Below, piece after piece: positions 1 through 64,000 of a stretch of DNA of 64,000 nt. Positions within the stretch are counted from its first letter, which is position 1; the number at the start of each line of letters is the position of its first letter. The DNA lies in NCBI RefSeq assembly GCF_019856455.1, contig NZ_CP082205.1, forward strand, positions 1,860,001 to 1,924,000. Reading direction: 5' to 3'. Source of the DNA: Streptococcus suis (GTDB lineage: Bacteria > Bacillota > Bacilli > Lactobacillales > Streptococcaceae). A program made the position numbers and the translations under genes. The notes beneath the pieces are model-generated. The model made no database searches and had not been told where the DNA came from. It was given only the letters and a program-made list of their open reading frames with translations.

Positions 1-474
1 TTCCAGGGTAAACAATTCATTGTCCTGCGTCAACAACACACGCTCAGACGGGAGTTTATCCTGCTTTTTAATTTGCAAGTTGTCTACTTTATAGTGCTCC
101 GCTTGAATTTCACGAGCTGTTACATTTTTAAAATTTGTTTTTCCCTCTATTGATGAAACAAAGACCAGTTTTTGAATTTTTCCTGCTGGTTTTTTATGAC
201 CAAAGCGTCTTTGAACATAGGAAATCATTCGACTTTCTACAGGTCCTAAGACATGACCTGCATCATCTGTAGGTAAGGCAGCCACAACATGGGTCGTATC
301 AATATTTCCCTCTTGAATCTTGCCCTTGCCTTTAGCGAGGATGGTTTGTTGTTTTTCCTCGATAAACTGACTAACCTGTCTTTCTTGAAGTCCTGCAAAT
401 AACCATACAGCCAAACTTACCATTATGCCGAGCAAGGCGATGTTGATTCCCAACCAAAAACTAACTTTTTTCAT
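1..474 (-). CDS. pgdA: PgdA-like polysaccharide (peptidoglycan) deacetylase, N-terminal part, cut by window edge
   Basis: The visible 158 residues are the N-terminus of a longer protein that runs off the left edge. Residues 5-28 form one hydrophobic segment preceded by lysines, a signal anchor. The following extracellular region, including a stretch reading VTAREIQAEHYKVDNLQI and then LLTQDNELFTLE, resembles the domain that precedes the NodB catalytic domain in streptococcal PgdA, which removes acetyl groups from peptidoglycan N-acetylglucosamine and lowers lysozyme sensitivity. The catalytic domain itself is outside the window, so the assignment rests on recalled similarity of the N-terminal region. 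The ATG at 474-472 is preceded by a GGGAGG-type ribosome binding site. Confidence 0.6.
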   Translation of the reverse strand, partial: MKKVSFWLGINIALLGIMVSLAVWLFAGLQERQVSQFIEEKQQTILAKGKGKIQEGNIDTTHVVAALPTDDAGHVLGPVESRMISYVQRRFGHKKPAGKIQKLVFVSSIEGKTNFKNVTAREIQAEHYKVDNLQIKKQDKLPSERVLLTQDNELFTLE

Positions 475-568
475 CTCCAACCTCCCATTCAAAACATATA
501 TAAACTATGCTAAATCATTTAAAGGCTCTTGTCAAGACAGTTCTATAAAAACTCATAAAAAGATTAGG

Positions 569-678
569 TAATACTCTTCGAATAATCAAAATTATCCGTT
601 CTCAACTTGCCTTGATGAACTCCAGTTCTATCTTCGGCTTCGTTTCCTGGGCTACTTTTGATTTTCATTGAGTATAAA
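569..678. repeat. MITE-like intergenic repeat, copy 1
   Basis: About 110 bp, nearly identical to 12766-12874 and, inverted, to 34470-34567. The outer ends are imperfect inverted repeats (ATACTCTTCGAA.. against ATACTCAATGAA..), and the core contains AACTGGAGTTCATCAAGG and GGAAACGAAGCCGAAGATAG on the minus strand. It carries no ORF. Small size, inverted ends and intergenic placement suggest a non-autonomous element like those common in streptococci. Confidence 0.8.
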
Positions 679-737
679 TAATTGATTTGCTTCCTAATTC
701 CCTCCCTCCTGCCATTTTCTGATTTTTTTTGAAAAGA

Positions 738-777
738 AAAAGACTGCCTAATAGCAGCATGACACTCAGCAGTCTAA
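738..777 (-). terminator. Second rho-independent terminator behind the EcoRI-like operon
   Basis: On the minus strand AGACTGC pairs with GCAGTCT and is followed by TTTTTC. It backs up the hairpin at 811-829. Apart from these hairpins and the 569-678 repeat, nothing else is seen between 475 and 829. Confidence 0.6.
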
Positions 778-810
778 ATAACCTGAGTTCATACATCTTA
801 TATAACGATA

Positions 811-829
811 AAAACGGCAAAAAGCCGTT
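811..829 (-). terminator. Terminator of the EcoRI-like operon
   Basis: AAACGGC, five Ts, GCCGTTTTTAT on the minus strand, starting directly after the stop codon of the 430-residue gene. Confidence 0.7.
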
Positions 830-2116
830 TTATCTTATATTTTTAGATAGAATAGCTAGAATCGTATCCGTATCACCTGAATTATCAGTTTTCACTAAAC
901 CTGTTTCAACCTTACTAAATAGAGAATTAATGATGATTAGTCGCTCATCTTTGTCAATATCTATTCCAGAATAAATCAATGATTGATAAAATCTAGTCAT
1001 AGCTGCTTTTTGCTTGTATTCAGTAGCTAAATGATGGTTTGACATTACTATCTTTATTAATATCCTAATTATATAAATAAAGAAGGATATAACTGTTATC
1101 AGAATAAAGGATTCTGATATGAATGGAATAGCTTTGGTGATATTCTTCGAATAATCGTAAACTACAAGCACTAATATTGCGGAGGATAGAATCAAGAGGA
1201 TGGCAGCAACAATTAAGACTATTGTCCAGTTTCGAGCTCGTTTTTGATGTTCTACCGCTCGGTCATTCCAAAGCTGTTCAGGAGCCTCAAGAGACAGCTT
1301 GGCATTATAAGTTTCCTCTAGCTCTTGTAGTCTATTCTGCTTTTCTTCTTGCCAATTATCAATAGAATCTTGAAATTCTTTAAGTTCATCAACTTTATCA
1401 TCAAACAGTTGTTGAATCTCGTCGTTCTTAGTCTGCGTAAAAGCTGTAATTTCTCTATATTGTTCATCCGAATCTGCTGAGAGTTCCTCTAATTTTCTAG
1501 TTATCGGAACTACTATATTGTTTTCAAAATCCGAAACATTTTCTCTGATATTTGAAAAGTTTTTTCGAAGCAAATACAAAGCTGGATAAAATTGATACTG
1601 GGAGGAGTTAGAAAAGTAGCTACCAACAAGATGTGGATTTTTAGATAATCGTATGAAACATTTTACCGCTTCTTCAACAGAAGTGTCAGTTTGTTGAACA
1701 TAAAATGATACAAAACTTTTTATCTTACGGATTTCATCATCTCTATCAATCGGCGAAGAAATTGCTAAAATATAAGTTAAATTGCCTTGCTCTCTAGATT
1801 CTCGGCTAGTAGATAGGTTGTAGTAAAGATAATTGTTAACATTGTCTAAGTTAAACTCTTCAAGCTCGGTAAAATATTGCCGAATAGCCACGATTTTATT
1901 ACTTAAACTTTGCCAATTTGAATAGAAATTATTAGGTACTTCATCCGAAATTGATTTCCAATAATCTAAATTACTTTTTACAACTTTTTCGATCTCGTCA
2001 AAAGTAAAAAGCTTCTCGCGTTCATTAAACGTTATAACGAAATCATCTGAAATAGCAAATCTGAAAAGAATTTTATCACCCAAACAGTTCACTATTTGTT
2101 TTTTTGTTAAACTCAT
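830..2116 (-). CDS. Membrane protein with coiled-coil region (DUF6161-like), third gene of the EcoRI-like operon
   Basis: About 428 residues. The N-terminal half is soluble. A charged, probably coiled-coil stretch (about 220-285) leads into two strong transmembrane segments near 305-330 and 345-370. The C-terminal tail has a LATEYKQKAAMTRFYQSLI region that I recall from DUF6161 proteins. I see no enzymatic motif and the function is unknown. It begins a few bases after the methyltransferase stop, so it is almost certainly co-transcribed with the restriction-modification genes. I prefer ATG 2116, with AGGG 5 bases upstream, over GTG 2122. A role as a second defence layer, for example a membrane effector, is only an inference from the operon. 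Confidence 0.75.
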   Translation of the reverse strand: MSLTKKQIVNCLGDKILFRFAISDDFVITFNEREKLFTFDEIEKVVKSNLDYWKSISDEVPNNFYSNWQSLSNKIVAIRQYFTELEEFNLDNVNNYLYYNLSTSRESREQGNLTYILAISSPIDRDDEIRKIKSFVSFYVQQTDTSVEEAVKCFIRLSKNPHLVGSYFSNSSQYQFYPALYLLRKNFSNIRENVSDFENNIVVPITRKLEELSADSDEQYREITAFTQTKNDEIQQLFDDKVDELKEFQDSIDNWQEEKQNRLQELEETYNAKLSLEAPEQLWNDRAVEHQKRARNWTIVLIVAAILLILSSAILVLVVYDYSKNITKAIPFISESFILITVISFFIYIIRILIKIVMSNHHLATEYKQKAAMTRFYQSLIYSGIDIDKDERLIIINSLFSKVETGLVKTDNSGDTDTILAILSKNIR

Positions 2117-2130
2117 ATACACCCTATAAC

Positions 2131-3114
2131 TTAAATATATTTAGGTTTCTTATTTTTTATTAGTATTCTAAAATAAGTGCTCTTTCCGTTAATTGATAAG
2201 TCCTTGCCATCAAGACCTTTTCGGAATCCAACAATTTCAAACTGACTAGGGTTAAATTTATGAAGAAAAGTTATCGGAACCCCCATAACACCTTGATAAT
2301 CGTAAGGAATATCTACTGTCTTATTAACATTAATACCATCGTAATTATCATAGATAGGATACTGTTCCTCATTATTGTGATATGTCTTTGTTAAAACAAT
2401 ATCCTTGTGTCGTTGGAAATTATCTAAGTTGGTGAGCCATAAACAATTATTAGGAGAAATAATCTTCTCGCCTCGTTCATTTATTTTTGTTTCTGTCCCA
2501 TAAAGCTCATAATGGTCTGGAACAATAAATCCAGAAATACCTCTTCCCATATTAATGCCCATCCAAACTTTATTTTCTCCTATTAATCGAAATGTTTCTT
2601 TGTAGGTGATTGCATTAATATTTCCTATTATTAAAAACTGTTTATTGTGGTACATAATTTGGGCAAGAAATTCTCTAAAAAGGGAAAATGGCGGATTTGT
2701 TACGACAATATCAGCCTTTTTCAATAATTTTATACTTTCACCACTGCGAAAGTCCCCATCACCATTGAAAAAAGTTACATCATTTAAACTAGGAATAACT
2801 GGCTCAGATTCCTTTCCTGTATATTCATAGTAAAAACCACTAGATATTTCAGAATCTATATTAAATAAATCAAGTGATTGCTCTTTATAGCAAGAGGCGA
2901 TTAATTTTTTTAGTCCTAACTTTTTGAAATTTATCGCAAAATAATGATAGAAGTAACTTATAGTGGGGTCATCACAATTACAGAAAACAACTTTACCATT
3001 AAAATGAGGTTGATAATGTTGAAGCTCTCTTTCAATATCTTCAAGCTGAGTATAAAATTCATCATTTTTATTTTTTTTTGCTTTCCTCAAAAAATCATTT
3101 TCATTCTTTCTCAT
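2131..3114 (-). CDS. EcoRI-family adenine-specific DNA methyltransferase
   Basis: The 327 residues match recalled M.EcoRI along almost the whole length. Shared blocks are the start (KAKKNKNDEFYTQ), VVFCNCDDP, LGLKKLIASCY, the catalytic NPPF motif in VTNPPFSLFRE, MGRGISGF, ISPNNCLWLTNLD and GVMGVPITFLHKF. The family methylates adenine N6 within GAATTC and so protects the host from the partner nuclease. Its start overlaps the end of the endonuclease gene by 14 bases, the same R-then-M order as in the EcoRI plasmid system. Codon use is AT-rich. The window contains several GAATTC sites (for example 10571, 20670, 43294, 44100, 47110, 47155), so an active partner nuclease would require this enzyme. 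Confidence 0.95.
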   Translation of the reverse strand: MRKNENDFLRKAKKNKNDEFYTQLEDIERELQHYQPHFNGKVVFCNCDDPTISYFYHYFAINFKKLGLKKLIASCYKEQSLDLFNIDSEISSGFYYEYTGKESEPVIPSLNDVTFFNGDGDFRSGESIKLLKKADIVVTNPPFSLFREFLAQIMYHNKQFLIIGNINAITYKETFRLIGENKVWMGINMGRGISGFIVPDHYELYGTETKINERGEKIISPNNCLWLTNLDNFQRHKDIVLTKTYHNNEEQYPIYDNYDGINVNKTVDIPYDYQGVMGVPITFLHKFNPSQFEIVGFRKGLDGKDLSINGKSTYFRILIKNKKPKYI

Positions 3115-3955
3115 TTTTTTCCTCTTCGATTGTTAATTGGTTAAAAAGATCGCTTCCTAAAATATTGAGAGAAGTTTGAGCAACATCCAGCATAATTTCT
3201 AACATAGCCTGCGATTCCCAATGGCTACCATTTCCAGTTGTATACATTGAGGCTGCTTGTAACATGATCGATCTATTCTCACACTTTACAAACTTATTTC
3301 GACATAAATTTGTATTGAAAGGTAAGCCATAATTAGCAGCAGTCAATCTATCTAATCGGTTGAGTATTCCTGAATTATATTCAAGAGTGACAACTCTTCC
3401 ATCTGGACGCTCAACAGAAATGGTTTCAGTTAAGAAATTAGAACCTTCCAAAAATATGACGTAAGGAAAATGAATTTCAGAAAGCATAAAATTAGCTAAC
3501 TCAGCAATATTCTTATGAGAGCGTTCAATAGCATTACCGGCAGCCATAAGATCTTGGTCATTATTCTTCCCCACCAATTTACCTGCTCTGATATTCTCAA
3601 TATCTTTACCCTGATGTTTAGCTTCTGTAACTAAAATAACTCGCCAATTTCCGTAATCATCCCTTACTTCAATAATGCCACCATCGGGTATAATATTAGC
3701 ATTATGATTGAACAAAGTCTGGCCGAGTTCACTATCTATCTTTCTCAGAGAATCATTGATTTCCTTTTTACTGATTGATTTTCTAAAACGAAATTTAAGT
3801 TTTGGATACTTCTGTTCTAACTCGTATTTTACTAAATGAGAAATAGTGCCTACAGCACTATCGTGCGTTCTTGCTTCGTCGCCGAATATACCAACAACAC
3901 CTTTTGATGCTTTGTGTTGATTCGTTAAGCGACTAGATTGATTCTTTTTTGCCAT
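3101..3955 (-). CDS. EcoRI-family type II restriction endonuclease
   Basis: The 284 residues align with recalled R.EcoRI from the start (SSRLTNQHKASKGVVGIFGD) to the end. The PD...ExK catalytic residues fall at Asp91, Glu111 and Lys113, the same numbers as in EcoRI. Recognition elements are also conserved: the MAAGNAIERSHKN loop and the two arginines of NRLDRLTAANYG. Cleavage of GAATTC is therefore a firm prediction. The gene is intact, starts at ATG 3955 after AAGGGA, and is first in a three-gene operon. No separate controller (C) protein gene is visible upstream. An EcoRI-type system in a streptococcal chromosome, next to a recombinase remnant, suggests horizontal acquisition. Confidence 0.96.
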   Translation of the reverse strand: MAKKNQSSRLTNQHKASKGVVGIFGDEARTHDSAVGTISHLVKYELEQKYPKLKFRFRKSISKKEINDSLRKIDSELGQTLFNHNANIIPDGGIIEVRDDYGNWRVILVTEAKHQGKDIENIRAGKLVGKNNDQDLMAAGNAIERSHKNIAELANFMLSEIHFPYVIFLEGSNFLTETISVERPDGRVVTLEYNSGILNRLDRLTAANYGLPFNTNLCRNKFVKCENRSIMLQAASMYTTGNGSHWESQAMLEIMLDVAQTSLNILGSDLFNQLTIEEEKNEKE

Positions 3956-4593
3956 GAAATATTCCCTTAATTAAATTTTATGAGCAGTATTACTTACTTA
4001 ATTATACCACATTACAAATATCATCAAGATAATTGCCTCACTTAAAATCCTTCACACTATAGAACTCTGCAATAACCCTAGACCCAGTTAGATGTTAGCT
4101 AAACGATGAAAAACTCACCATCCGCTAAATCTCCAAAATATAAATCAAAGCTTAGGCAATATCTGTTTAGGAAAAAGCACAATACTCTAAAGTTTTTCTT
4201 TCATCAGAATAGACGAATAATATTGAGGCTAGGCTATCATTCTGAAGCCCGGATAATTCCCGCTTCTAACAATCGTTTCATGTCCACCACCAGAAATCAA
4301 ACGTATTCTTTTAACCTTGAAATGCTATTTCCTTCAACGTCATACATTAGTAAAAACCAGAAAGGAGCGCGAGAAACAAGGTATTGAAGAGTTCAGAAAA
4401 TGTGCGAAGAATAGATAGTCGGGGAAAGTAGTATTCTAATCGGTCTTCGAATCGTGTAGATGTAGAAAAATTCTTTCAATCCCGTAAAATGAGACTTTTA
4501 AGCCTAATCTATCACATGAAATACTGCAAAACTTAGACTAGATTTGTCGGTTCAAATCATACCTAGTGTTACTTTAATCCTTTTTCTACCTGA
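3956..4593. other. Gene-poor stretch upstream of the EcoRI-like operon, with decayed coding sequence
   Basis: No intact gene is recognisable. A 93-codon open stretch (4106-4387, +) has no family I know. In another plus frame, around 4340-4410, a charged peptide containing KTRKEREKQGIEEF ends at a stop. This looks like the debris of a larger gene continuous with the recombinase remnant that follows. Confidence 0.4.
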
Positions 4594-4827
4594 ACAGAAA
4601 AACTCGCCAAACAACAAGAAGATAGCTTGAATATCTCCAAGTTTATGACGAGAATTTCAAAATATACACAAGTTTTAGAATTAACCGTCGAAATGGTAAA
4701 TGAACTGATTAATAAGATTGTGATTCACAAGCCAACTAGCACGAAACGCAATCGAATTATCCTGATAGACATTTATTACAATTTCATCGGAAAACTAAAT
4801 AACGAAAAAGCGAGTCAGGCGGACTGA
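4594..4827 (+). pseudogene. Remnant of a large serine recombinase (DUF4368 C-terminus)
   Basis: An open stretch beginning right after an in-frame stop encodes about 77 residues with EKLAKQQEDSLNISKF, then TVEMVNELINKIVIH and IDIYYNFIGKL. This is the typical C-terminal DUF4368 end of large serine recombinases from Tn- and ICE-type elements. The catalytic N-terminal resolvase domain and the central recombinase domain are missing, and there is no good start codon or ribosome site. It is a vestige of a mobile element that may once have carried the neighbouring restriction-modification genes. Confidence 0.75.
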
Positions 4828-4833
4828 CTCGCT
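4808..4833 (-). terminator. Terminator downstream of gloA
   Basis: On the minus strand GCGAGTCA, a 7-base loop, TGACTCGC, then TTTTT: a perfect 8-bp stem. It overlaps the end of the recombinase remnant. Confidence 0.75.
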
Positions 4834-4894
4834 ACTATTACACCTTAATAATTAAACTGCTAGGTGTCAGATCGGCCAAGCAATCTTTTCTAAA

Positions 4895-5278
4895 TTAATC
4901 TGCACGAATGACTTCCACACGGTAGCCATCTGGATCTGTCACAAAATAATAACGACCTGGACTTCCTGGCAAGCCCTTGATGTCTGTCGTTGGATAGCCC
5001 AGCTCCTTATGTTTCGCATTATCCCCTTCTAAATCATCTGAAGAAAGAGCTAGATGCGAGAAGCCGTCGCCTACGATATAGGGACCATGCTCATAATTGT
5101 AGGTCAATTCAATCTCAAAGTCATCCTCTTCAAGTGCTAAGTAAACCAAGGTAAACTTGTGCTCTGGATAGTCCTTGCGACGGGTTTCCTTAAATCCAAA
5201 TGCTTCTTCATAAAATTTTTGAGATGCTTCTAAGTCCTCAACACGCAAACATGCATGTAGCATTTTTTTACTTGCCAT
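4895..5278 (-). CDS. gloA: Glyoxalase I / VOC family protein
   Basis: The 127 residues match lactoylglutathione lyase of the vicinal-oxygen-chelate fold: HACLRVEDLEASQKFYEEAFGF at the start, FEIELTYNYEH in the middle and FVTDPDGYRVEVI at the end. The family uses a metal held by His and Glu residues to convert the methylglyoxal-thiol adduct into a lactoyl thioester, a detoxification step linked to glycolysis. Length is normal. It is monocistronic, with an AGGAG-type site before ATG 5278 and its own terminator, and lies just downstream of gpmA on the same strand. Confidence 0.9.
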   Translation of the reverse strand: MASKKMLHACLRVEDLEASQKFYEEAFGFKETRRKDYPEHKFTLVYLALEEDDFEIELTYNYEHGPYIVGDGFSHLALSSDDLEGDNAKHKELGYPTTDIKGLPGSPGRYYFVTDPDGYRVEVIRAD

Positions 5279-5346
5279 AATAAATTCCTCCTACCATTTA
5301 ATACCACCAGTATACCATACTCTCTATGAAAAATCCGATATTCAAA

Positions 5347-5375
5347 ACTAAAAAAGCCTGAGCGAACTCAGGCCT
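5347..5375 (-). terminator. Terminator of gpmA
   Basis: GCCTGAG, a short loop, CTCAGGC followed by TTTTTT on the minus strand. Confidence 0.85.
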
Positions 5376-5383
5376 TAAATGAA

Positions 5384-6076
5384 TTATGCTTCCAAGTAGT
5401 ACTCTTTCACAATGTTCAAGTTTTCATCCAATTCGAATACAAGTGGTGGGAAGTTTGGAATTTCCACATCCATGATTTCATCATCAGACAATTGTTTGAT
5501 GTGTTTTACAAGGGCACGGATTGAGTTACCGTGTGCACCTACGAATACGTTTTTACCGTCTTTCAATGCTGGAGCAATTTTATCTTCCCAGAATGGAAGG
5601 GCACGCTCAAGCGTTACTTTCAAGTTTTCTGCATCTGGAATAACGGAATCATCAAGGTGTGCATAGCGACGGTCAGTGTGTGCTGAATGCTCATGATCTT
5701 TAGCCATTTCTGGTGGCAAAGTATCATAAGAACGACGCCAGATGTGAACTTGCTCATCACCAAATTCAGCAGCTGCTTCAGCTTTGTTCAAGCCAGTCAA
5801 ACCACCGTAGTGACGTTCGTTCAAACGCCATGATTTTTCAACTGGTACCCACAATTGATCTGCAGCTTCAAGAGCCAAGTTTGTAGTCTTGATAGCACGT
5901 TTCAATACAGATGTGAAAGCAAGGTCAAATTCGATACCTGCTTCTTTGATCAATTTACCTGCATCGATTGCTTGTTGTGTACCTTTTTCAGACAAATCAA
6001 CATCAGCCCAACCAGTGAAAAGGTTAGCTTTGTTCCATTCAGACTCACCATGGCGAGCAAAAACCAATTTTACCAT
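5384..6076 (-). CDS. gpmA: 2,3-bisphosphoglycerate-dependent phosphoglycerate mutase
   Basis: 230 residues, the usual size of the dimeric cofactor-dependent enzyme. The phosphohistidine motif [10 protein letters not shown] is at the N-terminus, [10 protein letters not shown] lies near residue 90, and the second catalytic histidine is in [14 protein letters not shown] near 180. It interconverts 3- and 2-phosphoglycerate in glycolysis. A strong AAAGGAG site precedes ATG 6076. The gene stands alone with its own terminator and its codon use looks highly optimised, as expected for an abundant glycolytic enzyme. Confidence 0.97.
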
Positions 6077-6244
6077 TTATGGATTCTCCTTTAAATTTTG
6101 AGGTTTCCCTCTTATACTTCTCTATTTTACACGAAAAGGTAAAAAAATGCCAGCCTTTCCACAATCTGTGTACGCTTTCATTACTCTTTCATGTAAATTC
6201 AGTCTCTAGACCTATCTTTCTTCTTAGAAAAAATACAAAATAAT

Positions 6245-6252
6245 GGTATAAT
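6245..6252 (+). promoter_or_regulatory. Extended -10 promoter of the thiolase-mvaS operon
   Basis: TGGTATAAT-type extended -10 (TATAAT at 6247-6252), about 50 bases before the thiolase start. The -35 box is weak. Confidence 0.6.
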
Positions 6253-6301
6253 AGTAAGGCTGAACACGACAGTTCAAAACGATACCACTATAGGAGTTAT
6301 C

Positions 6302-7486
6302 ATGAAAAAAGTAGCTATCGTGTCTGCCTATCGTTCTGCCATCGGCAGTTTCGGAGGTAGTCTGAAAGATATTGAAATCGCTGATTTAGGGGCGCAAGTC
6401 CTCGAAACAGCCTTAGCTAATAAAAACATCCCTGCAGACAGCGTTGATGAAGTTATCTTCGGAAATGTTCTTTCAGCAGGACAAGGACAAAATATTGCAC
6501 GTCAAATTGCTATTCGTGCAGGCATTCCTCAGACAGCCTCTGCCTATGCAGTCAATAAAGTCTGTGGTTCCGGTCTCAAATCAGTCCTCCTGGCTGCCCA
6601 GTCAATCATGCTAGGTGACAATGATGTAGTTGTGGCTGGGGGCATTGAAATCATGAGCCAGGCACCTTATCTATCCAAAACTAGCCGGTTTGGTAGTAAA
6701 TTTGGTCATATTACTCTAGAAGATTCTATGCTGACAGACGGTCTAACAGATGCCTTCAACGACTATCACATGGGTATTACTGCAGAAAATGTTGCTGAAC
6801 ACTATCAAGTCAGTCGCGCAGAACAAGATGCTTTTACATACAGTAGCCAAGAGAAGGCTGCGAAAGCTATTGCTGAGGGAAGATTTGTTGACGAAATTGT
6901 TCCTATTAGATTAAAAAATCGGAAAGGCGAAACTATTTTTGCCACAGATGAGTACCCTCGTCTGACGCCAATTGAAAAATTGGCAACACTTCGGCCATCT
7001 TTTAAAAAGGATGGAACCGTCACCGCAGCCAATGCTTCTGGCATCAACGACGGCTGTGCTGTCTTGGTACTCATGTCTGATGAAAAAGCCAGTGAGCTAA
7101 ATATCCAGCCACTCGCCTATATTGAGGCCTATGCAACAAGCGGTTTAGATCCTGCCTATATGGGGTTAGGTCCTATTACTGCTAGCCAAAAAGCGCTACA
7201 AAAACTGAATAAAACAGTCGAGGATATCGATCTATTCGAACTCAACGAGGCATTCGCAGCCCAATCAATTCCAGTTGTCAAACAACTCGGCATTGATCCT
7301 GCAAAAGTCAATGTCAATGGTGGTGCTATAGCCCTTGGACATCCAATCGGAGCTAGTGGTAGTCGAATCCTAGTCACTCTGATTCACGAATTAATCAAGC
7401 AAGAAAAAGAGCTTGGTCTTTGCTCACTTTGTATCGGAGGCGGTCAAGGCATCTCCCTAATCGTTTCCAATGCGCAAACAAGTTAA
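6302..7486 (+). CDS. Acetyl-CoA C-acetyltransferase (thiolase)
   Basis: 394 residues, a standard biosynthetic thiolase. The nucleophilic cysteine is in VNKVCGSGLKSV (about 88), the histidine in GGAIALGHPIGASGSR and the second cysteine in LCIGGGQG near the C-terminus. It condenses two acetyl-CoA to acetoacetyl-CoA, the first step of the mevalonate route to isoprenoids. ATG 6302 follows TAGGAG. The downstream mvaS gene starts 28 bases after the stop, so the two form an operon that makes HMG-CoA. mvaA further downstream has the same orientation but is now separated by repeats and an insertion sequence. Confidence 0.95.
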   Translation: MKKVAIVSAYRSAIGSFGGSLKDIEIADLGAQVLETALANKNIPADSVDEVIFGNVLSAGQGQNIARQIAIRAGIPQTASAYAVNKVCGSGLKSVLLAAQSIMLGDNDVVVAGGIEIMSQAPYLSKTSRFGSKFGHITLEDSMLTDGLTDAFNDYHMGITAENVAEHYQVSRAEQDAFTYSSQEKAAKAIAEGRFVDEIVPIRLKNRKGETIFATDEYPRLTPIEKLATLRPSFKKDGTVTAANASGINDGCAVLVLMSDEKASELNIQPLAYIEAYATSGLDPAYMGLGPITASQKALQKLNKTVEDIDLFELNEAFAAQSIPVVKQLGIDPAKVNVNGGAIALGHPIGASGSRILVTLIHELIKQEKELGLCSLCIGGGQGISLIVSNAQTS

Positions 7487-7514
7487 CCTATCATTTGTAC
7501 ACAAAGGATATATT

Positions 7515-8684
7515 ATGAACATCGGTATTGATAAAATCGGATTTGCGGCACCCGATTATGTTTTAGATTTGGCTGATTTAGCCCAAGCCCGCAATGTGGA
7601 CCCAAATAAATTTAAGATTGGTCTTCTTCAGTCTGAAATGGCTGTAGCTCCTGTCACTCAAGATATTATCAGTCTTGGGGCAAAGGTTGCCGAAGCCATT
7701 CTGACAGAAGAAGATAAACAAACCATTGACATGGTTATTGTCGGTACAGAATCTAGCGTAGATCAAAGTAAGGCTGCCGCCGTTACTATTCATGGATTAC
7801 TCGGTATTCAGCCCTTCGCTCGCTCCATCGAGATGAAGGAGGCTTGTTACGGTGCAACGGCTGGACTAAGTCTTGCCAAAAGCCATATCGCTCAATTCCC
7901 AGAATCAAAAGTCCTAGTCATTGCTAGTGATATTGCAAAATATGGAGTCGCTTCTGGCGGTGAACCTACCCAAGGTGCTGGGGCAGTTGCCATGTTGGTA
8001 ACCGCAAACCCACGAATTTTGGTCCTCAATAATGATAATGTCTGCCAGACACGTGACATCTACGACTTCTGGCGTCCCAACTACGACAAATATCCACGTG
8101 TTGATGGTAAATTTTCAACTGAACAGTACACCGATTGCTTGACGACAACTTTCGACTACTATCAACAAAAAACAGGCAAAACCCTCAACGATTTTGCTGC
8201 CATGTGCTTGCATATCCCTTTCTCCAAACAAGGCCTTAAAGGACTGCAAGCTATTGCTCAGGAGGAAGAAACTCTTAGTCGCTTGACAGAACGTTTCCAG
8301 GAAGCTATCGTCTATAATAAAGTCGTCGGCAACATCTACACTGGCTCTATCTTCCTCTCTCTTCTTTCCCTTTTGGAAAATAGCAGAGCGTTAGAGACAG
8401 GGGATCAAATCCTCTTTTATAGCTATGGTAGTGGCGCTGTCTGTGAAATTTTCAGCGGTCAACTCGTTGAAGGTTATCGCGACCACTTACAAGAAAATCG
8501 TTTAGAACAACTCAATCAGCGTACAAAACTCAGCGTTAAGGAATACGAACAAGTCTTCTTTGAAGAAATTACACTTGATGAAACTGGTTCATCCCTTGAC
8601 CTACCAGAAGACCAAAGTCCCTTTGCCCTTATCAAAGTGGATAATCACAAACGTATCTATCGTAAATATAGTCGAATGAATTAG
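7515..8684 (+). CDS. mvaS: Hydroxymethylglutaryl-CoA synthase
   Basis: 389 residues from ATG 7515, which has AAAGGA upstream; an upstream in-frame extension overlapping the thiolase gene is not credible. The start MNIGIDKIGFAAP and the catalytic-cysteine region EMKEACYGATAGL (about 110) are characteristic. It adds acetyl-CoA to acetoacetyl-CoA. Oddity: the last codons (Y-S-R-M-N-stop) lie inside an intergenic repeat whose other copy sits directly behind the ABC ATPase gene at 29 kb. The natural C-terminus has probably been replaced or reset by the repeat. Confidence 0.96.
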   Translation: MNIGIDKIGFAAPDYVLDLADLAQARNVDPNKFKIGLLQSEMAVAPVTQDIISLGAKVAEAILTEEDKQTIDMVIVGTESSVDQSKAAAVTIHGLLGIQPFARSIEMKEACYGATAGLSLAKSHIAQFPESKVLVIASDIAKYGVASGGEPTQGAGAVAMLVTANPRILVLNNDNVCQTRDIYDFWRPNYDKYPRVDGKFSTEQYTDCLTTTFDYYQQKTGKTLNDFAAMCLHIPFSKQGLKGLQAIAQEEETLSRLTERFQEAIVYNKVVGNIYTGSIFLSLLSLLENSRALETGDQILFYSYGSGAVCEIFSGQLVEGYRDHLQENRLEQLNQRTKLSVKEYEQVFFEEITLDETGSSLDLPEDQSPFALIKVDNHKRIYRKYSRMN

Positions 8685-8999
8685 CTTTCAGACAAGAAAC
8701 TGAGGTGTAGGTAGCTAGAACAGCCTAAAGGCTGTTCTAGGTTGGAAATGAAGCGAACTCTGTTCGCATCAGTCGTATAGGCCAGATTTGGAGTGTAAAA
8801 TGCGAAGTGCTGAGATTTGCTTCGCAAATCTTATCTCCAACCTTTAACAGTCCACTGGACTGTTAAACCCAATCAACCACTGCGCTGAGATGTTGACACT
8901 AACTTTGAGAAGCGGTGCTGGGCTTTTTGCCCAGCCTCACTTTCGCAGAGTACGGCAAGCCGAAAGTGACGATGTATCAAGCTAATTCAAATGACTGAT
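8667..8999. repeat. Composite BOX-like intergenic repeat overlapping the mvaS 3' end
   Basis: The left end (TATAGTCGAATGAATTAGCTT) and right end (AAGCTAATTCAAATGACTG) are inverted copies of each other. The same two ends and the inner part GTACGGCAAG..GAAAGTGACGATGTATCAA recur inverted at 29107-29210. Between them this copy carries extra modules: a hairpin AGAACAGCC/GGCTGTTCT, a GCTGGGC/GCCCAGC hairpin, and a segment shared with 11985-12098 (AGGCCAGATTTGGAGTG..CAATCAACCACTGCGCTGAG). It abuts the IS110-family element on the right. Confidence 0.8.
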
Positions 9000-9004
9000 A
9001 TGTA

Positions 9005-9371
9005 AAGCCCTTTGTCAAGTAAAAACAATCGAACTGATTAAAAAATGAAAAGTATCTAGAAAGAGCCTAGTTCTTAGCTTCGGGCATTGGCCACTCTGAT
9101 ATTCGTGGATTGGTTACCTACAGGTCAATGGTTCTGCCGCGAGTCCTACTCTCTATAAGCGTGGATCACAATTGTGCCACTTAGTCGTTTCGTAGATGAC
9201 TCAAACCTTGAAGTCCTAAACTCCTTCAAGATACTTTCCATTCAAACATGATTTCAATCCTTATTTCTGTCCAAATTCACCCAGTGATTTTGGATAGAAA
9301 TAGGGATTCCTCATCGCTCTGCGATGATAAAACTTAATGGTCAAAAGTGTACATGAAAACAAGCGCTAACT
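9005..9371 (-). ncRNA. Candidate bridge RNA (seekRNA) region of the IS110-family element
   Basis: About 367 bp of non-coding DNA directly downstream of the transposase. It contains several hairpins: CATCGC/GCGATG (9312-9327), an imperfect long stem around 9263-9301 and CTTGAAG/CTTCAAG (9207-9230). IS110-group elements encode a structured RNA that guides target and donor recognition, on the 3' side in the IS1111 branch. The segment 9101-9116 repeats sequence found near the opposite end of the element, as expected for a donor guide. This is inference from position and structure only. Confidence 0.4.
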
Positions 9372-10493
9372 TCAAGCTATTCTTCCTGTCATCATCCCCC
9401 AAATAAAACCAGACAATTCTCGTGCAATAGCTGTTTTAGCAACATTTTGTTTCTTATTTTTTCCTAGAACAAGTGTGCGATAACGTCTTCTTAAGCGTTC
9501 ATTAGCCTTATCCGCATAAGCAATCACCTCCACTCGGTTTCCACTTTGTCTCCTTTTCAATTCTTTGGATTTATACCCAATCGTCCCCTTAGCCAATGAT
9601 TGTGCAGCTTCTATCAGAAGTCGTCTCACATGGCTATTCCCAGCTTTGGTGATAGCACCTCTTCTCTCCTTGTCGCCGCTAGAATTTTCGCTAGGAGTTA
9701 GCCCAAGATAAGAAGCAAAATGTTGAGCTGTCGCAAAGCGATTAAAATCACCGATTTCTGTCACAATGGAAAGAGCAGTTAGTGTTTTAATGCCAATAAA
9801 GCAAGAAAGCCGTGAGACCTTCTCTTGATAACTGTCGCTTTGACCCAGTTGCTCAATTCGTGCATCATACCGTTCTATTTGATCTACTAATTTCTCATAG
9901 GTCAATAGATATTCTGTCAAAATCTCTGCGTAAAGTCCCTCAGGTTTTAGGGAACGGAGCCAGCGAACATGTTTCTGTGTCCAATTACTGCTTCCCTCGG
10001 TATAGCGAAAATCATGTCGGAGACAGAAGGCAAGAATTTGTTGTTTGATTTTCTTCAGAGCCACTTTGTGGTCTGTTCTCATACGGATATATTCTTTGAC
10101 TTGTTCATCCTCAGCAGTAGGAATATGAACAGGCTGATAGCTACGAAAGGCCAGAGCTTTTGCGAGCTGAGCCGCATCTTTCTTATCAGTCTTAACACGC
10201 TTAGATCCTTCCTTCATTACCGTTGTAGGTGCCATCACGATACAGGGAATCCCGTGAGCTTGTAGCTGGTGATATAGGGTAAATCCGAGGCATCCAGCTT
10301 CGTAGCCACATAACACTTCTGCATCTTGACCATATAAACGACGAAGCTCATTCACATAGTTCACAATATAGCTAACATTTGGACTAACTTTAGTGCTATG
10401 TTTGAATTGATTGGTCATCATATCATAATAGCAGAGTGAAAAACTTTCTTTGTGAACATCCATTCCGATGAAAAGTGTGGTAAAATGAAACAT
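9372..10493 (-). CDS. IS110-family transposase (DEDD recombinase)
   Basis: 373 residues, intact. The N-terminal RuvC-like DEDD domain shows FIGMDVHKESFSLCYYD, CGYEAGCLGF and VKTDKKDAAQLAKAL, giving the acidic residues. The C-terminal transposase_20 region holds LGLTPSENSSGDKERRGAITKAGNSHVRRLLIEAA with the catalytic-serine area. The family moves DNA without terminal inverted-repeat cleavage of the DDE type, guided by an element-encoded RNA. Nothing suggests inactivation. GGAGGTCTTATATG gives a good ribosome site at ATG 10493. Confidence 0.95.
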   Translation of the reverse strand: MFHFTTLFIGMDVHKESFSLCYYDMMTNQFKHSTKVSPNVSYIVNYVNELRRLYGQDAEVLCGYEAGCLGFTLYHQLQAHGIPCIVMAPTTVMKEGSKRVKTDKKDAAQLAKALAFRSYQPVHIPTAEDEQVKEYIRMRTDHKVALKKIKQQILAFCLRHDFRYTEGSSNWTQKHVRWLRSLKPEGLYAEILTEYLLTYEKLVDQIERYDARIEQLGQSDSYQEKVSRLSCFIGIKTLTALSIVTEIGDFNRFATAQHFASYLGLTPSENSSGDKERRGAITKAGNSHVRRLLIEAAQSLAKGTIGYKSKELKRRQSGNRVEVIAYADKANERLRRRYRTLVLGKNKKQNVAKTAIARELSGFIWGMMTGRIA

Positions 10494-10617
10494 ATAAGAC
10501 CTCCAATTGAGTGTGGTAATTCCTGTTAGAAGTTGATTGTTTTTTTATTCTAGTGTACAGGTAAATCCACGAATTCTCAACTGGGGGTCTTTACATATTG
10601 TCTATAAAAGCCAAAAC

Positions 10618-10651
10618 GGCGCCCTTTGGCTCTCACCAAGGGGCGCTTTCC
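10618..10651 (+). terminator. Hairpin terminator just upstream of mvaA
   Basis: GCGCCCTTTGG pairs with CCAAGGGGCGC, one wobble, followed by TTTCC. It probably ended the thiolase-mvaS transcript before the repeat and insertion sequence came between. Confidence 0.55.
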
Positions 10652-10668
10652 TATAGAAAGAGGAACCT

Positions 10669-11955
10669 ATGTCAACTTTTTCCGGATTTTATAAAAAATC
10701 ACGCCAAGAGCGCATTGATATTCTCCGTCAGAATCGTTCCCTATCCGAAGATAGCTTAGACGTTCTATACAAAGACGAAAACCTGCCAGAAGCAATTGCG
10801 GGAAAGATGGCAGAAAATCATCTAGGAACGTTTTCCTTACCTTTTTCTGTACTTCCAGAACTTCTAATGGATGGACAAACTTATTCTGTACCGATGGTTA
10901 CTGAAGAACCTTCTGTGGTTGCAGCTGCATCTTTCGGAGCCAAAATCATCGCTAAATCTGGCGGTTTTACAACGACTATTCACAACCGTATCATGATTGG
11001 ACAAGTTGCCCTCTACGATATTTCAGACCATAGTAGAGCGACACAGGCGATTCTTGACCAGAAGGAGAGTATTTTAGAAACTGCCAATCAAGCACACCCT
11101 TCCATTGTCAAACGAGGGGGCGGTGCAAGAGAATTGACTGTTGAGAGTAAGGATGAGTTTTTGATTGTCTATCTTCAGGTTGATGTACAAGAAGCCATGG
11201 GAGCCAATATCCTCAATAACATGTTAGAAGCTGTTAAGGATGACTTAGAAGAGCTCAGCAAGGGACAGGCTTTGATGGGAATCCTCTCCAACTATGCAAT
11301 GGAGTCACTGGTCACCGCCAAATGCCATATTGCCATCCCTAGTCTGGCTATTAGCTCTGCCATTGCTCAAGAAACTGCTCAAAAAATAGCCCTGGCAAGC
11401 AAACTGGCGCAAGTGGACCCTTATCGTGCTGCGACACATAACAAAGGGATTTTTAATGGTATAGATGCTGTCGTTATCGCTACAGGAAATGACTGGCGGG
11501 CAGTCGAAGCCGGGGCCCATGCTTATGCCAGCCGTGATGGGCAATACAAGGGGCTTTCTACTTGGTCCATTGATGGCGAGCACTTGGTCGGCTCCATCAC
11601 CCTACCTCTTCCGATCGCCTCCGTCGGTGGCTCTATCGGGCTCAATCCAAAGGTAGCAGTCGCTTTTGACCTTCTCCAACAACCAAAGGCACGCCAATTA
11701 GCTTCTATCATCGCTTCTGTCGGTCTCTGTCAGAACTTTGCTGCCCTGCGTGCTCTTGTTACTTCAGGGATCCAGGCTGGTCACATGAAGCTCCACGCAA
11801 AATCCCTAGCGCTACTTGCTGGCGCCGAGGAGCATGAAGTAGACCAACTAGCCCAACTCCTGCGGAAAGAAAAGCACAGCAACCTAGAAACTGCTCAAAA
11901 ATTATTGGCAAAAATGAGAGGACATTGGGAGTGGGAAAGAACTCGACCAAGATAA
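10669..11955 (+). CDS. mvaA: Hydroxymethylglutaryl-CoA reductase (class II)
   Basis: 428 residues with the bacterial class II pattern: NHLGTFSLPFSVLPELLMDGQTYSVPMVTEEPSVVAAAS near the N-terminus (catalytic Glu in EEPS), GIDAVVIATGNDWRA in the middle, and the C-terminal GGSIGLNP and HMKLHAKSLALLAGA. It reduces HMG-CoA to mevalonate. ATG 10669 follows AGAGGA. The last residues (GHWEWERTRPR) are encoded by DNA matching the GGGAGTGGGAA..GAACTC repeat found at 28 kb and look like a replacement tail. It is convergent with the GNAT gene at 12.1 kb. Confidence 0.95.
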   Translation: MSTFSGFYKKSRQERIDILRQNRSLSEDSLDVLYKDENLPEAIAGKMAENHLGTFSLPFSVLPELLMDGQTYSVPMVTEEPSVVAAASFGAKIIAKSGGFTTTIHNRIMIGQVALYDISDHSRATQAILDQKESILETANQAHPSIVKRGGGARELTVESKDEFLIVYLQVDVQEAMGANILNNMLEAVKDDLEELSKGQALMGILSNYAMESLVTAKCHIAIPSLAISSAIAQETAQKIALASKLAQVDPYRAATHNKGIFNGIDAVVIATGNDWRAVEAGAHAYASRDGQYKGLSTWSIDGEHLVGSITLPLPIASVGGSIGLNPKVAVAFDLLQQPKARQLASIIASVGLCQNFAALRALVTSGIQAGHMKLHAKSLALLAGAEEHEVDQLAQLLRKEKHSNLETAQKLLAKMRGHWEWERTRPR

Positions 11956-12098
11956 AAAGAGTTCGTCTTCCCACCCCCGCACAGTTGATTAGGCCAGATT
12001 TGGAGTGCAAAACACGAACAAATCTGCCAATCAACCACTGCGCTGAGATGTTGACACGAACTCTGAGTAGTGGTCCTGGGCTTTTTGCCCAGCCTCAC
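11927..12098. repeat. Repeat filling the mvaA / GNAT convergent gap and supplying both gene ends
   Basis: It begins inside mvaA with GGGAGTGGGAAAGAACTCG, which is inverted at 11959-11978 and forms a long hairpin. It continues with modules shared with 8789-8937 and ends with TGGGCTTTTTGCCCAGCCTCAC, which contains the stop codon of the convergent GNAT gene. The hairpins may also terminate both transcripts. A related inverted piece is at 28031-28086. Confidence 0.7.
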
Positions 12099-12562
12099 TC
12101 TATTATTTGCTCCATACGGAACTTTTGTGGTTTCATTCCTTGGCGTTCATAAAAACGGACAGCTCCTGCATTGTCAGCCCATACATCCAAGGTAAGATTG
12201 TGGCAACCCTGCTCCTTAGCATAGGAAAGAGCAAATTCATAAAGCTGCTCGCCAATTCTTTGACCACGCGCAGAATTGGCTACACATAAATCATCAATAA
12301 ACAAGGTTTTAACTGGTTCTAAAACACCGCCTGTTGCGGTAGATAATTCACAAAAAAGATGCCCAACCACTTGTCCCTCTAACTCAAAGACAAAAATAGG
12401 CTTATCTGGATTTTCCAAAAGTGCTACTAATTCAGCCTCAGAAAATTTTTGACCTGCACTTTTAAAAATATCTGGTCGTGCCTGGTGATGCACCTGTAAA
12501 ATATCTTGTAATAATTCATTTAAAACTGGAATATCAGATTGTCTGGCTTTACGGATTGTCAT
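12095..12562 (-). CDS. GNAT family N-acetyltransferase
   Basis: 155 residues with the GNAT fold: MTIRKARQSDIPVLNELL at the start, VVGHLFCEL, the acetyl-CoA loop VANSARGQRIGEQLYEFALSYAKEQGC (about 93-120) and the final DNAGAVRFYERQGM. The substrate cannot be told. It is a single gene on the minus strand, with GGGGAG upstream of ATG 12562. Its stop codon TGA lies inside the repeat that separates it from mvaA. Confidence 0.85.
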   Translation of the reverse strand: MTIRKARQSDIPVLNELLQDILQVHHQARPDIFKSAGQKFSEAELVALLENPDKPIFVFELEGQVVGHLFCELSTATGGVLEPVKTLFIDDLCVANSARGQRIGEQLYEFALSYAKEQGCHNLTLDVWADNAGAVRFYERQGMKPQKFRMEQIIE

Positions 12563-12630
12563 AAAAAATCTCCCCTTTTTTATTTTTTCTATTATAGCAC
12601 ATGTTTATTTTTTAACAAAATAGGTCTGCA

Positions 12631-12642
12631 GACCGATGAAGA
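12631..12642. promoter_or_regulatory. 12-bp perfect palindrome in a gene-free stretch
   Basis: GGTCTGCAGACC, followed about 20 bases later by a possible promoter (TATACT/TATAAG around 12658-12668, plus direction) with no recognisable gene behind it. It could be an orphan operator or chance. Confidence 0.25.
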
Positions 12643-12765
12643 ATCTGAAAATTCATGTATACTATAAGTGTATCCTAAAATTTTTCATAAATCTCCTAAA
12701 AAATCAGCTGCCCAAGGCTGGTTTTTTGTTGTATTAAAACGAGAATGTGTAGTGTGGAAAACTAC

Positions 12766-12874
12766 TAATACTCTTCGAAAATCAAAATTATCCGTTGTCA
12801 ACTTGCCTTGATGAACTCCAGTTCTATCTTCGGCTTCGTTTCCTAGGCTACTTTTGATTTTCATTGAGTATAAA
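12766..12874. repeat. MITE-like intergenic repeat, copy 2
   Basis: Same sequence and orientation as 569-678 with a handful of differences. The open reading frame across it (12685-12903, minus) is an artefact of the repeat. Confidence 0.85.
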
Positions 12875-12902
12875 GTTTTGCTCCTTATTTGCCGCTTAAA
12901 CA

Positions 12903-12955
12903 AGAAAAAAGCCTACTGCACGACGTAGAAACGTTGATACAATAGGCTTTTTTCA
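12903..12955. terminator. Bidirectional terminator-like hairpin
   Basis: AAAAAAGCCTA at 12905-12915 pairs with TAGGCTTTTTT at 12941-12951, with a 25-base loop. With the palindrome and repeat above it is all I see between 12563 and 13030. Confidence 0.6.
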
Positions 12956-13035
12956 CGTTATTCCTCGCTCTTTTATTTCTAGGCGAGGGATAAAACAGTC
13001 TATCCCCAGTTTTGCTCTCCCGTTTTCAAGCAAAA

Positions 13036-13061
13036 GATAAAAAGGTCCACTGGACCTTTTT
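13036..13061 (-). terminator. Terminator of hup
   Basis: AAAAAGGTCCA directly followed by its inverse and TTTTT on the minus strand, just after the hup stop codon. Confidence 0.8.
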
Positions 13062-13062
13062 A

Positions 13063-13338
13063 TTATTTAACAGCGTCTTTGAGAGCTTTACCAGCTTTGA
13101 ATGCTGGAACTTTTGAAGCTGCGATTTCGATTTCTTTACCAGTTTGTGGGTTGCGACCTGTACGTGCTGAACGCTCACGAACTTCAAAGTTACCAAAACC
13201 GATCAATTGTACTTTTTCACCAGCTGCAAGGTAGTCTGCTACTGCTCCGAATACTGCATCAACAGCTACTGCTGAGTCTTTTTTAGTCAATGAAGTTGCT
13301 TCTGCAACTTTTGCAATCAAATCTTGTTTATTAGCCAT
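13063..13338 (-). CDS. hup: HU-type DNA-binding protein
   Basis: 91 residues, normal for [24 protein letters not shown] is the dimerisation helix region, [21 protein letters not shown] is the DNA-binding arm with its Pro, and [14 protein letters not shown] is the end. It is the main nucleoid protein in streptococci and is normally essential. It is monocistronic, with its own promoter (TTGACC, 17 bases, TACTAT), a ribosome site GGAGGA and a terminator. Confidence 0.97.
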
Positions 13339-13383
13339 TTGCTAAGTCCTCCAATAATTTTCTGAGTTATTACTCACTTCTAT

Positions 13384-13412
13384 ATAGTACCGAATTTTAG
13401 GCGTTTGGTCAA
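13384..13412 (-). promoter_or_regulatory. Promoter of hup
   Basis: -35 TTGACC (13412-13407), 17-base spacer, -10 TACTAT (13389-13384) on the minus strand. Confidence 0.7.
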
Positions 13413-13427
13413 GTTTTTAATGCTATT

Positions 13428-14024
13428 TCACTGTCTTTTTCTGTAGATATCAACAATGAATTGGTCGTTGTACAAATCAATCGTATTCGCCTTTCCATAC
13501 AGACCAAATTTGTTCTTCAGTTCTGTCAGTTGAACCTGTACTTGCGCTTGTTCGAAGTCTATTTTTACAAAGGCAGGTAGTTTATAATTTTTTTGTAAAT
13601 AAGCTAATACCTCTGCTTTCGGCAAGGATAAACTTCCAACTGATATTTCTGTTATCCGTAACAAAATACTGCCATCTTCCATTTTGCTAGGTTGAAAATA
13701 AATGTAGAGTGGGATAGTCACACCAAAAACCTGATAGCTGCCTTCAAAAACTACTTGTTGACTCGTTATGAATAATTGATAGGAAAACTCTTCCGTCTGA
13801 TACTCTTTTAGATAGTTAGTGATGGTTTGGTTGAGCTGTTCCCTATTAGTGGAGAAGGTCCCAACCTTGGTATCTTCTCCACTAGTCTGAACGAGCTTTG
13901 TTAAATCCTCTCTATCTGTTTGAATCCGTGTATAGAGGACTATTCCGCAACCAATCAATAAAGCCAACTGGGCTAAAAATAGCCATTTCCAAATATTAAG
14001 GTTCCCAGCTTTCCGTGGTCTCAT
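13428..14024 (-). CDS. ypmS: YpmS family protein (DUF2140)
   Basis: 198 residues. An N-terminal transmembrane helix (about 13-31, WKWLFLAQLALLIGCGIVLY) is followed by an extracellular domain containing FEGSYQVFGVTIPLYIYFQP and LPAFVKID, typical of the YpmS family. The function is not established; I infer an envelope role from topology and neighbourhood. It overlaps the end of the ypmR-like gene by 29 bases and is last in the recN-degV-ypmR-ypmS run. Confidence 0.8.
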   Translation of the reverse strand: MRPRKAGNLNIWKWLFLAQLALLIGCGIVLYTRIQTDREDLTKLVQTSGEDTKVGTFSTNREQLNQTITNYLKEYQTEEFSYQLFITSQQVVFEGSYQVFGVTIPLYIYFQPSKMEDGSILLRITEISVGSLSLPKAEVLAYLQKNYKLPAFVKIDFEQAQVQVQLTELKNKFGLYGKANTIDLYNDQFIVDIYRKRQ

Positions 14025-14829
14025 TCATTCTCTCCAATATCGCTTTTTTCATAATCTCATATCTAGTATTATTGGGATGGAAACTGTCTTCCTCATACAG
14101 TAAATTATTGGTAACTTGGCTACCATTTTGACTAATACCAGCCTCCCCTTCCAATCCTTTATAGAGCAAATCATTAATCGGAACAAAGTAGACATGCTGA
14201 TATTTTTCAGTTATCTGTTCTGTCATCGTATTCCAATTATCAACAATTGTCTGCATTTCTGTCAATTCAGGAAAATTGAGGTAGAGTGGATTGTAAATCC
14301 CGACAACATAGATGGGAAGATTTGGATTATTCTTACGCGCTGTCTTAATAATTGTATCCAATCGTTTTCCGTAATCTTTTGCGGGCTTATCAAAAGTTGA
14401 AACTTTGAGATTGGCAATGTTTTTAATAATAGCCTTGCGCAAATCGTTGCCACCAACTGTCAGAGTTAACAGATCTGCTGTTTTTAAGTAACTTATCAGC
14501 TCGCCATCTTCCTTCATTCGCTTAAGAATCTGATTACTGGTATTCCCAGAAACTCCGAAATTTTTATAATCTACTTCATAACCATAATCGTTAGTTAGAG
14601 ATTGAGCCAACAAGGGAACAAAGCCCCCCTGTCCAGTTGTATCTCCAACACCTTCTGTCAAAGAATCACCAAGTGCCACATATCGAAAACTGATTTTTTC
14701 TGATACGGTAAGCTCTTGTCTGGAGATGCGAGATGAGGCAACAGGAATGAGTTGATGAAATAGAAAAATCGACCCTAGAATTGCCAGAAAAAAGAAAACA
14801 AAGCCTTGAATCAACTTCCTGTTATTCAT
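13996..14829 (-). CDS. ypmR: SGNH/GDSL hydrolase family protein (YpmR-like)
   Basis: 277 residues with an N-terminal membrane anchor (about 7-25) and an extracytoplasmic SGNH hydrolase domain. The catalytic serine is in [14 protein letters not shown] (near 55), the glycine block in [11 protein letters not shown], the Asn in [10 protein letters not shown] and the catalytic Asp/His in [11 protein letters not shown]. It is a probable lipase/esterase acting outside the membrane, with unknown substrate. It overlaps the degV gene by 8 bases and the ypmS gene by 29, so translation is coupled. Confidence 0.88.
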
Positions 14830-15655
14830 AACGAATCAAAATAGCCCAGGCATCCTCACCGGTATGAGTTTGAATGATGGAACCTGTCTCTAAAACAGAA
14901 ATTTCTTTTGAGACGTACTCTTGTAATTGACTCTTCATTTCATTTGCAAAATCAGCCGTTCCTGAATAGGAAATACCAATCTCGGCTACTTTTTTATCTG
15001 CTAGAGTTGCCGTGAACTCTTCCAGCCATTTTTTAAAGGTCTTATTACCTCGTCCTTTGACAATCGGAGTCAGCTGATGGTCTTTCATTTCCATGATGAC
15101 ACGGATATTGAGTAGGCTACTCAGCATCCCTTGAACACGTCCAATACGACCACCCTTGACCAGATTTTCTAGGGTTGATACACCGATGTATAATTCCGTT
15201 TTTTCTTTGACTGTTTCAATAGCTGCAAGGATTTCTTCTTTGCTTGCACCAGCTTGTGCCATACGTGCTGCTTCTACAACTTGGAATTTTTCAGCCTGAT
15301 CTGTAAAGCTTGAATCGAGTATTGTCACATCAGCACCTGATAGGGTTGCTCCTTGTCTAGCAGCTTCTACTGTCCCTGACAAGGCATGCGACAAGAGAAT
15401 AGCAATAATCTGACTGCCATCTTTAGCCAAGTCAGCAAAAGTTTCCGCAAAGAGTCCTACTGGGGGCTGGCTTGTTTTTGGCAAGTTTTTCGACCCACGC
15501 ATGAGCTCTAAGAACTCTCCTTCTTTTAAATCGTTGTCAGAGTATACGACTCCGTCAACCATTACAGATAATGGAACAACTGTTATATTCAATTCTTCGA
15601 CCAAACTGGGTTCGATAGTCGTACTTGAATCCGTAACAATCTTAATCTTTGACAT
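14822..15655 (-). CDS. DegV family fatty-acid-binding protein
   Basis: 277 residues of the DegV fold: [18 protein letters not shown] at the N-terminus, the TSQPPVG ligand loop near 60, SGTVEAAR, and [26 protein letters not shown] in the second half. DegV/FakB proteins bind fatty acids and present them to the FakA kinase for phospholipid synthesis. Chromosomes usually carry several paralogues, and which fatty acid this one prefers cannot be read from sequence. It is followed by the overlapping hydrolase gene. Confidence 0.92.
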
Positions 15656-15734
15656 ATTTCATCCTACAATTCTCTTCAATTTTGCCATCTATTATAACAA
15701 ATTTTAACTAAAAAATAAACTTTGGACATAAGCA

Positions 15735-15760
15735 AAAAGGCTAGTCGCCTAACCTTTTTC
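15735..15760 (-). terminator. Terminator overlapping the recN stop codon
   Basis: GGTTAG, loop GCGA, CTAGCC then TTTTT on the minus strand; the TAG in the 5' arm is the recN stop. Confidence 0.65.
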
Positions 15761-17410
15761 TACTAATTCTTTTGCTTGATTACGGGCTGCATCTGTGATT
15801 TTGTCACCGGCTAACATCTTGGCAATTTCCTCAATACGCTCTTCTTTGGTCAAGAGACGGACACGAGAAACAGTCGAATGTTCGTCGGATATTTTCTCAA
15901 TAAAGAACTGATAATCTGCAATAGCAATGACTTGTGGTAGATGAGAAATCGCCAATACTTGACCATATTGTCCGATTTTATAAATTTTCTGGGCAATTGC
16001 CTGGGCCACACGTCCAGACACCCCTGTATCCACCTCATCAAAGACAATAGAAGTTTTACCTTCTTTACGGGCAAAGGCTGACTTAATGGCCAACATCAAG
16101 CGAGACAATTCTCCTCCAGAAGCTACCTTAACCAGTGGTTTGAAGTCTTCACCTGGGTTGGTAGAGATGTAAAATTCTACTGTTTCATTTCCTTCTCGAT
16201 TAAATTTTCCTTTAGTAAATCGAACTTGGAAACGAGCTTTCTCCATATACAAGTCTTGCAATTCTTGGCGAATAATATCTTCTAAAACAAGAGCCAATTC
16301 ATGGCGTGATTGGCTGAGCTGACCTGCTCGTTCAACCAATTCTTTCTCTAAGTTCTTAAGCTGAACTTCCAAATCATCACCAGATAAATCATTGCCTGTC
16401 AATAGATTGTATTCTTCACTGATTTTACTAAAATAGTCCAAAACATCATCGACAGTTCCACCATATTTCTTCGTAATGGTATTGAGCAAATCCAGGCGAC
16501 TTTCTAATTGCAAGAGACGATTGCCGTCAAAGTCTAGATTATCCACCACATCGCTGAGACGCTTGGTCACATCTTCAACGACATAATAAGCTTCTGTCAG
16601 ACTAGAAGAGAGCTGTTTGTAGTCTGGATCAAATTCTTCCAGACTTTGCAAGTCACTCATTGCTGAGCGTAGGTTGTTCAAGCTTGAAAAATCTTCATTG
16701 TCTAACAGTGCATAGGCATTGGTCAGTGTATCTGCAATTTGTTTGTGGTTGAGCAGTTTATCGCGTTCCTGATTGAGTTGAATATCTTCACCAGACTTCA
16801 AATCCGCTGCTTCGATTTCAGCAATTTGGTATTCTAGCATCTCAATCCGCGCCTTGTGTTCTTGCTCATTTTTTTGCTTTTCAAGAACTCGTTTGCGAAG
16901 ACTACGGTAAGCATCAAAGGTTGTCTGATAACGGTCTTTAAGACTCCAAAATTCATCTTCTCCGAAACTGTCCAAAAGACGGATATGGTGTTGGGACTTC
17001 ATCAATTCTTCCTGGTCATGTTGACCATGAATATCTACTAAATATTGCCCAATCTGTTTCAAGACAGATAAATTGACCATTTGTCCATTGACACGACTGA
17101 CCGAACGGCCATTTTGTAGGATTTCACGACGGATAATGAGCTCGTCAGCTACTTCAATCCCCTGTTCAAGCAAAATCTGCTCGAGAGCTCTGCTATTTTC
17201 AAAGGAAAAAAGCCCTTCAATCTCAGCCTTGGCGGCCCCATGTCTGATAACATCTGTCGTCGCACGCGCCCCTAGCATCAGGTTCATGGCGTCGATGATA
17301 ATGGATTTACCTGCACCTGTTTCACCAGATAGGATGGTCATCCCGTTTTCAAAATTCAGTGATACCTGCTCAATAATGGCGAAGTTTTTAATGGACACTT
17401 CTAGTAACAT
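15749..17410 (-). CDS. recN: DNA repair protein RecN
   Basis: 553 residues of an SMC-like ATPase. Walker A is GETGAGKSIIIDAMNLMLGAR near residue 30, long coiled-coil arms fill the middle, and the C-terminal signature VASGGELSRLMLAIKSAF with Walker B SIVFDEVDTGVSG is near 430-460. RecN acts early in double-strand-break repair. I choose ATG 17410 because AGAGGG lies 8 bases upstream; the open frame extends three codons further to a GTG that overlaps the argR stop. The gene follows argR immediately and belongs to the xseA-recN operon. Confidence 0.96.
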   Translation of the reverse strand: MLLEVSIKNFAIIEQVSLNFENGMTILSGETGAGKSIIIDAMNLMLGARATTDVIRHGAAKAEIEGLFSFENSRALEQILLEQGIEVADELIIRREILQNGRSVSRVNGQMVNLSVLKQIGQYLVDIHGQHDQEELMKSQHHIRLLDSFGEDEFWSLKDRYQTTFDAYRSLRKRVLEKQKNEQEHKARIEMLEYQIAEIEAADLKSGEDIQLNQERDKLLNHKQIADTLTNAYALLDNEDFSSLNNLRSAMSDLQSLEEFDPDYKQLSSSLTEAYYVVEDVTKRLSDVVDNLDFDGNRLLQLESRLDLLNTITKKYGGTVDDVLDYFSKISEEYNLLTGNDLSGDDLEVQLKNLEKELVERAGQLSQSRHELALVLEDIIRQELQDLYMEKARFQVRFTKGKFNREGNETVEFYISTNPGEDFKPLVKVASGGELSRLMLAIKSAFARKEGKTSIVFDEVDTGVSGRVAQAIAQKIYKIGQYGQVLAISHLPQVIAIADYQFFIEKISDEHSTVSRVRLLTKEERIEEIAKMLAGDKITDAARNQAKELVEKG

Positions 17411-17412
17411 GG

Positions 17413-17838
17413 CTACCACCCTCTAACCGTCTGTTCGATTTGCGAAATAATGCCTTCGTTTGTAACAATGAGCAGAATACTGTCATCATCAGCAATCACT
17501 GAAAAAACATGTTCTTGAAATTGTTCCAAAATCCGGCGTTTGACCACAGCAGAGCTTCCAGGTACCAGACGGAGATTAATCATTTTATCCATCACTGAGA
17601 CTTCAAAAACATTCTGCGATTTTACCTTAACAAGACCTGCCTTTGGTAAACCATAAATATATCCCTTATCCGCTGATGGAACCTTAATAATGCCAAGTTC
17701 CTTGATATCACGTGAAACCGTTGCTTGTGTCGCATTGACACCCATTGCTTCTAGACGTTCAACAATTTCTTCCTGTGTATCAATAGGAAATCGGACTACC
17801 AAATCTTTAATGACTTCTAATCGTTCTCGTTTATTCAT
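17413..17838 (-). CDS. argR: Arginine repressor ArgR/AhrC
   Basis: About 141 residues. The N-terminal winged helix contains TQEEIVERLEAMGVNATQATVSRDIKELGI. The C-terminal oligomerisation and arginine-binding domain ends in VIADDDSILLIVTNEGIISQIEQTV. The family controls arginine biosynthesis and catabolism in response to arginine, and ArgR between tlyA and recN is the usual Firmicutes arrangement. I take ATG 17838, overlapping the tlyA end, because the upstream alternative at 17856 has no ribosome site. Streptococci often have several ArgR paralogues, so the exact regulon is open. Confidence 0.92.
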   Translation of the reverse strand: MNKRERLEVIKDLVVRFPIDTQEEIVERLEAMGVNATQATVSRDIKELGIIKVPSADKGYIYGLPKAGLVKVKSQNVFEVSVMDKMINLRLVPGSSAVVKRRILEQFQEHVFSVIADDDSILLIVTNEGIISQIEQTVRGW

Positions 17839-18652
17839 CCTTTTTAAATTCCTCATGTGCTTGATAGACTGTAGTTGTTATGACCTCTTTATCAATCTGG
17901 TTTGGTTGTGTTGATTTTTCTAAGTGCGCTAAAAATTCGATATTGCCATGACCGCCTTGAACAGGGGAAAAGCTAAGGGCTTTGACTGAGAAGCCTGTTT
18001 CCACGGCCATTTTTGTCACATCTTCCAAGACTTTCAAGTGAACGGATTTATCCTTGACAATGCCATTTTTCCCAATCTGTTCACGTCCAGCCTCAAATTG
18101 AGGTTTGACCAAGGCTACAACCTGACCACCATCCACTAATATACGATGGAGTGCTGGCAAAATCAGACTCAATGAGATAAAGCTGACGTCAATGGACGCA
18201 AAACTTGGTTGACCAAGTTCGAAATCTTCCAACTCAGCATAGCGGAAATTGTACTGTTCCATGCTGATCACGCGATCATCTTGGCGCAATTTCCAAGCGA
18301 GTTGATTGGTACCGACATCCACAGCATAGACCTGCTTGGCACCAGCCTGCAACATGACATCTGTAAAGCCACCTGTTGAGGCTCCAATATCAATCGTCGT
18401 TTGCCCCTCAACTGCTAGGTCGAAAACCTGCAAGGCCTTCTCCAATTTCAGACCGCCACGGCTGACATACTTGAGTTTTTCACCTTTGAGTTTGAGCTCA
18501 ATTCCTTCATCAATCTTCTCACCAGGTTTATCGTAGCGTTCCCCGTTGATGACGGATACAACTAAGCCAGCCATAACACCACGTTTGGCCTGCTCCCGCG
18601 TCTCGAAAAGCCCCTGTTTAAAAGCTAGTACATCTACTCTTTCCTTAGCCAT
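17831..18652 (-). CDS. tlyA: TlyA family rRNA 2'-O-methyltransferase / hemolysin-like protein
   Basis: 273 residues. An N-terminal S4 RNA-binding domain (KERVDVLAFKQGLFETREQAKRGVMAG) is followed by an FtsJ/RrmJ-type methyltransferase with the SAM motif TTIDIGASTGGFTDVMLQAG and, later, LVKPQFEAG. The family methylates ribose in 16S and 23S rRNA; the haemolysin label is historical. It overlaps ispA by 8 bases upstream and argR downstream. Confidence 0.92.
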   Translation of the reverse strand: MAKERVDVLAFKQGLFETREQAKRGVMAGLVVSVINGERYDKPGEKIDEGIELKLKGEKLKYVSRGGLKLEKALQVFDLAVEGQTTIDIGASTGGFTDVMLQAGAKQVYAVDVGTNQLAWKLRQDDRVISMEQYNFRYAELEDFELGQPSFASIDVSFISLSLILPALHRILVDGGQVVALVKPQFEAGREQIGKNGIVKDKSVHLKVLEDVTKMAVETGFSVKALSFSPVQGGHGNIEFLAHLEKSTQPNQIDKEVITTTVYQAHEEFKKDE

Positions 18653-19517
18653 TGATTCGTAAACTTTCTATCAATTGATACACTTCTTGCCCCTTAAAGC
18701 CATTGTGTTCTTCTAATTCCTTAAAAATGGCCACGGCCTTATTCAATGAATCCTGAACAATGAATTTGGACTCTTCTAACCCTAACAAGCTTGGATATGT
18801 TGCTTTTTCAGCCGCCAAATCTTTCCGAGGCGTTTTGCCCAATTCATCAAAATCTGCCGTTACATCTAAAATATCATCTCGAACCTGGAAGGCATGACCA
18901 ATCAACATCCCAGCTTGCCACAAGGAACCGACAACGGAACTAGGCTGTTGCGTAATAATCCCTACTGCATGAAATGGGAATGTCAATAATCGACCTGTCT
19001 TGTTGCTATGGATATTTATCAGGTCAAAAATTTCCAATTTTTTTCCTTCACCTAGCATGTCCAGCATTTGACCACCGACCATCCCAAAGGTTCCAGATGC
19101 TAATGACATAAGCTGTACCAATTCAAGTAAAACCTGGTTTGGCAAATCAGCCAGAGACAGGAGGCCAAAAGCGTCCAAAAAGAGGCTATCGCCTGCTAAA
19201 ATAGCTGTCGCTTCGTCAAATTTCTTATGATTGGTGAGTCGACCTCTACGGTAATCATCATCATCCATGGCAGGAAGATCATCGTGAATCAGGCTTCCCG
19301 TATGAATCATCTCTAAGGCAGCGGCCACTTGGTAGTGGGCTTGCTGTAATTCTACCCCAAATCCTTCCACGATTTGAAGCAATAAGACCGGTCGAATCCG
19401 CTTTCCACCACCATCAATCGAATACAAAATCGCATCAATTAATTCTTCCGAAACAATTGTTCCACGGTTGTAATAAAAATCGCGAATTTCCTGATCAATC
19501 CGTTTCACATCAACCAT
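18645..19517 (-). CDS. ispA: Polyprenyl synthetase (farnesyl/geranyl diphosphate synthase)
   Basis: 290 residues with both aspartate-rich motifs: DDLPAMDDDDYRRG near 80-95 and DDILDVTAD near 225, plus GGGKRIRPVL near 35. It builds farnesyl diphosphate from IPP and DMAPP, the end products of the mevalonate pathway whose first enzymes are encoded at 6-12 kb. ATG 19517 overlaps the xseB stop, an xseA-xseB-ispA-tlyA arrangement common in Gram-positives. Confidence 0.95.
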   Translation of the reverse strand: MVDVKRIDQEIRDFYYNRGTIVSEELIDAILYSIDGGGKRIRPVLLLQIVEGFGVELQQAHYQVAAALEMIHTGSLIHDDLPAMDDDDYRRGRLTNHKKFDEATAILAGDSLFLDAFGLLSLADLPNQVLLELVQLMSLASGTFGMVGGQMLDMLGEGKKLEIFDLINIHSNKTGRLLTFPFHAVGIITQQPSSVVGSLWQAGMLIGHAFQVRDDILDVTADFDELGKTPRKDLAAEKATYPSLLGLEESKFIVQDSLNKAVAIFKELEEHNGFKGQEVYQLIESLRING

Positions 19518-19732
19518 TAATCCATCTCCGCTTCACTGCCATCCGCCTGCATGACCTTGACCAAGGTCTTTTCAGCTGCAGCTAGTGTCTTTTGTAGATC
19601 TTTCGATAGAACCATCCCTTTTTGAAACTCAGCAAGTGCTTCTTCCAGAGCCACATCGCCTCGCTCTAATTTGGTTACGATTCCTTCTAATTCAGCTAGA
19701 TTTTCTTCAAATGTTTTCGTCTGTTTGGACAT
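19517..19732 (-). CDS. xseB: Exodeoxyribonuclease VII small subunit
   Basis: 71 residues, the standard size: [33 protein letters not shown] is the family signature. It pairs with XseA in exonuclease VII, which degrades single-stranded DNA. It overlaps the xseA end by 26 bases and touches ispA. Confidence 0.95.
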
Positions 19733-21050
19733 GTTTTACCTCCACATCAAGTTGACCATCCTTCATCTGGATGGTTAGGTTTTCACCAATTTGTACATTT
19801 TCTACACTATCGATCACCCGACCATCTTGACGAATCATGGCGTAGCCACGGGCCACGATGCGACTGGTATCCAGCATAGTCAAGGCCTCAATCAGCTTGT
19901 CCGCCTTGGCCATCTTATTGTCATAGATATTAGCCATATTGCTCTTCAAGAGTCGTTCTTGCTGGATAATTCTCTCTTGGAAACTCTCTACTTTACGACC
20001 TGGATGCACACCTTGTAATCGTTGCTGTAGTAGGAGACTAGCCTGTTTCTGCTGGCTGTAGAGTTCTTTCATCCGTGTCTGCAATTGATTGGTCAAGCGG
20101 TCTAATTTTTGTAAATAACCATCATACAAGCGTTCAGGCTGGCGGAACATGACTGACTGGCTAATTTTCTCAAGCTGGCCTCTTAGGAATTTCAAACGAT
20201 TGGTCATGGCCTGATAGGCTCTATTTTCCTGCTGATTGAGGTAGCCCAGTAAGTCTGCCTTGGTCACAGGTGTTGCTAATTCTGCGGCAGCTGTTGGAGT
20301 GGCAGCTCGTTTATCTGCTACAAAATCAGCCAGAGTCGTATCAGTTTCATGACCTACGCTGGAAATGATTGGAATACGGGATTCAAAAATAGCCCGAACC
20401 ACAATTTCTTCATTAAATGCCCAAAGGTCTTCGATAGAACCACCACCACGGCCAACAATCAGAACATCCAAGTCATCCCGTTCATTGGCTCTTTGAATAT
20501 TGGCGACAACTTCTTGAGCAGCCCCATCTCCTTGCACCTTGGTCGGATAGAGAACAATCTCTACGCCTGGAAAACGTCGGCTAACGGTTGTAATAATATC
20601 CTGAATAACAGCTCCACTCGGACTGGTAATGACACCGATTTTCTTGGTAAACCGTGGCAAGGCTTGCTTGAATTCTTCTTTAAATAAACCTTCCTGTGTC
20701 AGAGCTTGTTTGAGCTGTTCAAACTTGATTGCCAAGACTCCAATACCATCTGGCTCAGCTTTTTCAATGACAATGGAATAGGAACCATTTGGTTCATAGA
20801 GCTGAATGCGCCCAATGACATTGATTTTCATTCCCTCTTCAAGCTCAAAGCCCAGATTCTTATAGACGCCTGCCCACATGGTCGCTTGGATGACTGCCTT
20901 GTCATCCTTGAGCGAAAAATATTGATGGCTAGGGCGTTTACGGAAGTTGGACACTTGACCTGTCAAATACACCTTCTCCAAATACGGATCGCGGTCAAAC
21001 TTTAATTTTAAATACTTAGTTAGATGACTAACCGATAAATATTCAACCAT
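19707..21050 (-). CDS. xseA: Exodeoxyribonuclease VII large subunit
   Basis: About 447 residues. An N-terminal OB-fold domain ([23 protein letters not shown]) is followed by the catalytic region with [32 protein letters not shown] and [20 protein letters not shown], then a coiled-coil C-terminal part. ATG 21050 follows AAGGAG by 5 bases, so I trim the open frame's GTG extension. It is the first gene of the long minus-strand operon that runs to ypmS. Confidence 0.95.
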
Positions 21051-21215
21051 GTCCACTCCTTCTATATTGTATCCCTACTATTATACCAAATTTTGCACTT
21101 TTATACAGAACTATGCCTATTATTTCCGATAGCTTTCCTGTGTTTTTTCTGCGTTTTACTATATAATAGCTTGTGAGAAAATAAGAACTTGTTGACAGGT
21201 TCTAAGGAGATTTAT

Positions 21216-22124
21216 ATGAAAATTGATGATTTACGAAAAAGTTCTAACATTGAGGACCGCAGGGGACAATCCAGTTCTAACTCATCTTTCTTGTCTGGTT
21301 CATCTGGAGGAAATGTTCTATTGGGACTACTCTTTTCACGACTTGGTTGGAAAGGAAAACTACTTGTTCTTGTCCTTTTAGTAGCCTTCGGAGGCATGTC
21401 AAACCTTGGTGGGCTGCTTTCCCCCTCAACAAGGACTAATCCTTACCAATCGAGTCAAGTCACAACAACTGGTACAGATATGTCTGATGCAGATGCTGAA
21501 TTCATGAGTAAGGTTTTAGGATCGACAGAAGATTTTTGGGTCCAAGAATTTAAAGCCAATGGTTTAACCTACAATGCACCGACTATGGTTTTCTATACTA
21601 ACCAGACCCAAACTGGATGTGGAGTGGGTTCCGCCCAAGCCGGTCCATTCTATTGCTCTGCTGACCGCAAGATTTATATTGATACTTCTTTCTATCAAGA
21701 ATTGTCTAGCAAGTATAAGGCTGCTGGTGACTTTGCCATGGCTTATGTCATCGCTCATGAAGTTGGTCACCATGTCCAAAATGAATTAGAAGTTCTTGGG
21801 GCCTACCATCAAAAACGGGCTCAACTATCCGATAAGGAAGGCAATGCGCTAAATGTTCGCTTAGAATTGCAAGCTGACTATTATGCAGGAGCCTGGGCCA
21901 AATATGTTGATGGACACGGCATCTTGGATGCTGGTGATATTGACGAAGCTATGAATGCTGCCCACGCAGTTGGTGACGACACTCTTCAACAGGAAGCCTA
22001 CGGTCGTACTGTTCCAGACAGTTTTACCCACGGCACTTCTGAGCAAAGGAAAAAATGGTTTAATCTCGGTTATACCTATGGTGACCTTGCTCACGCCGAT
22101 ACATTCTCCGTAGAGAAACCGTAA
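21216..22124 (+). CDS. Neutral zinc metallopeptidase family protein (YpfJ-like)
   Basis: 302 residues from ATG 21216, which has AAGGAGA just upstream. A glycine/serine-rich N-terminus is followed by one transmembrane helix (about 48-66) and an extracellular domain with the zinc motif HEVGHHVQNE near 184. The downstream glutamate is probably in RLELQADYYAGAWA. The overall sequence (FYCSADRKIYIDTSFYQEL, TSEQRKKWFNLGYTYGDL) is that of the putative neutral zinc metallopeptidase family. Substrate and role are unknown. It is monocistronic and divergent from xseA. Confidence 0.88.
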   Translation: MKIDDLRKSSNIEDRRGQSSSNSSFLSGSSGGNVLLGLLFSRLGWKGKLLVLVLLVAFGGMSNLGGLLSPSTRTNPYQSSQVTTTGTDMSDADAEFMSKVLGSTEDFWVQEFKANGLTYNAPTMVFYTNQTQTGCGVGSAQAGPFYCSADRKIYIDTSFYQELSSKYKAAGDFAMAYVIAHEVGHHVQNELEVLGAYHQKRAQLSDKEGNALNVRLELQADYYAGAWAKYVDGHGILDAGDIDEAMNAAHAVGDDTLQQEAYGRTVPDSFTHGTSEQRKKWFNLGYTYGDLAHADTFSVEKP

Positions 22125-22148
22125 ACATCCATAGCCTCTCGTAGCAAT

Positions 22149-22192
22149 AAAGAAACTCTTGCAACATACACTTTTGCAAGAGTTTCTTTATA
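22149..22192 (+). terminator. Terminator of the metallopeptidase gene
   Basis: AAAGAAACTCTTGCAA pairs with TTGCAAGAGTTTCTTT, followed by ATAAT. The rest of 22193-22332 shows nothing recognisable. Confidence 0.8.
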
Positions 22193-22332
22193 ATATACAA
22201 CTGACAGAAGCCAATTTACACATACGGTACCACTTTTAAATATGAAAACTGAATCATGTAAACTTACTCATCAACTCTAATTAGAGCGGTATCCTAGTTT
22301 CAAACAATATCACAATTATTATTTAGCAAACT

Positions 22333-22884
22333 TTAATTATTTCCAGTTATCTCTGCTGCAGACTGCACAGTTCCGTTTGGAATAATCACTGTTTTCAACA
22401 AGTTATTTTCCTCGTGAATACGTCTGTATAAGATAACCATGTAGACTGGAAATAAGATGAGAAAACTATATGTTGCATGACACAATAAAGCTAAACCGAT
22501 TAATTCTGGTATAATATTTAGGAAATAGTTAGGATGCTTTACAACACGAAACAACCAATGATCAACAAAACGATGATCTTTTACCAACATGAGCTTAACT
22601 GTCCAAATATCACCTAACAATCGTGTTACCCAAAATAACATTCCCATTGAAAACAGCAAGAATATCAAACCTAAGCTACTAAGCGTATCAAACTTGGCGT
22701 GTCGCACTACTGCTTCAACCAAACATGATAAATAAAATAGAATATGTACAACTGTTAATAATTTAGTATTTTGAACACCAAATTCTGAACCGCCGTTTTT
22801 CAAAATCCGTTTTTCGTTTTTAATGGAAATCTTCAAAAAATAGATTCTCACCAAAAAAATACAAATAACCAAAAAAACAACCAT
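22333..22884 (-). CDS. Isoprenylcysteine carboxyl methyltransferase family membrane protein
   Basis: 183 residues from ATG 22884, which has an excellent AGGAGGGA site; the open frame extends further upstream but without a ribosome site. Hydrophobic helices lie at about 2-20, 45-62, 68-90 and 125-155. The ICMT-like core WLFRVVKHPNYFLNIIPELIG holds the SAM-binding His-Pro-Asn-Tyr. Bacterial members methylate small or lipid substrates, which are unknown here. It is single, downstream of and on the same strand as the two-component system. Confidence 0.8.
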   Translation of the reverse strand: MVVFLVICIFLVRIYFLKISIKNEKRILKNGGSEFGVQNTKLLTVVHILFYLSCLVEAVVRHAKFDTLSSLGLIFLLFSMGMLFWVTRLLGDIWTVKLMLVKDHRFVDHWLFRVVKHPNYFLNIIPELIGLALLCHATYSFLILFPVYMVILYRRIHEENNLLKTVIIPNGTVQSAAEITGNN

Positions 22885-23006
22885 AAATCCCTCCTGTATT
22901 TTAACAGATTTTATCAAACACATTCATTATACAAGGTTAGACTGTCGCCATTCTATTCCTCTCCTGTTTTTTTCCTATTTTCCATTTTTCCATTTGAGAC
23001 TACAAT

Positions 23007-23050
23007 AAAAGAGACCTGTTTTCAAAAATGGATGAAATCATGTCTCTTTT
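23007..23050 (-). terminator. Terminator behind the two-component operon
   Basis: AAAAGAGAC and GTCTCTTTT form a 9-bp stem with a 26-base loop. It lies on the far side of the repeat at 23052-23269 from the kinase stop codon. Confidence 0.55.
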
Positions 23051-23051
23051 A

Positions 23052-23269
23052 TAGTCTTTTAGTTTACTTTTAGTACTAGGCAACGAGCTGCAGACAGCTT
23101 GTACAGTCGAGTGACTGTGCAAGGTTGGAGATAGCACTTGCGGAGCAAGTCACCCCTGCAGAGTACAGCAAAGCGAGTTCAAACAATCCAGCGGAGTGTT
23201 TGAAGTTGGAAATAAGGAAACGGAGTTTCCTCTTACGTCGAAGTAATAAAAGAAAAACTAAATGTCTAT
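23052..23269. repeat. BOX-like modular intergenic repeat behind the histidine kinase gene
   Basis: The ends are imperfect inverted repeats (TAGTCTTTTAGTTT.. against TAGACATTTAGTTT.. on the other strand). Inside are small hairpins: ACAGTCGAGTGACTGT, ACTTGCGGAGCAAGT, CAAACAATCCAGCGGAGTGTTTG and GGAAACGGAGTTTCC. The left core (CTAGGCAACGAGCTGCAGACAG) resembles the core of the 63540-63643 repeat. The 61-codon open frame across it is not a gene. Confidence 0.7.
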
Positions 23270-23282
23270 ATTATAATTTTAC

Positions 23283-24653
23283 CTATATCAATTCATTAGA
23301 TTGCAAATGAATCATAAAACGCATAGTTTGTGTATCAGAAGCATAAAAAGTGTACGGAAAGCCGTGTTTTTCTAATATTTTCTGTACAATAAACAAACCA
23401 ATCCCTGTACCACCATCTTTCTTATCACGGCTGTAGTCTGGACGATAGAATGGACGAAAGACTTGATCCAATTCCTCGTCACTTAAAACACGTTCAACCT
23501 GATTTTCGATTATTAATTGATTTTGGCGTAGTACTACACGAATAATAGCTTCTTTACATGAGTACCGAAAGGCATTATCTAAAATATTCTTAATAGCTTT
23601 TAAAAAATAAACAGGATTTCCTTCAATGAGAACCGGTGATAGTTCTACTTCAAATTGATATCCCTTAACCTCTGCCAAACTCTGATAACTTGTTAAAGAG
23701 GAATCAATCAACCGATCTAATCGGATTTGTTCTCTGCTTTCCTTTAAAGCCATATCAAGATTTGTAGCTTCTAAAATAGAATGAACTAGCTCAGATTGTT
23801 CCTGCAAGATTTCCTTGCACTTTTTTAAATATGTATCATGGTCCTTAAATGGTCCCACATTATAAATCATGCCTTCGACTAACCCCAACATACTAGCTAT
23901 TGGAGTTTTTAATTCGTGTGATGTGATACGGAGGAAATCAGACTTCTCCTTCTCACGTGCCATAGCACGTTCATTTTCCGTTCTTAATTCATCGATACTT
24001 GACAATAACTTGCTATACAGGCTGTTAATATCCTGAGCCAATGCTGTTATTTCATCTGTTCCTACAACAGCACAACTGATTCCGGATTCTAACGATTGCA
24101 TCCGTCTTGTTGTTTCTGAAATTCTTGCTATTCTACGAGTGGACAGCCTACTGTAAACAAAAGCTACCGAAACTGCCAGAACAATAATCAACAGCAATAT
24201 GAATGGATAAAAAGTTACCAATGTTTGACTGACATCCGATAATGAGTGGAATCCATAATTAAATAACAGATAATATGTAACTCCTTCTGCCGATGCTATC
24301 TCGACGCCCCCAGAACCAATTTCATCAAAATCTCCATTTTCTAAATACTCTTTCTCATACTTTTTGGCCATTTCATCATTGGGGTCTGGATAAATAATTT
24401 CTCTATCACTCGAAAAAAGACTAATAATAATCTTCGGAGTTTTTCTGTCGTAATCATCAATCTCAGATATAATCTTAGCTTCTGGCATCCCATCCAATTG
24501 TTTAGCCACAGTCATATAATCATGTCTCAATTCCTGTTTCTTAACCTGATTATAATATATAGGCATAGCATAATACAATAACCCTAACAATGTTACAGAG
24601 ATGAAAGAAATCATCACAGCAACAACTATGAAATTTTTTCTAGCAATCCCCAT
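23283..24653 (-). CDS. Sensor histidine kinase
   Basis: 456 residues. Transmembrane helix 1 is at about 8-28, an extracellular sensor segment of about 110 residues follows, and helix 2 is at about 148-168 with a HAMP-like region after it. The phosphoacceptor motif is FLRITSHELKTPIASMLGLVEG (His near 245), then the N box ILDNAFRYSC and the ATP lid GGTGIGLFIVQKIL. It lies one base after the response regulator stop. The signal is unknown. Shape and neighbours (CPBP-type protein divergently encoded) recall envelope- or bacteriocin-related systems, but that is inference. Confidence 0.93.
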   Translation of the reverse strand: MGIARKNFIVVAVMISFISVTLLGLLYYAMPIYYNQVKKQELRHDYMTVAKQLDGMPEAKIISEIDDYDRKTPKIIISLFSSDREIIYPDPNDEMAKKYEKEYLENGDFDEIGSGGVEIASAEGVTYYLLFNYGFHSLSDVSQTLVTFYPFILLLIIVLAVSVAFVYSRLSTRRIARISETTRRMQSLESGISCAVVGTDEITALAQDINSLYSKLLSSIDELRTENERAMAREKEKSDFLRITSHELKTPIASMLGLVEGMIYNVGPFKDHDTYLKKCKEILQEQSELVHSILEATNLDMALKESREQIRLDRLIDSSLTSYQSLAEVKGYQFEVELSPVLIEGNPVYFLKAIKNILDNAFRYSCKEAIIRVVLRQNQLIIENQVERVLSDEELDQVFRPFYRPDYSRDKKDGGTGIGLFIVQKILEKHGFPYTFYASDTQTMRFMIHLQSNELI

Positions 24654-24654
24654 A

Positions 24655-25305
24655 TCAAGTATCCTCTATTTGATAACCACGACCAACAACTGTCTTCAAA
24701 GGAAGTGACGGCAATTTTTTACGTATATTCTTGATATGATTATCTAAGACACGACTATCCAATTCCGTATATCCCCATATTCCCATCATCAAGTTATCAC
24801 GACTAACAATTTTCCCACGTCGTTTAGCTAAATATAGTAAAACTTCATATTCTTTTTTTGTTAATTGAACTTCTTCTTCTTCCATATAAACTGCCCCACT
24901 AGTTGGTTGAATAAGAATTGTTCCTATCTCAATGCTATCTGTATCTCCTTTTCCTCTCAAAATATTCTCAATCCGTTTTACCAATATAGTTGGTGAAAAT
25001 GGTTTAACAACATAATCACTTATAATCTGATTAAAACTAATAAGCTGTGTATATTCGTCACCCATGGCTGTCAGCATCAAAATTGGAATCTGAGAAGTTT
25101 TGCGAATTTCCTTCAGTACTTCCAAACCTGTCATAGACGGAATCATGATATCTAAAACAATTAAATCGAATTGTTCTTCTTGAAACCTTTCTAAAGCAAC
25201 CTTTCCATCAAAAACAGATTCTACCTGATAACCATATTCTTTTAAAAACTCACAAACAACTTGACTAATAACTATGTCATCCTCGACAACCAAGATCCTT
25301 GACAT
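24655..25305 (-). CDS. OmpR-family response regulator
   Basis: 216 residues from ATG 25305 with GAGGAGG upstream. The receiver domain has RILVVEDD, phosphoacceptor Asp in LIVLDIMIPSMTG (near 52) and the Lys in DYVVKPFSP. The C-terminal winged helix has LTKKEYEVLLYLAKRRGKIVSRDNLM and VVGRGYQI. It forms an operon with the kinase that follows and is divergent from the CPBP-type gene, whose promoter shares the 25306-25533 gap. That gap holds no other recognisable element. Confidence 0.94.
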   Translation of the reverse strand: MSRILVVEDDIVISQVVCEFLKEYGYQVESVFDGKVALERFQEEQFDLIVLDIMIPSMTGLEVLKEIRKTSQIPILMLTAMGDEYTQLISFNQIISDYVVKPFSPTILVKRIENILRGKGDTDSIEIGTILIQPTSGAVYMEEEEVQLTKKEYEVLLYLAKRRGKIVSRDNLMMGIWGYTELDSRVLDNHIKNIRKKLPSLPLKTVVGRGYQIEDT

Positions 25306-25533
25306 TTTTATACCTCCTCGTAAAGTTCTATTATAAAATATTATTATACAATTATATACCGATTCGTACAATGGTGCAACTCTATCATAGATAAATAGAG
25401 CATCATGTTCTGCTATTTCAGCTTTCTTTTGACTTCTTCTGTTTAAAACAGATAAAAAACAGATGAAACCAAGGACATATATAGATTTGTTTGATAAACT
25501 GAACTAAACAAAAATGAAAGGAGCTATCCCATT

Positions 25534-26235
25534 ATGTGGAGTCCAAAAAAATTAACCGTATTAAAATGGTTTGATATTCTCATTCTAACAATTATTTTAT
25601 TTGGAGATGGAATCATCAACTCTACTCTCCAATACATAGCCTTACAAAATCAAACTACAACTCTTCAAGAAAATTTGACATTTTCAACAATGGACAATTA
25701 TAAGGCTTTGGCTCTACAGTTAGTTTGGCTCACAATAGCCATCTTCTATCTATTACTCCGAAATTTTGATTTCTCAATTTGGAAAAAACATATTTTTATT
25801 ACTCCTTGGGTTCCATTACAAGCTGTTGCCTTATTCATTTTCTCTGCATTATGCTTGGATATCTATCATTTAGTATCCTATCAGTTTCTAGCTTCCAACA
25901 CTCCATCCATGTTTCAATTATTTCCTAACATTGATTTATCACTGATTTTGTACTCATTGTTGAACGGATTTTATGAAGAAATTTTCTTCCTTAACCTGTG
26001 CTTACTGGTTAACCCTAAATATGCAAAATGGGCATTTTTATATTCATTAATTATTCGATGCAGTTTCCATACCTATCAAGGTTTAATTAGTGCACTCGGT
26101 TTAGGCTTAATTCTAGGAACTATTTTCTATCTACTTTATCAAAAAATAAAACCTAAAAATTTATTACCATTTTTCCTAGCACATGCTGTGGCTGATGTTA
26201 TCGGTTTAACTATTCTATCATATATTCTATACTAG
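25534..26235 (+). CDS. CPBP-family intramembrane protease-like protein with altered motif
   Basis: 233 residues, hydrophobic throughout (about 6-7 membrane segments). The family motifs are recognisable: FYEEIFFLN, SFHTYQG and FFLAHAVADVIG, that is the Glu-Glu, the first His and the HxxxD blocks. The usual EExxxR has Leu at the Arg position, so activity is uncertain. CPBP (Abi) proteins process lipid-modified proteins or give bacteriocin self-immunity. ATG 25534 follows AAAGGAG. Transcription away from the adjacent two-component system suggests it is a target of that regulator. Confidence 0.8.
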   Translation: MWSPKKLTVLKWFDILILTIILFGDGIINSTLQYIALQNQTTTLQENLTFSTMDNYKALALQLVWLTIAIFYLLLRNFDFSIWKKHIFITPWVPLQAVALFIFSALCLDIYHLVSYQFLASNTPSMFQLFPNIDLSLILYSLLNGFYEEIFFLNLCLLVNPKYAKWAFLYSLIIRCSFHTYQGLISALGLGLILGTIFYLLYQKIKPKNLLPFFLAHAVADVIGLTILSYILY

Positions 26236-26306
26236 TTATCTAACAGATAATTTGAACACAAGCTATCCTCATATCACCAAAGACTGAGTGGATACCTACT
26301 AGTCAT

Positions 26307-26335
26307 GACCACCCGTGAAAACGGGTGGTTTATTT
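26307..26335 (+). terminator. Terminator of the CPBP-type gene
   Basis: CCACCCGT GAAA ACGGGTGG then TTTATTTTAT. A second, longer hairpin follows at about 26362-26408 (ATAAAATC/GATTTTAT) and would serve the minus-strand pseudogene. Confidence 0.75.
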
Positions 26336-26487
26336 TATGTAATTTAGAGAAAAGAGTGCCAAAAAACGCATAAAATCGTGTTGCTAAGAACGTTGATTTT
26401 ATGCATTTTATTATCAATATTTTTATTGAAATTTATATTTATGCCCAACTATACTTCTCAGAATCAATGTCCATATCTCATCTCAGC

Positions 26488-27888
26488 CTATAGATTGACA
26501 GACTCTAATTTATAAGTAACGGTCTGTACATCTCTGCGGTAGTCTCGAAAGAGAATTTTTGAGAAACGATTTTCTTCCTTCCATTTATTAAATATAGCAT
26601 TGTCCATAAACCCTGCAGACCGACCCCATTGCGCATCAAATTCTCCCTTTCCATTTTCAAACGCCCTATACTCATCCCCACCAGCACCTTCTGACTTATA
26701 GTGATTTAAAATATCCGTGTTACTCTGATCTACTAACTTAGTTAGTTTTAAGCCATCTGGAATGATAAAATAGTATCCACCAATTGATTCATAGAATGCC
26801 CAGTCTCTAAATTTGAAAGTCACTTCCCACTCAATTTTTTTATCGGTTACGGAAGTTGATTCTATCGAAACGGATTGCTGTATTTGAAATGGTTTGCCTG
26901 GATAGTTCGTATCTTGGATGTAAGCCGGTTGTTTCTCATTCGGCAATTCTGGAGTAACAGGGAGGGATTCCATATCCAAATTATTTTCAGCTGACCTTAC
27001 AGCACGCGATGTAAATTCAGAAAGGGTTGAATCCTCAACCTTTGTTTCTGGGGTTGCTTCAGCCTTTGGCTCAGAAATGACATTCTCGATTTCCTCTAGG
27101 TTAGCAGACTGGTTTGGAACTTCATCGTCTTGATTTCCTCCATTCTCAGCTCCTTTTGTAGCTTACTCTTCAACTGTCAATGGCTGTTCTTCTAACGTTT
27201 GATTAGATTCTATTGTCACAAGGCTTTCATCGGTTGATGCCTCCGTATCCGCCTTGATATTTGATCTGATTGTATTACATTATTCTTATCATCTACCCAT
27301 TTCGAAACCCTGTAACCTTTTTTTAGAATAACATCATTCGGTTTTCGATCATTATCAAGCGGAGCTTCTTTAATAGCAATTTCTTTCAAAAATTCTGCTA
27401 ACGTTGTCCCTGCAGAAATTGTTCTTTGGAAATTACCTTGATAAATATAATAACGGAAATCCAAATCCGTAATTTCTGAGTTTTCCCCTCCTTTAACTGT
27501 AACGGTAATCTTATCTTTTGATTTTAAACCTTTTATAGGCGCTTCAGTTTCTTTGTCTACCTCAGGAACTGAAAGGGCTTTCTTTTCTGGTTTCTCAGTG
27601 TTTGGATTTTTATTCGACTTTGGATTTACCTGCTCTAACTTCTTAAGAGTCAATTCTAAACTAGCAACCGAAACGATTTGCTTAAATAGATGATTCTGAT
27701 GATCAAAATATTTCATTACTACAACTAGTGAAATATTTTTCAGTGACTTATCTAAAATCTTTCCTTTTAACCGATAAGTTACTTTCATCAACTTTTACAA
27801 CTGTTCCAAACCACATAAGCGCAATCATAACAGAAGCTAATCCAACCTTACTCTTTCTCAACGAAAAAATTTCAGTCTGTCTATTCAT
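26488..27888 (-). pseudogene. Decayed YSIRK-type surface/secreted protein gene
   Basis: A good ribosome site (AAGGAG) and ATG 27888 start a YSIRK-like signal peptide (FSLRKSKVGLASVMIAL). The frame is lost near 27780, continues in another frame to about 27260 (Lys/Pro-rich linker, then a domain with DLDFRYYIYQGNFQRT), shifts again near 27260, and meets an in-frame TAA at about 27163. It then runs open to 26488 with an acidic linker and a domain containing WEVTFKFRDWAFYESIGGYYFIIPDG. No LPxTG anchor is present at the end. At least two frameshifts and one stop make it non-functional as a single protein. The binding target is not recognisable. Confidence 0.8.
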
Positions 27889-28030
27889 TTTTTCTCCTTG
27901 TTTTCTATCATTTAATACTCAACACACAGTGCCTACTCTAATTATAGAAAACCAATCTCACATAGTATTATGTTTCGTTTGTTTTTTATCTAATCTGCCC
28001 ATGCTCATTCCTAAGAATATGCCTCAAAAC

Positions 28031-28086
28031 AAAGCTGGGCTCAAGCCCAGGACTACTACTCAGAGTTCGTCTTCCCACTCCCAAAA
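28031..28086. repeat. Partial copy of the GGGAGTGGGAAG..GCCCAGC repeat
   Basis: Inverted relative of the ends of the 11927-12098 element: AGCTGGGCTCAAGCCCAG hairpin, then a match to CAGAGTTCGTCTTCCCAC. It lies between the pseudogene and the folD terminator. Nothing else is seen in 27889-28030. Confidence 0.65.
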
Positions 28087-28120
28087 TAAAAAATACCAGC
28101 TACACCACATAGCTGATATT
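28087..28120 (-). terminator. Terminator of folD
   Basis: ATATCAGCTA, 7-base loop, TAGCTGGTAT then TTTTTTATTTT on the minus strand. Confidence 0.75.
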
Positions 28121-28128
28121 TCAGATAA

Positions 28129-28977
28129 TTATTTTGTACTTCTGAAACAAGCTTCATAGGTCTGTTCCATCAACATGGTAATAGTCATCGGACCAACACC
28201 ACCTGGAACTGGGGTAATATAACTTGCCACTTCTGATACCTCATCGTATTTGACATCACCGATTAGCTTGCCATTTTCATCACGATTCATACCAACATCA
28301 ATCACCACGGCACCTGGCTTAACAAATTCTTTGGTCACAAAATGACCACGACCAATGGCAACAACAAGAATATCGGCCTGACGAGCAAGCTCTGGCAAGT
28401 TTTTGGTGCGAGAATGCGCAATCGTTACAGTAGCATTGGCATCCAGCAGCAGCTGTGCCATCGGTTTACCAACAATATTAGAACGACCAATAACTAAAGC
28501 TGACTTCCCTTCCAGCTCAATCTGATATTCCTTGAACATTTCCATAATTCCTGCTGGAGTAGATGGAATCATGACAGGATGACCTGACCAAAATTTCCCC
28601 ATATTAGTCGGATGAAAACCATCCACATCCTTATCTGGGTCAATGGCCAACAAGACCTTCTCCTCGCTGATGTGGGCTGGTAAGGGCAATTGCACCAAAA
28701 TACCATGCCATTCATCATCCTGATTATAGCGCTCAATCAAATCCAACAAGTCTGACTCAGAAATCGTATCTGGAACGCGAACAACCTCACTCTTGAATCC
28801 AGCAGCTAGAGCTGACCGCTCCTTATTCCGTACATAGACCTGACTAGCAGGATTTTCGCCAACTAAAATAACTACAAGACCTGGTACCAATCCCTTTTCT
28901 TCTTTTAATCGAGCAGTTTTCTCCGCCAAGGCAGCCTGCAATTTTACACCTAGTGCTTTCCCATCAATGACTGTCAT
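28129..28977 (-). CDS. folD: Bifunctional methylenetetrahydrofolate dehydrogenase / methenyltetrahydrofolate cyclohydrolase
   Basis: 282 residues, normal Fol[19 protein letters not shown] carries the catalytic Tyr and Lys, followed by [12 protein letters not shown], the NADP-binding [17 protein letters not shown] and the end [15 protein letters not shown]. It interconverts one-carbon folates for purine, thymidylate and formyl-methionine synthesis. Single gene with AGGAGT before ATG 28977. Confidence 0.97.
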
Positions 28978-29065
28978 ACCTACACTCCTTTTGTTTTTTC
29001 TATTATACCCTAAAATTCTCCGACTGACTATACTTGTACAAAGTAGACTATAGCATATAGCAAAA

Positions 29066-29090
29066 AACTCCGAACAATGTCGGAGTCGTA
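29066..29090 (-). terminator. Terminator of the amino-acid ABC operon
   Basis: ACTCCGA/TCGGAGT stem followed by TTTTTT on the minus strand, separated from the ATPase stop codon by the 29107-29210 repeat. Confidence 0.7.
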
Positions 29091-29106
29091 CTTATTTGTT
29101 CATTTA

Positions 29107-29210
29107 CAGTCATTTGAATTAACTTTGATACATCGTCACTTTCGACTTGCCGTACTTTAGTACAGCCTGCGCCTCAGTTCCTTGTCTGAAAGCTAATTCA
29201 TTCGACTATA
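29107..29210. repeat. Short form of the mvaS-end repeat, directly behind the ABC ATPase stop codon
   Basis: On the minus strand it begins TATAGTCGAATGAATTAGCTT right after the TAA and ends with the inverse TTAATTCAAATGACTG. Both ends and the core match 8667-8710 and 8950-8997, but the extra internal modules of that copy are absent. Confidence 0.85.
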
Positions 29211-29945
29211 TTACAAGACCTTAGACAAGAAATCCTTGGTCCGTTCTTCCTTGGTATGTTCAAAGACTTCTTCAGGCGTTCCATCCTCCACGATGACACC
29301 GCCATCCATAAAGATAACCCTGTCAGCTACCTCACGCGCAAATCCCATCTCATGAGTCACGATAACCATGGTCATCCCTGACTTGGCCAAATCCTGCATA
29401 ACAGCAAGAACTTCACCAACCATTTCAGGATCTAGTGCAGAGGTCGGTTCATCAAAAAGTAGGACATCTGGGTCCATGGCCAGACCACGTGCAATAGCGA
29501 TCCGCTGTTGCTGACCACCTGAAAGACTTTGTGGATAGGCATTCGCCTTATCTGGCAATCCTACCTTTTCAAGTAATTCCTTAGCCTTCTTCTCAGCCTC
29601 ATCCTTTGCAATTCCCTTTGTCTTAATAGGTGATAAAGTAATATTATCTAATACCGTCATATTTGGAAAAAGATTGAACTGTTGAAAAACCATTCCCATC
29701 TTTTCACGCATCTTGAAAATATCATTTGACTTGTCAGTAATATCAACACCTTCAAATGTAACAGTTCCCTTGGTTGGTACTTCTAAGAGGTTCATTGTAC
29801 GTAAGAAAGTCGATTTCCCTGACCCTGATGGACCGATAATAACAACCACCTGACCTTGTTGAATATCTAAATCAATTCCTTTTAGAACCTCATTCTTTCC
29901 GAAGTACTTATGTAAATCCTTGATAGAAATAATCGCATTAGACAT
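29211..29945 (-). CDS. glnQ: Polar amino-acid ABC transporter ATP-binding protein (GlnQ type)
   Basis: 244 residues. Walker A is [15 protein letters not shown] near 38, the Q loop [16 protein letters not shown], the signature [19 protein letters not shown], and Walker [16 protein letters not shown]. The pattern is that of glutamine/arginine-type transporters. It overlaps the permease gene by 8 bases. No substrate-binding protein gene is adjacent, so the specificity is unknown and the receptor must be encoded elsewhere. Confidence 0.93.
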
Positions 29946-30627
29946 GGAACTGCCCTCCCTTGTTCAACTTTTTCTCAAACGACTGAATAATCACTGTTAG
30001 CACCGTTGTCATAATTAGATAATAGCTCGCTGCAAATACAAGTGGTGTTAAAGGAATATAAGAAGTGGATTGAACTGTCTGAGCACCGTTCCATAATTCC
30101 ATCACACCGATGGTTGACAAAAGTGAACTATCCTTAACAATAGTCACAAATTCATTTCCTAAGGCTGGAAGAATATTCTTGATAGCCTGTGGCATGATAA
30201 CGTAACGCATCGCCTGCTTTGGTCTAATACCAAGCGAATAAGCTGCTTCCAGCTGTCCTTTTGGTACAGCATTAATACCTGCACGAACAGTTTCAGATAC
30301 ATAGGCACCCGAGTTCATCGAAATAACAATGATACCTGGAATCAAGCGCGTCAAATCAACCGTCAAAATTCCAAGCTGAAAAGTTGGTGCTACAAAATGT
30401 GTCATCGCAAAAGCAATCATAATCTGGACAATCATCGGTGTCCCACGGAAAATCCAGACATAGATATTGGCAGTCCAAGCTAAAACTTTATACTTACTAC
30501 GCTGAGCAAAGGCAAGCAACACACCTAAAATACTACCAAAAAATACTGAGAAAAATGCAATAATGAGGGTAACAATTGCCCCATAATTAAAATAAGCCCA
30601 ATACTCAGGCAAAAAAGAAAAATTCAT
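29938..30627 (-). CDS. Polar amino-acid ABC transporter permease (HisM/GlnP type)
   Basis: 229 residues with about five transmembrane helices. The family start [28 protein letters not shown] and the cytoplasmic coupling loop ([33 protein letters not shown]) are clear. It forms an inner-membrane uptake system with the ATPase that follows. Unlike fused streptococcal GlnP proteins it has no substrate-binding domain. First gene of the two-gene operon. Confidence 0.92.
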
Positions 30628-30720
30628 TCATCTTACTCCAATTCTGTCATTTAGAGTCTATTATACCATTTTTGAATATTTATGCAATACTTTTATTTAT
30701 AATATTCAATTTACACAAGA

Positions 30721-30746
30721 AAAAAGCACCCTTAGGTGCCTCTCAC
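30721..30746 (-). terminator. Terminator of the YkuJ-like gene
   Basis: GGCACC, a short loop, GGTGC then TTTTTT on the minus strand. Confidence 0.75.
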
Positions 30747-30752
30747 TTCTTC

Positions 30753-30983
30753 TTAGTACAATAGCTCATAGATTTCCATTGCAATCAAGTCAATGCTGTC
30801 AAACGCGTACGTTTCACGAGCAGCAACATCACGCAAGGTAAATACTGAACCATTTTCCTCGTCATAGCTATAAGCCACTTCTGCAACAACAATACCATCA
30901 CGTTCGAAATTACGTTTCAACGTACCGCCGTCATTAGCCATAGCCTCCAGACGATTGATAATTCTCACCAAATGTGATTCCAT
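30753..30983 (-). CDS. YkuJ-like DUF1797 family protein
   Basis: 76 residues, small and acidic, without membrane segments: LVRIINRLEAMANDGGTLKRNFERDG and YAFDSIDLIAMEIYELLY are typical of the conserved Firmicutes family. The function is unknown. Single gene with GGAGAACG before the ATG and its own terminator, divergent from clpE. Confidence 0.85.
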   Translation of the reverse strand: MESHLVRIINRLEAMANDGGTLKRNFERDGIVVAEVAYSYDEENGSVFTLRDVAARETYAFDSIDLIAMEIYELLY

Positions 30984-31109
30984 ATTCGTTCTCCTAATCC
31001 TTTTTATAGGAATATTTTACCACATATTGCCAAAAAAGTCTTATTTTTTCCCTATTTTCTTCCTATCGCCCTATTTTTCATAGAAAGTTTTTCCAAGCGT
31101 AGCAGTTTC

Positions 31110-31137
31110 TTGATTTTTCTATGAATCTTGTTATAAT
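31110..31137 (+). promoter_or_regulatory. Promoter of clpE
   Basis: -35 TTGATT, 16-base spacer, -10 TATAAT, upstream of the CtsR-type operator. Confidence 0.65.
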
Positions 31138-31146
31138 AAAGCTAGA

Positions 31147-31163
31147 ACTGACCTTTTTTGACT
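31147..31163 (+). promoter_or_regulatory. CtsR-type operator in the clpE leader
   Basis: ACTGACC TTT TTTGACT: two heptads with a 3-base spacer that fit the inverse of the CtsR consensus (GGTCAAA-N3-GGTCAAA) with three mismatches. Its place just downstream of the -10 box fits repression of a heat-shock Clp gene. Confidence 0.7.
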
Positions 31164-31206
31164 ATTTAACAATAGGTCACATTTTTTCACAGAAAGAGGT
31201 AGAATT

Positions 31207-33435
31207 ATGCTCTGCAAAAATTGTAATATCAACGACGCAACGATCCATCTCTACACCAACTTAAACGGTAAACAGCAGCAGGTAGACCTCTGTCACAACT
31301 GCTACCAAATCATGAAAACAGACCCTAATAATGCCATCCTACGTGGGTTGGGAGATTTAACAAATCCTAACAATATGGATCCCTTTAGTGAATTTTTCAA
31401 TCACCTAGGTGGCTATCCTGGCAATACCCCTGCTGGAAAAAATCGCGAACAGACTCCTCCCACTCAAGCCGGTGGGCATAATGGACGTGGTGGACAGACC
31501 CCTCCTCCGCAACAACCCCAACAACCAAATGGACTCCTTGAAGAATTTGGTATCAACGTTACCGAAATTGCCCGTCGTGGGGATATTGATCCAGTAATCG
31601 GTCGCGATCAAGAAATTACCCGTGTCATCGAAATTCTAAACCGTCGTACAAAAAACAACCCTGTTCTTATCGGTGAGCCTGGTGTAGGTAAAACAGCGGT
31701 TGTTGAAGGCTTGGCTCAAAAAATTGTCGATGGCGATGTCCCACAGAAATTACGAGACAAGGAAGTCATTCGTCTGGATGTTGTCAGCCTCGTACAAGGA
31801 ACAGGTATCCGCGGACAATTTGAAGAACGCATGCAAAAACTCATGGAAGAAATCCGTAATCGTCGCGAAATCATTCTTTTTATTGACGAGATTCATGAAA
31901 TTGTCGGTGCTGGCTCTGCAGGCGATGGTAACATGGATGCAGGCAATATCCTCAAACCAGCCCTCGCACGTGGTGAAATGCAACTAGTCGGTGCAACAAC
32001 GCTCAACGAGTACCGTATCATTGAAAAAGATGCCGCCCTAGAACGCCGTATGCAACCTGTAAAAGTTGAAGAACCAAGTGTCGAAGAAACCATTACTATT
32101 CTCAAAGGTATCCAAAATAAATACCAGGATTACCATCATGTTAAATACTCCGATGCTGCTATCGAAGCTGCCGCAGTACTGTCCAACCGCTACATTCAAG
32201 ACCGTTTCCTACCAGACAAAGCTATTGACCTTCTGGATGAAGCTGGTTCAAAAATGAATTTGACCCTCAACTTTATTGATCCAAAGGAAATTGACCAACG
32301 CCTGATTGATGCCGAAAATCGTAAAGCACAAGCTACACGGGATGAGGACTATGAAAAAGCGGCCTATTTCCGTGACCAAATTGCTAAGTACAAGGAGATG
32401 CAAAAGGCAACTATCAGCGAAGAAGATATTCCACTCATTACTGAAAAAGAAATTGAAGCCATCGTTGAGCAAAAAACAAATATCCCAGTTGGTGATTTAA
32501 AAGAAAAGGAACAGTCCCAGCTTGTGAACCTCGCTAGTGACTTAAAAGCCCATGTTATCGGACAAGATGAAGCAGTTGACAAGATAGCTAAAGCCATCCG
32601 CCGTAATCGTGTCGGTCTCGGTGCTCCAAATCGTCCCATTGGATCCTTCCTCTTTGTCGGACCAACAGGTGTCGGTAAAACCGAATTGTCTAAGCAATTA
32701 GCTATCGAACTCTTCGGTTCGGCGGACAGCATGATCCGCTTCGACATGTCCGAATACATGGAAAAACACGCTGTCGCTAAACTCGTCGGAGCTCCTCCAG
32801 GCTATGTAGGCCATGAGGAGGCTGGACAATTGACTGAAAAAGTCCGTCGTAATCCTTACTCACTCATCCTCCTTGACGAAGTTGAAAAAGCCCACCCAGA
32901 TGTCATGCACATGTTCCTTCAGGTCTTAGACGATGGGCGTCTGACAGATGGACAAGGTCGTACTGTCAGCTTCAAAGATACCATCATCATCATGACATCA
33001 AATGCTGGTACTGGAAAAGTTGAAGCAAGTGTCGGTTTTGGTGCGGCTATAGAAGGGCGGACTCAATCAGTCCTTGGCCAACTTAACAATTTCTTCACAC
33101 CTGAATTTATGAACCGATTTGACGGTATTATTGAGTTCCAACCACTGAGCAAGGAAAACCTACTTGAAATCGTCAGCCTCATGCTAGACGATGTAAACAA
33201 ACGCCTTTCTCACAATGGCATCAGCCTCCATGTAACAGATAAAGTTAAGGAGAAATTAGTGGAGCTTGGCTACGATCCAAAGATGGGAGCTCGTCCACTA
33301 CGCAGAACCATCCAAGATCAGATTGAAGATGCTATCACCGACTTCTACTTAGAACATCCAGCAGAAAAAGACCTACGTGCTGTCATGTCAAGTAAAGGTA
33401 CAATTCAAATCAAGGCACAAACAAAGACAAAATAA
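31207..33435 (+). CDS. clpE: ATP-dependent Clp protease ATP-binding subunit ClpE
   Basis: 742 residues. The N-terminal zinc finger (LCKNCN..LCHNC, residues 2-30) defines ClpE. A Pro/Gln-rich linker follows, then AAA+ domain 1 (Walker A GEPGVGKT at 156-163), a UVR-like middle segment ([19 protein letters not shown]) and AAA+ domain 2 (GPTGVGKT at 485-492, with the sensor and arginine region near [10 protein letters not shown]). It unfolds substrates for ClpP and disassembles CtsR-related aggregates under stress. Monocistronic with AGAGGT before the ATG. Confidence 0.97.
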
Positions 33436-33439
33436 GAAA

Positions 33440-33472
33440 ATAGAGCTGCTCCCTACGAGTAGCCTATTTTAC
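33440..33472 (+). terminator. Terminator of clpE
   Basis: AGCTGCTC, 5-base loop, GAGTAGC then CTATTTTACT; imperfect stem. Confidence 0.55.
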
Positions 33473-33569
33473 TGTTTTGATACTCTATTTTTCTAAATTC
33501 TTCCCCATCTCCATCCTATAAAAAAACTTTACTTTGTAAAGCCTATCACAAGGAAAAATAATAAAAAAG

Positions 33570-33578
33570 TGGTATAAT
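33570..33578 (+). promoter_or_regulatory. Extended -10 promoter of the NUDIX gene
   Basis: TGGTATAAT, about 40 bases before the start. Confidence 0.6.
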
Positions 33579-33614
33579 GTATACAACTCATTCCAATTAT
33601 GAAAGAGGATAGAA

Positions 33615-34082
33615 TTGCCTATGGAGAAAATTGCTGTATTTGGAGAAAAGAAGGCTGGCGTCAGCTACCAGAGTCGCTTTGGTGTTTACGCAGTTATCCC
33701 AGATGAAAAGAAAGAACAGATTATACTCGTTCAAGCACCAAACGGAGCTTGGTTTCTTCCTGGTGGAGAAATTGAAAAGGGAGAAAATCACCTCATTGCT
33801 TTGGAGCGCGAATTGATGGAAGAGCTTGGATTCACCGCTGAAATCGGAAAATACTTTGGTCAGGCTGACGAATACTTCTACTCTAGCCACCGCGATACCC
33901 ATTTCTATAATCCAGCCTACATCTATGAAGTAACTAGCTACCATCAAATAGGACAACCACTAGAAGATTTCAACCATATTGCCTGGTTCCCAGTCAATGA
34001 AGCCATCTATAAACTCAAACGTGGTAGTCACAAATGGGGCATTGAACAATGGAAATTGCAAGAAAATTCATTCAATAACTAG
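33615..34082 (+). CDS. NUDIX hydrolase
   Basis: 155 residues. The Nudix box reads GGEIEKGENHLIALERELMEELGF (about 52-75), with the metal-binding REL..EE residues. The N-terminal part FGEKKAGVSYQSRFGVYAVI is typical of the streptococcal MutT-like group. It hydrolyses a nucleoside diphosphate-linked compound; the substrate is not predictable. The start is uncertain: TTG 33615 is 5 bases after AGAGGA, while ATG 33621 is about 11 bases away. Confidence 0.88.
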   Translation: MPMEKIAVFGEKKAGVSYQSRFGVYAVIPDEKKEQIILVQAPNGAWFLPGGEIEKGENHLIALERELMEELGFTAEIGKYFGQADEYFYSSHRDTHFYNPAYIYEVTSYHQIGQPLEDFNHIAWFPVNEAIYKLKRGSHKWGIEQWKLQENSFNN

Positions 34083-34102
34083 TAAAAACACTCTAATCGT
34101 GC

Positions 34103-34108
34103 TATAAT
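34103..34108 (+). promoter_or_regulatory. -10 box of the DUF1827 gene
   Basis: TGCTATAAT (extended -10) just behind the NUDIX stop codon. Confidence 0.55.
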
Positions 34109-34136
34109 GTAGCCAAAGAGATAGAGGAGGTTCCAC

Positions 34137-34445
34137 ATGAAAATCATTAACACGACAAATAGTCATCCCAATCTTGTCCAAAGCCAGTTGGCTAATACTG
34201 ATGCTTTCCTAGTAGAGACTTATTCTGCAGGTAATACAGACGTTATTTTCACACAGGCACCCCGTCATTATGAACTCTTGATTAGTAATAAATACCGTGC
34301 AGTACAACAAAATGAAATCGAGCAAATTCGTGATTTCTTCCTTCATCGAAAAATTGATGAACGAACTATTAACAAGGCTGCCATTCAAACGATTCACACA
34401 GACCGTTTGATTGAAATGTCTATTCCCATTATCGCAGAAGTGTAA
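34137..34445 (+). CDS. DUF1827 family protein
   Basis: 102 residues, soluble. MKIINTTNSHPNLVQSQLANTDA and HYELLISNKYRAVQQNEIE are as in the conserved lactobacillales family of unknown function. Strong ribosome site GAGGAGG before the ATG, own promoter and terminator. Confidence 0.85.
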   Translation: MKIINTTNSHPNLVQSQLANTDAFLVETYSAGNTDVIFTQAPRHYELLISNKYRAVQQNEIEQIRDFFLHRKIDERTINKAAIQTIHTDRLIEMSIPIIAEV

Positions 34446-34446
34446 G

Positions 34447-34468
34447 AAGCCAGATGGCTTCTTTTTTC
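34447..34468 (+). terminator. Terminator of the DUF1827 gene
   Basis: AGAAGCC AGAT GGCTTCT then TTTTT. Confidence 0.85.
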
Positions 34469-34469
34469 T

Positions 34470-34567
34470 ATTTATATCAAAAGTAGCCTAGGAAACGAAG
34501 CCGAAGATAGAACTGGAGTTCATCAAGGCTCTTGACAACGGATAATTTTGATTTTCGAAGAGTATTA
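34470..34567. repeat. MITE-like intergenic repeat, copy 3 (inverted, one end worn)
   Basis: Reverse orientation relative to copies 1 and 2. The ATACTCAATG end is replaced by unrelated sequence. It lies between the convergent DUF1827 and ileS genes. Confidence 0.8.
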
Positions 34568-34615
34568 CAAAAAAGCCTATCGCTAGATAGACTTTAACAA
34601 ATGTATTGTGATTAC

Positions 34616-37405
34616 TTAAGCTTCAAAACCTTGAGCTACTGCTTCAGCAAAGTTTTCTTCCACTACGCTTGCACAGTGGTCACAGATTGTCGCACCATAG
34701 CTGCGCTCTGCAACACTAGTATCAATGCGGCGGCAACGGTCACATACTTCACCGCTTGCACGCTCTACAGTAAAGGCAACTTCTTCTACCAGAACAGCAC
34801 TTTCAGGAGCTGCTTCCGTGGTTACTGTCAAGTTTGAAACGATAAGCAACTGAGCAAGGTCTACATTCAAGCTCTCCAAGAAGGACTTGGTTTCAGCTGA
34901 GACATAGGCAGTCAAATGAGCTTCAAGTGACTTACCAATCACTTTTTCATTACGCGCTTCTTCCAAGGCTTTTTGTGCCTGAGTACGGAAGTTCATAAAG
35001 TTTTCCCAGTCAGCCAAAAGCTGCGCTTCATTGGCAAAGGTTTCCACCTCTGGCATTTCCGCCAATTGTACGAACTCTTCTGCTTCGTGTTCCAAGTATG
35101 ACCAGATTTCCTCTGCCGTGTGTGGTAAGATTGGGGTCAAGAGCTTGGTAATTTTCACCAAGATGTCATAGAAGACTGTCTGCATCTGACGACGAGAAAG
35201 TGATTTAGCACCATCAATGTAGACGACATCTTTGGCAAAATCGAGGTAGAAGGCTGACAAATCAAGGGTCACAAAGTTGACAACAGACTTGTAAATAGCC
35301 ATGAAGTCATAGTTATCGTAAGCTTCACGGATTTGAGCTACCAATTTATTGAATTTCACCAAGAGATACTGGTCAACAGAACGAAGCTCTTCGTATGCCA
35401 CCGTATCACTTGCAGGATTGAAATCAGAAGTGTTGGCAATCAAGAAGCGAAGGGTATTACGGATTTTACGGTAGGTTTCAGAAACCTGTCCAAGAATATC
35501 CATAGACACACGTACGTCGTTTGAAGTATCAACGGAAGTTACCCACAGACGCAAGATTTCTGCACCAAATTGTTTCTCAACATCACTTGGAAGAATGGTA
35601 TTGCCAAGAGATTTAGACATCTTCATGCCTTTACCGTCCAATACAAAGCCCTGTGACAAGACAGCCTTGTATGGCGCATGACCATTTACGGCTACAGAGG
35701 TAATCAAGGATGAATTAAACCAACCACGGTATTGGTCAGAACCTTCTAGGTAGAGGTCTGCTGGGTAAGCAAGGTTTTCACGGGCGTTCATGACACCATT
35801 CCAAGATGAACCTGAGTCGAACCATACGTCCATGATGTCTGTTTCTTTGGTAAATTCGCCATTTGGTGAACCTGGATGAGTGAAACCAGCTGGCAAAAGA
35901 TCTTTGGCTTCAGATTTCCACCAGATGATAGAACCATGTTCCTCAAAGAGAGCTGCTACATGGTCTGTAACTTCCTTGGTCATGATGGCTGTGCCGTCTT
36001 CAGCATAGAAGATAGGGAGTGGCACACCCCAAGCACGTTGACGAGAGATGACCCAGTCACCGCGGTCACGGATCATGTTGTAAAGACGCGTTTTACCCCA
36101 AGATGGATTGAAAGTTGTTGCTTCGATTTGGTCCAAGATTTCCTGACGGAATTTAGAAACAGAGGCAAACCACTGTGGCACTGCACGCCAGATGATTGGC
36201 TTCTTGGTTCTCCAGTCAAATGGGTAGGAGTGATTGATCACTTCACTAGCAAGGAGCAAGTCACCCAATTTTTCCTTAACAGTTGGCACAACCTTGTCAT
36301 AGAATTGACCTTCAAAATCAGGACCAGCAGCCTCGTTCATGATTCCACGCTCGCTAACCGTTACGGCAACTTCCAAGTCATATTTGACACCAACATTGTA
36401 GTCATCCTCACCAAAGCCTGGAGCCGTATGGACGATACCAGTACCTGAGTCCGTTGTAACATGCTCACCCAAGATGACCAATTCATCCACTTCTCTATCC
36501 CATGGGTGTTCGGTCACGATATATTCAAATTCAGCACCCTTGTGTTTTGAAATCACTTCGAAGGATTCCCAACCGAATTTGGCTGCCAAGCTATCAACCA
36601 AGGCTTCTGCCAAGACATACTTACGGTCAGAGCCAGCAGGTTGAACCAAGACATAGTCAATGTCTGCTCCCATTGTCAAACCGCGAGAAGCCGTTACCGT
36701 AAATGGAGTGGTTGTCCAGACAACGATGTAGCTATCCGTATCCAAGAGCCCCTTGCCATCTTTGACCTTGTTAGCATAGTAAAGAGATGTCGAGTCAATG
36801 TCGTGATATTCAATTTCAGCTTCTGCAAGGGCAGACTCAGATGACCATGACCAGTAGACAGGCTTAGCACCGCGGTAGATATAGCCCTTGTCTGCCATGG
36901 CACCGAAGACACGGATTTGAGCTGCTTCGTAGTCTTTAGTCAAAGTGATATATGGATTTTCCCAGTCTGCAGAAACACCCAAGCGTTTAAAATCATCACG
37001 TTGCTTGTCAACTTGACTAAGAGCATAATCACGACACATTTCAAGATATTCAACCAAGTCCATTTCCTTGCGTTTGACACCTTGTTTTGCCAAGACCTGC
37101 TCAATCGGAAGACCATGCGTATCCCAACCTGGTACAAATGGAGCACGGAAACCAGACATTGACTTAGAGCGAACGATAATATCTTTAGAAATCTTGTTCA
37201 AAGCATGTCCAACGTGGATATTTCCGTTAGCGTATGGAGGGCCATCGTGGAGGTGGAAGGCAGGTTTGCCTTCATTGAGTTCTTGGCGACGAGCATACAA
37301 GTTTGCTTCATCCCAGGCCTTTTGCCATTCTGGCTCACGTGTTGGTAAGCCTGCACGCATAGGAAATGCTGTCTTACCTAAGTTGAGTGTTTCTTTTAGT
37401 TTCAT
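34616..37405 (-). CDS. ileS: Isoleucyl-tRNA synthetase
   Basis: About 929 residues, type 1 bacterial IleRS. The HIGH-like motif is in [18 protein letters not shown] (near 60) and KMSKS in [12 protein letters not shown] (near 595). The editing domain has [13 protein letters not shown], and the C-terminal zinc-binding region has CDRCRRID and CDHC. It charges tRNA-Ile. ATG 37405 lies 5 bases from AGGAG; an adjacent ATG at 37408 is too close. It is preceded directly by a GNAT gene, both behind a T-box leader. Confidence 0.97.
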
Positions 37406-37415
37406 CATAACTCCT

Positions 37416-37859
37416 TTATCTTATAATTAATTCCATTTTCATTTCTTGGCCTTCTAAACCAACGGATTGAAAACCAAGTTTTTCTAAAATGTACCTCATT
37501 TTATGATTGCCGATTACATAATTTACGGTAACCTTATGGCACTGCTGATCATCCTTTGCTCGTCGCAACACTTGCCGAATGACCTCCTTGCCAAAGCCCT
37601 GATTTTGATACTTCTGATCAATGAGCAAGCGCCAGATATAATAACTGTTTTCCATGGGCTGATAGGACAACAAAAGAAATCCCACTGTTAGCTGTCCAGA
37701 TTTAACAGCATATGGAAATAGGACTTCACTATCTCGATACAGCCATGCCTGAGCTAATGAATATTCAACTGACGCCACTCGGCGCTGATCTTTAGGTGCC
37801 ACTTCAAGATCTAGCACCTGATCAAAATTATCTTTGTTTACCAGTTCTAATCGTATCAT
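37416..37859 (-). CDS. GNAT family acetyltransferase, between the T-box leader and ileS
   Basis: 147 residues: [20 protein letters not shown], the conserved [26 protein letters not shown] acetyl-CoA loop (about 82-107), and [14 protein letters not shown] at the end. It resembles the GNATs related to spermidine/aminoglycoside acetyltransferases; the substrate is unknown. It ends 8 bases before ileS and starts right after the leader's terminator, so it should be induced with ileS under isoleucine starvation. Its only ribosome-site-like sequence (GGGAG) lies inside the terminator stem, so translation may also respond to the switch. Confidence 0.85.
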
Positions 37860-37865
37860 AAAAAA

Positions 37866-38085
37866 TATAAAAAACTCCCGCCAAATAAGGACGAAAGTTC
37901 GTGGTACCACCTTAGTTTAGATAGAGTTTCCCCTATCCCTCTATGTTCGTAACGTGAACGGGCGTCTTTCCTTACTATTTTCAGGAAAAATCAAACAAAG
38001 TGATGATCCATAGAAAGAGATTGTAGGGCTTCCACCATCTCCTACTCGCTATAAATATTTCTACCGACCGTGTCTCTGCTTATGA
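37866..38085 (-). promoter_or_regulatory. T-box riboswitch (isoleucine) leader
   Basis: The minus strand has the T-box AAGGTGGTACCACG (37914-37901) and a terminator (AACTTTCGTC pairing with GGCGGGAGTT, then six Ts, 37871-37897). Upstream there is a stem I region with AGAGACACGG and an AG-box-like GGAGATGGTGGAAG. The likely specifier bulge GGATCATCAC at 38009-38000 offers AUC, an isoleucine codon, matching ileS. Uncharged tRNA-Ile should stabilise the antiterminator. The leader starts directly behind the divIVA stop codon. Confidence 0.9.
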
Positions 38086-38091
38086 TCTTTA

Positions 38092-38781
38092 TTATTCTTC
38101 TGTTGAAATTTCTACAGAATCTCCACTCTCAAAAGCCGCTGCCTGACGAGTTAATTCTGCAATTTCTTCTGGTGTCAATTGACGTGTATAATCCAAACTT
38201 TCTTCTTCAACAGGTAATTCTTCATCCAAAGCCTTATGAAGAACATCACGGAAAGCCTCATCACTTGTTTGAATGTAACTTGCTGTTGGGCGAAGGATTT
38301 CCTCCCATTCAGATGAATTAACCAATGATAATTGGCTTTCCACTGTTGATTTCAGACGCTGATGGAAAATACGTGTCTTGTTTTTTAATTCTTCAGTCTC
38401 AATGACAACTTTTTGCGCGTTGTCAGTCGCATTACGAAGAATTTCATTTGCCTTATCTTTAGCTTCATGTAACAATGTTGCCGCATCATAGTCAGCTTGT
38501 TTAATAATATTTACCGCTTGATCTTCGGCCGCAACCTTTACTTTCTCAGCTGTATCTTGAGCTAAAAGAACTGATTTACTCAATGATTCTTTCATCTCAT
38601 CAAAATAAGCCAAACGTTCCCGCAAATTTTTCAATTCTAACTCTTGGTCATGATTTTTACGAATTAAATCCTCATAATCACGTGTTACAATGTCCAAAAA
38701 GTCATCAACTTCATCTGCGTCGTATCCTCTAAATTTTGTAGCAAAGGTTTTATCTTTTAATTCTAATGCTGTAAGTGCCAT
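38092..38781 (-). CDS. divIVA: Cell division protein DivIVA
   Basis: 229 residues. The N-terminal membrane-curvature-binding domain is LELKDKTFATKFRGYDADEVDDFLDIVTRDYEDLI, followed by long coiled coil (about 35-155) and an acidic C-terminal tail. It marks septum and poles and organises peripheral wall synthesis in streptococci, where it is a substrate of the Ser/Thr kinase. Last gene of the division cluster before the T-box leader. Confidence 0.95.
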   Translation of the reverse strand: MALTALELKDKTFATKFRGYDADEVDDFLDIVTRDYEDLIRKNHDQELELKNLRERLAYFDEMKESLSKSVLLAQDTAEKVKVAAEDQAVNIIKQADYDAATLLHEAKDKANEILRNATDNAQKVVIETEELKNKTRIFHQRLKSTVESQLSLVNSSEWEEILRPTASYIQTSDEAFRDVLHKALDEELPVEEESLDYTRQLTPEEIAELTRQAAAFESGDSVEISTEE

Positions 38782-38789
38782 CTTTCCTC

Positions 38790-39581
38790 CTAAGTTTTAA
38801 CAATGTCTAACTTTAATTTTATCTTCCCTTGCTTAGAAAAACCTAAAAATTCATTTAGGCGAACTCTACCATATCTCCTAACACTAATTAATTGCCCTAT
38901 TTCAACTAATTTACTGGTTTGTTCTGTCAGAACATAATCCAACTTCACATGTCCAGCCTCAATCAACTTGTTTGCAGTTGCCCTTGAAAGGTTAAATGCG
39001 ACCGAAATCAATTTATCCAATCTCATACTAGAAACCAACACATCCTTTGAACGCCATTCCTGTCCAATCGGTAGTCGAACAGTCGTCCATTCTTCTTCCT
39101 TTCCCTTAACAGGGACACGAGCAACTTTAGTGATAGATTGTAAGGCAATCTGCCCAAATTTCTGATCGATAAAGACAATCAATCGTTCATCATCAATCAA
39201 AATATCACCCAAATACTCCCTTTTAATCCCTAGTTGATTGAGAAAAGTTCCAAGAACTTGTGAATGGGATAAGGTGTGAAATTTTCTAGCATAGGACAAA
39301 TGAAGAGCGGTTAACTCAAAGTCCTTGATGTCCAACTCATAATAAGCTGGGGCAATAATAACCCGCGAATGTTCAGTCGAAACAAAGTCCCGACTAGAAA
39401 ACGTTTGTACCTGGTAGTAGTTAGCAATTTTGCATACAATTTCATCTTGTCTAGGATGTAAAAACTGAGTTAATCTGTATGAATACGTATCTTCAACTTG
39501 CTGACACATATCCATTATTTTCTCTACAAACTCTCTTTCTTCCCTAGAAAAATGTTGCAATAAGTTTTTGTCATTTTTCAT
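38790..39581 (-). CDS. ylmH: YlmH family RNA-binding protein (S4 domain)
   Basis: 263 residues. N-terminal and middle YlmH domains are followed by a C-terminal S4 domain (MRLDKLISVAFNLSRATANKLIEAGHVKLDY, about 185-215). YlmH binds stalled ribosome/tRNA complexes in ribosome rescue and is a standard member of the cluster downstream of ftsZ. It is 8 bases from divIVA and 2 from ylmG. Confidence 0.92.
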   Translation of the reverse strand: MKNDKNLLQHFSREEREFVEKIMDMCQQVEDTYSYRLTQFLHPRQDEIVCKIANYYQVQTFSSRDFVSTEHSRVIIAPAYYELDIKDFELTALHLSYARKFHTLSHSQVLGTFLNQLGIKREYLGDILIDDERLIVFIDQKFGQIALQSITKVARVPVKGKEEEWTTVRLPIGQEWRSKDVLVSSMRLDKLISVAFNLSRATANKLIEAGHVKLDYVLTEQTSKLVEIGQLISVRRYGRVRLNEFLGFSKQGKIKLKLDIVKT

Positions 39582-39583
39582 AA

Positions 39584-39847
39584 CTATGCTAACAGGAGCA
39601 ATAATTGAACCAAGAAGCGTGTTCCCATATTAAGCGCAATCATGGCTGCCATTACAGTCCAATCCAACCCCATAAATTGCAGATTAAATCGCCTAAAGGG
39701 TTTTAAAATCGGTGCTACCAGCCATTGAATCAAACGTCCAATAGAGCTTGTGTATAGGCTAGGAAACCAACTTAGCAAAGCGTAAGCCAATAAGAGATAG
39801 GAATAAATTTCTACAATTTTTAATAGTAAAAAAATCAAAATTTGCAT
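39584..39847 (-). CDS. ylmG: YggT/YlmG family membrane protein
   Basis: 87 residues with two transmembrane segments (about 3-27 and 63-85) and the conserved LLSWFPSLYTSSIGRLIQWLVAPILKPFRR between them. The family is linked to membrane and division-site organisation; its exact role is unknown. Tightly packed between sepF and ylmH. Confidence 0.92.
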   Translation of the reverse strand: MQILIFLLLKIVEIYSYLLLAYALLSWFPSLYTSSIGRLIQWLVAPILKPFRRFNLQFMGLDWTVMAAMIALNMGTRFLVQLLLLLA

Positions 39848-39851
39848 AGCG

Positions 39852-40415
39852 TTACCGTTTTATATCAAAGTCAAAATTTGAATCAGCCACACCAGTACTT
39901 GTACCAGCATTGCGCAATTCTTCAATATTGACTGTGACATTTACTGGAGTTAACAGCCACATGGTATTTGAGACCTTTTTCAAATTTCCAGATAATACTG
40001 AACGAGCACCATCCAAGTAGTCTAGGCAACGTCTAGCTTGTTGCTCCGACATATATTGAAAATCAATGAGAATACTCGCATTATCTAATAAAAGATTTAC
40101 CATCTCTGGTGCATCTTCATAACGTTTTGGAAACTTAATATCAATTGTAGTTTTGACAATCTCTTTTTCGTTATTATTAGTCATCAATTCTTGCTGCCTT
40201 TCATGTAGGCGTTGAAGTTGACTTTCTGAACGTGCTTCCCGACGCGTCTCTACTTTTGGCTGCTGTTCGCGCACAGGTGCAGCTGTAGTATTGGCAACAC
40301 GCATTTTAGGACGATCATTAGGCATTGAATAGGCATCTGCCTGTTCTTCAACTTCATTGACTTCGTCAACTTCAAAGTAATTAAATAAGTTCTTAAATGT
40401 ATCTTTTAATGCCAT
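39852..40415 (-). CDS. sepF: Cell division protein SepF
   Basis: 187 residues from ATG 40415 (GGAGAGGGGG upstream). [18 protein letters not shown] is the membrane-binding amphipathic N-terminus. A variable linker follows, then the DUF552 core [43 protein letters not shown] with VFLLTP-like end. It links FtsZ polymers to the membrane alongside FtsA. An upstream in-frame extension overlapping ylmE is not used. Confidence 0.95.
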
Positions 40416-40431
40416 ATTTTCCCCCTCTCCA

Positions 40432-41103
40432 TTATTCAAAGAATGCTGAGCCAATTCTCACATATGTAGCTCCGTGAGCAATGGCGCGTTCAAAGTCCCC
40501 ACTCATTCCCATACTTAACTCTGTAAAGGGCATACGTGGTAAGTTCCTTGTAGCTAGTTCTTCTTGGATTTCCTGCATTTTAGAAAAGATCTCGTCTAAT
40601 TCATCATCTGTAGCATCAATCGGTACCATCGTCATCAATCCAACAAGTTCAATGTTCTCCAATAAGCTAATTTCAGCAAGTGCCGCATCAATCTCAGATA
40701 CTGCAAAGCCATGCTTACTCTCCTCACCAGAAACGTTGACTTGGAGGAAACACTTGACTATTTTAGTCGCACGTTTATCTATTTCCTGAGCTAGTTTGAC
40801 AGAGTCTAGGGCGTGGAAATAATCAACAAATGGAATAATGTCCTTGACCTTTCTTCTCTGTAAAGTCCCTATCAAATGCCAGGTCAATTGTTTGTCTGCT
40901 AGGGCATTATACTTTTCTAAGAACTGATCGACTCGATTTTCTCCAATATGGGTAATCCCAGCATTCACAAGCTGATTAGCAATAGAGCTGTCAACATATT
41001 TGGTGACAGCTATTACCTTTACTGATTCACTTGGACGACCTGCCTTCTCAGCAGCTTTTGCCACTGCTGAAAAGATAGCATCCTTATTCTTTTGAAAATT
41101 CAT
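40432..41103 (-). CDS. ylmE: YggS family PLP homeostasis protein
   Basis: 223 residues with the pyridoxal-phosphate lysine in [13 protein letters not shown] (near 37), [28 protein letters not shown], and the C-terminal [27 protein letters not shown]. It controls PLP and amino-acid balance and is a usual neighbour of sepF. Six bases after ftsZ. Confidence 0.94.
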
Positions 41104-41109
41104 TTTAGT

Positions 41110-42342
<1,233 letters not shown>

Positions 42343-42364
42343 TTAAATCACCTTTTCTTTTCTC

Positions 42365-43744
42365 TTATTCAAACATGCTGCCAAACAAACCACGAATGCG
42401 ATCTGTGATGTTTCCCTTAGCAGCTGGACGAACTTCTTCTTCCTCATCATGGTAAGTAGGAGCAACTTGTTCCTCTACCTGATCAACTGTGTTCAATTCG
42501 TTCACGATTTCTCTTTGAATTGGCTGACTAATCCGAGGACGAGCAACAGGAATTTCAACTGGCTTATGTCTCAAGGTAGTTTCACCATTTACTGCATGTT
42601 GGGCAATATTTTCTACATCTTCTAACTCACCAACATACTCAACAAAGCTAATCACACTTGCAAATGCTGGATTGCGGATACCAATTTGATTTGGAACATA
42701 AAGTTTAGTGTTAACACCAAACACTTCTTGGGCCAATTCTGTAATTCCTGGTAAGATAGCACCACCACCTACAATAACAATGCCTCCTGGTAAATCTAGA
42801 GCACGTGTACGCTCCAAATCTTGTTTCACACGGTCAAAAATCTGACGTAAACGTGCCGCAATCACTTCTGAAAGGTAGCGCTCGGTCACTTCAACTGGAG
42901 CGTTTTCTCCAATCACGTCAACAGTGAATTTTTCCTTATCACTTGCATCTTGCGGATAGGCAATGCCGTAGTTGTATTTCAAGTTTTCAGCAATACTCTT
43001 TGAAGTTGTCAATACTTTTGAAATATCGTTTGTGATGTAATCTCCACCTTCTTGGTAGATGTTTGTATATTGCAACTCTTGGCCACGCATAACAGCCACA
43101 GTCGTTTGACCGCCACCAAGATCAATGACAGTCGCACCAAACTCACGTTCACCTTCATTCAATACAGAGCGAGTTAGTGCCAACGGAGAAATTACAATAT
43201 TTTCAACTTGGACACCTGCACGCTCCACCGTTTTACGAAGATTGTGAAGAATGGTACGTGGTCCTGTGTACAGCATCCCACGCATTTCCAAGCGAATTCC
43301 CATCATTCCACGAGGGTCCTTAATGCCTTGGAATCCATCGACAGTGAACTCTTCTGGAATAAATGAAATCACTTCGCGTTCTGGAGTCATACTCTTCGTC
43401 AATGCTGATTTTACAACATTCTCAACATCCAAGTCTGTAATTTCTTGTGAATCTGTTGTAACAGGAATCATCCCTTGAGTCGGTTCAATCTGAAGAAGGT
43501 TGGCAGGTAATCCAACATTTACCTTTTCAATGCGGATACCTGACTTTTCTTCTGCCTGCTCGATCGCTTTTTTAATCGCTCCAGCGGCCACCTCAATATT
43601 TACAATAATTCCATCTTTGACGCCAGCACTTTTTACATTGCTGACCCCAATCACATTCATTTCGTTATCAATATATTCTGCAACCAAGACTTTAACGGAG
43701 CTTGTACCAATATCTAATCCCGTAAAAAAGCCGTTCCTAGCCAT
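42365..43744 (-). CDS. ftsA: Cell division protein FtsA
   Basis: 459 residues of the actin fold: FTGLDIGTSSVKVLVAEY, VIDLGGGQTTVAVM and IVIVGGGAILPGI for nucleotide binding, and a C-terminal amphipathic helix (ITDRIRGLFGSMFE) that tethers the ring to the membrane. It precedes ftsZ by 25 bases. GAGAGGAC-type ribosome site. Confidence 0.97.
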   Translation of the reverse strand: MARNGFFTGLDIGTSSVKVLVAEYIDNEMNVIGVSNVKSAGVKDGIIVNIEVAAGAIKKAIEQAEEKSGIRIEKVNVGLPANLLQIEPTQGMIPVTTDSQEITDLDVENVVKSALTKSMTPEREVISFIPEEFTVDGFQGIKDPRGMMGIRLEMRGMLYTGPRTILHNLRKTVERAGVQVENIVISPLALTRSVLNEGEREFGATVIDLGGGQTTVAVMRGQELQYTNIYQEGGDYITNDISKVLTTSKSIAENLKYNYGIAYPQDASDKEKFTVDVIGENAPVEVTERYLSEVIAARLRQIFDRVKQDLERTRALDLPGGIVIVGGGAILPGITELAQEVFGVNTKLYVPNQIGIRNPAFASVISFVEYVGELEDVENIAQHAVNGETTLRHKPVEIPVARPRISQPIQREIVNELNTVDQVEEQVAPTYHDEEEEVRPAAKGNITDRIRGLFGSMFE

Positions 43745-43820
43745 TCTATCAGTCCTCTCTTACTTCCAACTTTAACAAATCATCTTCCATTTTGAAAAAT
43801 AGTATAATTAGTCATCATTC

Positions 43821-43829
43821 ATTATACCA
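43821..43829 (-). promoter_or_regulatory. Extended -10 promoter upstream of ftsA
   Basis: TGGTATAAT on the minus strand in the 152-base divIB-ftsA gap, which suggests ftsA-ftsZ have a promoter of their own. Confidence 0.5.
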
Positions 43830-43896
43830 TATTATATCGAATTATGGTGTTTTTAAAGGATTTTTTTATTACTTTTTCTTTACAAAATTATCTATT

Positions 43897-44979
43897 TCAG
43901 CTTGCATATCTATAAATACCAACTTCCATATCAATTGTCGTTGGAACTGTCACTTCTGCCGCTATTTTTGTATAGTAAGGCAACTTCTGGCTAATCTCAC
44001 TCAATGGAACTAAAACCGTATTTCCATCTGCCATATTGAGTGTCAGCAAATCCGCGGTCACTTTACTTGGCGTTAAATTTATTGTCTGAATAGCAGAACG
44101 AATTCCTGTATCTATTTTACCCAATTCAATGGCCAGTTCCTTGATTAATTCCTTGTCGGATAAATTAATCGTTGTGTAGCCTTCTGGCAAAGAATCCTGT
44201 GAAATCGGCTCTCCGCCAACCTCTCCACTAGACAATACTGGATACCACTGACTTTGTTGCTGAATGTAACCTATGATAGCGTATTCTTTAATTTGAATCG
44301 TAAAGGTAGCTGGAAACTGGAACTTGATTGTCGCTGTCTCAACTGACGAACTATTCTTCTTAATATTCTTTGCGTAAGCATCTGCATGCAAAGCTATAGT
44401 CACATTGTAATCATCCGGAGAGATAAGGCTATAATTTTCTACCTGTTCAGCAGTCAGTCGCTCATTTCCAACGACCTCTATTTGTTTTTTCTTGCTGGTT
44501 GGAGAAATAAAATACAAGGCTAGAGCTGCCAGTAACAAACTCGTCACAAGAACCGGAATAGCTTTCCAGACTACTTTGGAAGGAATATCAACTTTTAAAG
44601 GCTGGACCTTTTTCTCTGTCTCTGTCTTGGATTCCAGACTCTCTTGTCTTCTGTTTATTCCCTGAAAAAGGCCCCTTTTACTCTTTTTAGCTTCTGGGAT
44701 CTTCTGTTCTGTCTGCCCCTCGTCAACTGCCTGAATATCTGCGTCATCTTTATGAGCAAGGTAGGCTTGGTGGCGTGCTTTCCATTGTTCGAAAAAGGCA
44801 CTTTTTTCATCATCCGGAGCAGTCATATCAGGTATGTCTACATCCGTAGAAAGTCCTTTTTCTTCGGCTACTACAGATTCTTTCTCTGCTGGTGAAATTT
44901 GCTCTGAATCCAATTCTACTTGGGATGCCTGTTCCACTTCTAGCACTGATTCTTCTACATTTGAATCTTTTTCCGTCAT
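43897..44979 (-). CDS. divIB: Cell division protein DivIB/FtsQ
   Basis: 360 residues. A long acidic cytoplasmic N-terminus (about 130 residues) precedes one transmembrane helix (IPVLVTSLLLAALALYFI, near 143-160). The extracellular POTRA domain is KKKQIEVVGNERLTAEQVENYSLISPDDYN, then the beta domain. It stabilises the FtsL-DivIC complex at the septum. Six bases after murG. Confidence 0.94.
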   Translation of the reverse strand: MTEKDSNVEESVLEVEQASQVELDSEQISPAEKESVVAEEKGLSTDVDIPDMTAPDDEKSAFFEQWKARHQAYLAHKDDADIQAVDEGQTEQKIPEAKKSKRGLFQGINRRQESLESKTETEKKVQPLKVDIPSKVVWKAIPVLVTSLLLAALALYFISPTSKKKQIEVVGNERLTAEQVENYSLISPDDYNVTIALHADAYAKNIKKNSSSVETATIKFQFPATFTIQIKEYAIIGYIQQQSQWYPVLSSGEVGGEPISQDSLPEGYTTINLSDKELIKELAIELGKIDTGIRSAIQTINLTPSKVTADLLTLNMADGNTVLVPLSEISQKLPYYTKIAAEVTVPTTIDMEVGIYRYAS

Positions 44980-44984
44980 AGAAC

Positions 44985-46049
44985 CTACCTTCCCATATCT
45001 TCTCTAAGCAAATTGTAAAAACTATCTACTGACTGAATTTCATTAGAATTTGCCATGTTTTGGACATAAAATTCCTTATTTTTCAATAGCTCATCGACTT
45101 CTACTAACAGGCTGGCAAATGTCAATTGACTTTCATCAATCTGCTTAGAATATCCCTTTTTCTCTGCATAGAGAGCATTTTCAATCTGATCCCCTCGACT
45201 GGCCTGTCGTCCTAGTGGCACAATCAAATGGAGTTGTTGCATGGCAATCAACTCAAACAGAGTATTGGAACCACCACGGGTAATAACGACATCCGCTAAA
45301 TCCATCAACGGTTGATAAAGTTCTGTCACATAGTCAACTCTATATAGGTTTTTATCTAATTGGTTGAGACTACTGTCCCCTGTCAAGTTGATAATATTGA
45401 ATCGTTCGGTCAGAGCAGCACTATTCTGACTGATTAAATCATTAAAGACCTTAGCACCGCCCGAACCACCTACAAACAGTAGGGTCGGCAGACTTTTATC
45501 GAAGTGACTGAGAATTTCTGGCAACTGGATTGGTGTAACTTTGTCATTCGTTTGCCCCACTTTTGTAACCGCACCAACATGTTTTACTTTAGTCAAGCTG
45601 GCAGGTTGCTCAAAAGTACTATACATGGTCGTTGCAAATTTATAGGCTATTTTATTGGCCAATCCCATTGTTAAGTCTGATTCATGGATAAAGACCGGAA
45701 CCCGCAAGAATTTAGCTGCAATAACTGGCGGAACCGATACAAACCCACCTTTTGAAAAAAGAGCTTGCGGACGAATTTTAGCAATAATGGCCAAGGATTG
45801 AAGTACACCGAAACCGACTTTAAACACGTCCAACATATTTTGGAAAGAGAAATAACGGCGCAATTTCCCAGTCGAAATAGAATGAAAATGGACATCTAAA
45901 CCTGATTTCACAACCTGCTCATGCTCAATACCGTTCCCATCACCAATATAGTGGACTTCCCAGCCTTCTTCCAAAAATCGCGGAATCAAAAGGAGATTGA
46001 GCGTCACGTGCCCAACAGTCCCTCCGCCTGTAAAAACAATTTTTTTCAT
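44985..46049 (-). CDS. murG: MurG N-acetylglucosaminyltransferase
   Basis: 354 residues of the GT-B fold: [17 protein letters not shown] at the start, [43 protein letters not shown] and the donor site [13 protein letters not shown]. It makes lipid II from lipid I on the inner membrane face. Two bases after murD. Confidence 0.96.
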
Positions 46050-46051
46050 GA

Positions 46052-47401
46052 TTATTTCAACTCCTCAAAGGTCTGTAAGAAGACGTCGCCACGCACCTCA
46101 AAATTGGCATACATATCCCAGCTTGCATTGGCTGGACTTAAAAGGACAATATCTCCTTTTTCTGCAATGGCAAAGGCTTTTCTAGTCGCATCCGCAATAT
46201 CGAGAGCTTCTATCGTTCCCACTTCTGCCTTATCTGCAGCACGTTGAACACGGGGAGCTGATTGTCCAAGGATGACCATGTTCTTCAAGCCAATTAAATC
46301 AGGTACTAATTCATCAAATTCATTGCCACGGTCCAAACCACCGGCAATTAAAATGACCTTGCTATTGTCAAAACCAGACAAGGCTTTTTGAGTCGCCAAG
46401 ATATTGGTAGACTTACTATCATTGTAGAAGGAAACGCCGTTAATTTCACCTACATATTGCAATCGGTGTTTGACACCTCCGAAGGCAGATAGGCTTTCTT
46501 GAATAGCTTGATTGTCTACATCCATCAATTTAGCTACAACAATCGTTGCCAAGGCATTTTCAATATTGTGCGAACCTGGAACACCAATCTGGTCAGCATC
46601 CATGATGTATTCACCCTTGAAATAGAGTTTTCCTTCTGCCAAATAAGCTCCATCAACTACTTCCAGCGTAGAAAAAGGAACGACAGTTGCCTTGGTCTGT
46701 CCAGCCAATTCCTTAGCTTCTTTCTGGTTGAAGTTGAGCACCACAAAATCCTCAGCCGTCATCTGACGCTGAATCATCCATTTGGCTGCTACGTAGTCTT
46801 CAAAAGTCCCGTGATAATCAATATGACTGGCAATAAGATTGGTCACAACGGCGATATGCGGACGGAAAGATTCTGTCCCCATTAACTGGAAAGACGATAA
46901 TTCCATGACCAAGGTATCCTCTGCAGTCGCAGTTTGAGCGACCGAAGATGCTGGGTAACCAATATTTCCACATAATTTTGCAGGTTTATTTCCAACATTC
47001 AAGACTTCCGCAATCATGGTCGTTGTCGTTGTTTTGCCGTTCGAACCTGTAATCCCCACGATTGGAGCATCTGATACCAAGTAGGCCAATTCAACCTCTA
47101 TCCATACTGGAATTCCTTTGCCAATTGCTTTTTCAACCATAGGATTATCATAGCGAATTCCTGGATTTTTTACCATCAAAGCGAAATCTTCATCCAATAA
47201 TTCCAAGGGATGGCTCCCGCAAATTACACGGATACCATCTTCCAACAAAGATTGAGCAGTCGGATTTTCTTCAAAAGGCTTTCCATCGTTAACAGTGACG
47301 ATAGCACCCAATTTATCTAGGAGACGGGCTGCAGATTCCCCTGATTTAGCTAAGCCTAGCACTAACACTTTCTTATTTTTTACAATATCAACCATCTTCA
47401 T
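46052..47401 (-). CDS. murD: UDP-N-acetylmuramoylalanine--D-glutamate ligase
   Basis: 449 residues of the Mur ligase family: [17 protein letters not shown], the ATP site [20 protein letters not shown] (near 112), [24 protein letters not shown] and [16 protein letters not shown]. It adds D-Glu to the wall precursor. First gene of the murD-murG-divIB run. Start ATG 47401 with AAAGG upstream; ATG 47395 is a possible alternative. Confidence 0.96.
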
Positions 47402-47473
47402 CTCAAATACCTTTACTTTCTAACACCTTATTTTAACCTTTACGAAGACCTTTTTCAAGCCAGAGGACAGAAA

Positions 47474-47689
47474 AACCGACGCAAAGCGTCGGTTCAGATT
47501 GAAGAAAAAGTCCATTTTGGACAATTTTCTTCAATCTTTTTTCTTAATGTTGAAAATTAAAAACTCTTAGAAACACTGGAATATCAACATTTCTAAGAGT
47601 TTAATGACTTGCTATCTTTCGCAAACTTCTTCTATTTTTTATATTTTTAGGAGTTTGTCTACGTTCTGAACCGACGCAAAGCGTCGGTT
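47474..47689. repeat. Hairpin-dense 216-bp element with inverted ends between DUF3165 gene and murD
   Basis: The same 21-base hairpin (ACCGACGC AAA GCGTCGGT core) stands at both ends, and the flanking CAGA/TCTG makes the two ends inverted to each other. Inside are GATTGAAGAAAA/TTTTCTTCAATC followed by a T run (47497-47543) and AAACTCTTAGAAA/TTTCTAAGAGTTT. Copy 1 read on the minus strand is followed by TTTTT and may end the typA transcript. Confidence 0.6.
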
Positions 47690-47693
47690 AATT

Positions 47694-47984
47694 TCATCTA
47701 TATCTATAAGGACCAGGTCGCTCTGTCCTCCTCTGCCTGTCTTTCGGTTCTTTATCGAGATAATAAATATCCCGCATCGCCCAAAAACCAATCAGAATCA
47801 TTAGTAGACCAACCCAAATTTCCTTTGAAAATTGCATGATTCTTAAAAATCCAAGTACCAAGGCAATCGCTAATGCTACCAGTAAAAATACTGCCGCAAT
47901 CAAATTCATAGTCCCCTTAATATTGCGAGGTGCCACAAATATATAAAAAAGTACTAACATGATGGCGAGGATTAAATAAAACAT
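47694..47984 (-). CDS. DUF3165 family membrane protein
   Basis: 96 residues, two or three hydrophobic segments (about 2-18, 25-48 and 57-75) and a basic, Pro/Arg-rich C-terminus. It matches the small streptococcal DUF3165 family of unknown function that habitually follows typA. Translated from AGGAGAAG before ATG 47984, 18 bases behind typA. Confidence 0.85.
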   Translation of the reverse strand: MFYLILAIMLVLFYIFVAPRNIKGTMNLIAAVFLLVALAIALVLGFLRIMQFSKEIWVGLLMILIGFWAMRDIYYLDKEPKDRQRRTERPGPYRYR

Positions 47985-48001
47985 GCTTCTTCTCCTAGAA
48001 A

Positions 48002-49849
48002 TTATTCCTCAGTCGCTAATTTTTTCTTCTTCGCAGCCTTATCACGCTCTGCCTTGTTCAAGATTTGCTTACGAAGACGGATAGATTCTGGCGTTACTTC
48101 CATATACTCATCGTCATTCAAGAACTCAAGTGATTCTTCAAGAGTCAAGATACGTGGTGTCTTGATGACAGATGTTTGGTCCTTGGTTGCAGAACGGACA
48201 TTGGTCATTTGCTTAGCGGTTGTGATGTTGACTGTCAAGTCATTTTCACGTGAGTTTTCACCGATAATCATTCCTTCGTAAACTTCAGTACCTGGGTTTA
48301 CAAAGATGGTACCACGCTCTTCGATACGCATGATTGAGTAAGTAGTTGCCTTACCTTGATCGATAGAAACAAGGGCACCACGGTGACGACCACCGATCTC
48401 ACCTTGAACAACTGGCAAGTATTGGTCGAAAGTATGGTTCATGATACCGTAACCACGAGTCATTGAAAGGAATTCTGTTGAATAACCAATCAAACCACGC
48501 GCAGGCACAAGGAATACAAGACGAGTTTGACCATTTCCTGTCGCAACCATATCCAACATATCACCCTTACGCTCAGATAGGGATTGGATAACAGAACCTT
48601 GGTATTCTTCTGGAGTATCGATTTGCACGCGCTCGAATGGCTCCATTTTCACGCCGTCGATTTCCTTGATGATAACTTCTGGACGTGATACTTGAAGCTC
48701 ATAGCCCTCACGACGCATGGTTTCAATCAAGATAGACAAGTGCAATTCACCACGACCTGAAACAGTCCATTTGTCTGGCGAGTCTGTAGGGTCAACACGG
48801 AGAGAAACGTCTGTTTGCAACTCGGCCAAAAGGCGCTCTTCAATCTTGCGTGATGTCACCCATTTACCTTCACGACCTGCAAACGGTGAGTTGTTCACCA
48901 AGAAAGTCATTTGAAGAGTTGGCTCATCGATACGAAGAACTGGAAGTGGCTCAACTGCATCTGTCGGAGTCACAGTTTCACCAACGAAGATGTCTTCCAT
49001 ACCAGAAACGGCAATCAAATCACCAGCTTTTGCTTCTTGGATTTCTTTACGCTCAAGACCGAAGAAACCAAAGAGTTTTGTAACGCGGAAGTTTTTAGTA
49101 GTGCCATCTAGCTTAGAAAGGGTAACTTGATCACCAACTTTAACAGTACCACGGAAGACACGACCGATACCGATACGACCTACGAAGTCATTGTAGTCCA
49201 AAAGGGATACTTGGAACTGCAAAGGTTCATCTGAGTTATCGACTGGCGCTGGAATATGCTCGATAATGGTATCAAAGATTGGTGCCATTGTTTCTTCTTG
49301 GTCTGCTGGATTGTCAGACAAAGATGAAGTACCATTGATAGCTGACGCGTAAACCACTGGGAATTCCAACTGGTCATCATCTGCACCGAGTTCGATGAAG
49401 AGTTCAAGGACTTCATCCACAACTTCTTCTGGACGAGCAGATGGCTTGTCAATTTTGTTAACAACGACGATTGGTGTCAAGTTTTGTTCAAGGGCTTTTT
49501 TCAATACGAAACGGGTCTGTGGCATGGTACCTTCGTAGGCATCCACGACAAGGACAACACCGTCAACCATTTTCATGATACGCTCAACCTCACCACCAAA
49601 GTCCGCGTGTCCCGGTGTGTCCATGATGTTGATACGTGTACCGTTGTAAGCTACGGCAGTGTTTTTAGCAAGGATAGTGATTCCACGCTCTTTTTCGATG
49701 TCGTTTGAGTCCATGGCACGCTCATCCAACTGCGTACGTTCATCAAGTGTTTGGGATTGTTTCAATAATTCATCAACGAGGGTTGTTTTTCCGTGGTCAA
49801 CGTGGGCAATAATAGCTACGTTACGGATGTCTTCTCTAAGTTTTGTCAT
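48002..49849 (-). CDS. typA: Ribosome-associated GTPase TypA/BipA
   Basis: 615 residues. G1 [15 protein letters not shown] (near 15), [20 protein letters not shown] and VVNKIDKP are the translational GTPase motifs. EF-G-like domains III and V and the specific C-terminal domain ([22 protein letters not shown]) follow. It aids ribosome assembly and stress adaptation, notably in the cold. Confidence 0.97.
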
Positions 49850-49954
49850 AATATCCTCTGTATCTTTTAATTTAACTAAAAAAGTATATCACAGATTGGC
49901 GAAAAAATCACAGATAATCACATTGTAAATGTTTTCAGACAGTTGATTGAGAAG

Positions 49955-49982
49955 AAAAAGAAAAGAGATTGAAAATCAACCT
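49955..49982 (-). terminator. Terminator of asnA
   Basis: AGAGGTTGA TTT TCAATCTCT then TTTCTTTTT on the minus strand, immediately after the stop codon. Confidence 0.8.
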
Positions 49983-49983
49983 C

Positions 49984-50976
49984 TTACAAAATATTTTCAA
50001 AACTATCTCGCACTTCCTGTGGCCATACGCTAGATTGAACTTCACCGATATGTTTCTTACGAAGCAAGAACATGGCCAGACGAGATTGACCGATACCGCC
50101 ACCGATTGAAAGCGGAAAGAGACCATTCAAAAGAGCACGATGCCAATCAAATTCCAAACGGTCCTCGTCACCTGTAATAGCAACCTGGCGCTTAAGCGCT
50201 TCTTCATCCACACGAATCCCCATTGAGGACAACTCAAAGGCTGAACCAAGTGCTTCGTTCCAAACCAAGATGTCTCCATTGAGTCCTTTGTAGCCTGCTT
50301 CTGATGGGCTTGTCCAATCATCATAGTCTGGTGCACGTCCATCATGTGGTTTACCATCTGCCAGTTCACCGCCGATACCGATCAGGAAAACTGCACCGTA
50401 TTCTTTGGCAACCACATTCTCACGCTCTTTTGGTGTCAAGTCTGGAAAGTTCTTCACCAAGTCCTCTGTGTGGATAAAGGTAATCTTCTTCGGTAAGACA
50501 GATTCGATATCGTAGCGTGCTTCAACTGCAAGCTCTGTCAATCGAATGGCCTTATAGATTTGTTCGACCGTTTCCTTCAAATAAGCCAAGTTGCGACGAC
50601 CATCAGGGATAACCTTTTCCCAGTCCCACTGATCCACGTATACTGAGTGAATTGGATCCAAGGAATCCTCATCTGGACGCAGAGCCTTCATGTGAACAAA
50701 GAGTCCTTCTCCCTCATTAAAACCGAAACGAGCCAAGGTATGGCGCTTCCACTTAGCAAGTGAGTGAACCACTTCATAGGTCGCATCTGGAATCAGCTTC
50801 ACATTAACAGTAACCGCATTCTCCACACCGGACAAATTATCCTGCATACCATCCCCGACACGACTCAAAATCGGTCCTTGCACTTCTACGATTTCTAGCT
50901 TGTCTTTCAAATACTGAGTGAATGTATTTTTGACGAAAGAAATCTCCTCTTGCTGATGAATGAAGCTTTTCTTCAT
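49984..50976 (-). CDS. asnA: Aspartate--ammonia ligase
   Basis: 330 residues, the class II aaRS-like Asn[25 protein letters not shown] at the start, [29 protein letters not shown] and the end [17 protein letters not shown]. It makes asparagine from aspartate and ammonia. Single gene with its own promoter and terminator; it marks the core-genome side of the defence island. Confidence 0.97.
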
Positions 50977-51004
50977 ACCTTACCTCCTTAAATTTATACA
51001 CCTT

Positions 51005-51032
51005 ATTATACTCTTTTTTACCTACTTGTAAA
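51005..51032 (-). promoter_or_regulatory. Promoter of asnA
   Basis: -35 TTTACA (51032-51027), 16-base spacer, -10 TATAAT (51010-51005). Confidence 0.65.
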
Positions 51033-51058
51033 GTCTTTTTATTAAATATTCTGATAAT

Positions 51059-52123
51059 TTAATAGAGGTGTTTCACTTCGGATGTCAGTACTTCTATCAC
51101 GCCCTCTGTCAAGCGTCTAGGACCACGCACCGCCCTGACTCCCAAGTCCATCATGCGCGCTCTCGGCAAAACATTATCGGAAAACTGAGCAAGCAATTCC
51201 ACCTGCATGAGTTTCTTTTCTGTCGGAATATCTGATTCTCCATGATTTTCCAAGTTTGCTTCTAAGACACGACAAACATAACGAATGGCCTGTACCGGCG
51301 CTGTAACATAGATGGCTACGATGTCCCCGGCTTGAATAGTTGATTTTTGTGGCCAATAGACTACCTTATTTTCCGCAAATTCGGTATCGATATCATAGAC
51401 CTTGGGATTGGCTGGAATAACCCAGTAATCAGGCCCTTGCGCCGCCTTGTAGGATTTCGGTCCCACCAAATAACGACTTTTCTCAAGGAGGGCAAACACC
51501 GTCTGGTCCTCTAACGTATCATCCAGCAAGACTGACACCCAAGACTTCTTAGACATGTGATAGGCTGGGAAAATGCCCGACTGACTTAGTAGCTCTGCTA
51601 TTTCCCGAACATCGACCTTGAGATTGACAATCTCCACCTCTTCTTGAGAACCGCTCCCATCCAGCTTGTCCCTCGGAATCTGACTGACCAGGGCATACCA
51701 CTTATTATTGGAGGGATGGCGAAAAGCACCATAGGTCGGCAACTTGGCAAAGGGATAGTCAGGAAGGTCGCCCCACTTCTCCTTGATGAGCTGGGCTATA
51801 CGGTTGCTTTGGTCTTTGGAAAATGGCAGAGCGATACAGCAGGCCTCCTCTACTCGATCCAAAATGGACTGATAAGCCTCACGTACCTGCCCCACAAAAG
51901 CCCCAGCTGGCGCAGTCACCAGATGGGCGGTATAGGCCTCCTCCATCTCACAATCCCAAACATAGGATGACAGCTGACCAGCCTCATCCACCTCCACCAC
52001 CGCCTCAAACTGCCCCTCCATGAAGACCTCACGGTAGATGTAACGATTGTCTGAGAAGATAAAACCGAAAGGGATGAGGGAGGGGAGGTGGATTTTATAA
52101 GAATTAACTGAAGACATAGGCAT
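51059..52123 (-). CDS. MmcQ/YjbR domain protein fused to a C-terminal EVE domain
   Basis: About 354 residues from ATG 52123 (AGAGAG upstream). Residues about 15-210 look like MmcQ/YjbR (FSDNRYIYREVF, FRHPSNNKWYALV, YHMSKKSWVSVLLDD). Residues about 225-350 look like an EVE/PUA-like domain (DYWVIPANPKVYDID, VVYWPQ, AGDIVAIYVT, QVELL). EVE domains read modified bases and often occur beside restriction systems. Here it ends an island containing a cytosine-5 methyltransferase. It may be a sensor of modified DNA, or an ordinary housekeeping YjbR variant; the fusion is what I can see. Confidence 0.75.
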   Translation of the reverse strand: MPMSSVNSYKIHLPSLIPFGFIFSDNRYIYREVFMEGQFEAVVEVDEAGQLSSYVWDCEMEEAYTAHLVTAPAGAFVGQVREAYQSILDRVEEACCIALPFSKDQSNRIAQLIKEKWGDLPDYPFAKLPTYGAFRHPSNNKWYALVSQIPRDKLDGSGSQEEVEIVNLKVDVREIAELLSQSGIFPAYHMSKKSWVSVLLDDTLEDQTVFALLEKSRYLVGPKSYKAAQGPDYWVIPANPKVYDIDTEFAENKVVYWPQKSTIQAGDIVAIYVTAPVQAIRYVCRVLEANLENHGESDIPTEKKLMQVELLAQFSDNVLPRARMMDLGVRAVRGPRRLTEGVIEVLTSEVKHLY

Positions 52124-52159
52124 AGTTCTCTCTTGAAACAAAATCAATAAAATCTAAAA

Positions 52160-52785
52160 TTAAAGTTTATCAACCAAATGATATTCAACAATATCTTTGG
52201 TTTTCCGAATTACTTTTCTAAATTCTAGTTGTTTTAAGGGATTAGAAATAATAGTAAGCTTAGAGGAACTTTCTAAATTTGAAACGACAGAAAGAAAGTA
52301 ATTCGACTTATAAAATTCAGCTTGTTGATACTCTTTTAAAGTTAGTCGAATATCCCCGTGTTTTCCCCTAATTCCCTTTACCTCAGCTAAATAATTATTC
52401 TTTCCTACACTGAGCTGAAAATCATATCCATCACCATACAAACGAGCATCCTCTATAGTACCACTTTGGAAAACGGACTCTTTTTGATAATTGTTCATAA
52501 AGTACAATTCAGCTTCTAGTCCTGTTTCTTGTAATCTTTTGAATTTTGACTTCACTATAGGACTTTCAATTAATGTTATTTCCTTTACATTATGAACTTT
52601 CTGAAGGTACAACTTAACGATGTTGGCATAATTTACAACATCTTCATTTCCAAACAAGCTATCAATTAGTTCTTTTCTAGGGCGATAATCTTCCATTCTT
52701 TGATAAATTCATTATCGAATTTAGCTAGACCATAGCCTAATAGATTTAATAGTTCGTAATATTTGTGACGGTTTCTATTTGACAT
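52160..52785 (-). pseudogene. Internally deleted DUF3883 gene (paralogue of 60007-60765)
   Basis: ATG 52785 starts a peptide (KYYELLNLLGYGLAKFDNEFIKE) that matches the N-terminus of the intact DUF3883 protein. About 50 residues are then missing and the frame changes. The C-terminal 178 residues remain open from 52696 (RKELIDSLFG.., KRLQETGLEAE, GTIEDARLYGDGYDF, EVKGIRGKHGDIRLTLKEY). The DUF3883 core with the Asp and the EVK of a PD-(D/E)xK-like nuclease fold is complete, so a shortened protein could still be made. It lies 4 bases behind the receiver gene. Confidence 0.75.
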
Positions 52786-52789
52786 ATCC

Positions 52790-53731
52790 TTACCCCCACT
52801 TATGCAATGTTTCTTCAAAAAGATTATTATATCTATTTATATTCCCCCTGATTTCATTACACTTAACCGAATCATACGTTATTATTCTGCCATCTTGATT
52901 TTCAATTTTAAATCCATGCACTCCATCAGTTTTTGCATGAGCTAATAAATTCCTTTCCTTTAATATATTTGAACGGTAATTGTCCACAAAGTTGTCGTAT
53001 CTTTCATCATACTTGTCATCATTTGAAGATTTTAACATCTTAAATATTTTATTTACTACCCTAGCAAGTTTGTCTGAATCCATAACATAAGCCCGTTCTT
53101 GTTCTAAAACCGCCTTCAAATACCCCTCAGAAGCACTAGTCGAATTTTGATGAACTTTACTTATTTTATTATAAAAATCTCTCCCTTGTTTTTCTACATA
53201 CCTATCTAAACTATTTTTTTCGTCTTCAGTTGCTAAATCAATATATTTTGAAATAATTAATTTCATCTTTTGATCAAAAACACTGACATTATTCATCAAT
53301 AAACCACGTATACTTAGAACATTTTCTGTTTTTAAAATATTTTTGTCAATAATTTTTTTAGCCTTAGGGATAAATTCGTAATTCTCACGACTACAAACAT
53401 ATGTCCCCTCAATAAACTTTTTAGATAATTGATCCTCAATATCATTTTTCTGAACTGAGCAAAACAATATATCTGACAAAATATTTTGTCTTCTAATGAC
53501 TTCTATAGCTGAAGTTCCTTTTATTGAACCAAGTAAATTTAAATCTATGAAAATGACATCAAAATGCTTCTCATGTAATAACTTGACTAGCTGTTCGGTA
53601 TTCACAGTATCAAATCTTGTAACCTTTAATAAAAAATTCCTATCCTTTACATATCTTTCTAGTTTACGATAAATATTATTATACCAAGTTGTCGTATCCT
53701 CAAACCATAAAATATTTAAATCAATACTCAT
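52790..53731 (-). CDS. Receiver-domain protein with helical C-terminal domain, partner of the double-GHKL protein
   Basis: 313 residues. The N-terminal third is a response-regulator receiver: acidic pair Glu11-Asp12, phosphoacceptor Asp63 in FDVIFIDLNLLG and a Ser in ILFCSVQ. The rest (about 125-313) is mainly helical and ends in KERNLLAHAKTDG, reminiscent of RNase-like/HEPN helical domains with an RxxxxH-like element (R-N-L-L-A-H). There is no DNA-binding output domain. Its start overlaps the GHKL gene by 11 bases, so the two are translationally coupled. The HEPN idea is tentative; the receiver call is firm. Confidence 0.75.
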   Translation of the reverse strand: MSIDLNILWFEDTTTWYNNIYRKLERYVKDRNFLLKVTRFDTVNTEQLVKLLHEKHFDVIFIDLNLLGSIKGTSAIEVIRRQNILSDILFCSVQKNDIEDQLSKKFIEGTYVCSRENYEFIPKAKKIIDKNILKTENVLSIRGLLMNNVSVFDQKMKLIISKYIDLATEDEKNSLDRYVEKQGRDFYNKISKVHQNSTSASEGYLKAVLEQERAYVMDSDKLARVVNKIFKMLKSSNDDKYDERYDNFVDNYRSNILKERNLLAHAKTDGVHGFKIENQDGRIITYDSVKCNEIRGNINRYNNLFEETLHKWG

Positions 53732-55919
53732 TTAAAAAACCCAATTCTAAACAGAATCCCCTCTCATTTTTTTCATGTAATTTTATATAACCTCCATTCT
53801 CTTCCATAACACGCTTAACATGAGATAAGCCGACCCCGGTACTTTCTGTTGTTGTATAGCCTAATTCAAATATTCTATCCGGGGTAATTATGGCGGAAGA
53901 GAGCCCCTCCCCATCATCTTTAAATTCCATAACCGTATAAATTCCATTTGTGTAAAAATCTAAATCTATATTACTTGCACCTGCCTTGAAAGAATTATTT
54001 ACTAGGTTATCAACAACTAGCCCTAGCTCAGCAGTATTAAATTTTATTTTGTTTGTTAAAATCTTTTCAGGCTGGTATTTAAATTTTATTTTACTATATC
54101 GATCTTTGGTAGGCTTAAGTAAATCTTTTATATATTGCTCAATAAACTCTTGTAGTATAAAAGACTGAGTTTGATCAGATAATCGAAAATCTGCTGAGAA
54201 TGCTAAATCATAAATTTTCTTAATTTTCTGAGCAGAAATAGTGATCCCATATATATCCTCATCCACCTCAGCAATAATGTCTGTTGCTTGATACTCATTT
54301 AATATCTGACTAATTGAATTAATTGATAGTTCAATACTATCAGACTCTGTATACATAGCATGTAGAGCTTCCGTCGCATTCTCAAATTTTGGATTTGTCA
54401 ATTTTCTTAAAAATAAAGCCTGCTTACTTGTAATCTTCAATTCTTGTTCTGTAACCAACCGCTTTTCTCGCTCAACTTCTTTTGCGACTTCTGCCTGCCT
54501 CTGCTTTTGTTGAGCCTCAATCTTTTCTCGCTCAGCCGTCTTACGAGCAAGTTCTGCCTCCCTACGTTCTTCTTCTGCAATCTTTTTCGCTTCTTCTTCT
54601 TGTATTCTTTTTTCCTCAAGAGCTTTTTTTTCTTTTCTCCTAATTTCATCAACTTCTTTACGAACAACTGAACCTATATTTGCACGCTCACTAATCAACT
54701 TATTAACAATAGGTTTCAACAAGTCAATTAACAAAGTAATACGTTCATCGTTTCCCGAGAGACCTTCTCGATTAGTTGTCGAAATATCTTCCAATCTATC
54801 ATGATCCAAAACGTCAAATGAAATTTCCCCCTCTATGTAAGCACCAAATGCTTGAGTATTATTTAACAAGGGCATAAAATCTGAAACAGCTAATTTATCA
54901 CGAACATATAATCTCAATTGATTAGCTTTATAAACTTGATTCCTTATAAATCTGTCCTTTGTATCCGTTCCAGTATTTTCAAGAGCTTCAGACATATTGA
55001 TTGTACTATGGATACCAATCCATCCTGTTAGCTCGTAAGTAATTTCTTCTAGCTCTCCATCAATATTCAGAAATTCCTCTTTACCAGTTAAACTAATTCT
55101 TGATATCTCAGAAGGATATATTCTTTTTACCTGACGCAGTTTATTTGACACTTCCTCTAAATCCGCACTTATCTTTACCGAATCATTTAGCAGATCCATA
55201 TTGACCACTGTTTTATCTGTTTGAAAAAAGGCATAAAAATTTTTAAATCCAATGACCTTAGAAACTTTTGAAAACTCTATAGCCTGATTTACATCGGTCC
55301 TATACGCTACTTCAATGTCTGCCCCAAGATTATCCAAAAGATAGTAGTTTGCCAAAGTCATCTTCAAAGACTCTAGTTTCCCTTCAGCAAAACCCGCTAA
55401 ATTGACACCAACAGACTTGATTAGCGTACCGCTCTCAATTTCATCCCAGATTTTTGTATTCTCAATATGTACATCATCGATAGGTACTCGCACTAGTTCA
55501 GGTATGTCACTGTCTAATGCGTCAGTTGAATCTAACATCCATGCACTTGCAATGCCATCTTTCTTTGAGACTATATAATATTTTTTAGAAAGAAATAACG
55601 TTGCTAATTTTCCGATTCCTTTCCTCCCCTTTGTTTTTTCTGATAAATCTTCACTTGATAAACGTTTATTCCGACCAATCAGAGCATATTTTGTAGATAA
55701 ATCATCATAGTCCATTCCACTACCGTTATCAATAATTTCTAAGATAGAATTTTTTTTATCAATAGATTCAATATAGAGATTTACCTTAGTAGCACCTGCA
55801 TCTAGTCCATTTGCAATTAATTCAGATATAGCACTCCATCTATTGGTATACATTTGCTTTCCCAATAAATTTAGTGCATAATATGAAAAATTAAACTGAA
55901 TTTTATCCTTTTCAATCAT
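53721..55919 (-). CDS. Double-GHKL ATPase: MutL/Hsp90-like N-terminus, coiled coil, histidine-kinase-like C-terminus
   Basis: 732 residues. GHKL domain 1: ELIANGLDAGAT (Glu33, Asn37), IIDNGSGM near 64 and TKGRKGIGKLATL near 95, as in MutL/MORC-type ATPases. A middle domain follows, then a strongly charged coiled coil (about 415-500, Glu/Lys/Arg repeats). The C-terminal part is kinase-like: EALHAMYTES with His520 as a possible phosphoacceptor, N box LGLVVDNLVNNSFKAGAS, FKDDGEGLS and the lid TTESTGVGLSHVKRVMEENGG. Prokaryotic MORC-like GHKL proteins are known from restriction neighbourhoods. It follows the methyltransferase by 10 bases and overlaps the receiver gene. Confidence 0.85.
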   Translation of the reverse strand: MIEKDKIQFNFSYYALNLLGKQMYTNRWSAISELIANGLDAGATKVNLYIESIDKKNSILEIIDNGSGMDYDDLSTKYALIGRNKRLSSEDLSEKTKGRKGIGKLATLFLSKKYYIVSKKDGIASAWMLDSTDALDSDIPELVRVPIDDVHIENTKIWDEIESGTLIKSVGVNLAGFAEGKLESLKMTLANYYLLDNLGADIEVAYRTDVNQAIEFSKVSKVIGFKNFYAFFQTDKTVVNMDLLNDSVKISADLEEVSNKLRQVKRIYPSEISRISLTGKEEFLNIDGELEEITYELTGWIGIHSTINMSEALENTGTDTKDRFIRNQVYKANQLRLYVRDKLAVSDFMPLLNNTQAFGAYIEGEISFDVLDHDRLEDISTTNREGLSGNDERITLLIDLLKPIVNKLISERANIGSVVRKEVDEIRRKEKKALEEKRIQEEEAKKIAEEERREAELARKTAEREKIEAQQKQRQAEVAKEVEREKRLVTEQELKITSKQALFLRKLTNPKFENATEALHAMYTESDSIELSINSISQILNEYQATDIIAEVDEDIYGITISAQKIKKIYDLAFSADFRLSDQTQSFILQEFIEQYIKDLLKPTKDRYSKIKFKYQPEKILTNKIKFNTAELGLVVDNLVNNSFKAGASNIDLDFYTNGIYTVMEFKDDGEGLSSAIITPDRIFELGYTTTESTGVGLSHVKRVMEENGGYIKLHEKNERGFCLELGFLNEY

Positions 55920-55929
55920 AACAATTCCT

Positions 55930-57093
55930 TTATAAATTATTCTCTCTAAAAAAATCAGCTATTCTATTTGCTAAATATATACTTAGAATTGGAGGGACTG
56001 CATTTCCAATCTGTGTATTCACTGCTTCAAACCCTCCAATAAAAACATAGTCATCAGGAAAAGATTGAATCCTAGCTCCCTCTCGTGCGGTTAGAGCACG
56101 ATTTTGACTGGGATGAATACATCTCAACGATGATGGGGTTGATAAATTATTAGTGATTGTGGTTGAAGGTCTGTCCCACCACAGTCGTCCATATGTATTA
56201 CTATACCCCGAAGTAAGAAACAATTCTTTGGGTAATTTTCCTTCTTCAACCATACTGTTTATATCATCTTTTCCTTGTCCCTCTTTTAGAGCTTCCATGA
56301 TTTTAATCATTCTATCACCATGTCGTCTACTAGCATGATTTTTTAATTCTATCGTATTTCCTCTCATTAATTGCTGATAAACCGTTACGGGTTCTCCTTG
56401 ATAGCTATTCATAGTCTCATTATTTCCTAAAAGAGGTAAATCACTTATCGCTTCTCTTAATGTTATAGGATGTTCATTAGCTATACTATTTGGGAATCGC
56501 CACTCTACATCTAATTGTAAATCATTTCTCACACCAATAATAAAGACACGTTCTCTATTTTGAGGAACTCCGAAATCTTTAGCATTTAGTACCTGAATAT
56601 GTAGGTTGTAACCATTCGCATCATTAAAGTCAGAAAAATCTTGAAAGCTCTCTTTTACATCTTCCAAAACAGGCTTTTTATCATCATTTTTCATTGTCAA
56701 TAAGCCTAACACATTTTCAAAAACAAACATCTTTGGTTGCAAAAATGATAGCAGTCTTCTATACTCCTTATACATTTTTGCCCTATTATCAAATTGTCTC
56801 TTTCCAACGGTACTAAATGATTGACATGGAGGTCCTCCAATCACCAAGTCAATATCTTTTATATTTACTCCTATATTAGTCAAGTAATCAATATTAAGAT
56901 CCGCTATATCTCCTTCTATCATTGGGATATCAGGATAATTCTGCCTAAATGCTTCAGCTGCATTCTTATCAAATTCGTTGGCAAAATTTATTTTAAAATC
57001 ATCTCTCCTAACAAAAGAATTGTCAACAATTCTTTTTTGAAAACCAAATGTTAGTCCTCCCGCACCGGAGAATAAATCTACAACATTAATCAT
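55930..57093 (-). CDS. DNA (cytosine-5-)-methyltransferase
   Basis: 387 residues, all core motifs in order: I DLFSGAGGLTFGF, IV GGPPCQSFS with the catalytic Cys near 90, VI FENV, VIII QNRERVFIIG, the variable target-recognition region (about 215-310), IX and X (REGARIQSFPDDY..IGNAVPP). It makes 5-methylcytosine; the recognition sequence cannot be predicted. It is the first gene of the second island module, behind an extended -10 promoter. No conventional partner endonuclease is adjacent. Confidence 0.96.
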   Translation of the reverse strand: MINVVDLFSGAGGLTFGFQKRIVDNSFVRRDDFKINFANEFDKNAAEAFRQNYPDIPMIEGDIADLNIDYLTNIGVNIKDIDLVIGGPPCQSFSTVGKRQFDNRAKMYKEYRRLLSFLQPKMFVFENVLGLLTMKNDDKKPVLEDVKESFQDFSDFNDANGYNLHIQVLNAKDFGVPQNRERVFIIGVRNDLQLDVEWRFPNSIANEHPITLREAISDLPLLGNNETMNSYQGEPVTVYQQLMRGNTIELKNHASRRHGDRMIKIMEALKEGQGKDDINSMVEEGKLPKELFLTSGYSNTYGRLWWDRPSTTITNNLSTPSSLRCIHPSQNRALTAREGARIQSFPDDYVFIGGFEAVNTQIGNAVPPILSIYLANRIADFFRENNL

Positions 57094-57166
57094 AAAATAT
57101 CCTTACTTTTACAGTGTAAATAACTTGTTTATTGTCTTATCAAAGCATAAAACAACCCCTATTTTA

Positions 57167-57175
57167 GATTATACC
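57167..57175 (-). promoter_or_regulatory. Extended -10 promoter of island module B
   Basis: TGGTATAAT on the minus strand, five bases after the 57181-57200 hairpin: the identical arrangement stands at 63494-63527. Confidence 0.65.
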
Positions 57176-57180
57176 ACAAA

Positions 57181-57200
57181 ACCCAGCCATTTTAGGCTGG
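57181..57200 (-). terminator. Duplicated valS-type terminator
   Basis: CCCAGCC, loop, GGCTGGG then TTTT, matching the valS terminator at 63508-63527 in stem and flanks. Confidence 0.75.
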
Positions 57201-57220
57201 GCATTTATCATATTCTACCT

Positions 57221-57294
57221 ACTTAACCAGTTTTTTCATTTCTTCAATCCGTCCTACTATCACATCATATTTATTGTCATCAATCTCGAAATTT
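57221..57294 (-). pseudogene. valS: Fragment of a diverged valS 3' end inside the island
   Basis: Directly behind the helicase stop codon the minus strand reads NKYDVIVGRIEEMKKLVK-stop. The intact valS ends [21 protein letters not shown], and 17 bases (GAAATGAAAAAACTGGT) are identical in a row. The fragment is followed by the same terminator and promoter as the real valS end. It has no start and is a duplication scar. Confidence 0.8.
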
Positions 57295-59994
57295 TTATTC
57301 TTCATTAAATTTTTCAAGCAACTCCTCAGCGATAGCTTGACTTTCCAACCTCAGCAAACTAGCTTGGTCATCCGAATGATATGTAAAAGGGGATAAATTG
57401 CCATACCAAACGAGATTACTATCTAAGATAACTGCGGTCGTACCAATCCTTTCTGGTACAAGCTTCACCTTTACATTGTCACTGTTTAACCCCATTAGCC
57501 ACTCACTTAACTTATGATTTTTGGAAACATGAATAACTACTTGTTTTCCTTGTAACTGCCCCAATAGTTCTTGAAACTTACTAGAAGTAAGCGTATGTAA
57601 TTGTAAATATGCTGTTGAGCAAGTGTTCCGCAAATCCTCTCTAAATTTCTCTTCGTAATCCCTACCACTATATAATACTTGGGTTTGCTCCTTTTCTCCA
57701 ACTTGGTATGCCATTTTTCGATAGGCTATCTGACGTTTCTGATACATTCTTTCAAGATAAGGAACGTGTATATCTAGATAATCGACTATTCTCACCTCAG
57801 ATTTACCTCGATAGGGACGGTGAAGCCGCCCTGCATACTGTATGAGGTTATTTTTCCAAGACAAAGGAGCTGCCAAAATTAGTGTATCCAACTTTGGCAT
57901 ATCGAAGCCCTCTCCAATAAATTTTCCTGTTGAAATGAGGACAAATGGACTATTCTCATCTAGCTCACTGATTCTTTTCAGGAGTTCTTTCGTATCTCTT
58001 CTTTTACTCGCTCCACTTAGACAAAAAATATTGGGCATTTCTTTTTCAATAAGTAGTTTTTCCAATAGTTCTATATGTTCCCGTCGATTGACTAAGACAA
58101 GTATATTTCGCTTTTCTTGATATAGTTTGAAAATATCTTGCACAATCAAAGTATTGCGATGTAAATCTTTGGCAAGCCAATCATTAAGGGCTGCAAAGTT
58201 CGTACTATTCGACTGTTCCAAGTCCAATTTCCCAAAAGATGTTAGACGGAGTAGTAACCTCTTTTTAAAATCGTATTGCCCTGATTGAGCAGTATGTAAA
58301 ATTGGACCAATCCTTTGAAAAACAATTGGTTGGTGTCCGTTTTTTCGTTCTGGCGTTGCTGTTAAGCCATATAGATATTGACCAGCAAATTGAGCAACTA
58401 CCCTCTCAAACTGCAAGGCTGTCACATGATGACATTCATCCACAATCATCATATCGTAATCCGACAAAAAGTCGGAAATAGTGTCCAATTGGAAGAGAGA
58501 TTGAATCATAACCACATCCACCAGTTTGCTCCTCCACTTTTTAGAAGCCCCGTATTGTCCGATGTGCCCTATTACTTTTACAAGCCCTGAAGGAGTATAG
58601 CGAACCGCCTCTTTCTCTTCAATCTCTAAAAATTCACCCAACCTTTCCAACCACTGCTCCATCAGTTGACGATTATGAACTAAGATAAGCGTTCGGCATT
58701 TCCTTTGTGCAATCAAGGCGGCCCCCAGAACTGTCTTCCCGAAACCTGTTTCAGCACATAGCAAGCCATTCTCACTAGCTAATAAATCTGCCAAAGCAAT
58801 CTCCTGCTCAAAACGTAAGATCCCTTTGAAAGAAATCTGAATCGGAGATAGAATGTTGCGATTATCCGTAACAGTTACTGTTTCAAATATTTCTTGTAAG
58901 CTTGCAAGTATTCCTCTTGGAAGATGCAATGCTTCATCCGTTTCTTCAAATAAATAGATGCGTTCTGGAGTCTGATAAGTTGGCTGTCTAGTCGCTTGTT
59001 TTAAATAAAATTCAGGATTAGAAAAAGATGCCAGCTTTCTCAATAAATAATTTGTCTTCGAAGAAATAGTCCTCTTCTCAACTCGAATAACGTTTGATAA
59101 GCTACAATCTAATACTGTATCATCTACAGAATCCGAAAACTCCTGTCCTAAGAAATCTAGTATTTTCTTCTGTTCAATTTTCTTAATCTGTTGAAGATAA
59201 CTCCATTGTTCCAAATAGGGCTGAAAATGCCTATCAACAAAAACGGTTCTTCCCTTCTTGAAAGCTTCCCCTTGTAAGGGTAGTGCGATAAGATTGCCAA
59301 ATCCTCCCTTGGGCAGAATATCTTGATTTGGAAACATACGGTCAAATGAAGAAAAGCGAATATCTTTTGACTCCTGCATAGCCAATTCCAGCAATCTTTT
59401 TCCAACATTTCTCGCCTGCTGACAAGCAATTTCTTCCTCGAAGAAAAACCAGAGATGAGCACCATTGCCCGAACGAGAGATTTCGATATGCCCCTCAAAA
59501 CCATGTTGTTCTGCTGTATCTCTTAGAATGGAGACCTCTTCTCTCCAATTATTTTTATCAAAATCAATCGCCAAAAAGGAACACGTGTCTGATAAACTCA
59601 TTGGAAAAATGCCAATACTGATTTCGCCACGTAGGTGAGCCAACAATACCTGTTTGGTCAAGGGTTGACAAGTTCTCTTTTCAACAGGAAGTTTTTTCCA
59701 ACCATAGTTGTAAGAAGGAAAATAGTTGATTTTTCCATTTTCATCAATATAAGACTTCGCATAAACATCTATACGTCCCTTAAATAGGCTGAACAGAATG
59801 GAGAGTTTCTCATCGGTACTTAGTTGATGTTTTTGTTCTTCAAAGTAATCATACAAATGCTTATCACTTATCAGAAACTGCTGATTGTTATCTTGAAATT
59901 GCATTAAATTCAGAATCTTATCGGTAGCATAATAGGGAAAACGAGCAAGATGCTTTGCAACCTTACCCGTTAATTTTTCATAATAATAAGACAT
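57295..59994 (-). CDS. TOTE-type primase fused to SF2 (DEAD/DEAH) helicase
   Basis: 899 residues. The N-terminal half has an archaeo-eukaryotic primase-like domain of the TOTE conflict-system type (about 110-270): GIFPMSLSDTCSFLAIDFD with its acidic pair, then HIEISRSGNGAHLWFFFE and LPKGGFGNLIALPLQG. The C-terminal half is a superfamily 2 helicase: AETGFGKTVLGAALIA (near 415), the DECHH box (near 517), LTATPERK and motif VI QYAGRLHRPYRG. It probably unwinds or primes on foreign DNA as part of defence. It ends against the valS fragment and follows the intact DUF3883 gene by 12 bases. Confidence 0.88.
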   Translation of the reverse strand: MSYYYEKLTGKVAKHLARFPYYATDKILNLMQFQDNNQQFLISDKHLYDYFEEQKHQLSTDEKLSILFSLFKGRIDVYAKSYIDENGKINYFPSYNYGWKKLPVEKRTCQPLTKQVLLAHLRGEISIGIFPMSLSDTCSFLAIDFDKNNWREEVSILRDTAEQHGFEGHIEISRSGNGAHLWFFFEEEIACQQARNVGKRLLELAMQESKDIRFSSFDRMFPNQDILPKGGFGNLIALPLQGEAFKKGRTVFVDRHFQPYLEQWSYLQQIKKIEQKKILDFLGQEFSDSVDDTVLDCSLSNVIRVEKRTISSKTNYLLRKLASFSNPEFYLKQATRQPTYQTPERIYLFEETDEALHLPRGILASLQEIFETVTVTDNRNILSPIQISFKGILRFEQEIALADLLASENGLLCAETGFGKTVLGAALIAQRKCRTLILVHNRQLMEQWLERLGEFLEIEEKEAVRYTPSGLVKVIGHIGQYGASKKWRSKLVDVVMIQSLFQLDTISDFLSDYDMMIVDECHHVTALQFERVVAQFAGQYLYGLTATPERKNGHQPIVFQRIGPILHTAQSGQYDFKKRLLLRLTSFGKLDLEQSNSTNFAALNDWLAKDLHRNTLIVQDIFKLYQEKRNILVLVNRREHIELLEKLLIEKEMPNIFCLSGASKRRDTKELLKRISELDENSPFVLISTGKFIGEGFDMPKLDTLILAAPLSWKNNLIQYAGRLHRPYRGKSEVRIVDYLDIHVPYLERMYQKRQIAYRKMAYQVGEKEQTQVLYSGRDYEEKFREDLRNTCSTAYLQLHTLTSSKFQELLGQLQGKQVVIHVSKNHKLSEWLMGLNSDNVKVKLVPERIGTTAVILDSNLVWYGNLSPFTYHSDDQASLLRLESQAIAEELLEKFNEE

Positions 59995-60006
59995 GTGAGT
60001 TCCTCT

Positions 60007-60765
60007 TTAATAAATATCCTCAAGAGCATGATATTCCTTTACTGCTTTTGACTGAACTATTTTTTCTCTAAAGTTCAGCTCTTTCAACGGATTTTCGATT
60101 GTCACAATTCTAGGAACATTGTCCAGATTTAACACTAAAGACAAGACAAATTGATTGGGAAACTCTTTTGCTTTAAAAAACTCTTTCTCAGTCATTCTAA
60201 AACGCCCTCTGTTTTCTCGGATTCCTTTTACTTCGGATAAAAAGATCTTGTTCGTCGTCGTGACTTGAAAATCATACCCATCCCCATACAATCTGGCATC
60301 CTCAATACTCCCTGCTTTAAACAGAGGCACTGACTGAAAATGTTGTAAAAAGTATTGCTCCGCTTCTAAACCCGTTTCCTGCAATTTCCGAAATCGTGTT
60401 TGAACAATCGGTCTTTGAACTACTAAAATATCCGCCAAGAACCCCTCTTCTTTCAAACTCATTTTCAAAATATCTGCAAATTCCTTTACATCTGCCGTGC
60501 CAAATAAGCTATCTATAAACAATTTCCGATGCTCATAAACATCTTTTTTCTGCCACCAGCCTCGACGACCATTTTCAAAATAAGGATCAAACAAATCCAT
60601 ACGTTGCTTGATAACACCTGTTGTTTCCGCCAAACCAATCTGAACACAATACTGATAGAAATCCGCCTTTGTTTCGAAACCAAATTGCTTGATTAACTGG
60701 GTATCAAATTTAGCCAGACCATAGCCAATTAGATTTAATAAATGATAATATTTGTGTTTACTCAT
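60007..60765 (-). CDS. DUF3883 domain protein (intact copy)
   Basis: 252 residues. An N-terminal helical part (KYYHLLNLIGYGLAKFD..) is followed by the DUF3883 domain (about 120-235): RKLQETGLEAEQYF, GSIEDARLYGDGYDFQV and FLSEVKGIRENRGRFRMTEKEF. The E..D..EVK spacing fits a PD-(D/E)xK-type nuclease-like fold. DUF3883 often accompanies restriction helicases. It shares its architecture with the deleted copy at 52160-52785. In operon with the helicase. Confidence 0.85.
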   Translation of the reverse strand: MSKHKYYHLLNLIGYGLAKFDTQLIKQFGFETKADFYQYCVQIGLAETTGVIKQRMDLFDPYFENGRRGWWQKKDVYEHRKLFIDSLFGTADVKEFADILKMSLKEEGFLADILVVQRPIVQTRFRKLQETGLEAEQYFLQHFQSVPLFKAGSIEDARLYGDGYDFQVTTTNKIFLSEVKGIRENRGRFRMTEKEFFKAKEFPNQFVLSLVLNLDNVPRIVTIENPLKELNFREKIVQSKAVKEYHALEDIY

Positions 60766-60836
60766 AACTTATACCTGCTCCATTTATTGTCCTCATTATA
60801 CCCCTATTTAGGCTGGATACATACACTAATTTCTCG

Positions 60837-61637
60837 TTATTCAACAACCCCCAACTCCTCATACATTCTCTCACTTGATAAATCATTCTGACCATTCAAG
60901 AGGAGATTTTCAAAAAAGGCAGTTAAAAAGTCTGAGCGTTTATTGACTAACTTAGCATTGTCAAGTACAAGGGCATCTCGAAAATATTTGGCATGTTTTT
61001 GAAAAGGCTCATTATCAATCTCAAAACCAAGTGAGCGAAGGTATTTGATGAGAAATACGGTGATTGTTCGAGTGTTCCCTTCTCGAAATGGATGGATTTG
61101 CCAGATGCCTGAGATAAATGATTGGATATGAGCAACAATAGCTTTTTTATCTAATCCACTATATGAAAAATCTCTTTCTTGTTGGAAATCGTAATCCAAA
61201 GTGGCGGCGATTAATGGAAAATCTGAATAAATCACAGTATCACCCTTTAAGACGGATTCATTTTTTGTAACGTTAACCGTTCGATATTCACCTACTGGAA
61301 TACCACTGTCAAAAACACCTTGAAAAAGCTCTTTGTGGATATGTAAGAGGGTGGTTGGTCGAAGGCTAAAACCATTTTGAGAAAGCATTTCAACAATTCG
61401 GAGAGAGACAATATCCGCCTCTTGCGTACTGGCGTCAGTTGACTGGTGGTATTTCGTAATCTCCTCGTACACCTGCTCATAGGTGTACTCTCCATGAGCT
61501 TGCCTATCAGCCAACTCCTCCATATAAACAGACGGAGTCAACCCATCCACTTTTTGAAGACCAAAACCAGTTTCCCAGAGTTCTTGCTTGGTTTCATAAG
61601 AAAGATTAGGATTATCAATATTGTAGGTTGGTTGCAT
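60837..61637 (-). CDS. Fic family protein
   Basis: 266 residues. The Fic active site is IHPFREGNTRT with His182, matching HxFx(D/E)GNxR. Upstream is FQGVFDSGIPVGEYRTVNV, typical of the family. Fic enzymes usually add AMP to proteins and can act as toxins. I see no clear inhibitory (S/T)xxxE(G/N) helix at either end and no separate antitoxin gene next to it, so how it is held in check is open. ATG 61637 with GAAAGGA. Confidence 0.9.
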   Translation of the reverse strand: MQPTYNIDNPNLSYETKQELWETGFGLQKVDGLTPSVYMEELADRQAHGEYTYEQVYEEITKYHQSTDASTQEADIVSLRIVEMLSQNGFSLRPTTLLHIHKELFQGVFDSGIPVGEYRTVNVTKNESVLKGDTVIYSDFPLIAATLDYDFQQERDFSYSGLDKKAIVAHIQSFISGIWQIHPFREGNTRTITVFLIKYLRSLGFEIDNEPFQKHAKYFRDALVLDNAKLVNKRSDFLTAFFENLLLNGQNDLSSERMYEELGVVE

Positions 61638-61666
61638 GATCGATCCTTTCTGACTAATTTAATTTT

Positions 61667-63469
61667 CTATCCTATTTTACGATAACTGTTTTCCCTACCT
61701 ATTTTTTCACATTCAATCTCACCATCAGTAACTAGTTTATTGACTATCTTTCTGATTGTTTCTTTTGACATCTTTAAACTAACCTTGTCCCCTATTGCTT
61801 TTATAGTATACCATTTTCCACTATTCAATATGTCAATAATAGCAATTTCATTCTGAGACCTATTTTTACTAATTTTTAATTCAATCGGTAGTATCGAGCA
61901 TTTATAACCTAGATTTAATATGTTGTCATAAATCTGAGAGAGATTGATCATGGAGAATACTGGTAAAAATTTATCAAATTTTTCTTTATATCTTTTATCG
62001 ATAACTCCAAAAACAACTTCTATTTCATTATTTTCAATAAAACTAGTTCCGAACTTCGCTTGAACCTTTTTTTCTATATGTTTTATATAATCATTGTCAT
62101 TTTTTAATAGCTGCGCAGAAACCAATCCCTGAGCAAATAGATGGCTCAAAGAGGAAGACGAACCTCCTTTTTTTACATGGATAAACTTCCTATCTCTAGT
62201 TATAATATCCGCTGGTTCAATCTTACTTTTTCCCCAACTAGGTGCCTGATAATTCTGTTTATCAAATGATTGATAGTCGCTAGGTTTAGTTTTTGCAAAC
62301 TCTTCATTATACTTCGCCTCATTCCAATTTATCTCACAAGCAATTGGTTCAATTGTAGACCTAGGGATGCTATAAATTTTCTGCAAGATACTAGTATAAT
62401 AATCACTCTCAATTTTGAACCATTCTCCGTTATTTAAAAAATAACGTTCGTCTTCATATTCAGTTTCAAATAACAAGCAGTTGTATACTTTGTCAATCTT
62501 TTCAGACTTTCCGGTCTTATTATTCCAAAAATATAATGAACTGTTATTTAACTTGGAAGCAATCTCATTCTCAATCATTGGCTCCAAATATTCCAAAAAT
62601 AATTCTGTCGGAATATCATCATAAAAATTATTATAATTAGCTCTTATTTTCATTCCAGAAATAAAATAACCGTCTACTACGCTCAAATCAATTAGTTTAT
62701 TAGATCCAATTGATATTTTTTCAATATTTTTCTCTCGAATGTTAACTATCAATTGTTTATCTAAAGCTAATTTAACACTATCTTCCTTTACCGGTTGAAT
62801 AAAGTCAATCCACTCAAATCCTTTCTCTTTGTACTGCTCACCCTGATAAAAGTTGAGGATTTCTTTTAACACTTTAGAAACAGCAGTGTTTGCTTTAACT
62901 GAAATTTGTAGAGCATCCGAGCCATGAATATTATTAAAACTTGTATTTGAACTAGCTTTGCCTGATATTGACTTTATTATCTCAGAGTCAGTTTTTATAT
63001 CCAAAAAATTTTGAGAAACATAATTGAAGGACTGTCTTTGTGTATCAATATAATCTGTAGAAATATTTAACGTATTTATGCTTTTGATATTATTTTCTGA
63101 AATTAGATTAATTGCTGTTTTTAACCCAAAATTTTTAACTATTGAAGAACTTTTAAGCATTGTTCTACCATAACCATATAGGATACTAAAAATCTTTTTC
63201 TGATACTTCAACATAAGCAAAGCTTTATTAGATTTATTTTTATAATCCTCTTCACTTATTGTGGATGTAGTAAATTTATTCAATTCCTCAATCCATTCAA
63301 CAGGAGAATCCGTAGTATTAGCTATATAAATTCTACCTTCTTCTATTCCTGCACCCTCCGTCGTATCAACAATAAAATAATCTTTTTTATCCTGAAATTC
63401 ATCCTTTAAACATTCTTCAAATGATTCCTTGTTATGCAAAACTATATTGTACTTCTGAAAATTACTCAC
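61667..63469 (-). CDS. DUF6119/TIGR04141-like sporadically distributed defence protein with winged-helix tail
   Basis: 600 residues, AT-rich. FIVDTTEGAGIEEGRIYIANT, FYQGEQYKEKGFEWIDFI, CEINWNEAKYNEEFAK and the block RDRKFIHVKKGGSSSSLSHLFAQGLVSAQLL recall the DUF6119 (sporadically distributed TIGR04141) family, whose HVK..SS..SHLF segment is its most conserved part. The last 80 residues look like a winged helix (AIIDILNSGKWYTIKAIGDKV..TIRKIVNKLVTDGEIE). The biochemical role is unknown. GTG 63469 start with AGGAGG 8 bases upstream. First gene of module A. Confidence 0.75.
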   Translation of the reverse strand: MSNFQKYNIVLHNKESFEECLKDEFQDKKDYFIVDTTEGAGIEEGRIYIANTTDSPVEWIEELNKFTTSTISEEDYKNKSNKALLMLKYQKKIFSILYGYGRTMLKSSSIVKNFGLKTAINLISENNIKSINTLNISTDYIDTQRQSFNYVSQNFLDIKTDSEIIKSISGKASSNTSFNNIHGSDALQISVKANTAVSKVLKEILNFYQGEQYKEKGFEWIDFIQPVKEDSVKLALDKQLIVNIREKNIEKISIGSNKLIDLSVVDGYFISGMKIRANYNNFYDDIPTELFLEYLEPMIENEIASKLNNSSLYFWNNKTGKSEKIDKVYNCLLFETEYEDERYFLNNGEWFKIESDYYTSILQKIYSIPRSTIEPIACEINWNEAKYNEEFAKTKPSDYQSFDKQNYQAPSWGKSKIEPADIITRDRKFIHVKKGGSSSSLSHLFAQGLVSAQLLKNDNDYIKHIEKKVQAKFGTSFIENNEIEVVFGVIDKRYKEKFDKFLPVFSMINLSQIYDNILNLGYKCSILPIELKISKNRSQNEIAIIDILNSGKWYTIKAIGDKVSLKMSKETIRKIVNKLVTDGEIECEKIGRENSYRKIG

Positions 63470-63493
63470 TTCCCTTACCTCCTATTTGTTCTC

Positions 63494-63502
63494 ATTATAC
63501 CA
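63494..63502 (-). promoter_or_regulatory. Extended -10 promoter of island module A
   Basis: TGGTATAAT on the minus strand just behind the valS terminator. Confidence 0.65.
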
Positions 63503-63507
63503 CAAAA

Positions 63508-63527
63508 CCCAGCCTTTTAAGGCTGGG
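63508..63527 (-). terminator. Terminator of valS
   Basis: CCCAGCC, loop, GGCTGGG then TTTT on the minus strand. It is separated from the valS stop codon by the 63540-63643 repeat. Confidence 0.8.
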
Positions 63528-63539
63528 CATTTGTTTAAT

Positions 63540-63643
63540 CTAGTGTGGCTAAAATCAGCTTGAGACTAGGAAACGACACCGCAGACAGTACTTGAGTACG
63601 GCAAGGTGAGTTGACGAAGTATCAAGTGGTTTTAGACCACTAG
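63540..63643. repeat. Palindrome-ended repeat overlapping the valS stop codon
   Basis: The ends CTAGTGTGGCTAAAA.. and CTAGTGGTCTAAAACC.. are inverted to each other. The core GTACGGCAAGGTGAGTTGACGAAGTATCAA resembles the 8667-8999 and 29107-29210 elements. The TAG in its terminal CTAG is the stop codon of valS. Confidence 0.8.
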
Positions 63644-64000
63644 ACCAGTTTTTTCATTTCTGCGATACGTTCCTGTGTCGCATCATATTTTGCTTGGTAG
63701 TCGGCTTGTTTTTCTTTTTCTTTTTCAACGACCTCTGGTTTGGCGTTTGCGATGAAGCGTTCGTTGCTGAGTTTTTTACCGACCATGTCTAGTTCTTTCT
63801 GCCATTTGGCGAGTTCTTTGTCCAGACGAGCCAACTCTTCTTCGACGTTGAGGAGGTCGGCTAGTGGCAAGAAGATTTCAGCACCGGTGATAACGGCTGA
63901 CATGGCTAGTTCTGGTGCAGCAATGCTTGAGCTGATTTCCAACTGTTCTGGGTTGGTAAAGCGTCGGATGTAGTTTTCATTTGCCTTGAAGAAGGTTTCA
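63640..64000 (-). CDS. valS: Valyl-tRNA synthetase, C-terminal part, cut by window edge
   Basis: The last 120 residues: [70 protein letters not shown] and the end MKKLV. This is the typical ValRS C-terminal coiled coil. The rest lies outside the window. It marks the core-genome border of the island. Confidence 0.96.

Follow-up and report, generated by a model that had tools for sequence, protein, structure and literature searches.

The 64,000-nucleotide stretch of Streptococcus suis DNA analysed here (the window) carries a three-gene unit that recurs among its relatives: a 5mC methylase, a protein joining a MutL-like GHKL ATPase to a histidine kinase, and a receiver protein. We propose, with about even confidence, that this cassette is a restriction-like alarm, in which DNA sensing would be passed by a phosphorelay to a putative HEPN RNase and the infected cell would be halted.

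On the minus strand, the island runs in the order DUF6119, Fic, DUF3883, TOTE primase-helicase, a gap of 201 nt, 5mC methylase, double GHKL protein, receiver and a shortened DUF3883 gene, with valS on one side and a gene with a YjbR domain on the other (Table 1). Family matches in the window confirm the gene description of the original prediction, which had named the methylase, the double GHKL protein, the receiver, TOTE and DUF3883. PADLOC calls no system in the window for the methylase-kinase-receiver cassette; it labels the methylase as a generic MTase_II and the ATPase half as REase_II (71.7 bits) and MzaB (30.5), and gives no match for the receiver. At the far end of the island, the DUF6119/TIGR04141 protein has a winged-helix-like C-terminal region with a Mnd1 HTH match at residues 550-596.

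Table 1. Features of the island, in window coordinates.
Feature	Coordinates	Strand	Evidence
C5-cytosine DNA methyltransferase, 387 aa	55930..57093	-	PF00145 231.6 bits; TIGR00675 above cut-off
N-terminal MutL/paraMORC-like GHKL ATPase half, residues 1-410 of 732-aa protein	54690..55919	-	HATPase_c_3 97.3 bits
Charged, coiled-coil-like linker, residues 411-499 of double GHKL protein	54423..54689	-	Sequence
C-terminal histidine-kinase half (DHp and CA), residues 500-732	53721..54422	-	HATPase_c 68.2 bits
His520, predicted phospho-donor	54360..54362	-	Invariant in 15/15 aligned type-B kinase halves
Receiver (REC) domain, residues 1-135	53327..53731	-	E11, D12, D63, S92 invariant in 18 aligned sequences
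Asp63, predicted phospho-acceptor of receiver	53543..53545	-	
C-terminal helical domain of receiver protein, predicted HEPN RNase	52790..53326	-	AlphaFold2, VIA-align and weak Pfam matches
Rx4H motif R260-N-L-L-A-H265	52937..52954	-	Motif counts; position in model
Second copy of valS 3' end, terminator and TATAAT-like sequence	57168..57272	-	Between TOTE and methylase
Intrinsic-terminator-like hairpin upstream of methylase	57181..57202	-	Twin at 63507-63528
TOTE primase-helicase	57295..59994	-	PF22548 275.8 bits
DUF3883/NOV_C protein, full length, TOTE-cassette partner	60007..60765	-	PF13020 50.6 bits
Fic protein, TOTE-cassette neighbour	60837..61637	-	PF02661 47.7 bits; PADLOC PDC-S72 254 bits
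DUF6119/TIGR04141 protein	61667..63469	-	PF19614 387 bits; TIGR04141 378 bits
Shortened second DUF3883 gene, remnant	52160..52696	-	PF13020 53.2 bits
Start remains of shortened DUF3883 gene, other frame	52697..52785	-	Three-frame translation; blastn to full-length copy

Loci were gathered by a search with an ATPase profile, and the set so obtained supplied the sequences for the receiver and kinase profiles, the kinase profile drawing on 21 of the receiver loci. The 98 loci with an ATPase ORF divide into 38 with a receiver and a methylase, 36 with a methylase and no receiver, and 24 with neither. A methylase adjoins every one of the 38 receiver-bearing loci, or 25 once redundancy is removed (L120-L128 repeat L002-L010, two of whose genomes also contain L011 and L012). 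The kinase half is present in all 38 receiver loci compared with one of the 60 ATPase loci without a receiver, and this sole exception, L026, lies at a contig end. HATPase_c_3 and HATPase_c are both found in 25 of 25 proteins (the window and 24 homologues). The recurring unit consists of three genes, namely the 5mC methylase, the ATPase with its histidine kinase, and the receiver. The original prediction had suggested a search for conserved co-occurrence, and across the 38 loci its GHKL kinase and receiver do behave as a cognate pair tied to a 5mC methylase; measured by the refuting condition set there, a pair that usually occurs without methylase or helicase, the outcome speaks for the methylase and against the helicase.

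Beyond these three genes, no neighbour family occurs in more than eight of the 25 one-per-genome loci within 6 kb, where flank lengths differ and some contigs are short. Eight loci, all in Streptococcus, have valS, seven have another C5 methylase, five have Fic, five have TOTE or a related helicase, and none has DUF3883; the second C5-methylase-like ORFs are those of L013, L017, L027, L028, L120, L123 and L128. As regards the cognate DNA endonuclease of a type II R-M system, the tally shows no recurring gene next to the three, and an unlinked enzyme may exist. Of eight large neighbours in relatives, PADLOC recognises four as restriction-modification (R-M) proteins, namely a type III methylase and restriction subunit (L016), an AlwI-type endonuclease (L018) and a type IV-like PLD-helicase (L025), and gives no match for four, two of which Pfam identifies as an enzyme of purine synthesis (L014) and an S-layer protein (L015). 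Therefore some, and not all, relatives lie in restriction islands. In one Bacillota MAG, the gene for the AlwI-type endonuclease (L018:6971-8815) overlaps the end of the receiver gene. On one contig from a viral collection (L136:2021-6918), the ATPase and the kinase are encoded by two ORFs that flank a 494-aa ORF on the opposite strand, and a receiver with RNNLAH comes next; the 80 viral-contig loci gathered with the ATPase profile yielded no receiver, and the kinase found no match in the plasmids or phages searched.

The original prediction had gone further and read methylase, GHKL kinase, receiver, TOTE and DUF3883 as one restriction system whose phosphorelay drives a helicase/nuclease arm. 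All these genes do form one co-directional run, TOTE adjoins the cassette in L120, L124 and L127 as well as in the window, and in L121 the contig stops after Fic. Among 197 Streptococcus genomes, 26 have TOTE and eight the ATPase-kinase, and the four with both exceed the expectation of about one (26 × 8/197); L023 and L025 have only a related helicase, upstream of the methylase. However, 22 of the 26 TOTE-bearing genomes are without the ATPase-kinase, and TOTE lies beside 3 of the 25 one-per-genome receiver-bearing loci, all in Streptococcus, a count taken over varying flanks and some short contigs; outside Streptococcus, no full TOTE was found beside such loci. In the window itself, TOTE is parted from the methylase by the copy of the valS 3' end (83% identity over 48 columns to 63644-63690; 95% over 39 nt to 63494-63532) and the terminator-like hairpin. 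The arrangement also differs between relatives: valS, Fic and TOTE precede the kinase cassette in L120, the cassette directly follows valS in seven of nine fetched relatives (L121-L127), Fic and TOTE come after the receiver in L124 and L127, the reverse of the window, and no TOTE is seen in the fetched regions of L122, L123, L125, L126 and L128.

As for DUF3883, a predicted REase domain (PMC3710099), it stands beside none of the 25 other loci (within 6 kb, with varying flanks and some short contigs), and a comparison with PDB sequences gave nothing useful. The copy after the receiver is shortened, with the start known from the full-length copy still readable in another frame. The upstream partner of TOTE varies between Fic and DUF3883, and NOV is also found upstream of TOTE in L094, L101, L118 and L119. 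Because the valS-end copy and terminator lie in between, the two cassettes occur apart and in either order, and the downstream DUF3883 gene is a remnant, we do not count TOTE and DUF3883 among the parts of the three-gene unit, and a single restriction system is very improbable. Together with Fic, the TOTE helicase and DUF3883 most likely form a defence cassette of their own, the second one at this valS site. In-frame stops are present in the TOTE genes of at least seven of the 26 TOTE-bearing genomes (loci L101, L105, L110, L111, L114, L115, L118 and L119), so TOTE decay is common.

Analysis of the double GHKL protein reveals ATP-binding boxes that are intact in both halves. The N-terminal half has one of the marks of a paraMORC, a GHKL domain that lies near a methylase and whose motifs are intact, the other mark being an S5 domain C-terminal to the GHKL fold; the 36 receiver-bearing relatives in the alignment keep its N, G1 and G2 boxes. 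It resembles the N-terminal ATPase of BbrUII/HgiDII (NF050001), but scores 138.9 bits, far under the cut-off of 550, and its best stretch covers residues 9-167 only. The C-terminal half combines a DHp histidine with a CA domain bearing N, G1 and G2 boxes, as a histidine kinase should. A profile of 15 such halves, all of type B (see below), matches solved sensor kinases across DHp and CA (3a0r, 2e-13, positions 17-224 of 227), and in this alignment the query histidine falls on the H-box histidine of 3a0r. Across these 15, H520 never varies, nor do the two Asn of the N box, one Gly of G1 and two Gly of G2. Judged by its sequence, this half is a real histidine kinase.

The kinases of the relatives split into two types, A and B, and the window belongs to type B. 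Type-A kinases have an 'HEL' H-box and are without a DxGxG G1 box. In type B, the H-box histidine is preceded by Leu, another hydrophobic residue or Thr, and the G1 box is complete in the window and in the majority of relatives, L021, L025 and L033 having altered versions. We note that in the type-A set (L002-L012 and L014) the kinases lack DxGxG and the receivers lack the beta-5 Lys, yet His and Asp are kept; one reading we offer is that type A has a co-degenerate or altered relay. A type-A receiver gave no match in the plasmids searched.

The receiver of the window retains E11, D12, D63 and S92 as well as the (beta-alpha)5 fold of response regulators, with Arg115 at the Lys position, and a structure search with its full-length model returned receivers. 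Its C-terminal domain, which the original prediction had called a helical output domain, is indeed helical, and several lines of analysis suggest an identity not recognised there. The motif RNxx[AS]H occurs in 27 of 27 receiver ORFs vs 7 of 1039 other ORFs, a count that excludes the 74-aa receivers of L023 and L024, which a contig end cuts; the ORF beside the ATPase in L031 is not a receiver and was omitted. This motif has the form known for HEPN proteins, Rx4-6H with a polar residue after the Arg. In the AlphaFold2 model of the domain (pLDDT 83.8), the motif lies where a long helix ends. Of the six best VIA-align entries for this domain, five are HEPN proteins, two identified by title and three that we take to be HEPN. 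Weak HEPN Pfam matches, below cut-offs, appear in receiver relatives; Foldseek with the domain returned no match at E <= 0.001, and the A3 profile against PDB sequences found no HEPN, its best matches being a designed protein and receivers. The predicted identity of the C-terminal domain is most likely that of a HEPN RNase.

As a reverse control, the receiver profile gave seven matches in 398 Bacillota genomes, the window's own and six without the motif, four of which look by eye like ordinary response regulators. The kinase-receiver pair could instead be regulatory, controlling methylase or restriction genes, with a C-terminal domain that is non-catalytic or a protein-binding helical domain. 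Such control is speculated on by Bellieny-Rabelo et al. for their own pair (PMC8011034), and a HEPN assignment under cut-offs leaves room for it. However, family searches of the window and relatives detected no DNA-binding domain in the receiver; RNxx[AS]H is invariant, whereas outside it the domain shares just 15-22% identity with the window in 11 compared loci; and, besides the methylase, no gene to regulate recurs in the tally of neighbour families within 6 kb across 25 loci. We consider a regulatory pair unlikely.

A natural exchange links the kinase to the receiver. Compared with the window, L120 (genome G109) has 99% identity in the methylase and 100% in the ATPase half, and 24% in the kinase, 16% in the receiver and 15% in the HEPN domain. 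The DNA is 97.6% identical from the start of TOTE to approximately residue 430 of the double GHKL protein, so that a TOTE-methylase-ATPase block is common to both and intact. In blastn over window 52106-60005, identity breaks at 54628, inside the charged linker, and DNA identity returns only in the gene past the island. Kinase and receiver-HEPN have thus been exchanged together in G109 under an unchanged methylase and ATPase.

Once ATPase distance is taken out, kinase distance tracks receiver distance across 21 diverged loci (r 0.89, p 0.0001), and it does so in type B taken separately (r 0.80, p 0.0001). No such correlation links the kinase to the methylase (r 0.08, p 0.18). ATPase and methylase distances correlate over all loci (r 0.47, p 0.0001), but the correlation is lost when the loci are limited to type B (r 0.13, p 0.21). 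In addition, six of eight scanned ATPase proteins without a kinase have TIR-like C-termini, all under the Pfam cut-off. The constant part is thus the ATPase with the methylase, to which different outputs can be attached. The TIR-like fusions to the N-terminal ATPase are those of L030-L032, L034, L036 and L038, and no receiver was found beside them.

In the mechanism that we propose, the ATPase half would sense DNA without the methylase's mark, unmethylated target DNA being the presumed trigger. The kinase half would then phosphorylate the receiver, presumably by transfer from His520 to Asp63, and the phosphorylated receiver would turn on its putative HEPN RNase. The RNase would halt the infected cell in a probably abortive outcome, while the foreign DNA would not be cut. 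The predicted His520-Asp63 relay is credible, and we infer with a slight preference that phosphorylation activates rather than restrains the RNase. The same parts also allow the opposite polarity, which overlaps with the alarm: the kinase would keep the HEPN RNase phosphorylated and silent, and lost ATPase or methylase function would free it, as in an addiction or guard module. Phosphorylation more often activates REC domains, which argues against this polarity; a linked methylase would suit post-segregational killing, and, as far as the entry for 7ae6 describes them, MNT-HEPN pairs exist in which modification silences the HEPN toxin. We regard a silencing phosphorylation as doubtful, though as a real contender.

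The alarm has known relatives. MutL-like paraMORC GHKL ATPases of R-M systems, including a TIR-fused paraMORC4, are described in the relevant part of Iyer et al. 2008 (PMC2292703); the cassette shares with them an ATPase beside a 5mC methylase and TIR-fused versions, but here a kinase half and a receiver-HEPN partner replace the in-cis effector. For the HEF_HK/Response_reg_2 pair, PMC8011034 (2021) describes a protein with HATPase_c_3, a kinase-like region and HATPase_c, encoded next to a response regulator and a 5mC methylase, and reports Firmicutes members with this architecture. The window likewise has HATPase_c_3 and HATPase_c, an adjacent response regulator and a 5mC methylase, but its proteins match neither PF19191 nor PF19192. 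PF19191 is not among the families matched in the window and 24 homologues. PF19192 has no match in the window receiver (E 0.01), in 21 sequences (E 0.1) or in the window's own genome; as a positive control, it matches in 3 of 274 genomes, and in 149 Bacillota genomes and 20 genomes reached through the loci it finds none, with the control silent too. Three fetched PF19192 receivers are 555-617 aa long and without RNxx[AS]H, whereas those of the cassette set have 269-351 aa and the motif. These gammaproteobacterial Response_reg_2 proteins (L217, L218 and L219) extend several hundred residues past the receiver model without RNxxAH and would have a different output. Neither HEPN nor RNase is mentioned in the main text of PMC8011034. 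We assign the cassette to the paraMORC-linked two-component pairs, in a family outside PF19191/PF19192.

The effector of Detocs carries a REC domain. Detocs is a three-gene family whose best-known effector, in the part of PMC11249213 that covers it, is a PNP that degrades ATP. Both systems join two-component signalling to an effector in defence, but in the cassette a methylase-linked ATPase serves as sensor and a predicted HEPN RNase as effector; no PNP family was found in the receiver or its homologues. In working principle, Detocs comes closest, and the cassette would act as a relay of the Detocs type attached to a restriction recogniser. Type I-B CoCoNuT CnuA and the Schlafen-kinase fusions of BREX loci similarly wire REC or kinase domains to predicted RNases or cell-death parts, but use other enzymes, and the passages describing them contain no GHKL ATPase-methylase pair.

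ParaMORC ATPases (2008), the paraMORC-kinase/regulator pair with 5mC methylases (2021) and Detocs are thus already known. As far as the open-access literature searched shows, the HEPN output, the effector swap and the boundary of the cassette are new; no description of this receiver-HEPN was found there. The broader reading, in which we place as much trust as doubt, is of restriction-like immunity without restricting: methylase and MutL-like ATPase would tell self from foreign and relay to a HEPN RNase, and this alarm half would be swapped whole or replaced by an in-cis TIR-like effector. Because the natural swap parts recogniser from effector, a clean test is on offer. The island beside valS can stack independent defence cassettes, so that adjacency within it is no ground for inferring a single system. 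The kind of two-component pair that has been on record next to 5mC methylases since 2021, with no effector attributed to it, gains a concrete predicted output, in which restriction-style self marking would be joined to RNase immunity through a phosphorelay.
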